DNA of 64,000 nucleotides from Lachnospiraceae bacterium (GTDB taxonomy: Bacteria > Bacillota > Clostridia > Lachnospirales > Lachnospiraceae): contig JAAWNY010000006.1 in NCBI GenBank assembly GCA_022799175.1, forward strand, positions 1 to 64,000. Direction: 5' to 3'. The position numbers and the translations under genes were made by a program. Positions 1 through 64,000 of the stretch are shown here, one piece after another. The first letter of the stretch is position 1, and each line of letters starts with the position of its first letter. The notes beneath the pieces are model-generated. The model was given only the letters and a program-made list of their open reading frames with translations, searched no databases and was not told where the DNA came from.

Positions 1-18
1 TAACTGGGAGGTATTTGT

Positions 19-633
19 ATGGAATATCGAGGTTTTAGCGAGAATTGTTTTCGGCTGATTGAAGAATTGCCTGATGTACACAGATTGATTGAGACGGTTG
101 GACGCGATGGGGAGTGCTGGGTAGGGATACGGCATAACTATATGAACTGCTACTACCGGGGTGGTTCCCTCTTTAAAATGGAAATCAAGCCCGTGAAAAA
201 GCAGGTCGAGTTTCGATTTGATCCCAAGTATTTCAAACTGAAAAAAACGCCCTGTACACCATATGATGATCTGAGAAAGTGGATCGAATCCGGCTCCAAT
301 ACCCCGGGGCAATGGCTGGACAAACTGGATGAGCTAAAGCAGGTGATGGATGCCTGGTTTGAGGAGAACCCTAAAAAAGAGCGGGAAATTCAGCAGAAAA
401 TTGTGAAGGACAATGTATTTGGGAGTGGAAACTATCAGTCCATCGATATTGAGTTGGCCATTCCCAAAAACCAGCAGGCAGGTCGGATGGATATTATCGC
501 GGTCCGACGGGAAGGGGAACACTATATTCCCGTTGTTGTGGAACTGAAGAATGGCACGGACTCTTTTGATGGGGAAGGCGGCTTACGACGGCAAAGCCAG
601 GTTATTTCAACATCTTCCGTAACTGCCGGTTAG
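19..633 (+). CDS. Hypothetical protein with PD-(D/E)XK nuclease-like C-terminal core (GRMDIIAVRR..VVVELK), probably truncated
   Basis: ORF with GGGAGGT SD upstream; D-x(n)-ELK motif; ends abruptly after FDGEGGL and overlaps the tail of the convergent gene. Confidence 0.5.
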   Translation: MEYRGFSENCFRLIEELPDVHRLIETVGRDGECWVGIRHNYMNCYYRGGSLFKMEIKPVKKQVEFRFDPKYFKLKKTPCTPYDDLRKWIESGSNTPGQWLDKLDELKQVMDAWFEENPKKEREIQQKIVKDNVFGSGNYQSIDIELAIPKNQQAGRMDIIAVRREGEHYIPVVVELKNGTDSFDGEGGLRRQSQVISTSSVTAG

Positions 634-1552
634 ATAATCCTTTGTTGTGCCATCCCCTCTGTTCTGTAAATGTAAAACGGTAAATAGCTTCCCACAACGC
701 GGCGCCTTTTTTCTCGTTCCTCTCGATATAACGGCTTACGGTTTCCAGCAGCCGTTCTTCCTCCGGGAGTTGTCCGCAAAACGTTGTTATCCGGTAAAGA
801 GGTGAAAAGATCGGCCAGCACCTCGGGGGAAAATCGGCATGTTTGACGGCCCCGGTCTGCCATCTGCCATCTTTCCCGCGGCCAAGTGCCTGAAGACAGC
901 AGCAATCCCAATTGTCCCCTACTTCCAGGATCACAACGTGGCTGACCGGCGCGGCAGGACGGCAGTCTATGGTTACAATATCGCCTGCGTGAAATGGAAC
1001 CGGCAGATTCAAGTCAGGATTCATGGAACAATAATCCTTTTCTAAATGTCTGGAAGAACCATAATAATCGGCATAGCATATTTCCGTGCCTAAAATGTGA
1101 AAATCGTAATCATTTTTTAATTCCCCCTTTCCGTCAGGCGACCATTTTTCCGCATGAAACAAGTATGGGGAGATTTCTTCTCCCTTTTCATCCTCCAGAT
1201 ACTCCCGGATGCATCCAAAAAGATGGTCCCATGTAAGAAATGGTTTTAGCTTGTTTTCGTCCAGAACGAAATGCTCGCCGTTATCTTCATAACATTTCAG
1301 ATATAAAAATTCTCCCTGTTTTAGCTGCGTTTCATATAGGAGCCGTTGAATATTTTGCGCTTTAGGAACAAAAAAGGGCGTGGCTTCCTCCTTTCCTAAG
1401 GACAGAAATAAATCCCGTTTTCGCTCCAGCGAAATAGGGGCGCGCATAATTGCGTATTCCACCTGCCACTGCTCAAGGGACTGGCTGGCAAGGTAGGAAA
1501 CCATCTCAGACGACGAAAATAGTTCCTTTAAAATAGAGTCATGCACTTTCAT
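602..1552 (-). CDS. Hypothetical protein (316 aa)
   Basis: Long ORF; no family recognised. Confidence 0.6.
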   Translation of the reverse strand: MKVHDSILKELFSSSEMVSYLASQSLEQWQVEYAIMRAPISLERKRDLFLSLGKEEATPFFVPKAQNIQRLLYETQLKQGEFLYLKCYEDNGEHFVLDENKLKPFLTWDHLFGCIREYLEDEKGEEISPYLFHAEKWSPDGKGELKNDYDFHILGTEICYADYYGSSRHLEKDYCSMNPDLNLPVPFHAGDIVTIDCRPAAPVSHVVILEVGDNWDCCCLQALGRGKDGRWQTGAVKHADFPPRCWPIFSPLYRITTFCGQLPEEERLLETVSRYIERNEKKGAALWEAIYRFTFTEQRGWHNKGLSNRQLRKMLK

Positions 1553-1620
1553 TTTGATCGTTCTCCTTCCTATTCATATATCTTTTGGCACGAAGTGCCC
1601 CCACTCCGGAGGAGTTTGCA

Positions 1621-2388
1621 TTACAGGGTGCCCTTTGGGTATACTTTGTTGGCGGCGGTAAGCGCCTCATTGCCTTCCTTTATCGTGTTTTTCTCCCATT
1701 GCTGCGGCGTCCCGCGAAACAGTATTCCGGACAGAGAATCGCAGCCGCGAAAGGCGTCCTCACGGATCCACCGCACCGTGCCGGGGAAGGATATGTATTT
1801 CAGCGACGCGCAGCCTTGAAATGCACCCCAGCCGATAAGTTCCACGCCATTTGGAACCGTCATCTCCGCCAGGGAGACACAGCTGCGGAAAATGAAATCG
1901 CCAAGGCTTTTCGTTCTTATCTGCTGTGGGAGACAAAGAACTTTCAGTCCAAAGCAGCCGTCAAAAGCCCAGTCCCCGATAAATGTCACCGTCGAAGGAA
2001 TGATGATCTCCGTCAGTCCCAAACAGCCCTGAAAGGCGCAGTTGTCAATGTCCATGACCCCGTCGGGAATCCGGTAACTGCCGCCGGATTTTTTTGCAGG
2101 GCAGCAAAACAGGCTGGATTTGCTGCGATCAAACAGGACACCGTCCTCGGCGGAAAATTCCTGGTTTCCTTCTTCTACTTCAAAATACTCCAGTTCATGG
2201 CAGTGAGCAAACGGCCAGTCAAAGCCACCGAAATAGGATGCTCCCGCCGAAAAAATGATTTTGCGGGGTGATGGGAATTTCCGGAACGCCCAGTCATAGA
2301 TTTCCCTTATTCCGTCCGGAACAACGAACACGCCGTTTCGGATATCTGCATTCTCCACCTGCGTCAGACTGCCATTTTCTATAAGCAT
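1621..2388 (-). CDS. BspA-like leucine-rich repeat protein (LRR_5 type)
   Basis: Repeated IPDGVMDIDNCAFQGCLGLTEIIIPSTVTFIGDWAFDGC-type repeats. Confidence 0.85.
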   Translation of the reverse strand: MLIENGSLTQVENADIRNGVFVVPDGIREIYDWAFRKFPSPRKIIFSAGASYFGGFDWPFAHCHELEYFEVEEGNQEFSAEDGVLFDRSKSSLFCCPAKKSGGSYRIPDGVMDIDNCAFQGCLGLTEIIIPSTVTFIGDWAFDGCFGLKVLCLPQQIRTKSLGDFIFRSCVSLAEMTVPNGVELIGWGAFQGCASLKYISFPGTVRWIREDAFRGCDSLSGILFRGTPQQWEKNTIKEGNEALTAANKVYPKGTL

Positions 2389-2779
2389 TGATTCACCGCC
2401 TTACAAATATTTTCATCATTTTCTACATTGTCCTTTTCCTACAGAGGAATATTTCAATGCATGTCTTTGATAATGACAGTATAGCATATCTTCTGTCTAT
2501 TCAACGACTATAGTATGACGCCTTATTTATCCCTGTCTGGCGGCGTTGGTGGCATTTGATGTGATATACTGCTGCTATCAAAGACGCATATTGACGATCA
2601 GTTACTTTTGGAGGCAATAGAGAGAAAGAAACTGGAGAGCCGGATTCGTTATTATGACCGGAAAGCGGAAAAACACAAGGGAGGGGATCGGAAACTGTGG
2701 GTCAGTTTCAGAAGAAGATAAGGAAGATAGAAACGGGAGCCAGGAGAATATTTTATGCTGTAAAGAACGGGGGAAGTTT

Positions 2780-3029
2780 ATGAGTGAAAGGGAAAATCTG
2801 CCACGGATTGAACGGCAGCTGCGGCTTTATGAAATGGTTTGTCAGTATGTCATTGTTCAGTTTTCTGATGTCTGTGAAAAAAAGATTCTTATCATGAACG
2901 GTTTCCTGGCTTGTCGGAGCGGACGAGGCAGAGGGATTTTGAGGTGCTGCGAAGTATTGGGTATGATGTTTCCTACGATGCGGTGGAACATTGTTTTTAT
3001 CAGGACGATCATCACTATTTTTTTTAAGC
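2780..3029 (+). pseudogene. Frameshifted remnant resembling the N-terminal HTH of a WYL/DeoR-type regulator
   Basis: MSERENLPRIERQLRLYEMVCQYVIVQFSDVCEK, then after a shift at an A7 tract KDSYHERFPGLSERTRQRDFEVLRSIGYDVSYDAVEHCFYQDDHHYFF*. Confidence 0.45.
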
Positions 3030-3615
3030 ACTCGGCGTTAGAAAGTGAAATATAGGGCTGTCGGGAAATAAGAGAAATTTTTTACCCCTAACTTGACAGG
3101 AGAGTATGTGTCAAGGATCGAGAAGAAGGCGGTGGAGAAGCTGCGGCGGGGGATGGAGTGTCCCGGGTAATAATGAGTTGCGGGTACAAGATAAAAGAAC
3201 AGGCAAGGGTAAAGTAAGGGAAGCAATAAGGCGGCAACTTACTTTATCCTTGTTTTTTGTTGTAGATGAGTGGAAAATATACTATAATTATATTAAAATT
3301 TTAAAGGAATCATATACACAAGTTGTTTATAAATGCTCGGAACGTGATATTTTGAGTGGCTGCATTATGTCAATATTATATTGGCTATTAATATCGATAA
3401 TCAAAAGGTAATTGGAAGTAAAATAAACGAATTTATAACAGATCGGATTTTGAAATTTAATCTCAGACAAATGGAAAACGAGTAATATTTTGCTATGCGA
3501 AGATTTGTAAAGACGTAGGATTATATTTGGAAAAAATGGTAGATTTTATATGGAGAGAGGATTGCACTTAAGATTTGTTACATACTGATGGCAGTTAGGG
3601 AATGGGGGATAACAT

Positions 3616-6411
3616 TTGCAAAAGAGATATCAGTATTTAATGGCGAAGACAAACAGAGACTCAAAAGAGGCATGGCTGCCACTATGGATGCATTTAAAAG
3701 ATACTGCAGGTATCATGAAAAGACTGGTGGAGAAGTGGATTTCGCCTGCGGTTGTCTCGGCTGCCGGACTGGAAATGGAACAATTTTTGAAAGTAGCTGT
3801 ATTTCTTGCGGCCATACATGATATAGGAAAGGCAACTTCCTATTTTCAAAGTGTGATAACGGAAGGATGTCTTGGAAAACGGGAAGAAATTATAGAAAAT
3901 GGTTTTGTGGTGAACCGGGTGTATCAGGCAGCGGGAAAGACGCCACATACCTATGCAGGACAATGGATTCTACAAAGTAATACGATAGGATTAGGAGTTC
4001 ATGAAAGCCTGGCGGTAGTGGTGGGGGCTCATCATGGGAAGCCTATAGGCGCAGATTCTATTATGGGAGAGCCTGATTTGATTCAGCTGTATCCGGTAAA
4101 CTTTTTTGGTAGAGGGAAAGAGGAAGAAACGAAGTTTCTGTGGAAAGATGCCTGGTTGGATATTTTGAATCAGGCGATGGAATTGGCGGGGATCCGGTCA
4201 GTCAGTGAGCTTTTTGTTCTGAATCTGGAGGCACAAATCTTGCTTTCTGGGTTGTTGATTGTGGCAGATTGGATTGCCAGTAACACGGCTTTTTTCCCAT
4301 TGCTTCCACTAGAAGATTATGGAAAGGAAGATTTATATCCGGAGCGGATCCAAAACGGATGGGTGCAGGCGGCCTTCCCAGAACATTGGAATTCTGAAGT
4401 CAATTTCATGGACGAGAAGGAATTCGAAAAACGTGTTGGCTTTTGGCCCAATGAGGTGCAAAGATGTGTGTTAGAAGTGGTGAATGATATAAAAGAGCCT
4501 GGTATATTTGTCTTGGAAGCTCAGATGGGGATTGGAAAGACGGAAGCCGCATTGGGGATGGTGGAAATTTTGGCAACTAGAAAGCAGGCAGGTGGAATTT
4601 TCTATGGGCTTCCGACGCAGGCGACCAGTAATGGTTTGTTTAAAAGATTATACGAATGGGGAGAAAAAGTTTCTGAAGAGACCATGCATGCAATTCGCCT
4701 TGCCCATAGTTCTGCCGAGTTTAATGAGGATTATTATCAATTGAGAATGAAAGGGAAAGTATGTATAGAAGATGATGGAAAAAAAGATAGAGTAATAGAG
4801 GTGAACCCCTGGTTTCAGGGAAATAAGAAGGCGCTTCTGGCAGATTTTGTCATAGGGACGGTAGATCAGTTTTTGATGGCTTCGTTAAGACGGAAACATT
4901 TTATGTTGCGGCATATAGGGCTGGCCGGAAAAGTAGTGGTAATAGACGAATGCCATGCGTATGACGCTTACATGAATGAATATTTAGAGAGGTCTCTACA
5001 ATGGATGGCAGCATATGGAGTTCCGGTTATTTTATTGTCGGCGACTCTTCCTTTTGAGAGAAGGAAAACACTGGTGGAATGCTATATAAAGGCATATGCA
5101 AGATATTATCTAAAAAAGAAAAAACTAGAGATCATGTATATGCAGACCAGGTGGGAGAAAAGTACTGAATATCCTCTTTTAACTTGGACAGACGGACAGA
5201 CAGTGAAGCAAAGGGCCGTGAAACAGAAGATACCAGATAAAATCGTAAGAATCCACTATGTGAATGGAATCTTTCACATGATACGTTTGTTGGATGATAG
5301 ATTGCAGGGAGGAGGTTGTGCCTGTATTATTGTTAATACAGTAAAAGTAGCCCAAAAAATTTATGAAGAATGTAAAAACCAGATAGAGAATGCGCAACTG
5401 ATTTTATGTCATGCACAGTTTACCATGCCTGATCGTTATAAAAAGGAGAAGGCGTTGTTGGAAAAAATGGGAAAGCATTCTAGAGATGAGGATAGAAAAT
5501 GGCGTATTGTGATTGGAACACAGGTACTAGAGCAGTCTTTGGACTATGACGCGGACATTATGGTGACGCAGCTTTGTCCGATGGATTTGTTGCTGCAAAG
5601 GATTGGAAGGTTGCACAGACATGAGCGGGATGGAAGAGTAGAAAATTGTTCTAGGCCGGAAGGATTACGAAATCCGGAATGCATTATTTTGCGTGAAGAA
5701 GAGGAGACATATGACACAGGGACCAGAACCATATATGGCGATTATTTGTTGATGAGAACGGAGCAAATTATGCCCGAAGTGATACGGATTCCAGGAGACA
5801 TTTCTGCCTTGGTACAGAAGGTATATGACGAGGGGCAGGATTTGGGACTAGCTGGAAAAAAATATACCAAGGCGAAAGAACGGAACAAAGAGAAGTTAAG
5901 AGGAAAACGGCAAGAGGCAAAAATGTATCTGCTTCAGAAACCTACGTCAAAGATGATACAAGGATTTCTTGATAATGTGGAGAGCTCCAGCGAAAAAATG
6001 GCGGAAGTAGGGGTGAGAGATGGTGTGTCTTCGATAGAAGTGCTTCTGATGAAACGAGGGGAAGACGGAGAAATTTTGTTTACAGGAGAAAACGAGGAGA
6101 AAGGTTTCCGCTTATGGGCAATGGAAGTTCCAGATTGTATACAGAGCCGCAGGATTGCTATGGAGCGACTAAAGCTGCCTCACCTATTTTGTACTCCATG
6201 GAACCAGAATGAAACGATTCGGGAATTGGAGGAGAAAAATAGAATGGAATTGGCACAATGGCAGCTGTCTCCCTGGTTGCATGGGGAATTGATATTGGTA
6301 TTAGATCAGAAAAACCGAGGGGAACTGAACGGATACGTGTTACAGTACAGCCAGGAAAAAGGATTGGAATACGAAAAGAAGGAGGAGGAAGATGCAGGAA
6401 AAGGAGTTTAA
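3616..6411 (+). CDS. cas3: CRISPR-associated helicase/nuclease Cas3 (HD + DExD/H helicase), type I-E
   Basis: N-terminal HD (AAIHDIGKAT), Walker A MGIGKTEAAL, DECHAYD box, IGTQVLEQSLDYDAD, QRIGRLHRH; annotated start is TTG. Confidence 0.95.
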   Translation: MQKRYQYLMAKTNRDSKEAWLPLWMHLKDTAGIMKRLVEKWISPAVVSAAGLEMEQFLKVAVFLAAIHDIGKATSYFQSVITEGCLGKREEIIENGFVVNRVYQAAGKTPHTYAGQWILQSNTIGLGVHESLAVVVGAHHGKPIGADSIMGEPDLIQLYPVNFFGRGKEEETKFLWKDAWLDILNQAMELAGIRSVSELFVLNLEAQILLSGLLIVADWIASNTAFFPLLPLEDYGKEDLYPERIQNGWVQAAFPEHWNSEVNFMDEKEFEKRVGFWPNEVQRCVLEVVNDIKEPGIFVLEAQMGIGKTEAALGMVEILATRKQAGGIFYGLPTQATSNGLFKRLYEWGEKVSEETMHAIRLAHSSAEFNEDYYQLRMKGKVCIEDDGKKDRVIEVNPWFQGNKKALLADFVIGTVDQFLMASLRRKHFMLRHIGLAGKVVVIDECHAYDAYMNEYLERSLQWMAAYGVPVILLSATLPFERRKTLVECYIKAYARYYLKKKKLEIMYMQTRWEKSTEYPLLTWTDGQTVKQRAVKQKIPDKIVRIHYVNGIFHMIRLLDDRLQGGGCACIIVNTVKVAQKIYEECKNQIENAQLILCHAQFTMPDRYKKEKALLEKMGKHSRDEDRKWRIVIGTQVLEQSLDYDADIMVTQLCPMDLLLQRIGRLHRHERDGRVENCSRPEGLRNPECIILREEEETYDTGTRTIYGDYLLMRTEQIMPEVIRIPGDISALVQKVYDEGQDLGLAGKKYTKAKERNKEKLRGKRQEAKMYLLQKPTSKMIQGFLDNVESSSEKMAEVGVRDGVSSIEVLLMKRGEDGEILFTGENEEKGFRLWAMEVPDCIQSRRIAMERLKLPHLFCTPWNQNETIRELEEKNRMELAQWQLSPWLHGELILVLDQKNRGELNGYVLQYSQEKGLEYEKKEEEDAGKGV

Positions 6412-8111
6412 TCTCTTGGAAGAACCATGGATCAAAGTAATCATGCCATCTTTGGAACAAAAAGAGGTTTCCCTAACAGATGCTATTATCTATGCCCATC
6501 AATATAAGAATTTGTCTGGAGAGATGGCTACTCAGGATGCAGCAATGTTTCGATTGCTTCTGGCGATAACAGTGACGATTTTTTATCGATATGATGCAGA
6601 TGGAACCAGTAGAGACCTGAGAGAGGAAGATGAGTGGGAGGAGGAAGAGAGCGATGATGAGCTGGATGAAAATACAGTTCTGAGGCGATGGAAAAGATAT
6701 TGGAAAAAGGGAAGATTCTCGGAGCATGCTGTTAGGGAGTATTTAGAAACTTGGCGTGAAAGATTCTGGCTGTTTCATCCGGAGACACCTTTCTGGCAGG
6801 TGAAAGATTTGCCATACGGTACAGATTATGGGGTGGAATGTCTGTTGGGAAATATGAAAGAAAGTAACAATAAAAAGACTCAACATCATTTCAGTATGAT
6901 GGAAGGAGAGGAATTAGCCCGTTTAAGCTATGGGGAAGTAACGCGCTGGCTTATACACTTGAACGCATATGCGGTCAATGTAAAAACTGATAAAAAAGAT
7001 CCGGCCCCAGGATTGCCAACAGGGGTGGGGAGGCTTGGCCAGCTTGGTTTGATCATGGTAAATGGGGAAAACCTGTTCGAGATTCTGATGCTGAATTTAT
7101 GTGCTCAGAATACAGATAAAGAGTTATGGGAGGAACCAAAACCGATTTGGGAACAGAAAATACGTATGGAACAAGGCTGTGACAGGGAAGAATTTGATAA
7201 CCTTCCTGAATTATATACGATGCAGTCTAGGCGCATTATGTTAAAAAGAAATGAGGATGGTCATTTAATCGGATTCCGTGCTATGGGAGGAGATTTTTTA
7301 CCATTTCGAGATAAATCCAATGAACCCATGACAATTTGGAAATGGAAGAAGGAAGATAAAAAAGCAGAACCACAATTTTCTCCCCAGATACACAACCCAG
7401 CGGTTCATGCGTGGAGGGAATTTCCAACACTGATAGATGCTACTGGCAGTGATGAGAAAAAAACGAAAAAAAGAATTCCAGGAGTGGTCCAGTGGATACA
7501 AGCGCTACAAAAAACAAGTTTAATTTCCACCGATTGTTTGATTACTTTTCGGATGATCGGAATGGTGTATGGTGACCAGATGAGCTATACCTATGGGGAA
7601 TGTATAGAGGATACTCTTACCATGTCGATAAATTTACTAATGGATTTGAACAAAGTATGGAGAGGCCGGATTACGGAGCAGGTAGAGAAATGTCAGTCTG
7701 TGGCGTCAGAAGCGATGGATCGTGCTGCTTATCAGTTGTGTAAGCTTTTATATGGAAATATTGCAGCAAAAGGCAGCATAAAAGGATGTAATGGTAAGTC
7801 AGTATTATTTTTCTATAAACGGCCCATTTCGGGAATGGCTTGTGGGAATAAAACCGGAATCTGATAACGAGGAGAAACTGGAGGAATGGGAAAGACAATC
7901 CTACCAATATGCCAGAAAAACCATAGAGGACTATATAACTGATTTGGGAGTGGATCCTTATATTTATAGGGAAGAAGAGACGAAAGATGGAAGAAAAAGT
8001 TTGTTGACAATTCCGCAGATTATGAACAGATATTTATGGAAGCTGAGGCAAATTTACAAAATAATAGTTGATGAAAGGGGGGAAGGAAATGAGAATGAAA
8101 GCGGAAATTGA
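6392..8111 (+). pseudogene. cas8e: Cascade large subunit Cas8e (Cse1/CasA), apparently split by a +1 frameshift near 7780-7783 (ORFs 6392-7864 and 7791-8111)
   Basis: N-terminal NLLEEPWIKV typical of Cse1; the C-terminal helical bundle continues in the +1 frame (SQYYFSINGPFREWLVGI...IMNRYLWKLRQIYK). Confidence 0.85.
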
Positions 8112-8697
8112 AAATTTTGTGGGAGGAAAAATACATATACTACAAGCGGAAGCAGACTCAGGAGGCGGAAAGGCGATGTTGGCAAATCTGAGGCAGGGAA
8201 TCGGCCATGAGCCAGGAGAGCTTCCCCAACTTTGGGGAATTCTTTTGTCAGATATGCCGGAGAAATTTCAGAGTGAAAGTGGAAAGGCTACAAAGGAAGA
8301 GTGGGTGTGCTATGTCACCTTTACTTTGTATGCACTTCACCAGCAGGGTTATGATACCAGGAGTCAGAAGATGCACTCGGATGAGGAGATCAGCATAGGA
8401 ACGGCAATGGTTAATCTGATAGCTACCTATGATGGTGATCCCAATGCAGAGCAAAGGATGGTACAGAAGCTGCGGACTCTTGCTACATCTGCGGATATGA
8501 AAGAATTATCCTACCATTTGCGGGGAATCGTGCAGCTGTTGAAAAGCAACAGCATTTCCCTAAATTATAAAAAATTGGCTGGAGATCTGTATGAGATGCA
8601 GTTTCCAGAAGGAAAGAAACGAGTGTGCTTAAGATGGGGACAGGACTTTTTTGGGGGAATAAGTAAGAGGGACAAGAGCGAGGATAAAAGCGAATAG
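8089..8697 (+). CDS. cse2: Cascade small subunit Cse2 (CasB)
   Basis: Position between cas8e and cas7e; Cse2-like sequence. Confidence 0.9.
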   Translation: MRMKAEIENFVGGKIHILQAEADSGGGKAMLANLRQGIGHEPGELPQLWGILLSDMPEKFQSESGKATKEEWVCYVTFTLYALHQQGYDTRSQKMHSDEEISIGTAMVNLIATYDGDPNAEQRMVQKLRTLATSADMKELSYHLRGIVQLLKSNSISLNYKKLAGDLYEMQFPEGKKRVCLRWGQDFFGGISKRDKSEDKSE

Positions 8698-8710
8698 GAG
8701 TGAAAGACAG

Positions 8711-9808
8711 ATGGACAAAAATTTATATATGGATATTCATATTATTCAGACAGTTCCACCCAGTTGCGTAAACAGAGACGATACAGGAAGTCCCAAGATG
8801 GCGATGTATGGAGGGACGATGCGGGCGAGAGTATCTTCGCAGGCATGGAAAAGAGCTATGAGACAGATGTTTAAAGAGTTGTTTTCAGCGGATTTTATCG
8901 GGTATCGAACGAAAAGGCTTCCGGAACTGATTGCTGCCAAAATGTATGAAGGTCATGAGGAGCTTGATAGTGAAGCTGTTGGGAAAACGGTGAATGATGT
9001 ATTGGCATTAGCTGGTGTCAAAGCGGGAGGCGATAAAAAGTCTACCCTCTTTTTTGCAAGTTCCCAGCAGATTAAAAATATTGCTGAATTGGCAGTAAAA
9101 TACCATAAAGATACTTTTTCTAAAGAATCCAAAAAGAAAATATTCAAAGCAGATCTGGAAAAAGCAGTGAATGATAATCCTAGCGTAGATATTTTGCTGT
9201 TTGGACGGATGGCAGCAAGTAATGTCAGTTTGAATTATGATGCGGCGGCACAAGTGGCGCACAGCATATCGACTCATACCGTGAGTAACGAATATGATTA
9301 TTTTACGGCAGTAGATGACTGTGGAGAAAAGGATACCGCTGGTGCAGGGCATCTGGGCACAGTAGAATTTAATTCGTCTACTTTATACCGCTATGCGACG
9401 GTGAATATCCGGGAATTGGCGGATAATCTGGAAGTAAATGAGCTGAAAATGGCGGTGAGGGGATTTACAGAAGCGTTTATCCGTTCCATGCCTACAGGTA
9501 GGCAAAATACGTTTGCTAACAGGACACTTCCTAGTCTGGTATACGTCGCAATGAGGGAGGATCAGCCAATTAATCTGGCAGGAGCTTTTGAAAGACCGGT
9601 AGTTGCCAGAGACAAGGGTTATGTGGAAGAATCAAAAAGGATATTAGCCGAATATGCAGGAAAAGTATATGCGGATTATGTGGCGGCTCCGTCTAAGGCG
9701 TGGGCAGTTGGTGGAACATGTGGAGATTTGGCAGAACAGGTAAATTTGGCAGAGCTTTTGGAAATGATTGAACAAGAAACGGGAAGGTATCTTGGGGAAG
9801 GGAAGTGA
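8711..9808 (+). CDS. cas7e: Cascade backbone Cas7e (CasC)
   Basis: MDIHIIQTVPPSCVNRDDTGSPKMAMYGGTMRARVSSQAWKRAMR typical of Cas7e. Confidence 0.95.
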   Translation: MDKNLYMDIHIIQTVPPSCVNRDDTGSPKMAMYGGTMRARVSSQAWKRAMRQMFKELFSADFIGYRTKRLPELIAAKMYEGHEELDSEAVGKTVNDVLALAGVKAGGDKKSTLFFASSQQIKNIAELAVKYHKDTFSKESKKKIFKADLEKAVNDNPSVDILLFGRMAASNVSLNYDAAAQVAHSISTHTVSNEYDYFTAVDDCGEKDTAGAGHLGTVEFNSSTLYRYATVNIRELADNLEVNELKMAVRGFTEAFIRSMPTGRQNTFANRTLPSLVYVAMREDQPINLAGAFERPVVARDKGYVEESKRILAEYAGKVYADYVAAPSKAWAVGGTCGDLAEQVNLAELLEMIEQETGRYLGEGK

Positions 9809-9812
9809 CAAA

Positions 9813-10508
9813 GTGTACACGTTATTGCTTCGGTTAAGTGCGCCATTACAGTCATGGGGATCCGAATCCGTATATGATAACCGAGAAACGGATGATATGC
9901 CCACGAAAAGTGGAGTGATCGGAATGCTGGCGGCGGCTTTGGGAAGAAAAAGATCGGATTCTCTGGAGGATTTAGTGAAGCTGAAATTTGGTGTTAGAAT
10001 CGATCAGCAGGGAAGGCGGTTGAAAGATTTTCAGATCACACAAATGGGCGAAAAATTAAATGCCAATCTTTCCTATCGTATTTATTTAAGTGATGCCATA
10101 TTTCTGGTGGGACTAGAATGTGAGGATATCGATTTCTTAAAAAATCTGGAGGAAGCTCTTAGGCATCCAAGATTTGCAGTCTTTTTAGGTAGACGTTCCT
10201 GCCCTCCGACACAGCTTCTTGTATTAGGAATACGAGACAACAATTTATATCAGTCTCTTTTGGAGGAAGAGTGGCTGGTGCCAGACTGGAAAAGGAAAGC
10301 GTTTTTTCGCTATTCAGATAAACGAAATTTAAGAATTGTCGCCGATGCTATGGAAGGAACGGCAATTAAGAAAGATATGCCAATTTCATATTCGCCTTTC
10401 AGACGAGAATATGGATATCGGTACATAAGAGAGATGCCTGGAAAAACTGTGGAAAAAAATCCGTATTTTGTTTCAACAGATCAAGATCCTATGATGGAAT
10501 TGAGGTGA
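9813..10508 (+). CDS. cas5e: Cas5e (CasD)
   Basis: VYTLLLRLSAPLQSWGSESVYDNRETDDMPTKSGVIGMLAAALG; GTG start inferred inside the ORF called from 9768. Confidence 0.93.
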   Translation: MYTLLLRLSAPLQSWGSESVYDNRETDDMPTKSGVIGMLAAALGRKRSDSLEDLVKLKFGVRIDQQGRRLKDFQITQMGEKLNANLSYRIYLSDAIFLVGLECEDIDFLKNLEEALRHPRFAVFLGRRSCPPTQLLVLGIRDNNLYQSLLEEEWLVPDWKRKAFFRYSDKRNLRIVADAMEGTAIKKDMPISYSPFRREYGYRYIREMPGKTVEKNPYFVSTDQDPMMELR

Positions 10509-11143
10509 GAGGGATGTATATTTCAAGAGTTCCATTGGATGTGTCAAGAAGAAAAACGCAGATTGCTCTGGTTTCACCTAATAAGATTCATGGTGCCGTA
10601 GAGGAAGCTTTTTCTGAAAAGCAGGACAGAAACTTGTGGCGAATTGATATACTGAAAGGTAGAACATATCTGCTGATCATAAGCGCTATGAAACCGGATT
10701 TGTCAAGAATAGCAGTTCAATTTGGTTTTGAGGAAGACTGGGGCGAGACGAAAGAATATGACGGATTGCTGAAACGTATTGATAAGGGATCGGCATGGCA
10801 TTTTCGGTTGGCAGCAAATCCTGTTCATAGTGTTAAAGATGGAGAAAAGAGAGGAAAAGTTACAGCGCATACTTCGGAAAAATATCAACTGGAGTGGCTG
10901 AATCGTCAGGCAGCAAAAAAGGGATTTCGTATTTTGCCTGATGGGGCATATGTTGTGGAATCTGGCTGGAAGATTTTTAAAAAAGCAAATTTCCAGCAAA
11001 AAGTGCGTATTTTTGAAGCGGTGTATGAGGGAACATTGTATGTGGAAGATGTTGATGCTTTTAGAGATACACTTGTAAGCGGTATAGGCCGGGAAAAAGC
11101 GTATGGTATGGGTTTACTTACTGTTGTAAAAGCGGAGGTATAG
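10505..11143 (+). CDS. cas6e: CRISPR RNA endonuclease Cas6e (CasE)
   Basis: Gene order; MYISRVPLDVSRR N-terminus and C-terminal GIGREKAYGMGLLTVV glycine-rich motif; start may be ATG 10514. Confidence 0.93.
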   Translation: MRGMYISRVPLDVSRRKTQIALVSPNKIHGAVEEAFSEKQDRNLWRIDILKGRTYLLIISAMKPDLSRIAVQFGFEEDWGETKEYDGLLKRIDKGSAWHFRLAANPVHSVKDGEKRGKVTAHTSEKYQLEWLNRQAAKKGFRILPDGAYVVESGWKIFKKANFQQKVRIFEAVYEGTLYVEDVDAFRDTLVSGIGREKAYGMGLLTVVKAEV

Positions 11144-12091
11144 ATGAAAAATAAGGAAGGGAGAGAGAAACCAGGAATTTCGTCATTGCCGCGCATGCAA
11201 GATCGTATGACATTTATCTACTTAGAAAGATGCAAAATCAGTAGAGACAACACTACGATTACCGTGAAAGATGAAAGTGGAGTTACTTATATTCCGGCTG
11301 CGGCAATTTCCGTTTTACTATTAGGACCTGGGACTAATGCAACCCATAGGGCAATGGAGCTGATCAGTGATATGGGTGTTACTATTATTTGGACAGGTGA
11401 ACATGGGGTTCGGTTTTATGCTTATGGGAGGGCGCTTACGAATCATGCAACGCTTTTACTTAAACAGGCACAGATGGTAAGCAATGAGAAAAAACATATT
11501 CAAGTTGCGAGAATGATGTATCAACTGAGATTTCCTAATGAAGATGTCTCAAAATTGACTATGCAGCAGTTGAGAGGAAGGGAAGGTAGTAGGATTCGTC
11601 GGATTTATCGGGAGCAATCAGAAAAGTGGAATATATCCTGGACAAAAAGAAATTATTGCCCAGATGATTATGAAAGCGGAGATCCTGTCAACCAGGCATT
11701 GTCTGCCGGAAATGCTTGCTTATATGGCCTTGCCCATGCGGTCATATGTGCTCTTGGATGTTCACCAGGATTAGGGTTCGTTCATGTGGGACATGAATTA
11801 TCATTTGTGTATGATATTGCGGATCTATATAAAGCGGAAACAACAATCCCCATTGCTTTTGAGATAGCAGCAGACAAGGTGGAGGATATCGGGAGTGTTG
11901 TAAGACGAAGATTAAGGGAAGAATGGAAAAAGGGTCATATTTTAGACCGGATGGTTCATGATATAAAGTTTTTACTTTCAGATGGTCAGTGGCAGGAAGA
12001 GGATTATAAAAGTACGGTTTATCTTTGGGATAATATACAGGGTGAATTGGAGCATGGTATTTCCTATACAGAGGCAGGTGATGAAGGGTGA
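11144..12091 (+). CDS. cas1: CRISPR integrase Cas1 (type I-E)
   Basis: LERCKISRDNTTITVKDESGVTYIPAAAISVLLLGPGTNATHRAMELI; LGFVHVGHELSFVYDIADLYK. Confidence 0.97.
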   Translation: MKNKEGREKPGISSLPRMQDRMTFIYLERCKISRDNTTITVKDESGVTYIPAAAISVLLLGPGTNATHRAMELISDMGVTIIWTGEHGVRFYAYGRALTNHATLLLKQAQMVSNEKKHIQVARMMYQLRFPNEDVSKLTMQQLRGREGSRIRRIYREQSEKWNISWTKRNYCPDDYESGDPVNQALSAGNACLYGLAHAVICALGCSPGLGFVHVGHELSFVYDIADLYKAETTIPIAFEIAADKVEDIGSVVRRRLREEWKKGHILDRMVHDIKFLLSDGQWQEEDYKSTVYLWDNIQGELEHGISYTEAGDEG

Positions 12092-12960
12092 TTGTGGTAT
12101 GTGTCACCAATTGTCCGCCAGGGTTGAAAGGTGATTTGTCAAAATGGTTGTGTGAAGTGAACACAGGAGTCTATATAGGGAAATTAAGTGCTAAAGTGCG
12201 GGAAGAGTTATGGCTCAGGATTTGTGATAGTATCAGAACCGGGCAAGCAACCATGGTTTATTCTACAAACAATGAGCAGGGGTATGCATTTTTGACTCAT
12301 AATACAACATGGATTGCGACAGATTATGAAGGAATTACTTTAATGAAACGTCCGCTACCATTAAATAATGATTCTATAAATAATACTTTGTGGAAGCCAG
12401 GGTTTAGTAAGGCATCGAAATATGGGAAAATGGGTGGTGGTAAGAAAAATAGAGTATCTGCTGACTATGTTATTATAGATGTGGAAACAACAGGGCTGGA
12501 TTATGAGAAAGATAGGATCCTGGAAATAGGGCTATTGAAGATCAAAGGGAATGAAATAAAAGAACAATTACAATGCTTTGTGCAAGGTAAAAAAGCGATA
12601 CCAAAAACGGTAACAAAATTAACTGGAATCACAAATGAGCTAATCGAAAGACAAGGGATTACAGAAGAAGAAGCGTTTGAGAAGATTCAGGAATTTATTG
12701 ATTGTGATCTGGTTCTTGGTTATCAAGTACAATTTGATATAAATTTTATTTTCAGGATAGGAGAGCGGATAGGAAAACGTTTGATGATAAAAAGAACAAG
12801 AGATGTCTTACAGATTGCTCGTCAGAAAATAGATGAACTGGAAAATTATCAACTGAAAACGGTGGCAGAATACTTTTCTTTAGATGTCAGTAATATGCAT
12901 AGGGCATTGACAGACTGCATATTAACTTATAAGATATATTTGGAACTAAATAAATTATGA
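12088..12960 (+). CDS. cas2: Cas2e fused to DnaQ-like DEDD 3'-5' exonuclease domain
   Basis: N-terminal MIVVCVTNCPPGLKGDLSKWLCEVNTGVYIGKLS (Cas2e) and C-terminal DVETTG / GYQVQFDINF / HRALTDC exonuclease motifs. Confidence 0.95.
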   Translation: MIVVCVTNCPPGLKGDLSKWLCEVNTGVYIGKLSAKVREELWLRICDSIRTGQATMVYSTNNEQGYAFLTHNTTWIATDYEGITLMKRPLPLNNDSINNTLWKPGFSKASKYGKMGGGKKNRVSADYVIIDVETTGLDYEKDRILEIGLLKIKGNEIKEQLQCFVQGKKAIPKTVTKLTGITNELIERQGITEEEAFEKIQEFIDCDLVLGYQVQFDINFIFRIGERIGKRLMIKRTRDVLQIARQKIDELENYQLKTVAEYFSLDVSNMHRALTDCILTYKIYLELNKL

Positions 12961-13004
12961 TGAAATGGGATGAAAGATCCTTATGTTTTCATCGTTTTTT
13001 TAGT

Positions 13005-13277
13005 GTGTTCCCCGCGTGAGCGGGGGTGATCCTAATGCAAAGCCCAATACATCCCCAATTATTAAGTGTTCCCCGCGTGAGCGGGGGTGATCCTGTTATC
13101 ATCTATGAGGGAAAATGGCAGAATCAGTGTTCCCCGCGTGAGCGGGGGTGATCCTTTGTTTAGATGCTGGCCATTATGGAAAGTATAGTGTTCCCCGCGT
13201 GAGCGGGGGTGATCCTCGTTGATGATTATAACTTAGATTCCATTTTTCGTGTTCCCCGCATAAGCGGGGAGGATCTT
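13005..13277 (+). CRISPR. Type I-E CRISPR array: 5 repeats of 29 bp (gtgttccccgcgtgagcgggggtgatcct) and 4 spacers of 32 bp; the fifth repeat is degenerate
   Basis: Repeats start at 13005, 13066, 13127, 13188 and 13249 with exact 61-bp periodicity; last copy is gtgttccccgcataagcggggaggatctt. Confidence 0.99.
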
Positions 13278-13379
13278 ACATAAAAAATGTGAATGCAATG
13301 AATAAAATGATTTGTATAAAGAACCAAAAGACCAAGAAGAAAGTTGAGTACTAAAACTAAATTTAGAGGAATCGAAAAA

Positions 13380-14282
13380 ATGAAAGATAAAAAAGTATTG
13401 AATTTTGGTTCACTGAATATTGATTATACGTATACAGTCAGCCGCTTTGTCCGGGAAGGTGAAACGATTTCATCAAAGGACCTGAAATGTTATTCTGGAG
13501 GAAAAGGGCTGAACCAGTCGTTGGCTCTTGGAAGAAGTGGTGCGAAGGTATGGCATGCAGGCGCTGTAGGAGCAGATGGGAAATTTCTGGTGGAAGAACT
13601 GGAACAAGCTGGGGTGCATACAGAATATATTCACATGATGGAAGAACCTACCGGACATGCAATCATTCAAAAAACAGAGTCTGGAGAAAATGGGATTTTA
13701 CTATACGGTGGTGCCAATCAAAAGATAACAAAAGCACAGATCGATGAAACGATGGAACATTTTGGGGAGGGAGATTTTTTGATTCTTCAAAATGAAATCA
13801 GTGAAACGATTTATCTGATGGAGCAGGGCTACGCAAAAGGAATGCGGATTGTTTTTACCCCAGCACCGATGAATGAGAGTGTCAGAGAATATCCAGTTGC
13901 CTATACAGAGTATCTGGTACTGAATGAAACGGAGGCAGAAGGCTTTTGTGGGAAAGGCAGTCTGGAAGAAGCGATAAAAAAGCTGTCTGAAAAGTTTCCA
14001 TCGGTGAAGATTATTCTGACCTTGGGAAAACAAGGAGCCTGGTATATACATGGAAAAGAAACATATTTTCAGCAGATTGTAGAGGTACCGGTTGTCGACA
14101 CAACGGCGGCCGGTGATACGTTTACAGGATATTTTGTTGGTGCCATAATAAGGGGAATGGAGATATGGCAGGCGATGGCAATGGCAGCGGCGGCAGCTGC
14201 CATCGCAGTATCGCGTCCGGGAGCGGCGCCTTCTATTCCGGTTTGGGATGAGGTAAAATATGTGATAAATACCATAAAATAA
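13380..14282 (+). CDS. PfkB-family sugar kinase / ribokinase
   Basis: NFGSLNIDYTYTV, GGKGLNQSLALGRSGA, VVDTTAAGDTFTGYFVGA. Confidence 0.93.
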   Translation: MKDKKVLNFGSLNIDYTYTVSRFVREGETISSKDLKCYSGGKGLNQSLALGRSGAKVWHAGAVGADGKFLVEELEQAGVHTEYIHMMEEPTGHAIIQKTESGENGILLYGGANQKITKAQIDETMEHFGEGDFLILQNEISETIYLMEQGYAKGMRIVFTPAPMNESVREYPVAYTEYLVLNETEAEGFCGKGSLEEAIKKLSEKFPSVKIILTLGKQGAWYIHGKETYFQQIVEVPVVDTTAAGDTFTGYFVGAIIRGMEIWQAMAMAAAAAAIAVSRPGAAPSIPVWDEVKYVINTIK

Positions 14283-14292
14283 CAGTTCAAAG

Positions 14293-14348
14293 GCAGCAAA
14301 GAATCCATTAAGTTATAGAAGGCTGAGCGGGATTCTTTGCTGCTTTTT
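14293..14348 (+). terminator. Intrinsic terminator
   Basis: Perfect 14-bp stem GCAGCAAAGAATCC / GGATTCTTTGCTGC followed by TTTTT. Confidence 0.9.
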
Positions 14349-14369
14349 GATGGATGAAACCGTAGTCCG

Positions 14370-15326
14370 TTACATGCCATCTCGAGAAAGCTCGTCATAG
14401 CATTCTCTGAGAACCCTACAGGAGGTTCCCAATCTGTCATTTTCTTCCGGAGTTAGGGATAATTTGAGCACCCGCTGCACGCCGTTTTTATTAATGATAC
14501 AGGGAACTCCGGAAAACACATCGGTTTGTCCATACTCCCCTTTCAGCATAGCAGAAACCGTAAGAACACTATTTTCGTCGCCGAGAATTGCTTTGGTGAT
14601 TCGGGTCAGAGCCATACCGATACCATAATAAGTAGCGTGCTTGGCTTCGATGATTTTGTATGCGGCTTCCTGAACTTCTTTTTCGATTTCTGTTAATTGC
14701 TGTCTGTCAATTTCAGGATTATCTGCGCATAGTTCCAGAATGGATTTTGTGGCTATTTGAGCCTGACTCCAAGGTACGAACTCGCTATCTCCATGTTCTC
14801 CCATGACGTAGGCATGAACATTTTTCGGATCGACCCGTAGATATTCACCCAAAAGATAACGTAGTCTGGCTGTGTCTAATGCCGTGCCAGTGCCAAGTAC
14901 TTTTCTGGGATTAAAACCTGATAACATGTAGGTGATTTTGGTCATGATATCAACCGGATTGGTAGCAACAAGAAAAATTCCATCAAATCCAGAAGCAGTG
15001 ACCGGTTCGATAATGGATTGGAATACTTTGGCATTTCGTTTGAGAAGAGCGAGTCGGGTTTCGCCTGGTTTTTGAGCGACTCCGGCACTAATCACTACAA
15101 TATCGGCATCTTTACAGTCTTCGTATTCTCCCGCATAGATTTTCATGTTGGCGGCAGAGAAGGCAAGCCCATGATTTAAGTCCATAGCCTCGCCCTCGGC
15201 TCGTTTTTTATCCAGATCAAGCAGAACCAATTCATCACAGACATTCTGATTTAAAAGGGCGTAAGCATAACTCATTCCGACCATTCCCGTGCCCACTAAT
15301 ACGACTTTTCGCTTGTCATTAATCAT
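14370..15326 (-). CDS. ldh: L-lactate dehydrogenase
   Basis: VGTGMVGMSYAYALLNQ, GEHGDSEFVPWS, ATNPVDIMT. Confidence 0.92.
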   Translation of the reverse strand: MINDKRKVVLVGTGMVGMSYAYALLNQNVCDELVLLDLDKKRAEGEAMDLNHGLAFSAANMKIYAGEYEDCKDADIVVISAGVAQKPGETRLALLKRNAKVFQSIIEPVTASGFDGIFLVATNPVDIMTKITYMLSGFNPRKVLGTGTALDTARLRYLLGEYLRVDPKNVHAYVMGEHGDSEFVPWSQAQIATKSILELCADNPEIDRQQLTEIEKEVQEAAYKIIEAKHATYYGIGMALTRITKAILGDENSVLTVSAMLKGEYGQTDVFSGVPCIINKNGVQRVLKLSLTPEENDRLGTSCRVLRECYDELSRDGM

Positions 15327-15412
15327 AATCAGACCTCTTTTTTATATAATTTTAGTTGTTTTGATGATATACTCTTAGTATTCCAGATTGCGGGAAAAAT
15401 ATGAATTTGATA

Positions 15413-15441
15413 TTGACAAAAGTCTTCTGCCATTTTATACT
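15413..15441 (+). promoter_or_regulatory. Sigma-A type promoter of ptsG
   Basis: TTGACA (15413-15418), 17-bp spacer, TATACT (15436-15441). Confidence 0.75.
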
Positions 15442-15448
15442 TTATCTA

Positions 15449-15535
15449 GTGTGTTACTGATAAAGAAGTTCTATCAGGCATAAACTACCCATAACGCGGC
15501 AATATTGCTGTGGAAAGGGGGTTTATGCCTTTTTG
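15449..15535 (+). promoter_or_regulatory. GlcT-type ribonucleic antiterminator (RAT) overlapping an intrinsic terminator in the ptsG leader
   Basis: GTGTGTTACTGATAAAGAAGTTCTATCAGGCAT overlaps AGGCATAAAC / GTTTATGCCT stem followed by TTTTT; BglG-family gene downstream of ptsG. Confidence 0.8.
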
Positions 15536-15591
15536 CTGTGTATGGGTAGTATGATGTTGCACAAATCCAAAAAAGAAAGCAGGGAAAAGAA

Positions 15592-17847
15592 ATGAAAGAC
15601 AAGATTTTTGGTGTATTACAGCGGGTCGGACGTTCCTTTATGCTTCCGATCGCCATTCTTCCAGTAGCAGGGCTTCTGCTGGGAATTGGCGGTTCCTTTA
15701 CAAACGCAACCATGATTCAGGCATATCATTTGGAGGCGATTCTGGGACCAGGCACATTGTTGAACGGTTTTTTGAACATTTTAAACAGTTGTGGTAATGT
15801 GGTTTTTGAAAATTTACCTTTGTTGTTTGCCATTGGGGTAGCGGTAGGTATGGCAAAGCAAGAAAAAGAAGTGGCAGCACTGGCCAGTGTGATTGCTTTT
15901 TTTATCATGCATACAGCGATTCATGCATTATTGGTGCTTTCTGGCAAATTGGTGACAGCTCCGGAAGTGATGGATGCTACTGGAAACGCCCTGGCAGGAA
16001 TGGTCGGATCGGTAGAACAGACTGTTGGAATGCTCGATGGATCGGTGACAAAGGTGTTGGGGATTTCCTCTTTGCAGATGGGCGTGTTTGGCGGCGTGAT
16101 TGTGGGCCTGGGAGTAGCGGCTCTGCATAATAAATATTATAAAATTCAGCTTCCCCAGGTATTGTCATTCTTTGGCGGAACTCGGTTTGTACCGATTGTC
16201 TGTAGTGTAGTGTATATTTTTGTGGGAATTTTAATGTATTTTGTGTGGCCGGTGATCCAGACGGGAATTTATGGACTGGGAGCATTGGTGAATAGTTCCG
16301 GTTATGTGGGAACCTGGATTTATGGAATTATTGAGAGAGCATTGATTCCTTTTGGATTGCATCATGTATTTTATATGCCTTTCTGGCAGACAGCAGTGGG
16401 CGGTCAATTGGAAGTGGGAGGTCAGATGATATACGGCGCCCAGAACATTTTCTTTGCTCAGTTGGCTCATGTGGGGGAGATTACTCATTTTAGTGTTAAT
16501 CCGGGAACACGCTTTATGACAGGAAAATTCCCCTTTATGATTTTTGGACTTCCGGGGGCAGCGCTTGCCATGTACCAGGTATCAAAGCCGGAGAAAAAGC
16601 AGGCGGCGGGAGGTCTTTTGGTATCAGCAGCGCTGACAGCTATGTTGACAGGTATAACAGAGCCTCTGGAATTTACTTTCATTTTTGTGGCTCCATTTTT
16701 ATATGCGGTTCACAGTGTGTTGGCAGGCGCCGCTTACATGCTGATGCATATCCTGAATGTGGGTGTGGGGATGACATTTTCTGGCGGAATCATTGACCTG
16801 ACACTGTTTGGTATTCTGCCTGGTGCAAGTAAAACCAGTTGGTACTGGATCCTGGTGGTTGGCGTGGTGTATTTTGTCGTGTACTTCTTCCTATTCAAAT
16901 ATTTGATTCTGAAGTTTGATTTGAAGACGCCAGGGAGAGATGATAGTGAGGAAGTCAAATTGTATCGCAGAAGCGATGTGGACGCAAGAAAAGGTACGGA
17001 TGGTGGGCAATCGGCAGTGGACGAGCGCTCTCAGATGATTCTCAATGGTCTTGGCGGACGGAAAAACGTGGTGGATGTAGACTGTTGTATTACTCGTCTG
17101 CGCTGTACGGTTAATAAACCTGAGTTGGTAAATGAAGATATTTTAAAGAAAACGGGTGCGGCAGGAGTGATAAAAAAGGGACAGGGCGTGCAAGTAATCT
17201 ATGGACCTACGGTACCAAACATTAAAGCGGATTTGGTGGCTTATATGCCGTCAGCTCCTGATGTGGAGTATCATGAAGAAGCGAAGTCCAAAGAAGAAAA
17301 AGCCAGTAGTCAAAATACAGCAGCAGGTAATCAGGCAAATGAAAAATCTTCGTCAGAAAAGTCAACAGGCGCATCGGCTGACGGTGGAAAACATATTCCT
17401 TTGTACAGCCCATTTACCGGAAAGGTAGAATCCATTGAGCATGCACCGGATGTAACCTTTGCCCAAAAGATGATTGGCGATGGATTTATGGTGATGCCGG
17501 ATACTGGAGAGGTGTTGGCTCCTTGCGATGTAGAAGTGGCTTTTGTATTTCCTACTGGTCATGCAATGGGACTGAAGACCACCGACGGCATAGAGTTTAT
17601 GTTGCATATTGGTGTGGATACGGTGAAATTGGAAGGGAAAGGTTTTGAGCCACAGGTCAAAGATGGAGCTCATGTAAAACGGGGAGAATGTTTGCTGAAG
17701 TTTGACCTGGAATATGTAAAAAATAATGCGGTATCAGAAGCTTGTATGGTGATCTATACAGCTCTGCCAGAAGGAGCGTCGATCGTAGTGCCGGAGGAGA
17801 AGGGACTGAAGGCGCTGGATCATGCGGCAGATCTGATAGGAATTTAA
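15592..17847 (+). CDS. ptsG: Glucose-type PTS transporter EIICBA
   Basis: EIIC membrane domain, EIIB DCCITRLRCTV, EIIA MLHIGVDTVKL. Confidence 0.93.
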   Translation: MKDKIFGVLQRVGRSFMLPIAILPVAGLLLGIGGSFTNATMIQAYHLEAILGPGTLLNGFLNILNSCGNVVFENLPLLFAIGVAVGMAKQEKEVAALASVIAFFIMHTAIHALLVLSGKLVTAPEVMDATGNALAGMVGSVEQTVGMLDGSVTKVLGISSLQMGVFGGVIVGLGVAALHNKYYKIQLPQVLSFFGGTRFVPIVCSVVYIFVGILMYFVWPVIQTGIYGLGALVNSSGYVGTWIYGIIERALIPFGLHHVFYMPFWQTAVGGQLEVGGQMIYGAQNIFFAQLAHVGEITHFSVNPGTRFMTGKFPFMIFGLPGAALAMYQVSKPEKKQAAGGLLVSAALTAMLTGITEPLEFTFIFVAPFLYAVHSVLAGAAYMLMHILNVGVGMTFSGGIIDLTLFGILPGASKTSWYWILVVGVVYFVVYFFLFKYLILKFDLKTPGRDDSEEVKLYRRSDVDARKGTDGGQSAVDERSQMILNGLGGRKNVVDVDCCITRLRCTVNKPELVNEDILKKTGAAGVIKKGQGVQVIYGPTVPNIKADLVAYMPSAPDVEYHEEAKSKEEKASSQNTAAGNQANEKSSSEKSTGASADGGKHIPLYSPFTGKVESIEHAPDVTFAQKMIGDGFMVMPDTGEVLAPCDVEVAFVFPTGHAMGLKTTDGIEFMLHIGVDTVKLEGKGFEPQVKDGAHVKRGECLLKFDLEYVKNNAVSEACMVIYTALPEGASIVVPEEKGLKALDHAADLIGI

Positions 17848-18177
17848 ATGAGGGAATGGTATCCTCAGCAGATAACCGTGTGTTTTCTTGTCTACAGAGG
17901 ATAGTTTAGAAACAGAGCGATAAATTTATGTGACAGTAAATTTATACAGGACAAATGTGGGGAGATATGTTAATATAAAGTATGGTCCGGCCATGCAGCG
18001 ATTTCTGGAAACAGGACACTGTATGGCCGGATTGTTACAGAAAGCCTGTTTTTCGGAAATAAAATTGGCAGAATATTCTCAGTGGACAAGAGGGCACTTG
18101 GGGCGTGTGTCTCCTTGTCCACTGAGGGTAGAGAAGGGTTATGAAAACAGAGCATCGGGTAAATGGGGGAAAGCGGT

Positions 18178-19005
18178 ATGTATCGTGTAATCAAGGTGTT
18201 AAACAATAACGGGGTACTGGTTTACGATATGAAACGGCAGGAGGAGGCGATTCTGCTCGGAAATGGCATTGGTTTTGGCAAAAAGATTAATGAACGTTTT
18301 GAGAGGGATGAAAATACAAAGCGCTACACGATTGTGGACCGGAAAGAGAAAATGCGAACGGGTCGCCAGGTTTTAAGCGACATGGATCCGGCGTTTCTGG
18401 AGTTGGCTGGCCGGATTGTGGAGTTGGCTAGAACCGAATGGGGGGAGTTAAATCCCAATATTCTGATTCCATTGGCCGATCACATCGCGGTGGCGGTTGA
18501 GCGTATGCAGAATGGTATTCTTTTGAAAAATCCGTTTCATGGGGATATTCGTGTTTTGTATCCGGAAGAATTTCAGATTGCTTTAAAGGCCCGTGATATG
18601 GTGCAGGAGATTTCTGGTTGTGCTTTGTGCCAGGATGAGGTAGGGTATATTGCTCTCCATATCCGGGCCGGTCGGATGGACGAAAAACTGGAAGAATCTC
18701 TGCAGATGGTTACGGTAATGCGAATGGTGGTGGCGATGGTGGAAGATTCACTGGGATTAAAGCTGGATCCCCATTCGTTTATGTTTGAAAGATTTATGAC
18801 ACATTTGCGTTATTTAGTGGTCCGGATTCGGGATGGGGAATCGATCCATTTGGATATGGATGAGTATGCACGGAAACAGTTTCCCCGCTCGTATGAACTG
18901 GCGCAGCAAATCTGTGTGAAGCTGGAAAAAGAGCTTCACAAAAGAGTGCCACGAGAGGCTGTAGGGCATTTGGGGATTCATATTGAACGTCTGTGTGTGA
19001 GGTGA
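18178..19005 (+). CDS. glcT: BglG/LicT/GlcT-family transcriptional antiterminator
   Basis: N-terminal CAT domain MYRVIKVLNNNGVLVYD, two PRD domains; adjacent to RAT-controlled ptsG. Confidence 0.88.
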   Translation: MYRVIKVLNNNGVLVYDMKRQEEAILLGNGIGFGKKINERFERDENTKRYTIVDRKEKMRTGRQVLSDMDPAFLELAGRIVELARTEWGELNPNILIPLADHIAVAVERMQNGILLKNPFHGDIRVLYPEEFQIALKARDMVQEISGCALCQDEVGYIALHIRAGRMDEKLEESLQMVTVMRMVVAMVEDSLGLKLDPHSFMFERFMTHLRYLVVRIRDGESIHLDMDEYARKQFPRSYELAQQICVKLEKELHKRVPREAVGHLGIHIERLCVR

Positions 19006-19009
19006 TTTC

Positions 19010-19984
19010 ATGGATTGTTATTTTGCACCCATGGAGGGAGTTACTGGTTATGTATATCGAAATGCCCATCATAAATTTTATGGCGGAATCAGCCGGTATT
19101 ATACCCCGTTCATTGCACCGAATTTGTCCCGGAAATTGACATCCCGGGAACTGAATGATGTATTACCAGAGCACAATTCGGGAATATGTGTGGTACCTCA
19201 GATTTTGACGAATCGTGAGGAAGATTTCGTATGGGCAGCTGAAAAATTGCAAAAATTAGGTTATAAAGAGGTCAATCTGAATTTGGGATGCCCATCCGGT
19301 ACTGTGGTAACGAAAAATCGTGGAGCCGGATTTCTGTCTCTACCATCAAAACTGGATCAATTCCTGGAGATAGTGAGTGAGCATATGGGACAATTGGGAA
19401 TGAAATTTTCTATAAAAACGCGGATTGGCAGGAGCGATCCGGCGGAATTTCAGGAACTTTTGAAAATTTTCAATCGATATCCTCTGGAAAGGTTGATTAT
19501 CCATCCCCGTGTTCAAACGGATTTTTATCGGAATCATCCCAATTGGGAGGAGTTTGAGAGAGCCGTGAAAGAAAGCAAAAATCCACTTTGTTATAATGGA
19601 GATATTTTTACATCCGAAGATTATATGGCTTTTAAAAGAGTATTTCCGAAAGTGGATACCATCATGCTGGGTCGGGGGCTTTTGAAAAATCCGGGGTTGG
19701 CAAAGGAGCTTAAAGGAACGATAAAATATAGCCACGAGAATGAAAAGAGGCAGCGTTTAAGAGATTTTCATGATACCATTTTGGCGGGCTATCGGGAGGC
19801 GATTCCTGGTGACAGGAATGTGCTTTTTAAAATGAAGGAGTTGTGGTCTTATCTGGGAGAGCTGTTTGAAGGGGGAGAGCGTCCTTTAAAAAAGATAAAA
19901 AAGGCCAACAGAATAGAAGATTATAGGGCTGCCGTGGAGCTGCTTTTTGCGTGTGGATTTAAGACGATGAATTTTGAGGATTAA
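19010..19984 (+). CDS. dus: tRNA-dihydrouridine synthase family protein
   Basis: APMEGVTGYVYRNAHHKF, NLGCPSGTVVTKNRGAGFL, IKTRIG. Confidence 0.9.
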   Translation: MDCYFAPMEGVTGYVYRNAHHKFYGGISRYYTPFIAPNLSRKLTSRELNDVLPEHNSGICVVPQILTNREEDFVWAAEKLQKLGYKEVNLNLGCPSGTVVTKNRGAGFLSLPSKLDQFLEIVSEHMGQLGMKFSIKTRIGRSDPAEFQELLKIFNRYPLERLIIHPRVQTDFYRNHPNWEEFERAVKESKNPLCYNGDIFTSEDYMAFKRVFPKVDTIMLGRGLLKNPGLAKELKGTIKYSHENEKRQRLRDFHDTILAGYREAIPGDRNVLFKMKELWSYLGELFEGGERPLKKIKKANRIEDYRAAVELLFACGFKTMNFED

Positions 19985-20110
19985 AGGGATTTTTTGGTTT
20001 TGTAAATTTTCACTTTTCTATTTTGCCGATCTGTGCTATACTTACCCCGATATCATGTCAGAGATAAAGAATGCCGAATGTTCTGGCAGATGTCATAAAA
20101 TAAAATAAAA

Positions 20111-20213
20111 AGCAGAGTAGGTCTGTGCGCGTTAAGTGCCGGGTGGACGGGGAGTTGCCAGCCGGACGAAAAGAACAGAAGTTCTTGCGGTGCATGGTCC
20201 GCATCCCGCTGCA
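20111..20213 (+). ncRNA. Tetrahydrofolate (THF) riboswitch
   Basis: agcagagtaggtctgtgcgcgttaagtgccggg...gttcttgcggtgcatggtccgcatcccgctgc matches the conserved THF element cores; directly upstream of folT. Confidence 0.88.
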
Positions 20214-20277
20214 AAGAGGATAATTGCCGGAATTATCTCCTTTGTGCCGCGAGAGGTCTGCAAAGGAGGTAATTTTT

Positions 20278-20847
20278 ATGAGAAAATTAGCAACTTTGTT
20301 CACCGATTCGTACAACGAATTGAAACATGTGAGAACACTCACTCTGACGGGGATGATGGGAGCTGTCTCGGTTGTCCTAGGGTATCTGACACTGGCAATT
20401 GGCGATTATATTAAGATTGGTTTTTCCACGATTGCCAATCAGCTCGTCTATTATTTGTTTGGACCAGTAGTGGGAGGAGCGTTTGGAGGAATGCTTGATA
20501 TTCTCAAATATCTGGTAAAACCGACCGGGCCTTTTTTTCCAGGATGGACATTAGGCGCATTGCTTGCCGGAGTGATCTATGGAGTCTTTTATTATAAAAA
20601 GTCCATATCCTTGTGGCGAGTGTTGGCAGCGGAGCTTGTGGTTTCGGTTCTCTGCAATATGTTATTGGGGACTTACTGGCTGACTTTGATGTATGGTAAT
20701 CGCTTCTTTGATTTGTTCTGGTTACGGGTACAGAAAAATCTAATTATGTGGCCGATTAATTCTCTTATTTTTTTCACGATAGCTAAAAATATGGAAGCTG
20801 CCGGAATTTTCCGTATTATGAAAGAATTCCGAAGAACTTCTTCGTAA
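20278..20847 (+). CDS. folT: ECF transporter S component, folate (FolT)
   Basis: ECF S-component sequence with LVYYLFGPVVGGAFGGMLDILKYLVKPTGPFFPGWTLGALLAG; preceded by THF riboswitch. Confidence 0.92.
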   Translation: MRKLATLFTDSYNELKHVRTLTLTGMMGAVSVVLGYLTLAIGDYIKIGFSTIANQLVYYLFGPVVGGAFGGMLDILKYLVKPTGPFFPGWTLGALLAGVIYGVFYYKKSISLWRVLAAELVVSVLCNMLLGTYWLTLMYGNRFFDLFWLRVQKNLIMWPINSLIFFTIAKNMEAAGIFRIMKEFRRTSS

Positions 20848-20915
20848 TAATGAAAGGAATGTACGGCATAATTTTGCATATATTGAGACAAAGGGGCTTG
20901 GAAAGGTGACAACAG

Positions 20916-22106
20916 ATGCAAATTTATGTAGTAAAAGAGGGAGACAATGTGGACTATATTGCATCCTCCATGGGAATTCCGGTGGATGCCCTGATTTATG
21001 ATAATCAGATTGAATATCCTTATCGCCTGGCTGTTGGCCAGGCACTTTTTATTGGGGAATATTCCGGAAAATTTACTGGTGACGGATACTATCAGCGGAG
21101 GGAAAATGGGGAGCGAAAAAACCGGATTCCGTTGTATGTCAGTGGATATGCGTATCCTTATATTTCGGATAAAGTGTTGGAAGAAACATTGCCAGAGCTG
21201 ACGGCGATCTATATATTTTCTTATGGCTTTACAACAGAGGGAGAGTTGGTGCCGCCTTCCCGCAATGAAGACTGGATGATTGCAGCTGCCCACCAGCAGG
21301 GAGTACGACCTGTATTGACGCTGACTCCGCTAGGAAGTGATGGACGTTTTAATAATAATCTGGTAGCGGCGTTAGTACGAGATCAGGCAATGCAAAGAAA
21401 GCTTTTGTGGGAGCTGGGTTCTGTGATGCAGCAAAAAGGATATGGGGGACTGGATATTGATTTTGAGTATATTCAGGCAGAGGATCGGGGGGCTTTTGCT
21501 GGATTTGTAGAATTTGCCACACAGGTGATGAATCTGTTTGATTATCCGGTCAGTGTGGCATTGGCGCCAAAGACCTCAAGAGATCAGCCAGGACTTTTGT
21601 ATGAAGGAGTGGATTACCGGTTGCTGGGGGCGGTAGCGAACCGAGTAATGTTGATGACTTATGAGTGGGGGTATACCTATGGTCCACCTATGGCGGTAGC
21701 TCCCCTCAATATGGTGCGACGAGTGGTGGAATATGCCATATCAGAAATACCAAAAGAGAAGATCAGTCTGGGAATTCCTAATTATGGGTATGATTGGCCG
21801 CTTCCCTATGTGCGGGGGACGACAAAGGCGACGACAATCGGGACATTAGAGGCAATTCAGCTGGCGATTGATCATGGTGTAGAGATTCGTTTTGATGAGA
21901 TAGCGCAATCACCATATTTCCGTTATTGGCAGTATGGAATTCAACATGAGGTATGGTTTGAGGATGTGAGAAGTTTGCAGGCAAAATTTGAACTGGTGAA
22001 GGAGTACGATTTAAGCGGAGTGGGGTACTGGCAGTTGATGCGATACTTTCGAGCAAATTGGCTGTTGTTAGAAGAAATGTTTGTAAGAGAGAGGGGATAT
22101 CGGTGA
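20916..22106 (+). CDS. Spore germination protein YaaH/SleL-like: LysM + GH18 domain
   Basis: N-terminal LysM (YVVKEGDNVDYIASSMGIPVDALIYDNQI) and GH18 GGLDIDFEYI motif. Confidence 0.9.
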   Translation: MQIYVVKEGDNVDYIASSMGIPVDALIYDNQIEYPYRLAVGQALFIGEYSGKFTGDGYYQRRENGERKNRIPLYVSGYAYPYISDKVLEETLPELTAIYIFSYGFTTEGELVPPSRNEDWMIAAAHQQGVRPVLTLTPLGSDGRFNNNLVAALVRDQAMQRKLLWELGSVMQQKGYGGLDIDFEYIQAEDRGAFAGFVEFATQVMNLFDYPVSVALAPKTSRDQPGLLYEGVDYRLLGAVANRVMLMTYEWGYTYGPPMAVAPLNMVRRVVEYAISEIPKEKISLGIPNYGYDWPLPYVRGTTKATTIGTLEAIQLAIDHGVEIRFDEIAQSPYFRYWQYGIQHEVWFEDVRSLQAKFELVKEYDLSGVGYWQLMRYFRANWLLLEEMFVRERGYR

Positions 22107-22273
22107 AAGGAGAATCAAAGAGCCGCAAAATGAATGGTTCTTTTTTAGAAAATACCATTTGGAGGAAGGAGATAAAACACTATCTTGTTCCTTCCTCCAA
22201 AACGGAATATTTTCAAGGCTAAACTTAATGACATGGGGCGAAAATTAGCCGTTAGACATTTCTGATATAGCAG

Positions 22274-23119
22274 TTACAATGTCAGCAATTTGTCAGCAGC
22301 TTCGTCAATCCAGGATTCTTCCAGATATTCGATGGTTCCGGCGTCTACACGTTCGGCAATGGCCGGGGTGATGGGTAACTTGGCTAAGACGGGCAAGCCG
22401 AATTCCTTGGCAATCTCATCAATGTGGCTTTCACCGAAGACAGAGATCCGCTTTTTGCAGTCCGGACATTCGAGATAGCTCATATTCTCTACCAGGCCAA
22501 GGATCGGGATGTCCATCTTTTTGGCCATATTTACGGCTTTTGAGACAATCATAGAGACTAACTCCTGAGGAGAGGTGACGATGATGATTCCATCTACCGG
22601 CAGGGATTGGAACACCGTCAAAGGTACATCGCCAGTTCCCGGCGGCATATCGACAAACATATAATCCACGTTCTCCCACAGGGCTTCCTGCCAGAATTGC
22701 TTGACGGCGCCAGCGATGACCGGTCCTCTCCAAATCACAGGATCGGTATCATGGTCTAAAAGCAGGTTCGCTGACATGATATCGATACCAGTAGCGGTAG
22801 TGGCGGGAATCATCAGACCATCCGGAGTGACGCTGATGCCGTCGGTGCCAAGTCCGAAAGACTTAGGGATAGACGGTCCCGTGATGTCAGCATCCAAAAT
22901 TGCGGTATGTTTGCCTCTGGCATTCATCTTGACAGCCAGCAGAGAGGTTACTAAAGATTTGCCGACACCGCCCTTGCCGCTGACAATGCCGATAACTTTG
23001 CCAACGGAACTAGCCGGATTTAATGGTTCTAAAAAGCTGGTGCGATCTGCGGTGCGACTGCTGCAGTTTTCTCCACAAGAACTGCAGTCATGGGTACAAT
23101 TTGCACTTGCTTCACTCAT
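22274..23119 (-). CDS. Mrp/NBP35-family ATP-binding protein
   Basis: GIVSGKGGVGKSLVTSLLA, VDMPPGTGDVPLTVFQ, N-terminal cysteine cluster CTHDCSSCGENC. Confidence 0.93.
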   Translation of the reverse strand: MSEASANCTHDCSSCGENCSSRTADRTSFLEPLNPASSVGKVIGIVSGKGGVGKSLVTSLLAVKMNARGKHTAILDADITGPSIPKSFGLGTDGISVTPDGLMIPATTATGIDIMSANLLLDHDTDPVIWRGPVIAGAVKQFWQEALWENVDYMFVDMPPGTGDVPLTVFQSLPVDGIIIVTSPQELVSMIVSKAVNMAKKMDIPILGLVENMSYLECPDCKKRISVFGESHIDEIAKEFGLPVLAKLPITPAIAERVDAGTIEYLEESWIDEAADKLLTL

Positions 23120-23339
23120 ATGAAATACCTCCTATTCATGCCGCACGGCTTATGGCTTTTTGAATGTCATATCTGTGCAGCGTTCAAATAACAATACCAG
23201 AAAAGGATACCACATTTACGGAAAAAGGAAAAGCCCTCTCGGACAGATTTTTTACTTGCATCCAGGGAGAGAACGAGGTATCATGAAAGAGAAAATAAGA
23301 AAATAAAAATAGCTGTATACAGAAAGAGGAATAGGATAT

Positions 23340-24170
23340 ATGGAGAGGAAAAGCGCCAATCGTTCGGTTGTGTTACGTATCATGATGGTGATTTGCCTGA
23401 TCGTGTTTTTGGTCAGTGGATTTTTGCTGATACGGGATTTTGTTCGGAGTAACCGGCAACAAGAGACATTTGATGAGCTCAGTGAGCGATTTGTCGGTGA
23501 GCAGATATCAGAAGATGCGCTAAAGGAGGCTATAGATAGCAAAGAAGAGGAGCTGACAAAACAACAGAAATGGAAGCTGTGGTGGGAGGAGACAGCCCAG
23601 GAGCGTTTTGCCGTTTATCATTCCATGAAAGAAGAAAATTCAGATATGATCGGTTGGGTTCGTATTGAGGGGACCAATATTGATTATCCGGTGATGCAAA
23701 GTCCAAATCAGAGAGATTATTATCTGCACCGGGACTTTTATAAAAAAAAGAGTAGTTATGGCACGCCCTATCTTTCAGAGATTTGCAGGTATGAGAATCC
23801 CAGGACCAGTTTGCTCATCAGCGGGCATCATATGAAAAATGGCTCTATGTTTGCTTCTCTTCAAAACTACACAGAATATACATTTTATACCGAACATCCT
23901 TATGTACAGTTTGATACGATGGACGAGGCAGGGAGTTATGAAGTGGCGGCAGTGATTAAACTAAGTGCATCCGGAGATCAGACAATATGGCAAAACCTTC
24001 TGTTTCCCCAGAAAGAAGGGGATTTTGAGCAGGCATGGAACCGGGTAAAAGAGCAATCTTTTTATGATATTGGGATTGAACTTACAAAAGAAGATGAATT
24101 GTTGGCGTTGGTGACTTGTGAATATACATTGAAGAATGGCAGAATCCTGTTAATTGCTAAAAGAATTTGA
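23340..24170 (+). CDS. srtB: Class B sortase
   Basis: N-terminal TM; IDYPVMQSPNQRDYYLHRDFYKKKSSYGTPYL; ISGHHM; LVTCEYTLKNGR active-site TC...R. Confidence 0.92.
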   Translation: MERKSANRSVVLRIMMVICLIVFLVSGFLLIRDFVRSNRQQETFDELSERFVGEQISEDALKEAIDSKEEELTKQQKWKLWWEETAQERFAVYHSMKEENSDMIGWVRIEGTNIDYPVMQSPNQRDYYLHRDFYKKKSSYGTPYLSEICRYENPRTSLLISGHHMKNGSMFASLQNYTEYTFYTEHPYVQFDTMDEAGSYEVAAVIKLSASGDQTIWQNLLFPQKEGDFEQAWNRVKEQSFYDIGIELTKEDELLALVTCEYTLKNGRILLIAKRI

Positions 24171-24241
24171 GAGACAGCAGGGAAAATGCGATGACATGTT
24201 TACGAAAGCATGGATAATAAACAAAAGTAAGGGGTGTACTT

Positions 24242-24949
24242 ATGAACATGAGCATGAATCCTAACAGTGATTTACATCAATCGGCAGTCAATGTTCCGGA
24301 TCTGGCCCAGGTGCCTGAGGCGCTTTTACACCAGGCACGGGAATTTCAGGAAGCGATCATGATGTATTCCTGTGCGATTCGGGAAGTGAAGACGAAACTG
24401 GAAGTATTGAATGATGAATTGTCTGTACGCAATCAGCGAAATCCGATTGAGATGATTAAATCCCGGGTAAAAAAGCCATTGAGTATTGTGGACAAGCTTC
24501 ATCGTCGGAATTTGCCGGTGACTCTGGACTCTATGGTCAACCATCTAGACGATGTGGCAGGAATCCGGGTGATCTGTTCTTTTGTGGATGATATTTACAG
24601 TATTGCACGGATGCTTGTCAGCCAGGACGATATTCGGGTGGTTGCCGTGAAAGATTATATTGAACATCCAAAACCAAACGGCTATCGCAGTTATCATCTG
24701 ATTTTAGAAGTTCCCGTATTCTTTTCGGATCGCAAGAAAGATATGCGAGTAGAAGTGCAGATTCGCACCATTGCCATGGATTTTTGGGCAAGTCTGGATC
24801 ATCAGTTGAAGTATAAAAAAGATATCGGAGTAGATGCGGATGAGATTGGCGAAGAACTGAGAAAATGCGCGGAGGTAATCGCCAAGACCGACCGTCATAT
24901 GCTGCTGATTCGTAAAAGTATTGAGGCTCAGAATGGAAAGATAAGATAA
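24242..24949 (+). CDS. Small alarmone synthetase (RelA/SpoT synthetase domain only)
   Basis: DDVAGIRVICSFVDDIYSIARML, KPNGYRSYHLILEVPV, EVQIRTIAMDFWASLDHQLKYK. Confidence 0.92.
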   Translation: MNMSMNPNSDLHQSAVNVPDLAQVPEALLHQAREFQEAIMMYSCAIREVKTKLEVLNDELSVRNQRNPIEMIKSRVKKPLSIVDKLHRRNLPVTLDSMVNHLDDVAGIRVICSFVDDIYSIARMLVSQDDIRVVAVKDYIEHPKPNGYRSYHLILEVPVFFSDRKKDMRVEVQIRTIAMDFWASLDHQLKYKKDIGVDADEIGEELRKCAEVIAKTDRHMLLIRKSIEAQNGKIR

Positions 24950-24952
24950 AAA

Positions 24953-25726
24953 TCAATACCAATAATAGGACAGGGTTTCGGTGATTCGGAATCCTGTCTT
25001 TTTGTAGAGAGAGACAGCAGGGAGGTTATCAGCAGAGACGTGCAGGAGGAGCCGTTTTAGTCCATTTTCCTGCTGAAGACGAGTCAGCAGCTGACAAAGT
25101 AGCATCAGGCCAAAGCCCTGTCCGCGTAGTCGGTCGGCGATCTCGACTTGATGGAGGCAGAGAACACCTGGAGAAACCGGAGAAGTCAGACAGGAGCCGA
25201 TAACATCTGCCGAGGAGGAAAAAGAAAGCTTCCAGATGGCATTTTCTGAAAAAACAGATTCCGGTGCGAGAAGCTTTGCATGATGTTGCGTGGATGGCGT
25301 ACATGGGAGCGATACAGAAAGCTCCCGCTCCATCCGCAATTCCTGGTGGGACAGTTCGGCGCCTAGAGCTTTGAGAGCAGCGAGGGTATCGGTACAACTG
25401 CCAGATACCGGAAACAACAGGTCGCATTCTTGGCAGCTTTCCAGCGCTAACGCGAGAAGACGGGAAAAATATCCCTTCTGCCTGTGAGCCGGATGGGTAA
25501 AGGCAACGCACTCGTAGGTAGTGTCATCCAGAGAAAGTAAGGCCAACGCACTGAGCAGATGCGAAGAAGAGTCACTGAGAAGGTAGTGGACAGAAACACC
25601 ATCCTCAGAATCGATAGGATAGGACAGGGAAAGAGAGTCATGTTTTTGACAGAGGCGAACTAAAGAAAGGAGCGCTTGTTGCTGGTCTGTGGTGAGGTGG
25701 GAGGTCTGATGAATGGCAGGGGACAT
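24953..25726 (-). CDS. GNAT-family N-acetyltransferase
   Basis: LRGQGFGLMLLCQLL and HVSADNLPAVSLYKKTGFRI. Confidence 0.88.
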   Translation of the reverse strand: MSPAIHQTSHLTTDQQQALLSLVRLCQKHDSLSLSYPIDSEDGVSVHYLLSDSSSHLLSALALLSLDDTTYECVAFTHPAHRQKGYFSRLLALALESCQECDLLFPVSGSCTDTLAALKALGAELSHQELRMERELSVSLPCTPSTQHHAKLLAPESVFSENAIWKLSFSSSADVIGSCLTSPVSPGVLCLHQVEIADRLRGQGFGLMLLCQLLTRLQQENGLKRLLLHVSADNLPAVSLYKKTGFRITETLSYYWY

Positions 25727-26014
25727 GGAGAGGATCCTTTCTGTGGTTTTTATTGAGATACCATTTTATTGTTGGAGGTCATTGGGTGGAAGATACCTGT
25801 TATGGAAATGGAACCAGATTTCTGCCCAATGGATTTTCCCCCAATACTGGCCTGTGACCAGTAATAGGAGTATATAGAAAATACACAGAAAATACAAGTG
25901 GTTAATTGTTATTTAATGAACGAAGTGATAGAATAAGGGTGCTGTTTGCCGACTGCCTTTCATAGGACGGTAGATTTTGTAACTTGGTAATAGTAAGAAA
26001 GAAGGAAACCTGAT

Positions 26015-26416
26015 ATGCGATATGTAAAAGAATGTGCAGTGATTTTGGGGATTACTCTAGTGGGAGAGTGGATGAATGATACGCTGCCGTTTCCGGTTCC
26101 GGCCGGAGTCTACGGTCTGTTTTTGATGTTGTTTTTGTTTTGTTTGGGAGTACTGAAATTGGAACAGGTGGAAGCAACGGGAAATTTTCTGTTGGATATC
26201 ATGCCAGTACTGTTTGTACCGGCGGCGGTGGGACTGATGGAAAGCTTTGAGCAGCTTCGCCCTGTGCTTGTGCCAGTGGCAGGCGTTTGCGCGATTTCGA
26301 CGCTGGTGGTGATGGGAGTTACTGGGGGGATAGCAGAGGTATTTCTCAAAAGAATGGGAAACAAAAAGACGAAGAACCGGAAAAAGAGTAGGGAAGGAAG
26401 GGGAGAGAGGAAATGA
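26015..26416 (+). CDS. LrgA/CidA family holin-like protein
   Basis: Four-TM LrgA-like sequence (PFPVPAGVYGLFLMLFLF); overlaps LrgB-like gene. Confidence 0.88.
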   Translation: MRYVKECAVILGITLVGEWMNDTLPFPVPAGVYGLFLMLFLFCLGVLKLEQVEATGNFLLDIMPVLFVPAAVGLMESFEQLRPVLVPVAGVCAISTLVVMGVTGGIAEVFLKRMGNKKTKNRKKSREGRGERK

Positions 26417-27102
26417 GCTTTGCGGGAGATTCCCTGTATTTTGGCGTTGTGATCAGTTTGTTGGCCTACTGGTGGGGGCTGTGGCTGAAAAAAAAGCTGG
26501 GATGGGCCGTACTCAATCCGATCCTGGTGGCAGTGGTGTTGGTGATTGTGGTATTAAAGCTTTTGCGGGTGGATTATGCAGATTATAATGAAGGAGCACA
26601 ATATATCAGTTATCTGTTGACACCAGCTACGGTTTGTCTGGCAATTCCACTGTATAAACAGTTAGCGCTGTTGCGGCAGAATTTGCTGGCAGTAGTGATA
26701 GCCATCGCAGCGGGAGTTGCGGCCAGTGCCGTGAGTATTTTTCTGCTGTGTCTGCTATTTCGGATGGAGCATGTTTATTATGTAACGTTGCTGCCCAAGT
26801 CAATTACCACAGCAATCGGTATGGGAGTCAGCGAAGAGGCAGGGGGGATTGTGACGATCACAGTAGTGTGCATCATCGTCACGGGTATTTTGGGAAATAT
26901 TATTGGAGAAACGGTATTTAGGTTTTTGCATCTGGAAAATCCGATTGCCCGCGGGTTGGCGTTGGGGACCTCGGCTCATGCGGTGGGGACAGCAAAAGCA
27001 CTGGAGTTGGGAGAGATTGAAGGAGCAATGAGTAGTCTGTCAGTAGCTGTGGCTGGATTGATGACTGTGGTGGTGGTTCCGCTAGTTTCTAACTGGATTT
27101 AG
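26413..27102 (+). CDS. LrgB/CidB family protein
   Basis: LLPKSITTAIGMGVSEEAGG, ARGLALGTSAHAVGTAKALELGE. Confidence 0.93.
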   Translation: MSFAGDSLYFGVVISLLAYWWGLWLKKKLGWAVLNPILVAVVLVIVVLKLLRVDYADYNEGAQYISYLLTPATVCLAIPLYKQLALLRQNLLAVVIAIAAGVAASAVSIFLLCLLFRMEHVYYVTLLPKSITTAIGMGVSEEAGGIVTITVVCIIVTGILGNIIGETVFRFLHLENPIARGLALGTSAHAVGTAKALELGEIEGAMSSLSVAVAGLMTVVVVPLVSNWI

Positions 27103-27211
27103 ACTTGAAACGCTGGTGGTGATATGCTAAAATGGAAAAAATTGACCAACGGCAGGTGACTGCGAGAGTGTTGGGCAGTTGCAGGGCCAGATAAAGTTTA
27201 AGGAGGATCGT

Positions 27212-28129
27212 ATGATTCAACAGCTGATTCAGAAGATACAAAAGACCAAGGCTCCGTTGTGTGTTGGGCTGGACCCGATGTTGGGGTACATTCCAGAACA
27301 TATTCTGAAAGCGTCATTTCAGGAATTTGGCGAGACACTGGAGGGAGCCGCCAATGCGATTTGGCATTTTAATAAAGAAATCGTGGATCATACCTGGGAT
27401 TTGATTCCCTGTGTGAAGCCACAGATTGCCATGTATGAGCAGTTTGGTATTGAGGGACTGAAGGTGTATGCGCGGACGATCCGCTATTGTCAGGACAAGG
27501 GACTTCTGGTGATCGGGGATGCTAAGCGCGGGGATATCGGGTCGACTTCCGCTGCCTACGCGACCGCCCATCTGGGGAAGGTGAAGGTGGGAGAATCTTG
27601 GCATACAGCCTTTGACACAGAGTTTTTGACCGTCAATCCTTATCTGGGAACGGATGGTGTGAAGCCTTTTGTGGATGTGTGTAAGGCGGAGGACAAGGGG
27701 ATTTTCGTATTGGTAAAGACTTCCAATCCTTCTAGTGGTGAGTTTCAAGATCGGCTAATCGATGGCAGACCTCTGTACGAGCATGTAGCGGACAAAGTTG
27801 TGGAGTGGGGGGCAGATTGTATGGATGGGGAGTACAGCAATGTAGGCGCTGTGGTAGGAGCTACCTATCCGGAGATGAGCGCGGTGCTCAGAAAGCAGAT
27901 GCCACACACTTATTTTCTGGTACCAGGCTATGGCGCACAGGGAGCAACGGCTGGAGATCTGCGCCCCTGTTTTGACGATAATGGGCTGGGGGCGATTGTA
28001 AATTCTTCGAGAGGTATCATTGCGGCATATCGTCAGGAAAAGTACGCCAAATTCGGATCGGAACATTTTGGGGAGGCTTCAAGGCAAGCGGTGATAGATA
28101 TGGCGGCGGATATCAATAGTGTATTGTAA
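27212..28129 (+). CDS. pyrF: Orotidine-5'-phosphate decarboxylase
   Basis: CVGLDPMLGYIP, DAKRGDIGSTSAAYA; pyr operon context. Confidence 0.95.
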   Translation: MIQQLIQKIQKTKAPLCVGLDPMLGYIPEHILKASFQEFGETLEGAANAIWHFNKEIVDHTWDLIPCVKPQIAMYEQFGIEGLKVYARTIRYCQDKGLLVIGDAKRGDIGSTSAAYATAHLGKVKVGESWHTAFDTEFLTVNPYLGTDGVKPFVDVCKAEDKGIFVLVKTSNPSSGEFQDRLIDGRPLYEHVADKVVEWGADCMDGEYSNVGAVVGATYPEMSAVLRKQMPHTYFLVPGYGAQGATAGDLRPCFDDNGLGAIVNSSRGIIAAYRQEKYAKFGSEHFGEASRQAVIDMAADINSVL

Positions 28130-28201
28130 GTAGAAAGTGTTGTTTCAGAATGGGAGTGGTTGCAGGAGAAATGACCGAAATCGGGGTGACAGGAGGTTGT
28201 C

Positions 28202-28993
28202 ATGGAGAAAAATAAGAAAACCGGCAAGTGGAAACAAAAGGTCCCAGTGATCTCACAGGAGTGTTTGGCCAGTGGTGTTTACAGTATGTGGATAGAGGCT
28301 GCGGATATGGCAGCGGCGGCGAGAGCTGGACAGTTTTTCTCTCTGTACACGAAGGATGCCAGCCGGCTGCTGCCTCGTCCGATTAGTATTTGTGAGATCG
28401 ACAGGGAGCAGGGCCGGTTGCGATTCGTGTATCGTGTGGTAGGGGCTGGCACGAAAGAATTTTCTCGGTATTGCCCAGGAGACGATATTACAGTGTTGGG
28501 ACCGCTAGGAAATGGTTTTCCGGTAGAAGAAGATCCAAAGAGGAGGGCCTTTTTGGTGGGGGGTGGGATCGGGATTCCGCCGATGCTGCAGCTTGCTAAG
28601 GAACTTTCGTGTGAAAAGCAGATTCTTTTAGGATATCGAGACGAGTTGTTTTTGAACCGGGAGATGGAGAGGTACGGCAATGTATGGCTGGCTACTGAGG
28701 ATGGGAGCGCCGGTACGCAGGGGAATGTACTAGATATTATTCAGGAGCATGGTCTGATAGCGGATGTGATCTATGCCTGTGGGCCGACTCCGATGCTGCG
28801 GGCCTTAAAGGAATATGCCGCACAGAATTCCATGGAGTGTTGGATTTCGTTAGAGGAGCGGATGGCCTGCGGCGTGGGAGCTTGTCTGGCTTGTGTCTGT
28901 CAGTCAAAGGAGGTGGACAGACACTCCCATGTCCATAATAAGCGGATCTGCAAGGACGGGCCGGTTTTTGCGGCATGGGAGGTGGAACTGTGA
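28202..28993 (+). CDS. pyrK: Dihydroorotate dehydrogenase electron transfer subunit
   Basis: RPISICEI, GGGIGIPPMLQLA, CGVGACLACVCQ [2Fe-2S] motif. Confidence 0.95.
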   Translation: MEKNKKTGKWKQKVPVISQECLASGVYSMWIEAADMAAAARAGQFFSLYTKDASRLLPRPISICEIDREQGRLRFVYRVVGAGTKEFSRYCPGDDITVLGPLGNGFPVEEDPKRRAFLVGGGIGIPPMLQLAKELSCEKQILLGYRDELFLNREMERYGNVWLATEDGSAGTQGNVLDIIQEHGLIADVIYACGPTPMLRALKEYAAQNSMECWISLEERMACGVGACLACVCQSKEVDRHSHVHNKRICKDGPVFAAWEVEL

Positions 28994-29895
28994 TAAACAC
29001 GAAAGTAACGTTGGCTGGAGTAGAGTTAAAAAATCCGGTGATGACGGCTTCCGGAACTTTTGGCAGCGGCGCGGAATACGGGGAGTTTATCGATCTGAAT
29101 CGTCTGGGGGCTGTGGTGACGAAAGGGGTAGCCAATGTGCCATGGGCGGGCAATCCGACTCCACGGATTGCAGAGGTCTGTGGCGGGATGCTCAATGCCA
29201 TTGGACTGCAGAATCCTGGCATTGATGTGTTTGTAAAACGAGATATTCCGTTTTTGCAGCAATATAACACGCGAATCGTTGTCAATGTCTGCGGAAAGAC
29301 GACAGAAGATTATCTGGAGGTTGTGGAACGCTTGGGCGAGGAACCCGTAGATTTTCTAGAGATCAATATTTCCTGTCCTAATGTCAAAGAAGGCGGGATT
29401 GCCTTCGGTCAGGATCCCAAAGCTGTGGAGGCGATCACGCGGGCAATTCGGGAGCGGGCGAAACAACCGGTGATCATGAAACTCAGTCCCAATGTCACGG
29501 ATATCGGTGAGATGGCGCGAGCAGCAGAGGCCGGCGGGGCGGATGCCATTTCGCTTATCAACACTTTGACTGGAATGAAGATCGACATCAAACGGCGCTG
29601 TTTTGTGTTGGCGAATAAGACCGGGGGTATGTCGGGTCCGGCGATCAAGCCGATTGCAGTGCGGATGGTTTATCAGGCGGCATGCGCGGTGAAGCTTCCG
29701 ATCATTGGCATGGGGGGAATTGCCACGGCAGAGGACGCTCTGGAGTTTATCATGGCTGGGGCTACGGCAGTCTCGGTGGGTACGGCCAATTTCTTCAATC
29801 CTTATGCAACCGTGGAGATTGTGGAAGGAATTGAAAAATATATGCAGGAAAATGGTGTTACGGATATGACAGAATTGATTGGTTGTGTGAAATAA
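28975..29895 (+). CDS. pyrD: Dihydroorotate dehydrogenase (class 1B)
   Basis: NPVMTASGTFGSGAEY, INISCPNVKEGG, KLSPNVTDI, GMGGIATAEDALEFI. Confidence 0.95.
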   Translation: MGGGTVINTKVTLAGVELKNPVMTASGTFGSGAEYGEFIDLNRLGAVVTKGVANVPWAGNPTPRIAEVCGGMLNAIGLQNPGIDVFVKRDIPFLQQYNTRIVVNVCGKTTEDYLEVVERLGEEPVDFLEINISCPNVKEGGIAFGQDPKAVEAITRAIRERAKQPVIMKLSPNVTDIGEMARAAEAGGADAISLINTLTGMKIDIKRRCFVLANKTGGMSGPAIKPIAVRMVYQAACAVKLPIIGMGGIATAEDALEFIMAGATAVSVGTANFFNPYATVEIVEGIEKYMQENGVTDMTELIGCVK

Positions 29896-29971
29896 AGAGA
29901 GGAGAACACAAAAAACGGGGAGCTATAAAAGGGCAATTGAGACAAAAAGAAAAGAGGGGAGCAGAGAAAAG

Positions 29972-30646
29972 ATGGAAGCATATAAAAAAGAATTTATTGA
30001 GTTTATGATTGACAGCGAGGTGTTGAAATTCGGAGATTTTATCACGAAGAGCGGGCGGAAGACTCCGTTTTTCATCAACACGGGATTTTACCGGACAGGA
30101 GAGCAGTTGCGCCGTCTGGGAGGATATTATGCCAAAGCGATTGCAGGAGATTTCGGGGTGAATTTTGATGTGTTGTTTGGGCCGGCCTACAAAGGCATTC
30201 CGTTGACGGTGGCAGCTTCGATGGCACTCAGTGAGCTGTATGAGGCGGATATCAAATATTGCTCAAACCGCAAGGAGGTCAAGGATCATGGAGACAAAGG
30301 TATATTGTTGGGGAGCCCGATTCAAGATGGCGATAAGGTGTTGATTATTGAGGATGTCACCACAGCAGGCACTTCGATCGAGGAGACATTGCCGATCCTT
30401 CGGGCCCAGGGAAAGGTGGAGGTGCTGGGTCTGGTGGTGTCTGTAGATCGGATGGAGCGGGGACAGGGAACGAAGTCGGCATTTCAGGAAATTGAAGAAA
30501 AGTATGGTTTTCGGGCAACGGCTATCGTGACCATGGCAGAGGTGGTAGAACACCTCTATAATCGTCCGTATAAGGGGAAGATTATCATTGATGATGCACT
30601 AAAGGCGGCTATTGATGCATATTATGAGCAATATGGTGCAAAGTAG
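29972..30646 (+). CDS. pyrE: Orotate phosphoribosyltransferase
   Basis: SGRKTPFFINTGFY, VLIIEDVTTAGTSIEETLPIL PRPP motif. Confidence 0.95.
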   Translation: MEAYKKEFIEFMIDSEVLKFGDFITKSGRKTPFFINTGFYRTGEQLRRLGGYYAKAIAGDFGVNFDVLFGPAYKGIPLTVAASMALSELYEADIKYCSNRKEVKDHGDKGILLGSPIQDGDKVLIIEDVTTAGTSIEETLPILRAQGKVEVLGLVVSVDRMERGQGTKSAFQEIEEKYGFRATAIVTMAEVVEHLYNRPYKGKIIIDDALKAAIDAYYEQYGAK

Positions 30647-30671
30647 TAACAGTTCAGTAAGGAGCAAGTAT

Positions 30672-30821
30672 ATGGAGAGAATTTATAAGACCATGAGGAA
30701 CACAGGAGCGTGCAGTATTGCTGCCGGGATCGTGATCTTGGTGGCTGGAGTGGCTGTGGGTATTGTATCTATCGTCAGCGGGAGCATTTTGCTAAAACGA
30801 AAATCAGAGATTATGTTTTAG
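30672..30821 (+). CDS. Small hydrophobic protein (49 aa)
   Basis: Short ORF with SD (aaggagcaag) and one predicted TM stretch. Confidence 0.5.
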   Translation: MERIYKTMRNTGACSIAAGIVILVAGVAVGIVSIVSGSILLKRKSEIMF

Positions 30822-30946
30822 GCACATTGAGAGGGCAGTCTCTTTCCTGGTGGAGAGAGACTGTCTTCTGTTGCCTTTTTGATATCTTCAGAGAACAAAA
30901 GTGTTCTCTGAGAATCGGGAATTGTGATAGAACGAGGGGAAAAGTG

Positions 30947-31423
30947 ATGATAAAAAACACGACCAGGAACCAGAAATTCGGGTGGGTGTTATTTCTTGCC
31001 TACCTGGCAATGCTGGTCTATTTTATGTTTTTTGCCGAATCCTTCGGGAGGGATCCGGCACAGCGAGAGTACGCATATAATCTGGAGCTGTTTAAGGAGA
31101 TTAAACGGTTCTATCAATATAGACATCAACTGGGAATGACAGCATTTTTGCTAAATGTGGTGGGGAATGTGGTGGCGTTTATGCCGTGTGGTTTTTTTCT
31201 TCCTATCGTCAGTCGCAGAAGTAAAAAATGGTACAATACCATCGGACTCGGATTTAGTTTGAGTCTCTGTATTGAGACTGTGCAGCTGGTATTTAAGGTG
31301 GGAAGTTTCGATGTAGATGACCTGTTGCTGAATACGGTGGGAGGGGTGTTAGGGTATCTTTGCTATCATGTGGTGCAGCAGGTGCGCATAAGGAGGAAAC
31401 GGCATGGGAAGACAGCGACATAA
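30947..31423 (+). CDS. VanZ-like family membrane protein
   Basis: NVVGNVVAFMPCGFFLPI, ETVQLVFKVGSFDVDDLLLNTVGGVLGY. Confidence 0.88.
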   Translation: MIKNTTRNQKFGWVLFLAYLAMLVYFMFFAESFGRDPAQREYAYNLELFKEIKRFYQYRHQLGMTAFLLNVVGNVVAFMPCGFFLPIVSRRSKKWYNTIGLGFSLSLCIETVQLVFKVGSFDVDDLLLNTVGGVLGYLCYHVVQQVRIRRKRHGKTAT

Positions 31424-31730
31424 GATTTCTTATATTCGAAAACCTTTTGCCAAAAAAAGCCTGGTCTGTCTGCCGCTGGCAGTAGCAGCGCTGGTGATGG
31501 GGGGAATCAGCGTAAGCTTAAGCGTCCGTCTGCAGGGACAGGGGGAACTGAATATAGCTGCCTGGGGAGTGAGCAGTTTTTTGTTTGCTCTCATGGCATT
31601 GGCATATGGAGGATTATCGTTTTTGGAAAAGGAGAAGAACTATCTGTTGTCGCGGATTGGCATGTGGACGGCAGGAGTATTGGTTGTGTTGTGGATTTGT
31701 GTGACGGTGGTGGGTGTGATCGGAGGTTAA
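31404..31730 (+). CDS. Small membrane protein, DUF6142-like
   Basis: Three predicted TM segments; resembles short Clostridia membrane proteins; family name recalled, not searched. Confidence 0.55.
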   Translation: MGRQRHKISYIRKPFAKKSLVCLPLAVAALVMGGISVSLSVRLQGQGELNIAAWGVSSFLFALMALAYGGLSFLEKEKNYLLSRIGMWTAGVLVVLWICVTVVGVIGG

Positions 31731-31747
31731 CCGAAGAAAGGACAATC

Positions 31748-33829
31748 ATGAAATATCAGGAATTGTGGATGGGTGAAAATACGCGGATTCAGGAGCGGTA
31801 TGATCTAGCGATGGAACGGATTGCAGATATAGCCAGGAACGGGGCCGGGGAGATACCGGAGCCTTTTGCGGGATATTTTGAAAGCTTGGCGCGATTTGTC
31901 GGGCAGATTGAAAAGCTGGCCAGGAGGCAGATGCGCGAGGAGCTGGAAGGACTTTCGCTGGAAGAGCTACAGGCATTAAATCAAAGTTTGTATGCAGATA
32001 TTTTGCCGGAGAATTATGAGCACAGCTATGCCAATCCGGAATATGCTGCCCGGTTTTTAGGGAAGGACTTAGGGCCGCTTTTAGCGGCGTTTTATGCCCA
32101 GCTGCGGGGATGCATTGTCTTTGCTTTTGAATGCCGGTTGGAGGACATCACGATTCTCTGTGAGACATTGATTGAGCTCATCGTTATGTTTGAGGAGGAG
32201 ATCCCTTCGGCAAAGAGGGTGAGGGATGTTCTTTATTGGTTCCACAGCGATTATACGGATGTGACATTACCATACCGGATTCGGGAGCAACTGGACGCAT
32301 CACTTTCGTTTGCCAGAGACATCATTATGGAGAGCGATTTGACGGATCTGCGGTATCTCTATCGGTTTGGAGAATATATCTCCGATAATGAGCTGCAGAT
32401 AGCAACCTTTTTGAATGGACTTTCCAAGGAGACGATTGAGCAGATGGCGGCCACATATACAGAGGGCTATCAGAAAGGCTTTGCGGTGATGGGGCGTGAT
32501 TTGTCGAAGAAGAGAACCGTGGGTATCCGGTATGAGTTGGGATTTGAGCGGATGATTCGAGCGGCGATTCGAAAGTTTGCCGAGATGGGCCTGGAGTCTG
32601 TTATATATCGATCGGCGGTATGGTCGGTGACGCAGACGCCAAACCGCAAGATAGGCTATCATGGGACTTCTCCGAATCGGCAATACGATTATGACCATCG
32701 CTATGACGCGGCAATCTATATGGACAAGGCATTTAAGGAGCGGAAGATAGCGGTGCTGCGGACGGCTTATGAGAGTTATAAAAAAGAAGCGGCTATGTAC
32801 GCTGGGCCGGCGGTGGTGGAGACCTTTGGAGAGGCGGCGTTTCAGCCAATGAATAAGGCGGCGGCTTGTGCATTGAGCCGCCAGCAGGAAGCGATCTCAT
32901 TGGCATATATGAATGAGTCTATGTCTGTGATCAATCAATATATCCCGGGGGATGAGACCAGCTTTACCATTATTGCATTTCCGGTGCCGGAGATCGGGAA
33001 GGACTTTGAGGAGATTTTTGAGGAAACGATCCGGATCAATACGTTGGATTATGGACAGTATCAGGAGATTCAGCAGAATATTATAGAAGTGTTGGATCAA
33101 GCAGAGTATGTGCAGGTGACCGGAAGAGGAAACAATGAGACGAACCTGCAGATCGCATTGCATTCACTGAACGATATTACCCAAGAGACGAATTTTGAGA
33201 ATTGCGTGGCGGATGTAAACATTCCAGTAGGCGAAGTGTTTACCTCTCCTAAGCTTGCCGGTACCAAGGGATTGCTACATGTGGGAAAGGTTTATCTAGG
33301 AAATATTCAGTTTCAGAATTTGCGTCTTTGGTTTCAGGACGGCATGGTAACGGAATATTCTTGTGATAATTTTGTCGATCCGGAGGAAGGCAAAACGCTG
33401 GTTCGTCAGGAAATTTTGAAAAATCATGATACGCTTCCTATGGGAGAGTTTGCCATTGGAACCAATACGGCAGCATATGCTATGGCAGAACGGTTTGGAA
33501 TAGGAGAAAAGCTGCCGATTTTGATTGCGGAAAAGATGGGGCCGCATTTTGCCGTCGGTGATACGTGTTACAGCTGGAGTGAGGATTCTCCTATGTACAA
33601 TCCGGACGGCCGGGAGATGGTGGCAAGGGATAATGAGATTTCAGCACTGCGGAAGGAGGATGTATCAAAGGCATACTTCGGATGTCATTTGGATATTACG
33701 ATCCCCTATTCGGAGTTAGGAGACATCCGTGCCGTACGTCCGGACGGCACGGAGCTTTGGGTGATTCGGGACGGCAGATTTGTCGCAGAGGGAACCCAAA
33801 AGTTGAATGAGGCGTTAGGAGCGGTTTAA
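31748..33829 (+). CDS. M29-family (thermophilic-type) aminopeptidase
   Basis: C-terminal half VADVNIPVGEVFTSPKLAGTKGLLHVGKVYLG..EFAIGTNTAAYAMAERFGIGEKLPILIAEKMGPHFAVGDTCYSW. Confidence 0.85.
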   Translation: MKYQELWMGENTRIQERYDLAMERIADIARNGAGEIPEPFAGYFESLARFVGQIEKLARRQMREELEGLSLEELQALNQSLYADILPENYEHSYANPEYAARFLGKDLGPLLAAFYAQLRGCIVFAFECRLEDITILCETLIELIVMFEEEIPSAKRVRDVLYWFHSDYTDVTLPYRIREQLDASLSFARDIIMESDLTDLRYLYRFGEYISDNELQIATFLNGLSKETIEQMAATYTEGYQKGFAVMGRDLSKKRTVGIRYELGFERMIRAAIRKFAEMGLESVIYRSAVWSVTQTPNRKIGYHGTSPNRQYDYDHRYDAAIYMDKAFKERKIAVLRTAYESYKKEAAMYAGPAVVETFGEAAFQPMNKAAACALSRQQEAISLAYMNESMSVINQYIPGDETSFTIIAFPVPEIGKDFEEIFEETIRINTLDYGQYQEIQQNIIEVLDQAEYVQVTGRGNNETNLQIALHSLNDITQETNFENCVADVNIPVGEVFTSPKLAGTKGLLHVGKVYLGNIQFQNLRLWFQDGMVTEYSCDNFVDPEEGKTLVRQEILKNHDTLPMGEFAIGTNTAAYAMAERFGIGEKLPILIAEKMGPHFAVGDTCYSWSEDSPMYNPDGREMVARDNEISALRKEDVSKAYFGCHLDITIPYSELGDIRAVRPDGTELWVIRDGRFVAEGTQKLNEALGAV

Positions 33830-34443
33830 TCTTCTGGGATTTCAATATCAATTTCCAGGTTCCGGAAATAATAGTTCCGGTCCCGCTCATTGATTTCCCG
33901 CAGTACCCGGCAGGGATTCCCCACTGCCACCACGCCGGCAGGAATATCTTTTGTCACAACACTGCCGGCGCCGATAACCGAATCATCGCCAATCGTCACT
34001 CCAGGTAGAATCATGACCATGCCGCCAATCCACACATTATTTCCAATGTGGATGTCTGCATTGAACTGTATTTCTCGTTTCCGCAGATGGGGCTCCACCG
34101 GATGTCCTGCGGAGGATATGGTCACATTCGGGCCGATCATTACATGATTTCCGATATAGATATTTCCGTCATCTGTCATAGTCAAATGAAAATTCGCATA
34201 GACATGATTTCCCAAAAACACATGTTTCCCGCCCCAGTTCGCATAGAAGGGCGGCTCAATATAACATCCCTCGCCGATATGACCAAACATTTCTTGCATC
34301 AGACGCTGCCGTTTTTCCACTTCAGAAGGCAGGGTCCGGTTAAATTCATACATTTTTTCCAGATATCCAAATTGTTCTGCCAAAATCTCTGAATCTCCCG
34401 GATCATAAAGCTTTCCGGCAATCATTCGTTCCTTATTGGTCAT
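33826..34443 (-). CDS. Maltose/galactoside O-acetyltransferase family (hexapeptide repeat)
   Basis: MTNKERMIAGKLYDPGD, hexapeptide repeats, VWIGGMVMILPGVTIGDDSVIGAGSVVTKDIPA. Confidence 0.92.
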   Translation of the reverse strand: MTNKERMIAGKLYDPGDSEILAEQFGYLEKMYEFNRTLPSEVEKRQRLMQEMFGHIGEGCYIEPPFYANWGGKHVFLGNHVYANFHLTMTDDGNIYIGNHVMIGPNVTISSAGHPVEPHLRKREIQFNADIHIGNNVWIGGMVMILPGVTIGDDSVIGAGSVVTKDIPAGVVAVGNPCRVLREINERDRNYYFRNLEIDIEIPED

Positions 34444-34459
34444 TTTCAGATTCTCCTTT

Positions 34460-36046
34460 CTATAGATCCACAAACATTTCCATCTGCTTCTTTAACTCGG
34501 CCACAATTTCCTGATTCACATCCATTTTTTCTGTAATATCCGTCATATTCTTTTCCATTTTTCGGGTACTGTCTGCCGCTCCTGTGATTCCGACAGCGCC
34601 CTCGTCCATCGCCTTACTGATGCTGCCAATAGAATTGGCGATTTCTTCCATTGTTCCCCGCAATCGTTCCGTGCGTTCATAAAAGGCGTCCATTGCCCGG
34701 CCAACATAGACAGAATCATCTTTATATTGCTTTCCCGAATCCACAAAGGATCGGAATTCGGTCAATACCGATTCCTTCAGATAATCAACGAGCTCCTGTG
34801 ATTGACGCGAAAGATTATGTACTGCCCCGGTGACCACCTCATTGACATTCTGAATGTGGCTGGCCGTCTCGCCGCAGGAATCTGCCAGCTGACGGATCTC
34901 ATTGGCGACTACTGCAAATCCCTTTCCTGCGGAACCGGCCCGGGCCGCTTCCACAGAGGCATTCAAAGCAATCAGATTGGTAGTGGATGCGATTGCCAGA
35001 ATATCCTTCGTGAGCGCATTTACCTGATCTACACTATTACTTTTTTTGATTGCGTCATCCAGAAGTGCAAGGATTTCTTCCACCTTCGCCTCGATTACTT
35101 CTACATTGCTTTTGGCGGACTGTTGCATCTCATCAGCCCGGATACGCATCTCGGAGGAATAGGTGGTGATAGTACCACATTCTTCAGCCATATTGTTGAC
35201 ATCAACCCGGATATCTGCAGCACTACTGTTGATTTGCGAGGCATTGCTGGCTACATCTTGCATGGCAGAGGACAATTCTCTTACTAGAGAGGCCAAAGAA
35301 CGGGCGCTCTGATGGGAAGTTTTCGTTCGCTTTAACACCTCTCCGGTTACGTCATCAATACGTTTTGAACTTTCCTGAAGAGAGAGCAACATGCTCTTGA
35401 TTGGGTGAATCACGTACTTGAGAATAATGTGGATGGCAAACGACACAAGAACAATCCCGATCACAATAGAGAGCGCTCCTGTTCCAATAGAAATTCCGTA
35501 TACGATCATCAGCTTTTTACGAGCAGAGGCAGTCTGGGTGCGGATGGCCTCGTCAAGCTGATCGATATTTGCTTCCACTGCGGAGCCAAAAGAAGCCACA
35601 TCTCCGTTGGCAATGGCATAAGCCTCTTGTGTCTTGCTGTCCGCACTGGCGCATACCAAATCGACTAAGGCATGTTTAAAGGAATCGTAGTTATCAAGAA
35701 GCTGTTGGTAGGAAGTCTTTTCCTTTTCTGTGATATAGCTGGCAAATTCTGCCAATTCCATATCCAGTTTTTTCTCCTCTGCCTTAATCTGGGCAACTAC
35801 CTCTACCATGGTTCGGTAATCCGTGGCCACGATGTGAGAGAGAGCCATCTTGTGTGTGTTCAGAATCGAACGGCGGATATCTGCCAGCCGGGATTGCTCC
35901 ACCATGGAATTATCGACAATATTGGCGGCATTGGCATTTACATTATGGATACTGAAAATGGCCAGAATATTTGAGATCAGCGCCACAATCCCCAGCAGAA
36001 CAATCGGCAATATCAGACGTTGCTGAATACTAAGCCTGCTTTTCAT
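34460..36046 (-). CDS. Methyl-accepting chemotaxis protein
   Basis: Two TM segments, HAMP, IASTTNLIALNASVEAARAGSAGKGFAVVANEIRQLAD. Confidence 0.95.
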   Translation of the reverse strand: MKSRLSIQQRLILPIVLLGIVALISNILAIFSIHNVNANAANIVDNSMVEQSRLADIRRSILNTHKMALSHIVATDYRTMVEVVAQIKAEEKKLDMELAEFASYITEKEKTSYQQLLDNYDSFKHALVDLVCASADSKTQEAYAIANGDVASFGSAVEANIDQLDEAIRTQTASARKKLMIVYGISIGTGALSIVIGIVLVSFAIHIILKYVIHPIKSMLLSLQESSKRIDDVTGEVLKRTKTSHQSARSLASLVRELSSAMQDVASNASQINSSAADIRVDVNNMAEECGTITTYSSEMRIRADEMQQSAKSNVEVIEAKVEEILALLDDAIKKSNSVDQVNALTKDILAIASTTNLIALNASVEAARAGSAGKGFAVVANEIRQLADSCGETASHIQNVNEVVTGAVHNLSRQSQELVDYLKESVLTEFRSFVDSGKQYKDDSVYVGRAMDAFYERTERLRGTMEEIANSIGSISKAMDEGAVGITGAADSTRKMEKNMTDITEKMDVNQEIVAELKKQMEMFVDL

Positions 36047-36083
36047 TTCTTTACCCCTCCAAAACTTTTGATATATTCATTTT

Positions 36084-37322
36084 TTATCTTGCTGTGACCT
36101 TTTCTACCATCTGATCCAGCAGATCCTGAAGATTTTCCTGTTCGGGATTTCCTGCCGCTAAAATTCCAGCAAACTCGGCTACAGGGTCCCAGAATTTTCC
36201 GCCGATTCGTTGCAACTGAGCAAATTCCGACTGTTCCAACAGTGCCGCAATCGCGGGCGCTTTCTGGACGGCGGCCGATTGGGAGGCCCGGATATTGGAC
36301 GGTCCCTGGCCCCGCAATTCAAAACGGAGCTTTTGATTTTCTTCATTGGCAATCCACTTGGCCAGCTGGGAGGCCCAATCATAGTGCTGGGAATAGGCAT
36401 TGACGCCAACTAACTTACAGCCAGAAAAGGATGCCATCTGTAACTGGTCGTCGCGGCAGGTGTAAGTGGGCAGCTTGGTGGCACCAAAATCAGCTCCCCA
36501 TGCCTCTTCGATGGCGACGGCGTTCCACACACCGCTGACCCCGGCGATCACCGTCCCTTCTTGCACCCCGGCCAAAAATTCCGTATCTGTCCAGCTGGCA
36601 AATCCTGGACTTGCAGCAATCTGTGCCATGGCTTGTGCTACATCGATACCACGAATCTTTGTTTCTGTCTGGTTCCAGGTACAGAAGTTGGTGATACCAT
36701 CCGTATTGAGTCCGACTTCCATGCCGGTATTGCCAAAAAAGGAATAGACATACCAGGCAGAAGACCAGTCCATAGTAATGATTTTACGATTTTCTTCTGC
36801 GATTTGCAGCATACGATCTAAAGTTTTTACATCCGATTCGGAAAAGTATTGTTTGTTATAATACATAAAATAGCCATTATCGGATGTCAGAGGATAAGCA
36901 TAAATAGTATTGCCAATGGAAGCCGCCTCAACGGCAGCTGTCAGATTCTCTGCACGTATAGCCTCATCGTCGGTTACCGGCTCAAGGGCTCCGGCGGCTG
37001 CTAAGGAATTCAGCTGGTCATCCGCAAAGGTAAATACATCCGCACCGGCTTCTAAGTTCTCCAGAAGCACATCTTTACAGCTGGATTCTCCCTGAGCCTG
37101 AAAAGTGATCTGAAAATCAGCTTCTCCCTGATGCTGCCTTTCAAAATTATCAATGATCTGATTTAAAAGAACTTCATCCTCTTGCGAACCCCAGACGACC
37201 AATTCTACCAGACGGTTTTCTTCAGGAGAAGTTTTTGTCTCTTGCTGGCGGCTATATTGACAGCCAGTCAGAGCGAGGATTCCTATCATGGTTATGGATA
37301 ACATACGAAGCTTTTTTTTCAT
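36084..37322 (-). CDS. Extracellular solute-binding lipoprotein, sugar ABC family 1
   Basis: Lipobox ILALTGCQ; EDEVLLNQIIDNFERQH; SBP_bac_1-like. Confidence 0.88.
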   Translation of the reverse strand: MKKKLRMLSITMIGILALTGCQYSRQQETKTSPEENRLVELVVWGSQEDEVLLNQIIDNFERQHQGEADFQITFQAQGESSCKDVLLENLEAGADVFTFADDQLNSLAAAGALEPVTDDEAIRAENLTAAVEAASIGNTIYAYPLTSDNGYFMYYNKQYFSESDVKTLDRMLQIAEENRKIITMDWSSAWYVYSFFGNTGMEVGLNTDGITNFCTWNQTETKIRGIDVAQAMAQIAASPGFASWTDTEFLAGVQEGTVIAGVSGVWNAVAIEEAWGADFGATKLPTYTCRDDQLQMASFSGCKLVGVNAYSQHYDWASQLAKWIANEENQKLRFELRGQGPSNIRASQSAAVQKAPAIAALLEQSEFAQLQRIGGKFWDPVAEFAGILAAGNPEQENLQDLLDQMVEKVTAR

Positions 37323-37583
37323 AGTACAATCGTTCCTTTTTATCATAATAAAAACAGGAAAATTATAACATTTTTGTCGGCAGATGACAATCTTCACTTT
37401 ACATTTTTCCTGTTTTTTTCTTCATTAAAATACATTTGTATAAGGGAATTTTGGGGAAAGTATGCTAAACTATCCTCACATAAGGAACTATGCGCCAGGA
37501 AAGTGATTCGTGCATGGTTCCCAAAATACATGGTGTCAGGAGAAGGGCCATGCCCATTCTCTTTAGGACAAAAGGAGCGTCAT

Positions 37584-39770
37584 ATGGCAATTATTTATCA
37601 TGAGAAGACGAAAACAATTACTCTTCACACCAAAAACACATCTTACCAGATGAAAATAGGCAATCTGGATTATTTGTTGCATCTTTACTATGGTCCAACC
37701 ATTCCGGATGAGGACATGAACTATCAGGTTATGCAGTATGACCGAGGGTTCTCCGGCAACCCTTATGAATCAAGGAATGCCCGGACCTTCTCGCTAGACG
37801 CCCAGCCCCAAGAATTTACAACCCAGCAACAGGGAGATTTCCGCACAGCCAGCATGGAAGTGGTCAACAGTGACGGAAGTTATTCTTATCATGGAAAGGC
37901 TGTGGAGCATAAAATTTCTCATGGGAAATATCAGCTGGATACCCTTCCGTGCGTATTTGCCAGAGAGACAGACACCGCAGATACCCTGGAGGTGACTCTC
38001 TGTGATGCTGTGAGCAATATAAAGGTGATCCTCCTCTATGGAGTATTTGAAGAAGCCGATATTATTACCCGGGCTGTCAAGGTGGTAAACGGCGGGGATA
38101 AGCCGGTTCATCTGCGAAAAATCATGTCGGTATGTCTAGATTTCCTAAATGGAGCGGATCTGGATCTGGTGAGTTTGCCGGGGCGATACGGACAGGAGCG
38201 GCAGGTAGAGCGGCAGCCCATGACGCATCATATTCATACGATTGGCAGTGTCCGCGGCTCCTCCAGCCATCAGCAGAATCCTTTTGTGATTCTCTGCGAT
38301 CGGGAGGCTTCGGAGGATTATGGCAGATGCTATGGCTTTTCTCTGATGTACAGCGGCAATTTCCTAGCCGAGGTAGAGCTCGACCAGTACGATCAGTTGC
38401 GTTTGGTGATGGGGATCCATCCCAAGCAGTTCTTTTATGAATTGAAGCCGGGGGAGACCTTTGAGGGACCGGAAGTGGTGATGGCATTTAGCAGCTATGG
38501 TTTTACGGGATTAAGTCATCTCTATCATGATTTTTACCGCACCAATCTTTGTCGCAGCAAATTTGTAAGCGAGGTGCAGCGGCCAGTGCTGATTAACAGC
38601 TGGGAGGCAGCGTTTATGGATTTTGATGACGTCAAGCTGGTCGAGATTGCCAAAGCCGCCAAAAACATGGGAGTCGATCTCTTAGTTATGGATGATGGAT
38701 GGTTCGGTAAGCGCGATGATGACAACAGTGGTCTGGGAGACTGGTTTGTCAATGAGGACAAGATTAAATGCGGTCTTCACAAACTGGTGGAGCAGATCAA
38801 TGATCTGGATATGAAATTTGGTATTTGGTTCGAGCCGGAAATGGTTTCTGAGGATAGTGATCTTTATCGCGCCCATCCAGATTGGGCTATGCAGATTCCG
38901 GGAAGACATGCTGTGCGCAGCCGGAATCAGATGGCGCTGGATATGAGCCGAAAAGAGGTCCAGGACTATCTGATCGAAAAGATCAATGCCATTTTGGATG
39001 ATGCCAATATCTACTATGTAAAATGGGATATCAACCGCTCTCTGGCAGATATCTGGTCCAATGATTTGCCAGCTGAAAAGCAAGGAGAAGTATATCACCG
39101 CTATATTCTGGGCTTGTACCGGGTGATGGATGCGATCATTCTGACTCATCCAGACATTCTGTTTGAAGGCTGCAGTGGAGGAGGAGGTCGCTATGATCCG
39201 GCTATGCTGCATTATTATCCTCAGTACTGGGTCAGTGATAACAACAATCCGATTGACCGTCTGAAGCTTCACTATGGCACCTCTTTTGTGTACCCTACCT
39301 GTACGATGGGCGCTCACATTTCAGATAGCGGCAAATTCGTTCCTCTGGAGACAAAAGCAGTGGTAGCAATGTGCGGGACCTTCGGATACGAACTGGATGC
39401 CACTCACCTTTCCCGAAAGGAGCAGGAGATCTGCAAGAAGCAGAGTGAAAAATTCCGCAAATATTATCATATTACCTTTAAAGGTGATTTTTATCGTTTA
39501 ACGAATCCTTTCCAAATGGGAAATATGACAGCATGGCAACATGTGACCAAGGATAAGAGTGAGGCATTATTAAGTGTAGTGGTCACAAATCTGACTTGTA
39601 ATGGGCCACAGGAATATATTCGAGCCAAGGGATTAGATCCCCAGGCCATGTATTCCGTCAATGGCAACAAGGAGCTTCGCTCCGGTTCGGCTCTGATGAA
39701 TGCCGGATTGCCTATCAATCGGGAGATCCCAGAATATTCGGCATTTCAGTTTCATCTGGTAAAGAAATAA
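37584..39770 (+). CDS. Alpha-galactosidase, GH36
   Basis: PVLINSWEAAFMDF, LLVMDDGWFGKRDDD, YVKWDINRSLAD, LFEGCSGGGGRYDPAML. Confidence 0.96.
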   Translation: MAIIYHEKTKTITLHTKNTSYQMKIGNLDYLLHLYYGPTIPDEDMNYQVMQYDRGFSGNPYESRNARTFSLDAQPQEFTTQQQGDFRTASMEVVNSDGSYSYHGKAVEHKISHGKYQLDTLPCVFARETDTADTLEVTLCDAVSNIKVILLYGVFEEADIITRAVKVVNGGDKPVHLRKIMSVCLDFLNGADLDLVSLPGRYGQERQVERQPMTHHIHTIGSVRGSSSHQQNPFVILCDREASEDYGRCYGFSLMYSGNFLAEVELDQYDQLRLVMGIHPKQFFYELKPGETFEGPEVVMAFSSYGFTGLSHLYHDFYRTNLCRSKFVSEVQRPVLINSWEAAFMDFDDVKLVEIAKAAKNMGVDLLVMDDGWFGKRDDDNSGLGDWFVNEDKIKCGLHKLVEQINDLDMKFGIWFEPEMVSEDSDLYRAHPDWAMQIPGRHAVRSRNQMALDMSRKEVQDYLIEKINAILDDANIYYVKWDINRSLADIWSNDLPAEKQGEVYHRYILGLYRVMDAIILTHPDILFEGCSGGGGRYDPAMLHYYPQYWVSDNNNPIDRLKLHYGTSFVYPTCTMGAHISDSGKFVPLETKAVVAMCGTFGYELDATHLSRKEQEICKKQSEKFRKYYHITFKGDFYRLTNPFQMGNMTAWQHVTKDKSEALLSVVVTNLTCNGPQEYIRAKGLDPQAMYSVNGNKELRSGSALMNAGLPINREIPEYSAFQFHLVKK

Positions 39771-39910
39771 TAGATTAAGAAAAAGAGAAAATAAGCCATT
39801 GGTCATTTCCATAATTCTGTGTTTAGATGGTTCTTATACACGGAATATGAGAGATGACGGATGGTTTATTTTTTGACGCCTTTTTTCGTTGTGGAACACG
39901 ATCGTTATAC

Positions 39911-40516
39911 TTAAAAAGAAGGCGGGGTGATGGCAAAAATCACTTGTACAGGCGCATTGGAGTGATTGTGCCAGACGTGCTGGGACTGCGGCGGGATACG
40001 CACACTGTCGCCTTGCCGGAGTGTGAAATGGCGGGATTCCATCTCAAGTTCCACACATTCCCCGGAATAGAGAAAGGCGACTTCCTCGCCGATATGTCCC
40101 TGGGCATGCAGATTGGAACTGGAACCAGCTGGAATTACCATCATGCAGAATTCGATACTACCCCTGGTATCGGGGGTAAGTAGTTCATAGATGACATCAG
40201 GCTCGTTTTTTCTGCCAATAGTCTTGCGGGTGTTGGGAGTAACTACGGGGGGATCTTCCGTTTCTTCCCTAAAAAAGTGATAGAGTGGGGCATCAAGAGC
40301 GCTAGCAAGCGCTCGTAGAGTATTGATGGATGGATTTACCTGGCCATTCTCAATCTGGCTGAGCATCGAGGCGGTGATACCGGCGGCAGAGGAGAGTTTG
40401 CGGATAGAATTTTTCTGTTTCAAACGTAATTCTTGTATTTTTTTTCCTATGTTTAAATCGTCCAAGATAAGCTCCTTTCGGGGGATCATTATTTTTGATT
40501 TTGCTGAGTATTGCAT
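39911..40516 (-). CDS. XRE-family regulator with C-terminal cupin domain
   Basis: IRKLSSAAGITASMLSQIENGQVNPSINTLRALA HTH; cupin HAQGHIGEEVAFLYSGE; divergent from the D-amino-acid operon. Confidence 0.9.
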   Translation of the reverse strand: MQYSAKSKIMIPRKELILDDLNIGKKIQELRLKQKNSIRKLSSAAGITASMLSQIENGQVNPSINTLRALASALDAPLYHFFREETEDPPVVTPNTRKTIGRKNEPDVIYELLTPDTRGSIEFCMMVIPAGSSSNLHAQGHIGEEVAFLYSGECVELEMESRHFTLRQGDSVRIPPQSQHVWHNHSNAPVQVIFAITPPSF

Positions 40517-40853
40517 TTATGTAGAAGTATATCATATTTTTAGAATTATTGAAATGAATTTGAAGATACATTACATGCGGGGGAGAGCTGAGAGAAGGGG
40601 ACACCTCCCAGTAATAATTAATGTGTTTAATATAAATTAACAAAATGATGGAGATAAAAGACTAAGGCAAAAGGAATTTATCAAAAAATGTCAAGTAATA
40701 AGAATATTTAACAAAATATATTAATTATAATTTAAAAATATTGACATTATGACGAGAAAGTGTTAATCTATAATTAACAAAGTTCCGGAATGGAAATAAA
40801 GCCGTACTGCAGAACGGGGAACCTGTTGGCAATGAGAGAAAGGAGTTTCAGGG

Positions 40854-42458
40854 ATGTTGGATGTGTGGATTAAAAATGCAAAAATAATTGATGGCAGCGG
40901 AGCGCCGGCTTTTGAAGGGAATGTGGGGATTCGAGACGGTAAGTTGGTGATGGATCGGGGGAATGAGGAGGCAAAAGAAGTGATTGACGCGGCTGGACGT
41001 TATGTCTGTCCGGGATTTATCGATGCACATTCTCATGGAGATATGATTCTTGGTACGGAGGATGCTCATCTGTTTAAGACAACCCAGGGGGTTACCACAG
41101 AGATTGTGGGACAATGTGGGCTGTCGATGGCGCCGGTTGCGCAGGAACATCTGGCAGATATCCAAAATATGTTGTCCATGGGTACTACCTGGTTTCCGGA
41201 AGACATGAAGAACTGGGAAAGCTATGGTCGGTTTTTGGACTACGCTAAGAAGCGGCCGTTAACGGCGAATGTCAAGATGTATATCGGACACAGCAGTTTG
41301 CGGATTGCGGTGATGGGTATGGCGAACCGTCCGGCTACAGAGGAAGAGCTGGAGAAGATGAAGAATATTTTGCGTGACGCGATGGAAGCGGGAGCGGCTG
41401 GATTTTCGACAGGATTGATCTATACACCAAGCTGTTATGCAGAGGAGCGGGAAATTATTGAGCTGGCAAAGGTGATTGCGCCTTATGACGGGATATATGC
41501 TAGCCATATGCGCAATGAGTCCAATGAGATTGTCGAGGCTGTAAAAGAGACGATCCATGTGGGAAGACAGGCAGGTGTTCGTGTGGACATTTCTCATCAC
41601 AAAATGCTGGGTAAGCCAAATTGGGGAAAACAGAAGGAAACTCTGCGGCTGATTCATGAGGCGCGGCAGGAGGGAATTCAGGTGATCTGCGATCAGTATC
41701 CATATACCTGTAATATGACGACATTGAATGCATGTATGCCGCCGTGGTATTTTGAAAACGGGTTTCGTTCCATGACGGATAAGCTGAGAGATCCGGAGTT
41801 TCGTAAAAAGTTGAGAGCAGAGATGGAAGACGCCTCGACACCTTATGACAATTACTATCTGAATGCCGGCGGCTGGGGCGGTGTATATGTCTATTCCTCA
41901 TCAAAAACTCCGCTGGCAGAAGGGAAATTTATCACAGAATATGCCAGAGAGATTGGCAAGGATGAATGGGACGCGTTTTTTGACTTATGTGTGGAAAATA
42001 ATTGTGAGACCGGCGGCGTGTTTAGCAGTATGTGTGATGAAGATGTATGTGAGATTATTCGGGATCCTTATTGTATCGTGGGTAGTGATGGGCTGACGAG
42101 AAGCTGGAAAGAGAAGGGACATCCCCGCGCTAGCGGCACGTTTCCCCATGCCATTACTTATTTTGTCAAAGAGAAGGGGATTTTGACGTTGGAGGAGGCG
42201 ATTCATAAGATGACGGGATTGACGGCAGAATACCTTTTAGTGAAAAATAAGGGACTGATTCGGGAAGGTTACGATGCAGATCTGTTGATTTTTGATTATG
42301 ACCGTTTGCAGGACACTGCCACTTACAGTAACTCCAACAGCATTACGGAAGGAATAGATTATGTGTTTGTCAATGGAGAAGTTGTCTGGCAGGACAAGGA
42401 ATTCACTGGACGTACGCCGGGCAGGATTCTTTGTCATGGGGAGCGTTTACAGGGATGA
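40854..42458 (+). CDS. N-acyl-D-amino-acid deacylase (D-aminoacylase, amidohydrolase)
   Basis: PGFIDAHSHGDMIL, TEIVGQCGLSMAP, GSDGLTRSWKEKGHPRASGTFPH. Confidence 0.92.
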   Translation: MLDVWIKNAKIIDGSGAPAFEGNVGIRDGKLVMDRGNEEAKEVIDAAGRYVCPGFIDAHSHGDMILGTEDAHLFKTTQGVTTEIVGQCGLSMAPVAQEHLADIQNMLSMGTTWFPEDMKNWESYGRFLDYAKKRPLTANVKMYIGHSSLRIAVMGMANRPATEEELEKMKNILRDAMEAGAAGFSTGLIYTPSCYAEEREIIELAKVIAPYDGIYASHMRNESNEIVEAVKETIHVGRQAGVRVDISHHKMLGKPNWGKQKETLRLIHEARQEGIQVICDQYPYTCNMTTLNACMPPWYFENGFRSMTDKLRDPEFRKKLRAEMEDASTPYDNYYLNAGGWGGVYVYSSSKTPLAEGKFITEYAREIGKDEWDAFFDLCVENNCETGGVFSSMCDEDVCEIIRDPYCIVGSDGLTRSWKEKGHPRASGTFPHAITYFVKEKGILTLEEAIHKMTGLTAEYLLVKNKGLIREGYDADLLIFDYDRLQDTATYSNSNSITEGIDYVFVNGEVVWQDKEFTGRTPGRILCHGERLQG

Positions 42459-42502
42459 ACGGATAGCGAATGATATCACCGTTATGAAGAAAGGGGAAGA
42501 AT

Positions 42503-43876
42503 ATGAACGTATTGATCGCATTTGTGATAACCATGATCCTTTTGCTGGTGTCTTTGATTATATTTAAAGTCAGCCCGGGAGTGTCTCTGTTTGTATGCGC
42601 CATTATTATGGCATTGCTTTGCGGGCTTCCGCTTACGGACACATTGGGATATTTGACCAGCGGTTTCGGGAGTATCATGACTAGCATCGGTCTGTTGATT
42701 CTGTTTGGCGGAATTTTTGGAATGATGCTGGGAGATTCCGGCGGTATGGAGGAATTGGCCAAAGGGCTGCTTCGTACATTTGGCAAAAAGAATGATATGT
42801 TAGCGCTGAATCTGGCAGGATTTATTGTTTCGATTCCGGTGTATTTTGGTTCTGCCTATATTACCTTGAATCCACTGGTAACTAGTCTGCAAAAGTTTAC
42901 AAAGAAGAAGACGTCTGCCTATGTAGCGGCGCTGTTTACAGGGCTTTTGCTGACACATTGTGTGGTGGCGCCAACGCCGGGACCGTTAGCGGTAGCCGGA
43001 CAGATCGGAGCTAACGTGGGATGGTTTATCATCTACGGAATTGTCGTTGCGCTTCCCGCAAGCTTGCTATGTGGCTGGCAATATGCTAATATCTTAAATA
43101 GCAGGGGAACCAAGGTTGAGAATGAGGAAGGAAAGGCGGAAGCGGCGAGGATTCTTAACGACGAAGAGCTTTTAAGGGCCGATCCGGGAAAACCTTCTGC
43201 AGGTTTGACGTTAATGTTGATTGCGCTTCCGATTGTGTTGATTGTTATCAATTCTGTCTGTAGTGTGCTGTTGCCGGCGGAGCATGTGTTGAATTTGATA
43301 TTTGGATTTTTGGGCAATAATAATGTTGCGCTGTTTATTGCTATGATCGTATCTGGTTTTGTGCTGCGGGGATATCTGGTGCCTACAATTAGTCCTACTC
43401 TGTGGAATTATATTGACAAAACTTCGGATTCTATGGGAAATATTCTGATGGTGATTGGTTGTGGAAACTGTTTCGGAACCATTCTGCAGAAGAGCGGGCT
43501 GGGCGACGCGCTGGTGGAATTGCTATCGAAAATGAATATTCCGGTTATTCTACTGGCATTTATGTTGGCGATGATCATCCGTGCGGCGGTTGGTTCGGCT
43601 ACCGTTGCGATGTTGACTACGGTGTCGATTGTAGGACCTACTGCCGTGGCCATGGGGATGTCACCGATTATTGTCGGATTGGCCATCTGCGTGGGTACTG
43701 TCGGACTTACTTTACCAACGGACGCTGCTTTTTGGATGCCGGCAAGATACAGCAATCTGACGGTTAAGGAAGCGTTTGTGGCGACAACGTATTCGACAAC
43801 GTTGGCAAGCGTTACCGGTTTTGCGGTGGTATTAATTCTCAATGTCTTTGCCGGTATTTTGCCGGGGATGTTCTGA
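42503..43876 (+). CDS. GntP-family permease
   Basis: Poly-TM; THCVVAPTPGPLAVAGQIGANVGW; RAAVGSATVAMLTTVSI. Confidence 0.9.
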   Translation: MNVLIAFVITMILLLVSLIIFKVSPGVSLFVCAIIMALLCGLPLTDTLGYLTSGFGSIMTSIGLLILFGGIFGMMLGDSGGMEELAKGLLRTFGKKNDMLALNLAGFIVSIPVYFGSAYITLNPLVTSLQKFTKKKTSAYVAALFTGLLLTHCVVAPTPGPLAVAGQIGANVGWFIIYGIVVALPASLLCGWQYANILNSRGTKVENEEGKAEAARILNDEELLRADPGKPSAGLTLMLIALPIVLIVINSVCSVLLPAEHVLNLIFGFLGNNNVALFIAMIVSGFVLRGYLVPTISPTLWNYIDKTSDSMGNILMVIGCGNCFGTILQKSGLGDALVELLSKMNIPVILLAFMLAMIIRAAVGSATVAMLTTVSIVGPTAVAMGMSPIIVGLAICVGTVGLTLPTDAAFWMPARYSNLTVKEAFVATTYSTTLASVTGFAVVLILNVFAGILPGMF

Positions 43877-43941
43877 GACAATGATATTGCTTGACGGAAC
43901 AGTTGTGTTTTGAAAAATAATCAGGAAAAGGAAATGATAGA

Positions 43942-45309
43942 ATGGTTACAGAGAATACCGTGTTGGGAAAAACATGGGGGGAGTGGGAGGAAGCATTTCC
44001 CATTGTGGCAGAGATCCGTGCGCTGCGTGAGACCGGATGGCAGAATAGAGAGAAAAGGAGCAGCAAGGAGGCGATTGCAAACTGTGAGCTGACGATGGCG
44101 GACGTCCTGGATGCCAACAAGCGTCTGGAGCGTTTTGCGCCATATTTTGAGGCTGTGTTTCCGGAGACGGCCAGTATGGGCGGCATCATCGAATCGCCTA
44201 TCCGGGAGATTCCACAGATGAAAAACGTGCTGGAAGCGCAAGAACAGAGGGGACTGCCGGGAAAGCTTTGGCTCAAGCTGGATAGCCATCTGCCAATTTC
44301 CGGTTCTATCAAGGCACGCGGGGGTATCTATGAGATCTTAAAAACAGCAGAGGAAATTGCCATTCGACATGGTCTGCTGCATGAGGGGGATAACTACCGC
44401 ATGTTTGACAGTCAGACGTTTCGGGAGTTGTTTTCTCAGTATTCTGTGGGAGTGGGTTCTACGGGCAATCTTGGTTTGTCCATCGGGATCATGAGTGCGA
44501 AATTGGGTTTTCAGGTGACGGTACATATGTCTGCGGATGCGCGGCAGTGGAAGAAGGATATGCTGCGCAGCAAAGGGGTCACGGTCATGGAATACGAGTC
44601 GGATTACAGCGTTGCGGTTACGGAAGGCCGGAAGCTAGCAGAAAAGGACCCATACTGTCATTTTGTGGATGACGAGAATTCGCAGACACTGTTTTTGGGA
44701 TATGCGGTAGCGGCACTGCGTTTGAAAAAGCAGCTGGAGGAACAGAAAATTCGTGTAGACAGAGAGCATCCCTTGTTTGTCTACCTTCCTTGCGGAGTCG
44801 GAGGAGGCCCCGGTGGGGTAGCTTTTGGAATCAAATTAGTGTTTGGCGATGCGGCACACTGCTTCTTTGCTGAGCCAACACATTCCTGTTGTATGATGTT
44901 AGGTATGGCAACGGGGGAGAATCATCGGGTCAGTGTGCAGGATTTCGGCGTTGATAACATTACGGTGGCGGACGGACTGGCAGTTGGCCGGGCCTCTGGT
45001 TTTGTGGGGCAACTGATGCGGCCGTTTATGAGCGGATGTTACTCCCTGACAGATGAACGGATGTACCGGATGTTGGCACAACTGGCAGACAGTGAAAATA
45101 TTTATTTGGAGCCAAGTGCCCTTGCAGGCATGTATGGTCCGATATTGCTGGAAAAACTTCCGGCTTTCCGGGAATATGTGGAACGTGAGGGACTGACGGA
45201 TAGGTTGGCAGAAAGTACTCAACTCGTATGGGCAACTGGAGGTAGTATGGTTCCTAAGGAGGAGATGGAGCGTTATTACTGGAAGGGAAAAGAGCTGCTT
45301 TCTGAGTAA
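43942..45309 (+). CDS. dsdA: D-serine ammonia-lyase
   Basis: [26 protein letters not shown] lysine, [33 protein letters not shown]. Confidence 0.94.
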
Positions 45310-45368
45310 AATTTAGAGGGAAGCGACGGCTGTTTTTCGATAAATGTTGATAGGATAAAATCATAAAT

Positions 45369-45424
45369 AACAATAGCGGGAATAGGCGGGGAAACTTGAC
45401 CATTCTCGCTATTGTTGTTTTGAT
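45369..45424 (+). terminator. Intrinsic terminator downstream of dsdA
   Basis: AACAATAGCGGGAAT / ATTCTCGCTATTGTT stem followed by T-rich tract (GTTTTGATTTT). Confidence 0.8.
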
Positions 45425-45626
45425 TTTCCGAACCAACATCCCGCTTCTCAAATATCGGAAAAAGGTGTATACTATTTCTATATACAAAGGGGAAAGCGGT
45501 TCGTAGAAACGCGAACGATAAAGATATTGACGATGCTTAGAAAATCGGGTATTATACTAATAAATAGTGAATTATTTATAAGATATACTTATTGATATAA
45601 TAAATAAAACAAAAGGAGAGTATACG

Positions 45627-46139
45627 ATGGTGAAAGTAGGGATTGTGATGGGGAGTGATTCGGATATGCCGGTTATGGCGAAAGCGGCAGAGATTTTGGA
45701 GAAATTTGGCATTGCGTATGAGATGACGATCATTTCTGCGCACCGGGAGCCAGATATCTTTTTTGAATGGGCGAAGGCAGCAGAGGGGAAGGGGATAAAG
45801 GTGATTATTGCTGGTGCGGGAAAGGCGGCTCATTTGCCAGGAATGTGTGCGGCGATTTTTCCAATGCCAGTGATCGGAATTCCCATGAAGACCTCGGATC
45901 TGGGAGGCGTGGATTCTCTATATTCGATTGTGCAGATGCCGACGGGGATTCCGGTGGCTACAGTGGCGATCAACGGTGGCGCCAATGCGGGAATTTTGGC
46001 AGCAGAGATTTTGGCGACGGCTGATGAGGAGCTCTTAAAGAAGTTAAAAAATTTTAAAGAAGAGATGAAGTGCGACGTGGTGAAAAAAGCGGAAAAACTG
46101 GATCGCATCGGATATCAGGAGTATCTGGCACAAAAGTAA
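45627..46139 (+). CDS. purE: N5-carboxyaminoimidazole ribonucleotide mutase
   Basis: VGIVMGSDSDMPVM, ISAHREPD, GAGKAAHLPGM. Confidence 0.96.
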   Translation: MVKVGIVMGSDSDMPVMAKAAEILEKFGIAYEMTIISAHREPDIFFEWAKAAEGKGIKVIIAGAGKAAHLPGMCAAIFPMPVIGIPMKTSDLGGVDSLYSIVQMPTGIPVATVAINGGANAGILAAEILATADEELLKKLKNFKEEMKCDVVKKAEKLDRIGYQEYLAQK

Positions 46140-46240
46140 AAAAGCATCGCATCTATGGTGGAGAATCGGGAAATCTGATGGATTGGATCCGGCAATAGCC
46201 GGAAGAGCAGGAAAACGGCAGCAGGAGCAGGAGGAAAAAT

Positions 46241-47272
46241 ATGGATTACAAGAAGGCCGGAGTGGATATCGAGGCGGGTTATCAGTCTGTGGAGCTGATG
46301 AAGGAGCATGTGAAAAAGACGATGCGGGAGGAAGTGCTGGGAGGTCTGGGAGGATTTTCCGGAGCTTTTTCTCTGGCAAAAATCAAGGAGATGGAGGAGC
46401 CGGTACTTTTGTCCGGGACGGATGGTTGTGGGACAAAGGTGAAGTTGGCGATCCTCATGGATCAACATGATACGATCGGAATTGATGCCGTGGCGATGTG
46501 TGTGAATGATATTGCCTGCGCGGGTGGTGAGCCGCTGTTCTTTTTGGATTACATTGCCTGTGGGAAGAATTATCCGGAAAAGATTGCCGATATCGTGAAG
46601 GGAGTTGCCGAGGGATGTTTACAGTCGGAGGCGGCGTTGATCGGCGGCGAGACGGCAGAACATCCGGGACTGATGCCGGAGGAGGACTATGACCTGGCAG
46701 GATTTGCAGTGGGAGTCTGCGATAAGAAGGATATGATTACTGGTACGCAGTTACGGGCAGGAGATGTGCTGATTGGGATGGCTTCTACCGGTGTACATAG
46801 CAATGGTTTTTCACTGGTGCGGAAAGTGTTTGAAAAGGAGATGACCCGGGAAGGTCTGGATACTTTTTATGATGAATTGGGAAAGACGCTTGGGGAAGCG
46901 CTTTTGATTCCGACGAGAATCTATGTGAAAGCGCTTAAGAATGTGAAGCAAGCGGGCGTGGAGATAAAGGCGTGCAGCCATATTACGGGTGGCGGTTTTT
47001 ATGAGAATATTCCGCGCATGTTAAAAGAGGACGTAAGGGCAGTCATCCACAAAGACAGCTATCCGGTGCCGGCGATATTTAAGCTTCTGGCAAAAAAAGG
47101 TGATATTGCGGAAGAAATGATGTACAATACGTTTAATATGGGATTGGGAATGATTGTGGCTGTGGATCCGGCGGCTGTAGATCCGGCGATGGAGGCGATT
47201 CGAGCAGCTGGTGATACCCCCTATGTGGTCGGTTCCATTGAGGCAGGAGAAAAGGGAGTGACCTTATGCTGA
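46241..47272 (+). CDS. purM: Phosphoribosylformylglycinamidine cyclo-ligase
   Basis: SGTDGCGTKVKLA, GGETAEHPGLM, MASTGVHSNGFSLVRK. Confidence 0.96.
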   Translation: MDYKKAGVDIEAGYQSVELMKEHVKKTMREEVLGGLGGFSGAFSLAKIKEMEEPVLLSGTDGCGTKVKLAILMDQHDTIGIDAVAMCVNDIACAGGEPLFFLDYIACGKNYPEKIADIVKGVAEGCLQSEAALIGGETAEHPGLMPEEDYDLAGFAVGVCDKKDMITGTQLRAGDVLIGMASTGVHSNGFSLVRKVFEKEMTREGLDTFYDELGKTLGEALLIPTRIYVKALKNVKQAGVEIKACSHITGGGFYENIPRMLKEDVRAVIHKDSYPVPAIFKLLAKKGDIAEEMMYNTFNMGLGMIVAVDPAAVDPAMEAIRAAGDTPYVVGSIEAGEKGVTLC

Positions 47273-47886
47273 GAGTAGGGGTGATGGTGTCCGGTGGCGG
47301 TACAAATCTGCAGGCAATTTTGGATGCGATTGACGCGGGAAAGCTGACGAATGCCAGAGTGGTCGTGGTGATCAGCAATAATCCGGGGGCTTATGCCCTG
47401 GAGCGTGCGAGGAAGCATGGGATTCCGGCAGCATGCGTTTCTCCGAAAGAGTTTGGGGATCGGGAGCAGTTCAATGAGGCGCTGGTGGCGAAAGCAGATG
47501 AATATGAGCTGGATTTGATTGTATTGGCGGGATTTTTGGTGAAGATTCCGCAACAGATGATTGATAAATATGAGCATCGGATTATCAACATTCATCCTTC
47601 TCTGATTCCGTCGTTCTGCGGAGTGGGATATTATGGATTGAAGGTGCATGAGGCGGCGCTGGCAAGAGGGGTAAAGCTGACGGGAGCAACCGTTCATTAT
47701 GTAGACGGCGGGATGGATACAGGTCCGATCCTTTTGCAAAAGGCAGTCAAAGTGCAGGAAGGCGATACACCAGAGGTGTTGCAACGACGGGTGATGGAGG
47801 AGGCAGAATGGGTGATCTTGCCGGAGGCGATCCATCAGATAGCAAACGCAAAACAGTCCCAAAAAGAAGGAGGAGACAACAGATGA
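47266..47886 (+). CDS. purN: Phosphoribosylglycinamide formyltransferase
   Basis: VSGGGTNLQAILDAI, INIHPSLIPSFCG, GATVHYVDGGMDTGPIL. Confidence 0.96.
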   Translation: MLRVGVMVSGGGTNLQAILDAIDAGKLTNARVVVVISNNPGAYALERARKHGIPAACVSPKEFGDREQFNEALVAKADEYELDLIVLAGFLVKIPQQMIDKYEHRIINIHPSLIPSFCGVGYYGLKVHEAALARGVKLTGATVHYVDGGMDTGPILLQKAVKVQEGDTPEVLQRRVMEEAEWVILPEAIHQIANAKQSQKEGGDNR

Positions 47887-49157
47887 AGGTGTTGATTGTT
47901 GGCGGCGGCGGTCGGGAACATGCAATTGCCTGGAAGGTGGCTCAAAGTCCGAAGGTGGAGAAACTTTATTGTGCACCGGGAAATGCCGGGATTGCCGAGG
48001 TGGCAGAATGTGTGGATATCGGAGTGATGGAATTTGACCGGCTGGTGACATTTGCCAGGGAAAATACGGTGGATCTGACGATAGTCGCTCCGGATGATCC
48101 GTTGGCTGCCGGAGCGGTGGATGCTTTTGAGGCAGCGGGTTTACGGGCTTTCGGGCCACGGAAAAATGCGGCCATATTGGAGGGGTCTAAGGCGTTTTCC
48201 AAAGATTTAATGAAAAAATATGGGATTCCCACGGCGTCTTATGAGACGTTTGATTCGGCGGAGGCGGCGCTGGCCTATTTGGAACAGGCAAAGATGCCGA
48301 TTGTGCTAAAAGCGGATGGTTTGGCACTGGGAAAGGGAGTCCTGATATGTAATACGCTTAAAGAGGCGAAGATGGGCGTACAGACGCTGATGCTCGACAA
48401 ACAGTTCGGGATCGCCGGCAACCGAATCGTGATCGAGGAGTTCATGACCGGGCGGGAGGTATCGGTGCTGTCTTTTGTGGATGGCAAAAATATCCGGGTT
48501 ATGACCTCCGCACAGGATCATAAGCGGGCAAAGGATGGGGATCAGGGGCTCAATACCGGTGGTATGGGGACTTTTTCACCCAGTCCATTCTACACAAAAG
48601 AGATCGATGATTTCTGTCGGAAATATATTTATCAGCCAACGGTGGACGCTATGCGGGCGGAGAACCGGGAATTTAAGGGAATCATTTTCTTTGGCTTGAT
48701 GCTGACCAAAGATGGGCCGCGGGTGTTAGAGTACAATGCCCGTTTCGGAGATCCAGAGACCCAGGTAGTGCTGCCGCGGATGAAGAATGATATTGTGGAA
48801 GTGTTTGAGGCGTGCATTGACGGTACTTTGGATCAAGTGGAGCTGGAGTTTGCCGACAATGCAGCGGTGTGTGTGGTACTGGCCTCGGATGGATATCCAG
48901 AACATTATGAAAAGGGTTATCCGATTCTTGGCCTGGAGCGGTTTACAAAAGCGGATGGCTACTATGTGTTCCATGCGGGAAGCAAATGGGATGCCAATGG
49001 CGCCATTGTCACCAACGGCGGTCGCGTTCTGGGAGTGACAGCTACCGGAAGCAATCTGAAAGAGGCTCGGGCGAGAGCATATGAGGCGACGAAATGGGTG
49101 GAATTTGAAAATAAGTATATGCGGCAGGATATTGGGAAGGCGATTGATGAGATGTAA
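47883..49157 (+). CDS. purD: Phosphoribosylamine-glycine ligase
   Basis: VLIVGGGGREHAIAWK, LKADGLALGKGV, NARFGDPETQVVLPR. Confidence 0.97.
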   Translation: MKVLIVGGGGREHAIAWKVAQSPKVEKLYCAPGNAGIAEVAECVDIGVMEFDRLVTFARENTVDLTIVAPDDPLAAGAVDAFEAAGLRAFGPRKNAAILEGSKAFSKDLMKKYGIPTASYETFDSAEAALAYLEQAKMPIVLKADGLALGKGVLICNTLKEAKMGVQTLMLDKQFGIAGNRIVIEEFMTGREVSVLSFVDGKNIRVMTSAQDHKRAKDGDQGLNTGGMGTFSPSPFYTKEIDDFCRKYIYQPTVDAMRAENREFKGIIFFGLMLTKDGPRVLEYNARFGDPETQVVLPRMKNDIVEVFEACIDGTLDQVELEFADNAAVCVVLASDGYPEHYEKGYPILGLERFTKADGYYVFHAGSKWDANGAIVTNGGRVLGVTATGSNLKEARARAYEATKWVEFENKYMRQDIGKAIDEM

Positions 49158-49295
49158 TCAATATCCAAGGATAACGAAAGGACGGCAAAGTCAGAAATGG
49201 CTTTGCTGTTTAATGGATTCGGCTGCTACATCTCGACTATGGCCTCCTCTTGTGATATACTAAAACCGTATGGAATCACAAAAGGAGGCATTTTT

Positions 49296-52064
49296 ATGGG
49301 CGAACAGGCAGAGGAAAAGAAGCTTGAAAAGCCAATAAAACACATTTGTGCGGGTCTGTTGGCCCATGTGGATGCAGGAAAAACCACCTTGTCAGAGAGA
49401 ATTTTGTATCTGACTGGCCGGATTCGCAAGCTAGGTAGAGTGGATACGGGAGATACTTATCTGGATACTTATGAGATGGAGCGTTCCCGAGGAATTACGA
49501 TTTTTTCTAAGCAGGCAGTATTTCCTTTGGATGACTGGTGGGTGACGCTGTTGGATACTCCTGGCCATGTGGATTTTTCAGCAGAGATGGAGCGGACTTT
49601 GCAGGTATTGGATTATGCGGTTTTAGTGATTAGTGGAGCGGATGGCGTGCAGGGACATACAAAAACGTTGTGGCGGTTGTTGAAGCGATATGAGATTCCC
49701 TGCTTTCTGTTTGTCAATAAGATGGATCAGGAGGGGACAGATCGGAAACGATTGCTGGAAGAACTGCAGAGAGGGTTGGATGAAAATTGTCTGGATTTTG
49801 GACAGCCACCAAAGGAGCTGTGGGAAAATCTCGCTATGTGTGAGGAGGAGATGCTGGAAAGATATCTGGAAACGGGGAGAATCGAGATCAGACAGATGCA
49901 ATCCTTGATTGCCAGACGAAAAGTGTTTCCTTGCTGGTTCGGCTCTGCATTGCGGGGGGATGGCGTGGAGGTCATGCTGAAAGGGCTTTCTGACTTGATG
50001 TGTTGTCCGGATGTTAGAGAGGAGTTTGGAGCTAAAGTATTCAAGATTTCACGGGATGGGCAGGGAAACCGGCTTACCCATATGAAGATTACAGGTGGAA
50101 AATTACAGGTGAAAGATTGGCTGCCCGGAAAGGAAGAGGAAAAGATCAACCAGATTCGAATCTATTCCGGTGCGAAATATGAAACGGTGCAGGTGGCAGA
50201 GGCCGGAATGGTCTGTGCAGTGACAGGGCCGATGACGACTCGTCCGGGACAGGGATTGGGAATCGAGGAGGAGTCAGAGCTTCCGGTTTTGGAACCCGTG
50301 ATGAGCTACCAGATTTTGGCGCCGGAAGGCTGCGATATCCATCGCCTGCTCAAGGATCTACGACAGTTGGAGGAGGAAGAGCCACAACTGCATATTGTCT
50401 GGAATGAGGAGCTTCAGGAGATTCACGCTCAAGTGATGGGAGAGATTCAGATTGATATCTTGAAAAATCAGATTCAGGAACGTTTTGGAATGAAGGTGGA
50501 ATTTGACGCCGGAAATATCGTCTACAAGGAAACGATTGTAAAAGCAGTGGAAGGGGTAGGTCATTTTGAGCCTCTGCGCCATTATGCAGAAGTACATTTG
50601 CTGATGGAGCCAGCAGAGCGGGGAAGCGGGCTGCAGTTTGAGACTTGTTGCAGCGAGGATGTTCTGGATCGGAACTGGCAGCGATTGATTTTGTCGCATC
50701 TGGAAGAAAAGCTTCACCGGGGAGTACGGACAGGGGCGGAACTCACCGATATGCGGATTACTCTGATATCTGGCCGGGCACATCAGAAGCATACGGAAGG
50801 CGGAGATTTCCGGCAGGCTACTTACCGCGCGGTGCGCCAGGGATTGCGCGAGGCAGGCTGCCAGTTGTTAGAACCTTATTATGCTTTCCGTTTGGAGGTG
50901 CCAGGGGAAAATGTGGGACGTGCTATGTCGGATCTGGAACGGATGCAGGGAACGTTTGCCGCTCCTTGTCTGGAAGGAGAAATGGCAGTGCTGACGGGAA
51001 GCGCGCCCGTTGTCTGCCTTCAGGACTATCCACAGGAGGTAATCCGGTATACCCGGGGCAGAGGACGGCTGTTTTGTGTGCTTGAGGGATACAGGCATTG
51101 TCACAATGAGGAAGAGATTGTTGCAGCAATTGGATATGATCCCGAAGCCGATCTGGACAATCCCACAGGCTCTGTGTTTTGTTCGCATGGGGCCGGATTT
51201 GTGGTGCCTTGGGATCAGGTGAAGAATTATATGCATGTGGAAGGAATGAGGACAGAAGGACTGTCGAAAGAAACCGGCCTTTTACTGGGGAATGCGCCGG
51301 AGGGAAGAAGGGAACGAGATCTTGAGAGCAGAACGTTTCCGGGCGGCATGGAGCAGAGCAGAGGCGGACTGCCCTTTGGGGCAGAAGATAAGGAGTTAGA
51401 GGCAATTTTTGCCCGCACCTACGGAACCCCCAAAAGAAGACAAGCCTTCGAGAATGGGCCGCGTCAGGTAAGATACGAGGGGAAGAAGGACGATTCCTAT
51501 GGGGCCAAAAATCCAACCGCTTTCGGGCAGAAGAAAGAGAAGAAGGAAGAGTATCTTCTGGTGGATGGCTATAATATTATTTATGCCTGGGAGGAACTGC
51601 GCGAGCTGGCGAAGGAAACCATAGACGGAGCAAGACATCAGCTGATGGATATCTTGTGCAATTATCAGGCATTCCGGCAGTGTATTTTGATTGTAGTATT
51701 TGATGCCTATAAGGTTGCTGGAAATACCGGTCATACCATGAATTATCATAATATTCATGTGGCTTACACCAAAGAGGCGGAAACAGCCGATCAATACATC
51801 GAAAAATTCGCCTATCAGATGGGAAAAAATGCACATGTGACAGTAGCTACTTCCGATGGCCTAGAGCAGCTCATCATTCGTGGAGCTGGCTGCCTGCTTC
51901 TGTCGGCCCGGGATTTGAAAGAGGATATTGAGCGCACAAAGCAGCTAATTCGGGAGGAACAGGAGAAGCTGCCCCGGGGAGGCAAGATTTCTTTTTTTCA
52001 AAACGCAGACGAAGAGCTGGTTGCGCACCTAGAAGCGATTCGCCTTAATAATTCTGATGCGTGA
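49296..52064 (+). CDS. TetM-like (ribosomal-protection-type) translational GTPase fused to C-terminal YacP/Rae1-like NYN endoribonuclease domain
   Basis: G1 AHVDAGKTTLSE, RGITIF, DTPGHVDFSAEMER, NKMDQEG, then from ~51550 YLLVDGYNIIYAWEEL...ILIVVFDAYKV...HVAYTKEAETADQYIEK...VTVATSDGLEQLIIRGAGCLLLSARDL. Confidence 0.92.
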   Translation: MGEQAEEKKLEKPIKHICAGLLAHVDAGKTTLSERILYLTGRIRKLGRVDTGDTYLDTYEMERSRGITIFSKQAVFPLDDWWVTLLDTPGHVDFSAEMERTLQVLDYAVLVISGADGVQGHTKTLWRLLKRYEIPCFLFVNKMDQEGTDRKRLLEELQRGLDENCLDFGQPPKELWENLAMCEEEMLERYLETGRIEIRQMQSLIARRKVFPCWFGSALRGDGVEVMLKGLSDLMCCPDVREEFGAKVFKISRDGQGNRLTHMKITGGKLQVKDWLPGKEEEKINQIRIYSGAKYETVQVAEAGMVCAVTGPMTTRPGQGLGIEEESELPVLEPVMSYQILAPEGCDIHRLLKDLRQLEEEEPQLHIVWNEELQEIHAQVMGEIQIDILKNQIQERFGMKVEFDAGNIVYKETIVKAVEGVGHFEPLRHYAEVHLLMEPAERGSGLQFETCCSEDVLDRNWQRLILSHLEEKLHRGVRTGAELTDMRITLISGRAHQKHTEGGDFRQATYRAVRQGLREAGCQLLEPYYAFRLEVPGENVGRAMSDLERMQGTFAAPCLEGEMAVLTGSAPVVCLQDYPQEVIRYTRGRGRLFCVLEGYRHCHNEEEIVAAIGYDPEADLDNPTGSVFCSHGAGFVVPWDQVKNYMHVEGMRTEGLSKETGLLLGNAPEGRRERDLESRTFPGGMEQSRGGLPFGAEDKELEAIFARTYGTPKRRQAFENGPRQVRYEGKKDDSYGAKNPTAFGQKKEKKEEYLLVDGYNIIYAWEELRELAKETIDGARHQLMDILCNYQAFRQCILIVVFDAYKVAGNTGHTMNYHNIHVAYTKEAETADQYIEKFAYQMGKNAHVTVATSDGLEQLIIRGAGCLLLSARDLKEDIERTKQLIREEQEKLPRGGKISFFQNADEELVAHLEAIRLNNSDA

Positions 52065-52180
52065 TCCATAAATTTCCGTCCAAAATCTTGCAAAACGGTT
52101 CAAAATAAAGTACAATGGACACGAAAACCGTGTACGGCAAAGGACCGGTACCCCCGGTCGTTAAATAAAGGAGATTTCGC

Positions 52181-53722
52181 ATGAGTAAGAAACCAGTAGT
52201 ATTGATGATCCTTGATGGATATGGTCTCAATGACAATTGTGAGGCGAATGCAGTTTGTGAAGGCAAGACGCCGGTAATGGATCAATTGATGAGCCAGTGT
52301 CCTTTTGTAAAAGGACAGGCCAGCGGATTGGCAGTGGGACTGCCAGAGGGACAGATGGGGAATTCGGAGGTGGGACATCTGAACATGGGCGCCGGAAGAA
52401 TTGTCTATCAGGAGCTGACCCGCATTACCAAGTCGATTCAGGATGGAGATTTCTTTGAGAATAAGGCATTTATGGCAGCAGTGGAGAACTGTAAGAAGAA
52501 CGATTCTGCCCTGCATCTTTATGGACTGGTGTCGGATGGCGGAGTGCACAGCCACAATACTCATATTTATGGTCTTCTGGAGCTGGCAAAGAGAAATGGT
52601 CTTGAGAAAGTATATGTACACTGCTTTTTGGATGGCAGAGATACGCCTCCCACTTCGGGCCGGGATTATGTGGCAGCGCTCGAGCAGGAGATGAAGAAAC
52701 TGGGAGTCGGTAAAGTGGCTACTGTGGCGGGACGCTATTATGCCATGGATCGGGATAAGAACTGGGATCGGGTAAAGATTGCTTATGATGCCCTGACAAA
52801 GAGTGAAGGTCCAAAGAGCGAGAGTGCGACCGGTGCGATCCAGGCATCTTATGATGAAGGGAAGACAGACGAGTTTATGATGCCGACTGTGATTACCGAA
52901 AATGGTTCTCCGGTGGCGGCAATCCAGGAAAAGGATTCGATTATTTTTTACAATTTCCGGCCGGATCGTGCCAGAGAGCTTACCCATGTATTCTGTGATG
53001 ACGTGTTTGATGGCTTTGACAGGGGAGAACGAGTAAAAACCACTTATGTATGTTTTACCGATTACGATGAGACCATTGGCAACAAGCTGGTTGCGTTTGA
53101 GAAGGAGAGCATTACCAATACCTTCGGAGAATTTTTGGCGGCTCATGGCCGGAAACAGGCGAGGATTGCCGAGACGGAAAAGTATGCTCATGTGACATTT
53201 TTCTTTAATGGTGGCATAGAAGAGCCGAATGAGGGAGAAGAGCGATTTTTGATTCCGTCGCCCAAGGAAGTTGCCACTTATGATTTGAAGCCGGAGATGA
53301 GCGCGCCTGCGGTGTGTGATAAGCTGGTGGAAGTGATTCGTTCCGGAAAGTACGACGTGGTTATTATCAATTTTGCCAATCCAGATATGGTGGGTCATAC
53401 GGGAGTGGAAACGGCGGCGATTCAGGCAATTGAAGCAGTCGATCATTGCGTTGGCCGGGTGGTGGATGCTATCAAAGAGACCGATGGTGTGATGTTTATC
53501 TGCGCCGATCATGGAAATGCAGAACAGTTGATCGATTATGAGACTGGTGAGCCGTTTACTGCTCATACGACCAATCCAGTGCCCTTTATTCTGGTAAATG
53601 CGGACCCGGCATATAAGCTGAGAGAAGGGGGCTGTCTGGCAGATATTGCGCCCACACTGATCGAGTTGATGGGGTTAGAGCAGCCCAAAGAGATGACAGG
53701 AAAATCTTTGCTGATTCAGTAA
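52181..53722 (+). CDS. gpmI: 2,3-bisphosphoglycerate-independent phosphoglycerate mutase
   Basis: MILDGYGLNDNCEANAV, GLPEGQMGNSEVGHLNMGAGRIVYQELTRI, DHGNAEQLID. Confidence 0.98.
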   Translation: MSKKPVVLMILDGYGLNDNCEANAVCEGKTPVMDQLMSQCPFVKGQASGLAVGLPEGQMGNSEVGHLNMGAGRIVYQELTRITKSIQDGDFFENKAFMAAVENCKKNDSALHLYGLVSDGGVHSHNTHIYGLLELAKRNGLEKVYVHCFLDGRDTPPTSGRDYVAALEQEMKKLGVGKVATVAGRYYAMDRDKNWDRVKIAYDALTKSEGPKSESATGAIQASYDEGKTDEFMMPTVITENGSPVAAIQEKDSIIFYNFRPDRARELTHVFCDDVFDGFDRGERVKTTYVCFTDYDETIGNKLVAFEKESITNTFGEFLAAHGRKQARIAETEKYAHVTFFFNGGIEEPNEGEERFLIPSPKEVATYDLKPEMSAPAVCDKLVEVIRSGKYDVVIINFANPDMVGHTGVETAAIQAIEAVDHCVGRVVDAIKETDGVMFICADHGNAEQLIDYETGEPFTAHTTNPVPFILVNADPAYKLREGGCLADIAPTLIELMGLEQPKEMTGKSLLIQ

Positions 53723-53736
53723 TCTGGCAAAAAATT

Positions 53737-53774
53737 CGGGCGAACAGAAATCGTAGTAGATTTCTGTTCGCCCG
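53737..53774 (-). terminator. Strong hairpin terminator between convergent genes; U-run in the minus direction
   Basis: Perfect 16-bp stem CGGGCGAACAGAAATC / GATTTCTGTTCGCCCG; AATTTTTTG follows on the minus strand. Confidence 0.8.
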
Positions 53775-53790
53775 GGATGATAGTTCTCTT

Positions 53791-54510
53791 TTACTTATTC
53801 TTTTTTTCTTTTTTAATACCAGCCAGTTCGGCCAGTTGTAATGCTGTCTGGTGAATCTCTAGATCGCCGGTTTTCAGATCTTCCCTTTCCTTCAAATATT
53901 GAAAAAAACCTTTCGGATGAAAGACAAAGGCCGGAGTGGATTCCAGCACAGCCTGGGGATTGGTAAATACAGTTACAATCTCTAGACTGGCAGAGATCCC
54001 GGCACATTCCATGGCAGAACGGATCAGCGCTTGTTGTTCCTGACAAGCCTTTAAAGGGTTGTCAAAGGTTTTGTCTTCTTCATTGATATGTTGACGCCAG
54101 GAGGCAGAGAGTCCGGCCGGTTCTTTGCGGTTACCGGGGGCAATCGTTCCGCCAAAGCCCAGACAATACACACCTATAATACCTCCGGGAGCCACGAGTA
54201 ATGCGGTAAGACGGGCAACATTCCCATTATGACTGACAGTACCAGGAGCGACAAGGCGCATGCCATTTTTGGAGGAGAAGCGCAAAAGCTGAGCGACAAA
54301 AGCAGTCAGTTCATTTTTGGTACCATTGCGGATACGAGGCTTGCGAGGCGATTTGGTTAGCGGTTCGGCTTCCGACTCTTTGAGGCTGCGAATGCCGAAC
54401 AGCATCCGGGTGATATCCTTTCCGGTTCGTTTTTGGAGAATCGGAATCAGGAGAATCATCACGAATGCTAAGATGGCAATGAACAGGAACTGTTGTGAGG
54501 GATTATCCAT
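53791..54510 (-). CDS. Membrane-anchored hypothetical protein, weakly NERD-like
   Basis: N-terminal TM then HNGNVARLTALLVAPGGIIGVYCLGFGGTI. Confidence 0.6.
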   Translation of the reverse strand: MDNPSQQFLFIAILAFVMILLIPILQKRTGKDITRMLFGIRSLKESEAEPLTKSPRKPRIRNGTKNELTAFVAQLLRFSSKNGMRLVAPGTVSHNGNVARLTALLVAPGGIIGVYCLGFGGTIAPGNRKEPAGLSASWRQHINEEDKTFDNPLKACQEQQALIRSAMECAGISASLEIVTVFTNPQAVLESTPAFVFHPKGFFQYLKEREDLKTGDLEIHQTALQLAELAGIKKEKKNK

Positions 54511-54560
54511 AGTTTTTTGTTCCTTTCTGTCAAGCCGTTTCTGGCTTTGAATTTGGATAT

Positions 54561-55292
54561 TTATGAATCCGGATAAAGACGGCTATAGATTTCTTCTGTC
54601 AATAAATCGACGTAGGAGGGATTGGAAAGGTCATGATTCGTGACCAGGATGTCCTGGATCAATTCAAAACGCTTCAAGCTGAGTTCTTCGAAAATTAACT
54701 CTCCATATTCCCGGGAAATCTGTTCATCGAGCGTTTGTCCGGTGTAGCTGTCAACAAACCACTGAATCAGTTTTTGGGTTTGGAGTTCTTCTTGTCCGAT
54801 CTGTTCTTTAATATTTTTGGCATCCCGGATTGTCTTGACAGCAACCAACAAAGAAACGACTCCCAGAATCGATAGGACTGCCTTTCCTATGATGCCCAGA
54901 GGAAGTGAAATAATATCCAGCCAAAAAAGAACGGAAAAGACGATCAGCACACCACCCACAAGGAAAAAGGCAGAAGCAGATGATTTTAAGTCGTCATATT
55001 GTTCGGATTTTTTGACATATACGCGGGTGGGAGGGAGGCCGTGCCTCCGATTGAAAGCAGGAGAAGGAGTAGCGTTTTCCTCTTTTGTCTGGTCGTCAAT
55101 CTCATCCGTGATATCTTCACCCATTGAAAGTTGGGCTTGATATTCGGCATGCGCACGAGCCAGAGTTTCTTCTTGTTCTTGTCTTTTCAGGGCATCGGAG
55201 ACTTCCTTGGATTCCATAAGAGCACTGCCGCAATCACTGCATACGGTGATTCCTTCGATAAATTCCATATCGCATTTTGGACAATAAGGCAT
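54561..55292 (-). CDS. Zinc-ribbon membrane protein, hypothetical
   Basis: N-terminal CPKCDMEFIEGITVCSDCGSAL zinc ribbon and two TM segments. Confidence 0.7.
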   Translation of the reverse strand: MPYCPKCDMEFIEGITVCSDCGSALMESKEVSDALKRQEQEETLARAHAEYQAQLSMGEDITDEIDDQTKEENATPSPAFNRRHGLPPTRVYVKKSEQYDDLKSSASAFFLVGGVLIVFSVLFWLDIISLPLGIIGKAVLSILGVVSLLVAVKTIRDAKNIKEQIGQEELQTQKLIQWFVDSYTGQTLDEQISREYGELIFEELSLKRFELIQDILVTNHDLSNPSYVDLLTEEIYSRLYPDS

Positions 55293-55452
55293 ATTGATAT
55301 CCTCCCTGGGTTGTAATCAAACTTTTTTCATTATAATCCAAGCTGCTGGATCCGTCCAGTAATTTTACAAAATATTGCTTCACATTCCCGGAGAAATAGG
55401 ATAAAATGAAGGGAAGTTCGAATTCTTAAAAAAAGAAGGCAGGGAGGATGCC

Positions 55453-57234
55453 ATGAAAACATCAATGTTGTTGAAACGTTTTTTGCCTTATTATAAAAGA
55501 TATTGGAAGATAATGGTTTTTGATCTTCTTTGTGCGTCATTGACGACCGTATGTGAGTTGGTGTTTCCTATGTTACTTCGGTATATTACCAATCAGGGAA
55601 TGGAGGAATTGGCATCGATTACGGTGGGGATGATTCTGCGGATTGGCGGAATTTATTTTGTGTTACGCATCATAGATGGTCTTGCGGCTTTTTATATGGC
55701 ATATACCGGTCATGTGATGGGAACACGGATTGAGACAGATATGAGACAAGATGCCTTTGAGCATTTACAAAAATTATCTGACAGTTATTTTAATAATACG
55801 AAGGTTGGCCAAATTATGTCACGGATTACTAGCGATCTGTTTGATGTGACAGAGTTTGCGCATCACTGTCCGGAAGAGTTTTTCATTGCCTTTTTGAAAG
55901 CAGTGATTTCTTTTGGGATTTTATCGCGGATCAACCTGCTGCTGACGGTGATTGTTTTTATGTTCATTCCTATTATGGTTTTGTCGTGCACCTACTTTAA
56001 CTTAAAGGTGAAACAGGCATTTCGGAGACAACGGCAGCAGATAGGAGAGCTGAATGCTCGCATTGAGGATAATCTGTTAGGCAACCGGGTAGTGCGGGCT
56101 TTTGCCAATCAGAATATTGAGATCGAGAAATTTCGTCAGGATAATCAGGCATTTCTGACAATCAAACGGGAAAGCTATCTGTATATGGCAGCATTTCAGG
56201 ATACCATCCGCATGTTTGATGGCCTGATGTATGTGGTGGTGATTGTGGCAGGTGGAATCTTTATGATAAAGGAACAGATTGAGCCAGGGGACTTGGTGGC
56301 TTATACTCTGTATGTGACAACACTGTTGACTACGATTCGCCGGATTATTGAGTTTGCGGAACAATTCCAGCGAGGGATGACCGGTATTGAGCGGTTTGCG
56401 GAAATCATGGATTCAAAAGTTGAGATTCTAGATGAGCCGGGGGCGAAGCCATTAGAAGAAGTACAAGGGTCTATCCGTTTTGACCATGTCAGTTTTGAGT
56501 ATCCGGATGATCATAATTCAGTATTGACGGATATCAGCCTTTCCATTCGTCCGGGGGAGCGGATTGCGCTAGTAGGGCCTTCCGGCGGCGGAAAGACTAC
56601 CTTATGTAATTTGATTCCACGATTTTATGATACGACGCAAGGAGAGATTCGGATTGATGGACGAGAACTCAAAGGGATTACGCTGCAAAGCCTGCGGACG
56701 AACATTGGGATTGTTCAACAAGATGTGTATCTGTTTTCCGGAACGGTGTATGACAATATTTCTTATGGAAGTCCGGAAGCATCAAGGGATGAGGTGGTAA
56801 AGGCCGCCAAGTTAGCAGGCGCTCATGCGTTTATTCAGGATTTGAAACATGGATATGACACGTATGTGGGAGAACGAGGAGTGAAGCTTTCGGGAGGACA
56901 GAAGCAAAGAATCAGTATTGCCCGTGTATTTCTGAAAAATCCAGCTATTTTGATTTTGGATGAGGCCACATCGGCTTTGGATAACGAGAGTGAACACTTG
57001 GTTTCTCAGTCTCTGGAGCGCTTAGCTGAGGGCAGAACTACGTTGACGATTGCTCATCGCCTGACAACGATTCAGAATGCGGATCGGATTTTGGTGCTGG
57101 CAGAAGGCCGGATTCAGGAAGAGGGAAATCACCAGGAGCTTTTGAAAAAACAAGGAATCTATTATCAGCTATATCAATCGGCACAAGAACAAGATCCAGA
57201 TATGGAAGAATTTGAGAATGGAAGGGAAGCATAA
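55453..57234 (+). CDS. ABC transporter ATP-binding/permease (MsbA/LmrA-type exporter)
   Basis: ABC TM domain; Walker A GPSGGGKTTL; signature LSGGQKQRISIARVFLK. Confidence 0.96.
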   Translation: MKTSMLLKRFLPYYKRYWKIMVFDLLCASLTTVCELVFPMLLRYITNQGMEELASITVGMILRIGGIYFVLRIIDGLAAFYMAYTGHVMGTRIETDMRQDAFEHLQKLSDSYFNNTKVGQIMSRITSDLFDVTEFAHHCPEEFFIAFLKAVISFGILSRINLLLTVIVFMFIPIMVLSCTYFNLKVKQAFRRQRQQIGELNARIEDNLLGNRVVRAFANQNIEIEKFRQDNQAFLTIKRESYLYMAAFQDTIRMFDGLMYVVVIVAGGIFMIKEQIEPGDLVAYTLYVTTLLTTIRRIIEFAEQFQRGMTGIERFAEIMDSKVEILDEPGAKPLEEVQGSIRFDHVSFEYPDDHNSVLTDISLSIRPGERIALVGPSGGGKTTLCNLIPRFYDTTQGEIRIDGRELKGITLQSLRTNIGIVQQDVYLFSGTVYDNISYGSPEASRDEVVKAAKLAGAHAFIQDLKHGYDTYVGERGVKLSGGQKQRISIARVFLKNPAILILDEATSALDNESEHLVSQSLERLAEGRTTLTIAHRLTTIQNADRILVLAEGRIQEEGNHQELLKKQGIYYQLYQSAQEQDPDMEEFENGREA

Positions 57235-57252
57235 CAGAAGGGAGCTAACGAG

Positions 57253-58131
57253 ATGAAGACAGCAGTAGTGACAGACAGTAATAGTGGGATCACGCAGAGC
57301 GAGGGGAAGCAGCTGGGAATATTTGTGATACCGATGCCTTTTATGATTGAAGGAGAGACGTATGAGGAGGATATCAGCCTGACACAAGAGGAATTTTATG
57401 AACGTTTGAAAGAGGATGCAGATATCTCTACTTCTCAGCCTTCGCCAGAGACGGTGATGAATCTGTGGGATCAGGTCTTGAAGGAGTATGACGAGATTAT
57501 CCATATACCGATGTCCAGTGGATTAAGTAGTTCTTGCCAGACCGCACAAATGTTGGCGGAAGATTACGATGGCCGGGTGCAGGTGGTAGATAACCGGCGT
57601 ATCTCGATCACGCAGCGTCAGGCAGTGATGGATGCGCGAGAGATGGCAAAGCGGAATATGAGTGGAGAAGAGATTCGTAAAGAGCTAGAAAAGAGCAGTA
57701 TGGAATCTAGCATTTATATTACGATTGATACTTTGAAATATCTGAAAAAAGGTGGGAGAATCACACCAGCAGCAGCGGCGCTAGGAACACTTTTACGTTT
57801 AAAACCAGTTCTGCAAATCCAAGGCGATAAGCTGGATGCCTTTTCCAAAGCGCGGACAATGAAACAGGCGAAGTCTACGATGCTGGCGGCGATTGCTCAG
57901 GATTTGAAGAATCGTTTTGGGGATCCGGAGGCAGAGCATACCTGGATTGCTGTAGCACATACCTGTAATTATGAGGCAGCCAAAGAGTTTGTGGAGGAAT
58001 TGAGGACGCTGTATCCCAAGACGGGAAATATTATCGCAGATCCGTTGTCTTTAAGTGTAGCCTGTCATATCGGACCTGGCGCTTTGGCAGTGGCAGTGAC
58101 TCGTCATTTGCCTGAAAATATTGGAAAATAG
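57253..58131 (+). CDS. DegV family fatty-acid-binding protein
   Basis: VTDSNSGITQSEGKQLGIFVIPMPFMIEGETYEEDISLTQEEFYERL, TSQPSPETVMNLW. Confidence 0.95.
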   Translation: MKTAVVTDSNSGITQSEGKQLGIFVIPMPFMIEGETYEEDISLTQEEFYERLKEDADISTSQPSPETVMNLWDQVLKEYDEIIHIPMSSGLSSSCQTAQMLAEDYDGRVQVVDNRRISITQRQAVMDAREMAKRNMSGEEIRKELEKSSMESSIYITIDTLKYLKKGGRITPAAAALGTLLRLKPVLQIQGDKLDAFSKARTMKQAKSTMLAAIAQDLKNRFGDPEAEHTWIAVAHTCNYEAAKEFVEELRTLYPKTGNIIADPLSLSVACHIGPGALAVAVTRHLPENIGK

Positions 58132-58162
58132 AGAGAAATATGGCGGCAGGAGACGAAATAGA

Positions 58163-59617
58163 ATGGAAAATGAAATGAAGAGAAAGCATTGCTTTTTCTT
58201 TCCTGACTTCATGGTAAGTCTGAAAGTGCCAGTAGCCGTGCTGATGGTGTTGTTTGGTATGATTCCTATGGTGTTGTGTACACAGGTTCTGATAGGAACC
58301 CTGCGACAAATCCAGACAGATTCGCGGATGATTGAGGTCCAGAATCAGTGCCAGATTCTAAGCAGCAAAATGACAAGAACGGGATATCTGCGGGGGGATT
58401 CCCGAGATGGAACGATGGACAGCGAGATTCAGGCTATGGCAGATGTTTATAACGGTAGAATTGTCGTGGTGAATCGTGACTTTCGGATTGTTCAGGATAC
58501 CTTTCACATTGCAGAACGCCGGTTTTTGGTGGCAGAAGAGGTGGTTCGTTGCTTTCAGGGAGAGAGCAGCAGTAAATATAATAAAGATAAACATTATTTT
58601 GCGCAGACCATTCCCATTTATGACAGTACTCCGATTAAAGGAATCGAAGGAGTACTGGTGATTACTGCATCCACGGAAGGGATTTTGTCATTGATGGATA
58701 CGGTATATGACAAGGCGTTATTTCTTCAAATTCTGGTGACTCTTGTTTTGATATTAGCGGCTATGGGAGTAGTGACAATGCTTCTGCGGCCTTTTCAGGA
58801 GCTTCAGAAAAAGTTAAATCAGGTGGCGGCAGGAGCTTTGGATACAGATATCCGCACAGACAGTTATCGAGAGACCAGAGATATCTCCCGGGCAGTAGGA
58901 AGTACGTTGTCGAAACTTAAAGAGGTGGATCAGTCCCGGCAAGAATTTGTGTCTAACGTTTCTCACGAATTGAAGACACCGATTACTTCGATACGAGTGT
59001 TGGCGGATTCTTTGATGGGGATGGGAGAAGCGCCAGTTGAGCTATATCAGGAATTTATGGAAGATATTTCGGACGAGATCGATCGGGAAAGCAAAATCAT
59101 AGATGATTTGTTATCATTAGTGAAAATGGATAAATCAGAAGCAGAGATCAATCTTTCTCAAGTGGATATTGTGGTTTTGGTAAAGCAGATTTTAAAGCGT
59201 TTGCGACCGATTGCCAATAAGAAAAACGTGGAGTTGATTCTGGAAAGTATCCGCGAGGTGACGGCCGATGTTGACGAGACGAAACTGTCTTTGGCTATCA
59301 GTAATCTTGTAGAAAATGCCATCAAGTATAATTCTGCCGGTGGTTGGGTACGGGTCACCGTGGACGCGGATCATAAGTTCTTTTATGTGAAGGTGGCGGA
59401 TTGTGGAATGGGAATTCCAGAAGAAGAACAAGATCGGATATTTGAGCGGTTTTATCGGGTGGATAAAGCGCGTTCGCGGGCCACAGGCGGCAGTGGTCTG
59501 GGTCTTTCGATTACCCGGCGGGTGGTGTTGATGCACAAAGGAGCGATTCGGCTGACTAGCAAAGAGGGAGAAGGCAGTATATTTACATTGCGGATTCCTC
59601 TGAATTATATAGCATAA
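58163..59617 (+). CDS. HAMP-domain sensor histidine kinase
   Basis: VSHELKTPITSIRVLADSL, NLVENAIKYN, FERFYRVDKARSRATGGSGLGLSI. Confidence 0.96.
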   Translation: MENEMKRKHCFFFPDFMVSLKVPVAVLMVLFGMIPMVLCTQVLIGTLRQIQTDSRMIEVQNQCQILSSKMTRTGYLRGDSRDGTMDSEIQAMADVYNGRIVVVNRDFRIVQDTFHIAERRFLVAEEVVRCFQGESSSKYNKDKHYFAQTIPIYDSTPIKGIEGVLVITASTEGILSLMDTVYDKALFLQILVTLVLILAAMGVVTMLLRPFQELQKKLNQVAAGALDTDIRTDSYRETRDISRAVGSTLSKLKEVDQSRQEFVSNVSHELKTPITSIRVLADSLMGMGEAPVELYQEFMEDISDEIDRESKIIDDLLSLVKMDKSEAEINLSQVDIVVLVKQILKRLRPIANKKNVELILESIREVTADVDETKLSLAISNLVENAIKYNSAGGWVRVTVDADHKFFYVKVADCGMGIPEEEQDRIFERFYRVDKARSRATGGSGLGLSITRRVVLMHKGAIRLTSKEGEGSIFTLRIPLNYIA

Positions 59618-59677
59618 AAGCCTGATACTTCCCAATATAACGTCGGCGGGGAAGCATGGGATGGCGGAGGATACAAA

Positions 59678-60643
59678 ATGAACAGGTTAAAAATATGGCT
59701 GATATGGCTGACAATACTGTTTTTAACAGGATGCGGAGGAAAGACCAGGCTGCCGGCAGACGGAGAAACGCTGTTTCAGGTTTATTATTTGAATGCGGCG
59801 ACGACTCGCCTGATGCCTTCCGAATACCGGACCCGGACAGAGGATAAGGATTTGTTGATTCAGGAATTGATGGATCGGTTTATGAAAGTGCCCGTGGATT
59901 TAGATGCCCAGGCAGGATTGTCAGAGAAGACAACTTATCAGGGGTATAAACAGGAAGACATGGTGCTGTATTTGTATTTTGACAGCAATTATGCCAGTAT
60001 GCCATCAGAGAGGGAAATTTTGTGTCGGGCGGCGCTTGTGCGGACTTTGACTCAGGTTCCTGGTATTGATTATATTTCTATTTATTCCGGAGATCAGCTT
60101 CTGATGGATAAAAACGGAATGCCGGTGGGAATGCTCTCAGCCGCAGATTTTATAGATAGTATCAGTGATGTCAATGCTTACGAGCGGACGGAATTGATCC
60201 TGTACTTTACCGATGAAAATGGAGAACAACTATTCCCGGAGAAGCGGGAAGTGATTCACAATATCAATACCTCGGTGGAAAAACTGATCTTAGAGGAGTT
60301 GTTGAGCGGGCCGGAACAGCCAGGATTAGAACCAACTTTGGATTCAAATATTGGGCTGTTGAATGTGTCTACCAATGAAAATGTATGCTATTTGAATTTT
60401 GATATAGGATTTTTGAATAATTCTTTGGAGGTGAAAGATTACATCCCGATTTATTCGATTGTAAATTCCTTGTCAGAGCTATCTTCTGTCAATCGGGTAC
60501 AGATCAGTGTGAATGGAGCACAGAATGTGAAGTTTCGTGATTCCATTGAGTTGAATACGATGTTTGAGCGGAATTTGGATTATATTGGAGAGGGGAATAG
60601 CCAGGAAATTTTAAAACCATTGGAACGAATAGAGGAGGAGTAG
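59678..60643 (+). CDS. GerMN-domain lipoprotein
   Basis: Lipobox LFLTGCGG; two GerMN-like halves (YYLNAATTRLMPSEYRT..; LYFTDENGEQLFPEKRE..VEKLILEELLSGP). Confidence 0.9.
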   Translation: MNRLKIWLIWLTILFLTGCGGKTRLPADGETLFQVYYLNAATTRLMPSEYRTRTEDKDLLIQELMDRFMKVPVDLDAQAGLSEKTTYQGYKQEDMVLYLYFDSNYASMPSEREILCRAALVRTLTQVPGIDYISIYSGDQLLMDKNGMPVGMLSAADFIDSISDVNAYERTELILYFTDENGEQLFPEKREVIHNINTSVEKLILEELLSGPEQPGLEPTLDSNIGLLNVSTNENVCYLNFDIGFLNNSLEVKDYIPIYSIVNSLSELSSVNRVQISVNGAQNVKFRDSIELNTMFERNLDYIGEGNSQEILKPLERIEEE

Positions 60644-60645
60644 AA

Positions 60646-63066
60646 ATTAAACGGCCATTATTAATACTGACAGCAGGATTCGTACTTGGAGAGATACTTA
60701 GTCTGTTGGGTATGGTGGCATGGAATATGTTTGTGGCAATAACGCTGGCATTTGTGCTGGTGTTGTTGCCATGTTTTTTGTTTCAGGGGAAAAAATGTCT
60801 TATAAAATTAAAATGCTCTGTGAGGAATTTTCTAAATGACCAAGAGATAAAAAAGCGTTGGCTGATGGGGGCCTGTGCGGGAATCACATTTTTTCTGTTG
60901 GGATTTTGTCGCGGGAATCACGCGGTGGAGTGGAGTTGTAAGGAGCAAGAGCTGGCTTTAGACGGAACAAAACAAACCATAGAAGGAAGAGTCATTTCGG
61001 TTAAAAGAAGCGGAAAGTATCAGGTAGTGGGATTGGAAAATTGTTTCATTGACGGACAAGCAGAGGAAAGAAGGCCACATCTGAGAAAACTTCAGATTTA
61101 TTTGGAGGAAGAAAAAAGTAATCCGCGACCAGTTTTAGGAAGCAAGATATCGGTAACAGGGGAGATCACCATTTTTTCAGGAGCCAGGAATCCGGGGGAA
61201 TTTGATTATGCAAATTATTATCGTTCTCTGGGCCTGCATTATCGGATGTTTGCTAGCACATGGCGGGAGATGGGGCAGGAGGTCAGCTTGTGGCGGGAAT
61301 GTTTGCATGGCTTGTCCGAGTACGCGGGTCGGATATTGGAGAAAGTTGCCGATCCAAAAGACGCTGGTATTTTTCGGGCGGCGATTCTGGGAGAAAAATC
61401 ACAGTTAGATGAAGAAATTCGTGTTTTGTATCAAAAAAGTGGGATTGCGCACCTGCTGGCAATCAGTGGACTTCATTTGTCACTGGTCAGTGCAGCCGTT
61501 TATGGCATATTGAGAAGATTGGGAGTAGGTTATGGAGGAGCTGGTATTCTGGGCAGTATGATGTTAATCGGTTATGGGATGATGACCGGGGCATCTCCTT
61601 CTGTGATTCGTGCTCTGGTTATGGCGCTCTGTGGATTTTTGGCAGCATATTTGGGACGTACTTATGATTTACCTTCGGCTCTGGGATTGGCAGCTCTCTT
61701 GATCTTATGGGATAATCCCTATCGGATTTGTCAGGCAGGAGTACAGTTATCCTTTGGAGCAGTGACAGGAATTGCCGTTACCGCAGAAGTTTTTCTACAG
61801 AGAGAGACGAAAGAAAAGGAGAAAAAGAAAGCGCCGCTTGCAAAAACATTGGCATATAGCTTGGGAATGCAGTGGATGACGTTGCCGTTTGTCCTGTATC
61901 ATTTTTTTCAGATTCCGGTTTATGGGATCTTTCTTAATCTTCTGGTAGTACCATGGATGGGAATCGTGGTAGCGTCCGGGGCGGCGGCAGTTTTATTGGG
62001 GAGTATCTGGTTGCCAGCAGGGAGATTTGCAGCAGGAAGCGGCCATGTCATTTTGCTGTTTTATCAATGGCTTTGCCAACTTTTCGAATGTTTTCCTGGA
62101 AGCATTTTAGTCTGGGGAAGACCGCAGATTTGGCAGATATCGGTTTATTTTGGCGGCCTGCTTGCTTGCATTTGGTTGTGGAAGGAGAGAAGAAGAACAT
62201 ATTCAATATTGTTACTGATAGGACTACCGTTTTTGCTGATGCCGCTTCCGGTTCGGGGGCTGGAAGTTGATTTTTTGGATGTGGGGCAGGGAGACGGCAT
62301 TAGTATCCGCACTCGAAATATGACTATTTTGGTGGATGGTGGCAGTATGGATCAAAAACATCTGGGAGAAAACCGGTTGGAACCGTTTTTAAAAAGTAAA
62401 GGGATATCGGAAATTGATTATGCCATCGTCAGTCATGGAGATCAGGATCACATCAGTGGTTTGATATATTTGTTGGAAAAAAGGGAGATTTTTGTCCATA
62501 CGCTGATACTTCCCCAGTTAGGGAGGCAGGAGGAGATCTATGATCAGCTAAAAGAGCTGGTTCTGGAACAAGGTGGTGATGTGCGGTGGATGAAACGGGG
62601 AGATTGTCTGAAATCCGGCCGGTTGGAGCTGATATGCAGATATCCAGAGGAAAAGGAATCGACATTGGCGGATCGCAACGATCATTCTCTGGTATTGCAG
62701 GTGGACTATGGGGATTTTCATATGATTCTGACTGGCGATATGAGCGGGGATGGGGAGCGGCGTATGATGGAGCAGGAACAGACAGAACCGATAAAGGAGG
62801 GAAAGGCGGGATTGGAGAAAATTCAGGTGTTAAAGGTGGCTCATCACGGTTCCCGCTATTCTACTACGGAAGAATGGCTGGACTGTCTTCGTCCGCATTG
62901 GGCAGTGATCTCTTATGGAGAGAAAAACCGATACGGACATCCTAGTCAGGAGGTGATAGCTCATTTAGCAGAAAGGGAGGTACAGATATGGAAAACAGCA
63001 GAAAAGGGCGCGATATCTTTGCGGACAGATGGCAGGAGAATTTGGTGGAAAACTTGGATTCGTTAA
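60646..63066 (+). CDS. comEC: ComEC/Rec2-family DNA uptake channel with metallo-beta-lactamase C-terminal domain; likely ATT start
   Basis: Competence domain LLAISGLHLSLVSAAVYGIL; MBL VDFLDVGQGDGISI, VSHGDQDHISGL, LKVAHHGSRYSTTEEWL; AGGAGG 7 nt upstream of ATT 60646. Confidence 0.9.
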   Translation: MKRPLLILTAGFVLGEILSLLGMVAWNMFVAITLAFVLVLLPCFLFQGKKCLIKLKCSVRNFLNDQEIKKRWLMGACAGITFFLLGFCRGNHAVEWSCKEQELALDGTKQTIEGRVISVKRSGKYQVVGLENCFIDGQAEERRPHLRKLQIYLEEEKSNPRPVLGSKISVTGEITIFSGARNPGEFDYANYYRSLGLHYRMFASTWREMGQEVSLWRECLHGLSEYAGRILEKVADPKDAGIFRAAILGEKSQLDEEIRVLYQKSGIAHLLAISGLHLSLVSAAVYGILRRLGVGYGGAGILGSMMLIGYGMMTGASPSVIRALVMALCGFLAAYLGRTYDLPSALGLAALLILWDNPYRICQAGVQLSFGAVTGIAVTAEVFLQRETKEKEKKKAPLAKTLAYSLGMQWMTLPFVLYHFFQIPVYGIFLNLLVVPWMGIVVASGAAAVLLGSIWLPAGRFAAGSGHVILLFYQWLCQLFECFPGSILVWGRPQIWQISVYFGGLLACIWLWKERRRTYSILLLIGLPFLLMPLPVRGLEVDFLDVGQGDGISIRTRNMTILVDGGSMDQKHLGENRLEPFLKSKGISEIDYAIVSHGDQDHISGLIYLLEKREIFVHTLILPQLGRQEEIYDQLKELVLEQGGDVRWMKRGDCLKSGRLELICRYPEEKESTLADRNDHSLVLQVDYGDFHMILTGDMSGDGERRMMEQEQTEPIKEGKAGLEKIQVLKVAHHGSRYSTTEEWLDCLRPHWAVISYGEKNRYGHPSQEVIAHLAEREVQIWKTAEKGAISLRTDGRRIWWKTWIR

Positions 63067-63213
63067 TGGGATAATGGTGAATAGTAACGCGAATCATGAA
63101 ATATCTGTGAAAATCATATTATCCATTTCCAAAGTCTCAAAATTGTGGTAAAATCAAAACATAGGCATAACAATGATGTTCGAAAATGTGCATGGTGCCA
63201 GAAAGGAGTATTT

Positions 63214-63927
63214 ATGGATTATCAAAATTTGAATCAATACTATGGAGCGTATGGTGAGACTAAGGAGTATGAACCGTTGAACCGATATACGGCGAAGACC
63301 TTCGGATGGATGTTTGCCGGTTTGTTGGTGACGTTTCTTGTTGCGATGACTAGTTATATAACTGGACTGGTTTGGTATGTATTTGCCGTTCCTTATGCGG
63401 TATTGGTATTGGGGATCGCGGAAGTGGCGGTAGTCTTGTTTATGTCGGCACAGATTCATAAAGTGTCAGTGGGAACAGCAAGAGTATTGTTTTTAACGTA
63501 TTCGGTTCTGAACGGAATCGTTTTTTCCGCATATTTTCTGATCTATGCCCTTCCAAGTATGGTATTTATTTTTGGAGCGACGGCATTGTTTTTCGGAATT
63601 ATGGCAGCAATTGGCTACACCACACGGGCGGATTTAAGTAATCTGCGAAATTTCCTGATGGGAGGACTGGTGTTTTTATTGGTGTTTTGGATTGCGGCGA
63701 TGTTTATCAACCTGGAGCGGTTTGAGATGATAGCTTGTACGGTGGGGATCTTTATTTTCCTGGTATTTACCGCTTACGATACCCAGAAAATCCGGGCCTG
63801 TCATCAGGCGTATGCACAGAATCCGCAAATGGCAAAAAAGGCATCTATCTTTTCAGCCCTGCAGCTTTATCTGGATTTTATCAATCTGTTTATTTATCTG
63901 TTGCGAGTTCTTGGCAGGAGAAAATAA
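63214..63927 (+). CDS. Bax inhibitor-1/YccA family membrane protein
   Basis: Seven-TM sequence; FTAYDTQKIRACHQ; FSALQLYLDFINLFIYLLRVLGRRK. Confidence 0.93.
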   Translation: MDYQNLNQYYGAYGETKEYEPLNRYTAKTFGWMFAGLLVTFLVAMTSYITGLVWYVFAVPYAVLVLGIAEVAVVLFMSAQIHKVSVGTARVLFLTYSVLNGIVFSAYFLIYALPSMVFIFGATALFFGIMAAIGYTTRADLSNLRNFLMGGLVFLLVFWIAAMFINLERFEMIACTVGIFIFLVFTAYDTQKIRACHQAYAQNPQMAKKASIFSALQLYLDFINLFIYLLRVLGRRK

Positions 63928-64000
63928 ATGCAGACTTTGAATCAGGATATCAAAAATCACACATTTAAGTCCGTGTATCTTCTTTTTGGCGAAGAAACTT
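63928..64000 (+). CDS. holA: DNA polymerase III delta subunit, 5' end only (truncated by window)
   Basis: MQTLNQDIKNHTFKSVYLLFGEET matches the HolA N-terminal pattern. Confidence 0.75.
   Translation, partial: MQTLNQDIKNHTFKSVYLLFGEET

Follow-up and report, generated by a model that had tools for sequence, protein, structure and literature searches.

The window, as we call the whole 64,000-nt stretch of Lachnospiraceae bacterium DNA that was analyzed, carries at 49296-52064 on the plus strand a single stop-free ORF of 922 aa, whose translation joins a GTPase to an NYN nuclease, so the uninterrupted frame described in an earlier note on this DNA stands. A longer mechanical ORF begins at 49197. 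The ATG at 49296 was favored as the start over that position because the ribosome-binding sequence AAAGGAGG, at 49281-49288, sits 7 nt 5′ of it. The gene and its candidate promoter are as follows, the latter to be read against five consensus matches found near the gene where 3.1 were expected.

49296..52064, + strand: complete fusion gene, 922 aa (ORF translation, Pfam, RBS)
49233..49261, + strand: promoter-like site TCGACT-17-TATACT, with TG preceding the -10 (consensus match only)

A search upstream of the gene found no terminator, leader peptide, or attenuator as in inducible resistance genes. The gene lies between what we take, from our reading of the ORFs, to be purD and gpmI. At 20 fused loci from many families, with few reference genes available as labels, no conserved operon partners were seen. 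Since the neighbors of the fused genes differ between genomes, the fusion appears to be a core gene in its own right and not a member of an operon or island. An anti-phage defense family was also considered and was rejected, as the fusion had no PADLOC match. Elsewhere in the window, an ordinary THF riboswitch (RF01831, 88.9 bits) occupies 20111-20213 (+), and the ORF just 3′ of it (20224-20847) encodes a small membrane protein that resembles the substrate-binding subunit of a folate ECF transporter.

Domain organization of the fusion protein

The following parts were delimited in the protein, in order from the N-terminus.

49338..49994, + strand: GTPase domain, residues 15-233, GTP_EFTU, G1-G5 intact (Pfam, alignment)
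50025..50504, + strand: EF-G domains II and III, residues 244-403 (Pfam, structure model)
50514..50855, + strand: EF-G domain IV, EFG_IV, residues 407-520 (Pfam, loop alignments)
50781..50813, + strand: domain IV loop III HQKHTEGGDFR, residues 496-506 (alignment)
50862..51110, + strand: EF-G domain V, EFG_C, residues 523-605 (Pfam)
51111..51245, + strand: clade-specific C-terminal extension, residues 606-650 (alignment)
51246..51545, + strand: disordered, fast-evolving linker, residues about 651-750 (pLDDT<50, dN/dS about 0.40)
51381..51431, + strand: linker helix DKELEAIFARTYG and basic tail, residues about 696-712 (dN/dS, 39/42 loci)
51555..52043, + strand: NYN_YacP (Rae1) nuclease domain, residues 754-916 (Pfam, alignment, fold match)

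The G motifs read AHVDAGKTT, RGIT, DTPGHVDF, NKMD, and GSAL, and their core residues were invariant across 21 diverse homologues. Together with domains II-V (Pfam, alignment, model), they place the protein among the EF2-family translational GTPases. The full EF-G-type GTPase claimed in the earlier note was thus recovered, Pfam matching domains I-V, with EF-G_D2 (residues 244-318) at 24.3 bits, slightly under the 27-bit cut-off, and EFG_III at residues 333-403. The GTPase half retains the fold of EF-G, including domain IV, which is the part that enters the decoding center in EF-G and TetM; H496 aligns with the loop III histidine of EF-G.

The region between the two halves had been read as a charged linker of about 100 aa, a description that needs revision, because it is actually a folded and conserved extension (about 606-650) followed by a disordered segment (653-748) with a helix inside it. 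The extension is common to the fused and unfused members of the clade and is absent from TetM, TetO, TetB(P), and EF-G. C629 and W639 within it, as well as C602 just before it, are invariant, and the extension (window 51111-51245) might be a metal or structural site. In the AlphaFold2 (AF2) model, the helix was placed at 698-709 in an otherwise disordered stretch with pLDDT<50; the full-length model had a low pTM of 0.54 and gives no placement of the domains relative to each other.

Relation of the GTPase to Tet proteins and EF-G

In a tree built from domains I-V, the fused and unfused members formed one clade (support 100/99), and TetM, TetO, and the OtrA-like protein formed a separate one (support 100/96); when TetB(P) was added, all four reference RPPs stayed together. 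The clade of the fusion GTPase accordingly appears as sister to the tetracycline-protection proteins, although the long branches of EF-G and the OtrA-like protein were flagged, and the deep branching is less certain than the fact that the clades are separate. Among solved structures, the GTPase is closest by sequence to TetO and TetM. The window GTPase shares 48-66% identity with other fused members and 41-50% with unfused clade members, against 28.6% with TetM and 32.5% with TetB(P). Identification with TetB(P) was rejected because of this low identity and because TetB(P) falls inside the RPP clade.

The fusion shares an EF-G-like five-domain GTPase with TetM, TetO, TetB(P), and OtrA, but is only 28-33% identical to them, has a different C-terminal extension, and shows neither the Pro509 motif of loop III nor the NPFWA motif of loop I. 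In the alignment, loop III reads SPxST(P/A)ADFR in TetM, TetO, TetB(P), and the OtrA-like protein, whereas it reads GxxHxKHTxGGDFR in the fusion clade; loop I reads NPF(W/L)A in the former and EPLRHYAEV in the latter. The contact that TetM makes with C1054 at the tetracycline site involves Pro509 (PMC8161019), and the loop III motif that bears this proline was not present in the alignment of the fusion clade. With EF-G, the fusion shares the domain order, the GTPase motifs, and the loop III histidine, but it is 29.5% identical and scored 280 bits on the EF-G model, below the cut-off of 659. The genome of the window encodes a separate EFG_C protein of EF-G size and two others of LepA/TypA size.

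On NF012153, the NCBI tet_protect model, the window protein scored 428.9 bits and fell under the cut-off of 775, an unfused relative scored 426.8, and TetB(P), the positive control, scored 959.4. Because the drug-displacing loops are missing and the resistance cut-off is failed, tetracycline protection is argued against, and judged from its sequence the fusion is probably not a tetracycline-resistance protein. The label TetM-like therefore held for the EF-G/Tet type of the GTPase and failed for its finer placement, since the protein belongs to a sister clade, is 28.6% identical to TetM, lacks the tetracycline loops, and fails the resistance models. We conclude that the fusion would work like an A-site factor of the EF-G/Tet family and should not be classified among the proteins of tetracycline resistance.

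The unfused members, found in some Clostridia, on Ligilactobacillus salivarius plasmids, and in Paenibacillus, have the same domain IV loops and extension as the fusion, slightly changed in the loops of the L. salivarius member, but stop right after the extension, without the linker helix or the NYN domain. One of them lies at 3530-5920 on the L. salivarius megaplasmid p612A, where it is annotated as tetracycline resistance and adjoins an rpsN (S14) gene on the opposite strand; 44 Ligilactobacillus plasmid records match this protein. A fused copy at 3980-6781 of an Agathobacter rectalis plasmid record is annotated as TetM/TetW/TetO/TetS tetracycline resistance, likely a misannotation. The earlier prediction that automated annotation would name the fusion a tetracycline-resistance protein was borne out for A. 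rectalis (WP_306784676), but not for the Monoglobus copy, which RefSeq names "translation factor GTPase family protein".

The nuclease half and the linker helix

The NYN half matched PF05991 with E=1e-49 and 169 bits (cut-off 24.6), covering profile positions 1-165 of 166. Its active-site acids D757, D803, D832, and D854 correspond to D7, D53, D81, and D104 of B. subtilis Rae1, and all four aspartates were conserved without exception among the 22 fused and 15 free sequences compared, in agreement with the complete, acid-retaining YacP domain that had been proposed. By sequence, the half matched B. subtilis YacP (5MQ9, E 8e-25; 5MQ8, E 1.5e-24). Its AF2 model (pLDDT 86.7) matched 5MQ9 in Foldseek with E 1.7e-11 and a TM of 0.68-0.74; the next unrelated match had E 0.0036, leaving Rae1 (5MQ9/5MQ8) as the one confident match. 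The NYN half thus has the fold and the active-site acids of B. subtilis Rae1/YacP (PDB 5MQ8, 5MQ9), which, unlike the fusion, is a free protein of about 170 aa whose free counterpart gene in Clostridia commonly follows rlmB.

Of the 97 fused proteins listed, 50 lack the C-terminal tail of the YacP profile, against 1 of 53 standalone proteins (p=3e-11, with kinship ignored); the window copy retains it. Such a loss would be expected if the GTPase had taken over ribosome binding. Within the genus, dN/dS was about 0.11 for the GTPase, about 0.12 for the NYN domain, and about 0.40 for the linker, values that are rough because synonymous sites are near saturation. The linker helix, with a dN/dS of 0.13 and 71% identity in the genus, is constrained like the domains. 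It was found in 39 of the 42 fused loci examined (three of them the same gene), in the form DKELEAIFARTYGxxKRR or, in another group, SLEEIDxIINxTYYANQGKKSxWKK, and it is restricted to the fused proteins, lying outside both free halves. Across fused loci, the linker measures about 67-139 residues.

Distribution of the fusion and of free Rae1

A sample of 338 genomes across Clostridia was searched with PF05991 and with a clade profile of domain V plus the extension (E<1e-30). PF05991 was found in 217 of the 338 genomes and the GTPase clade profile matched in 143; the fusion was present in 125, the unfused GTPase in 18, and YacP without the fusion in 92. Full-length fusions with a frame of at least 840 aa were found in 112 of the 125 genomes. 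The remaining 13 were shorter or uncertain, in most cases because the contig stops there; in G280, the halves lie on different contigs. Spanning about 26 family-level groups, the fusion is the commonest form of Rae1 in the sampled Clostridia. In a search of 60 relatives, the same-genus genomes with a match had a fused frame of about 850-1040 aa. A sequencing or assembly error or a chance joining of domains was rejected, as the same architecture occurs in over 100 other genomes. The observations that could have overturned the earlier note thus went in its favor: the PF05991 match is highly significant, other genomes share the fusion, and the acids do not vary. In a phylum sample, the GTPase clade was found in 20 of 299 genomes, two of them with an unfused-length form. 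A single origin of the fusion was not rejected by either half (p-AU 0.218 for the GTPase and 0.355 for the NYN domain). Two records labeled Bacteriophage sp., MT835563 and MT835514, both of human faecal origin, also contain near-full-length fusions (55% and 49% identity), as phage cargo or mis-binned host DNA.

A second PF05991 match was found in five fused genomes: three matches (G193, G257, G298) fell under the family cut-off and were rejected as real Rae1s, one was a second fused copy, and one was a free YacP. A full standalone YacP therefore accompanies the fusion in only 1 of the 125 fused genomes (G384), so that fused and free Rae1 are almost mutually exclusive, and the survey that the earlier note had proposed found standalone YacP nearly always absent beside the fusion. 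Because of this exclusion, the fusion presumably does the work of Rae1 in the genomes that have it. The window's genome (assembly 91% complete) has no PF05991 gene other than the fusion. Where Clostridia have free YacP, yacP commonly comes after cysS, mrnC, and rlmB, in some cases separated from them by a single gene; the window's genome keeps these three genes together, but a transglutaminase-domain gene comes next, and yacP is absent from its usual place.

Among the 338 Clostridia, co-occurrence of the unfused GTPase with free YacP did not exceed chance (10/18 against 82/195, p=0.32). An obligate, Rosetta-stone type of partnership between the two was rejected for this lack of association, and each half also occurs without the other in the sampled genomes.

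Possible mechanism and alternative explanations

B. subtilis Rae1 is described as a translation-dependent A-site mRNA endonuclease (PMC12320835, PMC10100781). According to a review, it can attack mRNA located in the A site, and when that site is occupied, endonuclease cleavage is required before tmRNA can use it (PMC12320835). An efp mutant is suppressed when Rae1 is lost (PMC6613710). Factors of the EF-G/TetM type occupy the A site, and Tet factors leave it once GTP has been hydrolyzed (PMC8161019). Against this background, we put at about an even chance that the fusion acts as a Rae1 guided by a GTPase on the same chain, engaging stalled ribosomes and cutting the mRNA they carry. The EF-G/Tet-type half would bind ribosomes with an empty or blocked A site, whether paused, starved, drug-bound, or collided, and the tip of its domain IV would probe the decoding center. 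GTP hydrolysis would then release or shift the GTPase half, and the tethered NYN domain could move into the vacated A site, or into the A site of a neighboring collided ribosome, where it would cut the mRNA and leave a shortened transcript to be handled by tmRNA-type rescue and decay. Since domain IV and the NYN domain would compete for one A site, they would have to act one after the other or on two ribosomes, and the linker length allows both. The sequential action of the halves, the targeting of the nuclease by the GTPase, and stalling as the trigger are what we infer. This guided-nuclease reading is supported by the invariance of the catalytic residues and the similar purifying selection in both halves, as well as by the match of the NYN model to Rae1 alone, the mutual exclusion of fused and free Rae1, the absence of yacP after rlmB in the window's genome, and the tail loss in fused proteins. 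Obligate pairing of the halves is argued against by their chance-level co-occurrence when separate. A stronger version, possible but short of probable, is that the protein is the first GTPase-gated ribosomal mRNA endonuclease, in which the GTPase recognizes an A site that is stalled or occupied by a drug and so permits Rae1 to cut the mRNA of that ribosome, with the linker helix as a switch or ribosome anchor. Hbs1/Dom34 plus an A-site endonuclease form a eukaryotic pathway, of which the fusion would be a one-protein counterpart in the Clostridia that have it.

The occurrence of each half alone, their nonsignificant co-occurrence, and the disordered, fast-evolving linker between them are also what would be seen if the protein comprised two independent modules, an ordinary Rae1 and a separate EF-G-like factor, joined to fix their ratio and keep the nuclease near ribosomes. 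We find this rather doubtful, given that fused and free Rae1 nearly exclude each other, that the conserved linker helix is found in neither free half, and that many fusions have lost the Rae1 tail, which suggests functional integration. A role in ribosome maturation or quality control, with the GTPase testing new or damaged subunits and the NYN domain processing or cutting rRNA or tRNA, would recall the first proposal for NYN_YacP, namely, maturation of rRNA and tRNA (cited in PMC4342817), and in Clostridia free yacP adjoins two genes for 23S rRNA factors, mrnC (mini-RNase III) and rlmB. It is unlikely, however, in view of the A-site mRNA cleavage described for B. subtilis Rae1 and of a GTPase whose EF-G fold and domain IV suit an assembled decoding center.

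The fusion was reported in 2015 by Atkinson, who described a Tet-subfamily trGTPase joined to a YacP-like NYN domain in ten Clostridiales and offered it, without functional work, as a possible resistance mechanism (BMC Genomics, PMC4342817). A protein protecting against tetracycline or another A-site drug, to which the added RNase would contribute, would agree with the Tet type of the GTPase and with the TetM/TetW/TetO/TetS family name that RefSeq gives some fused copies. We nevertheless consider it very unlikely: the tet_protect score is 429 bits where the cut-off is 775 and TetB(P) reaches 959, and neither the Pro509-bearing SPxSTPADFR motif of loop III nor the NPFWA motif of loop I is present. 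The gene is, moreover, a widespread chromosomal one in a clade of its own, here beside the presumed purD and gpmI, and no attenuator-like leader was found.

Compared by published description, the present protein has the architecture of the Tet-YacP fusions of 2015, also from Clostridia, so the architecture is already known and not of a new kind. As far as was checked, the new elements are the class-wide prevalence, the replacement of free Rae1, the missing tetracycline loops, the linker helix, and the tail loss. No functional study of the fusion was found in the open literature; a 2018 paper on the distribution of Rae1 may mention it. Core-genome fusions misnamed as tetracycline-resistance proteins, without the resistance motifs, can inflate resistome counts. 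In a large part of Clostridia, the fusion ties Rae1 to an A-site GTPase, almost always as the only Rae1, and the choice of ribosomes by Rae1 becomes testable through one fused protein.
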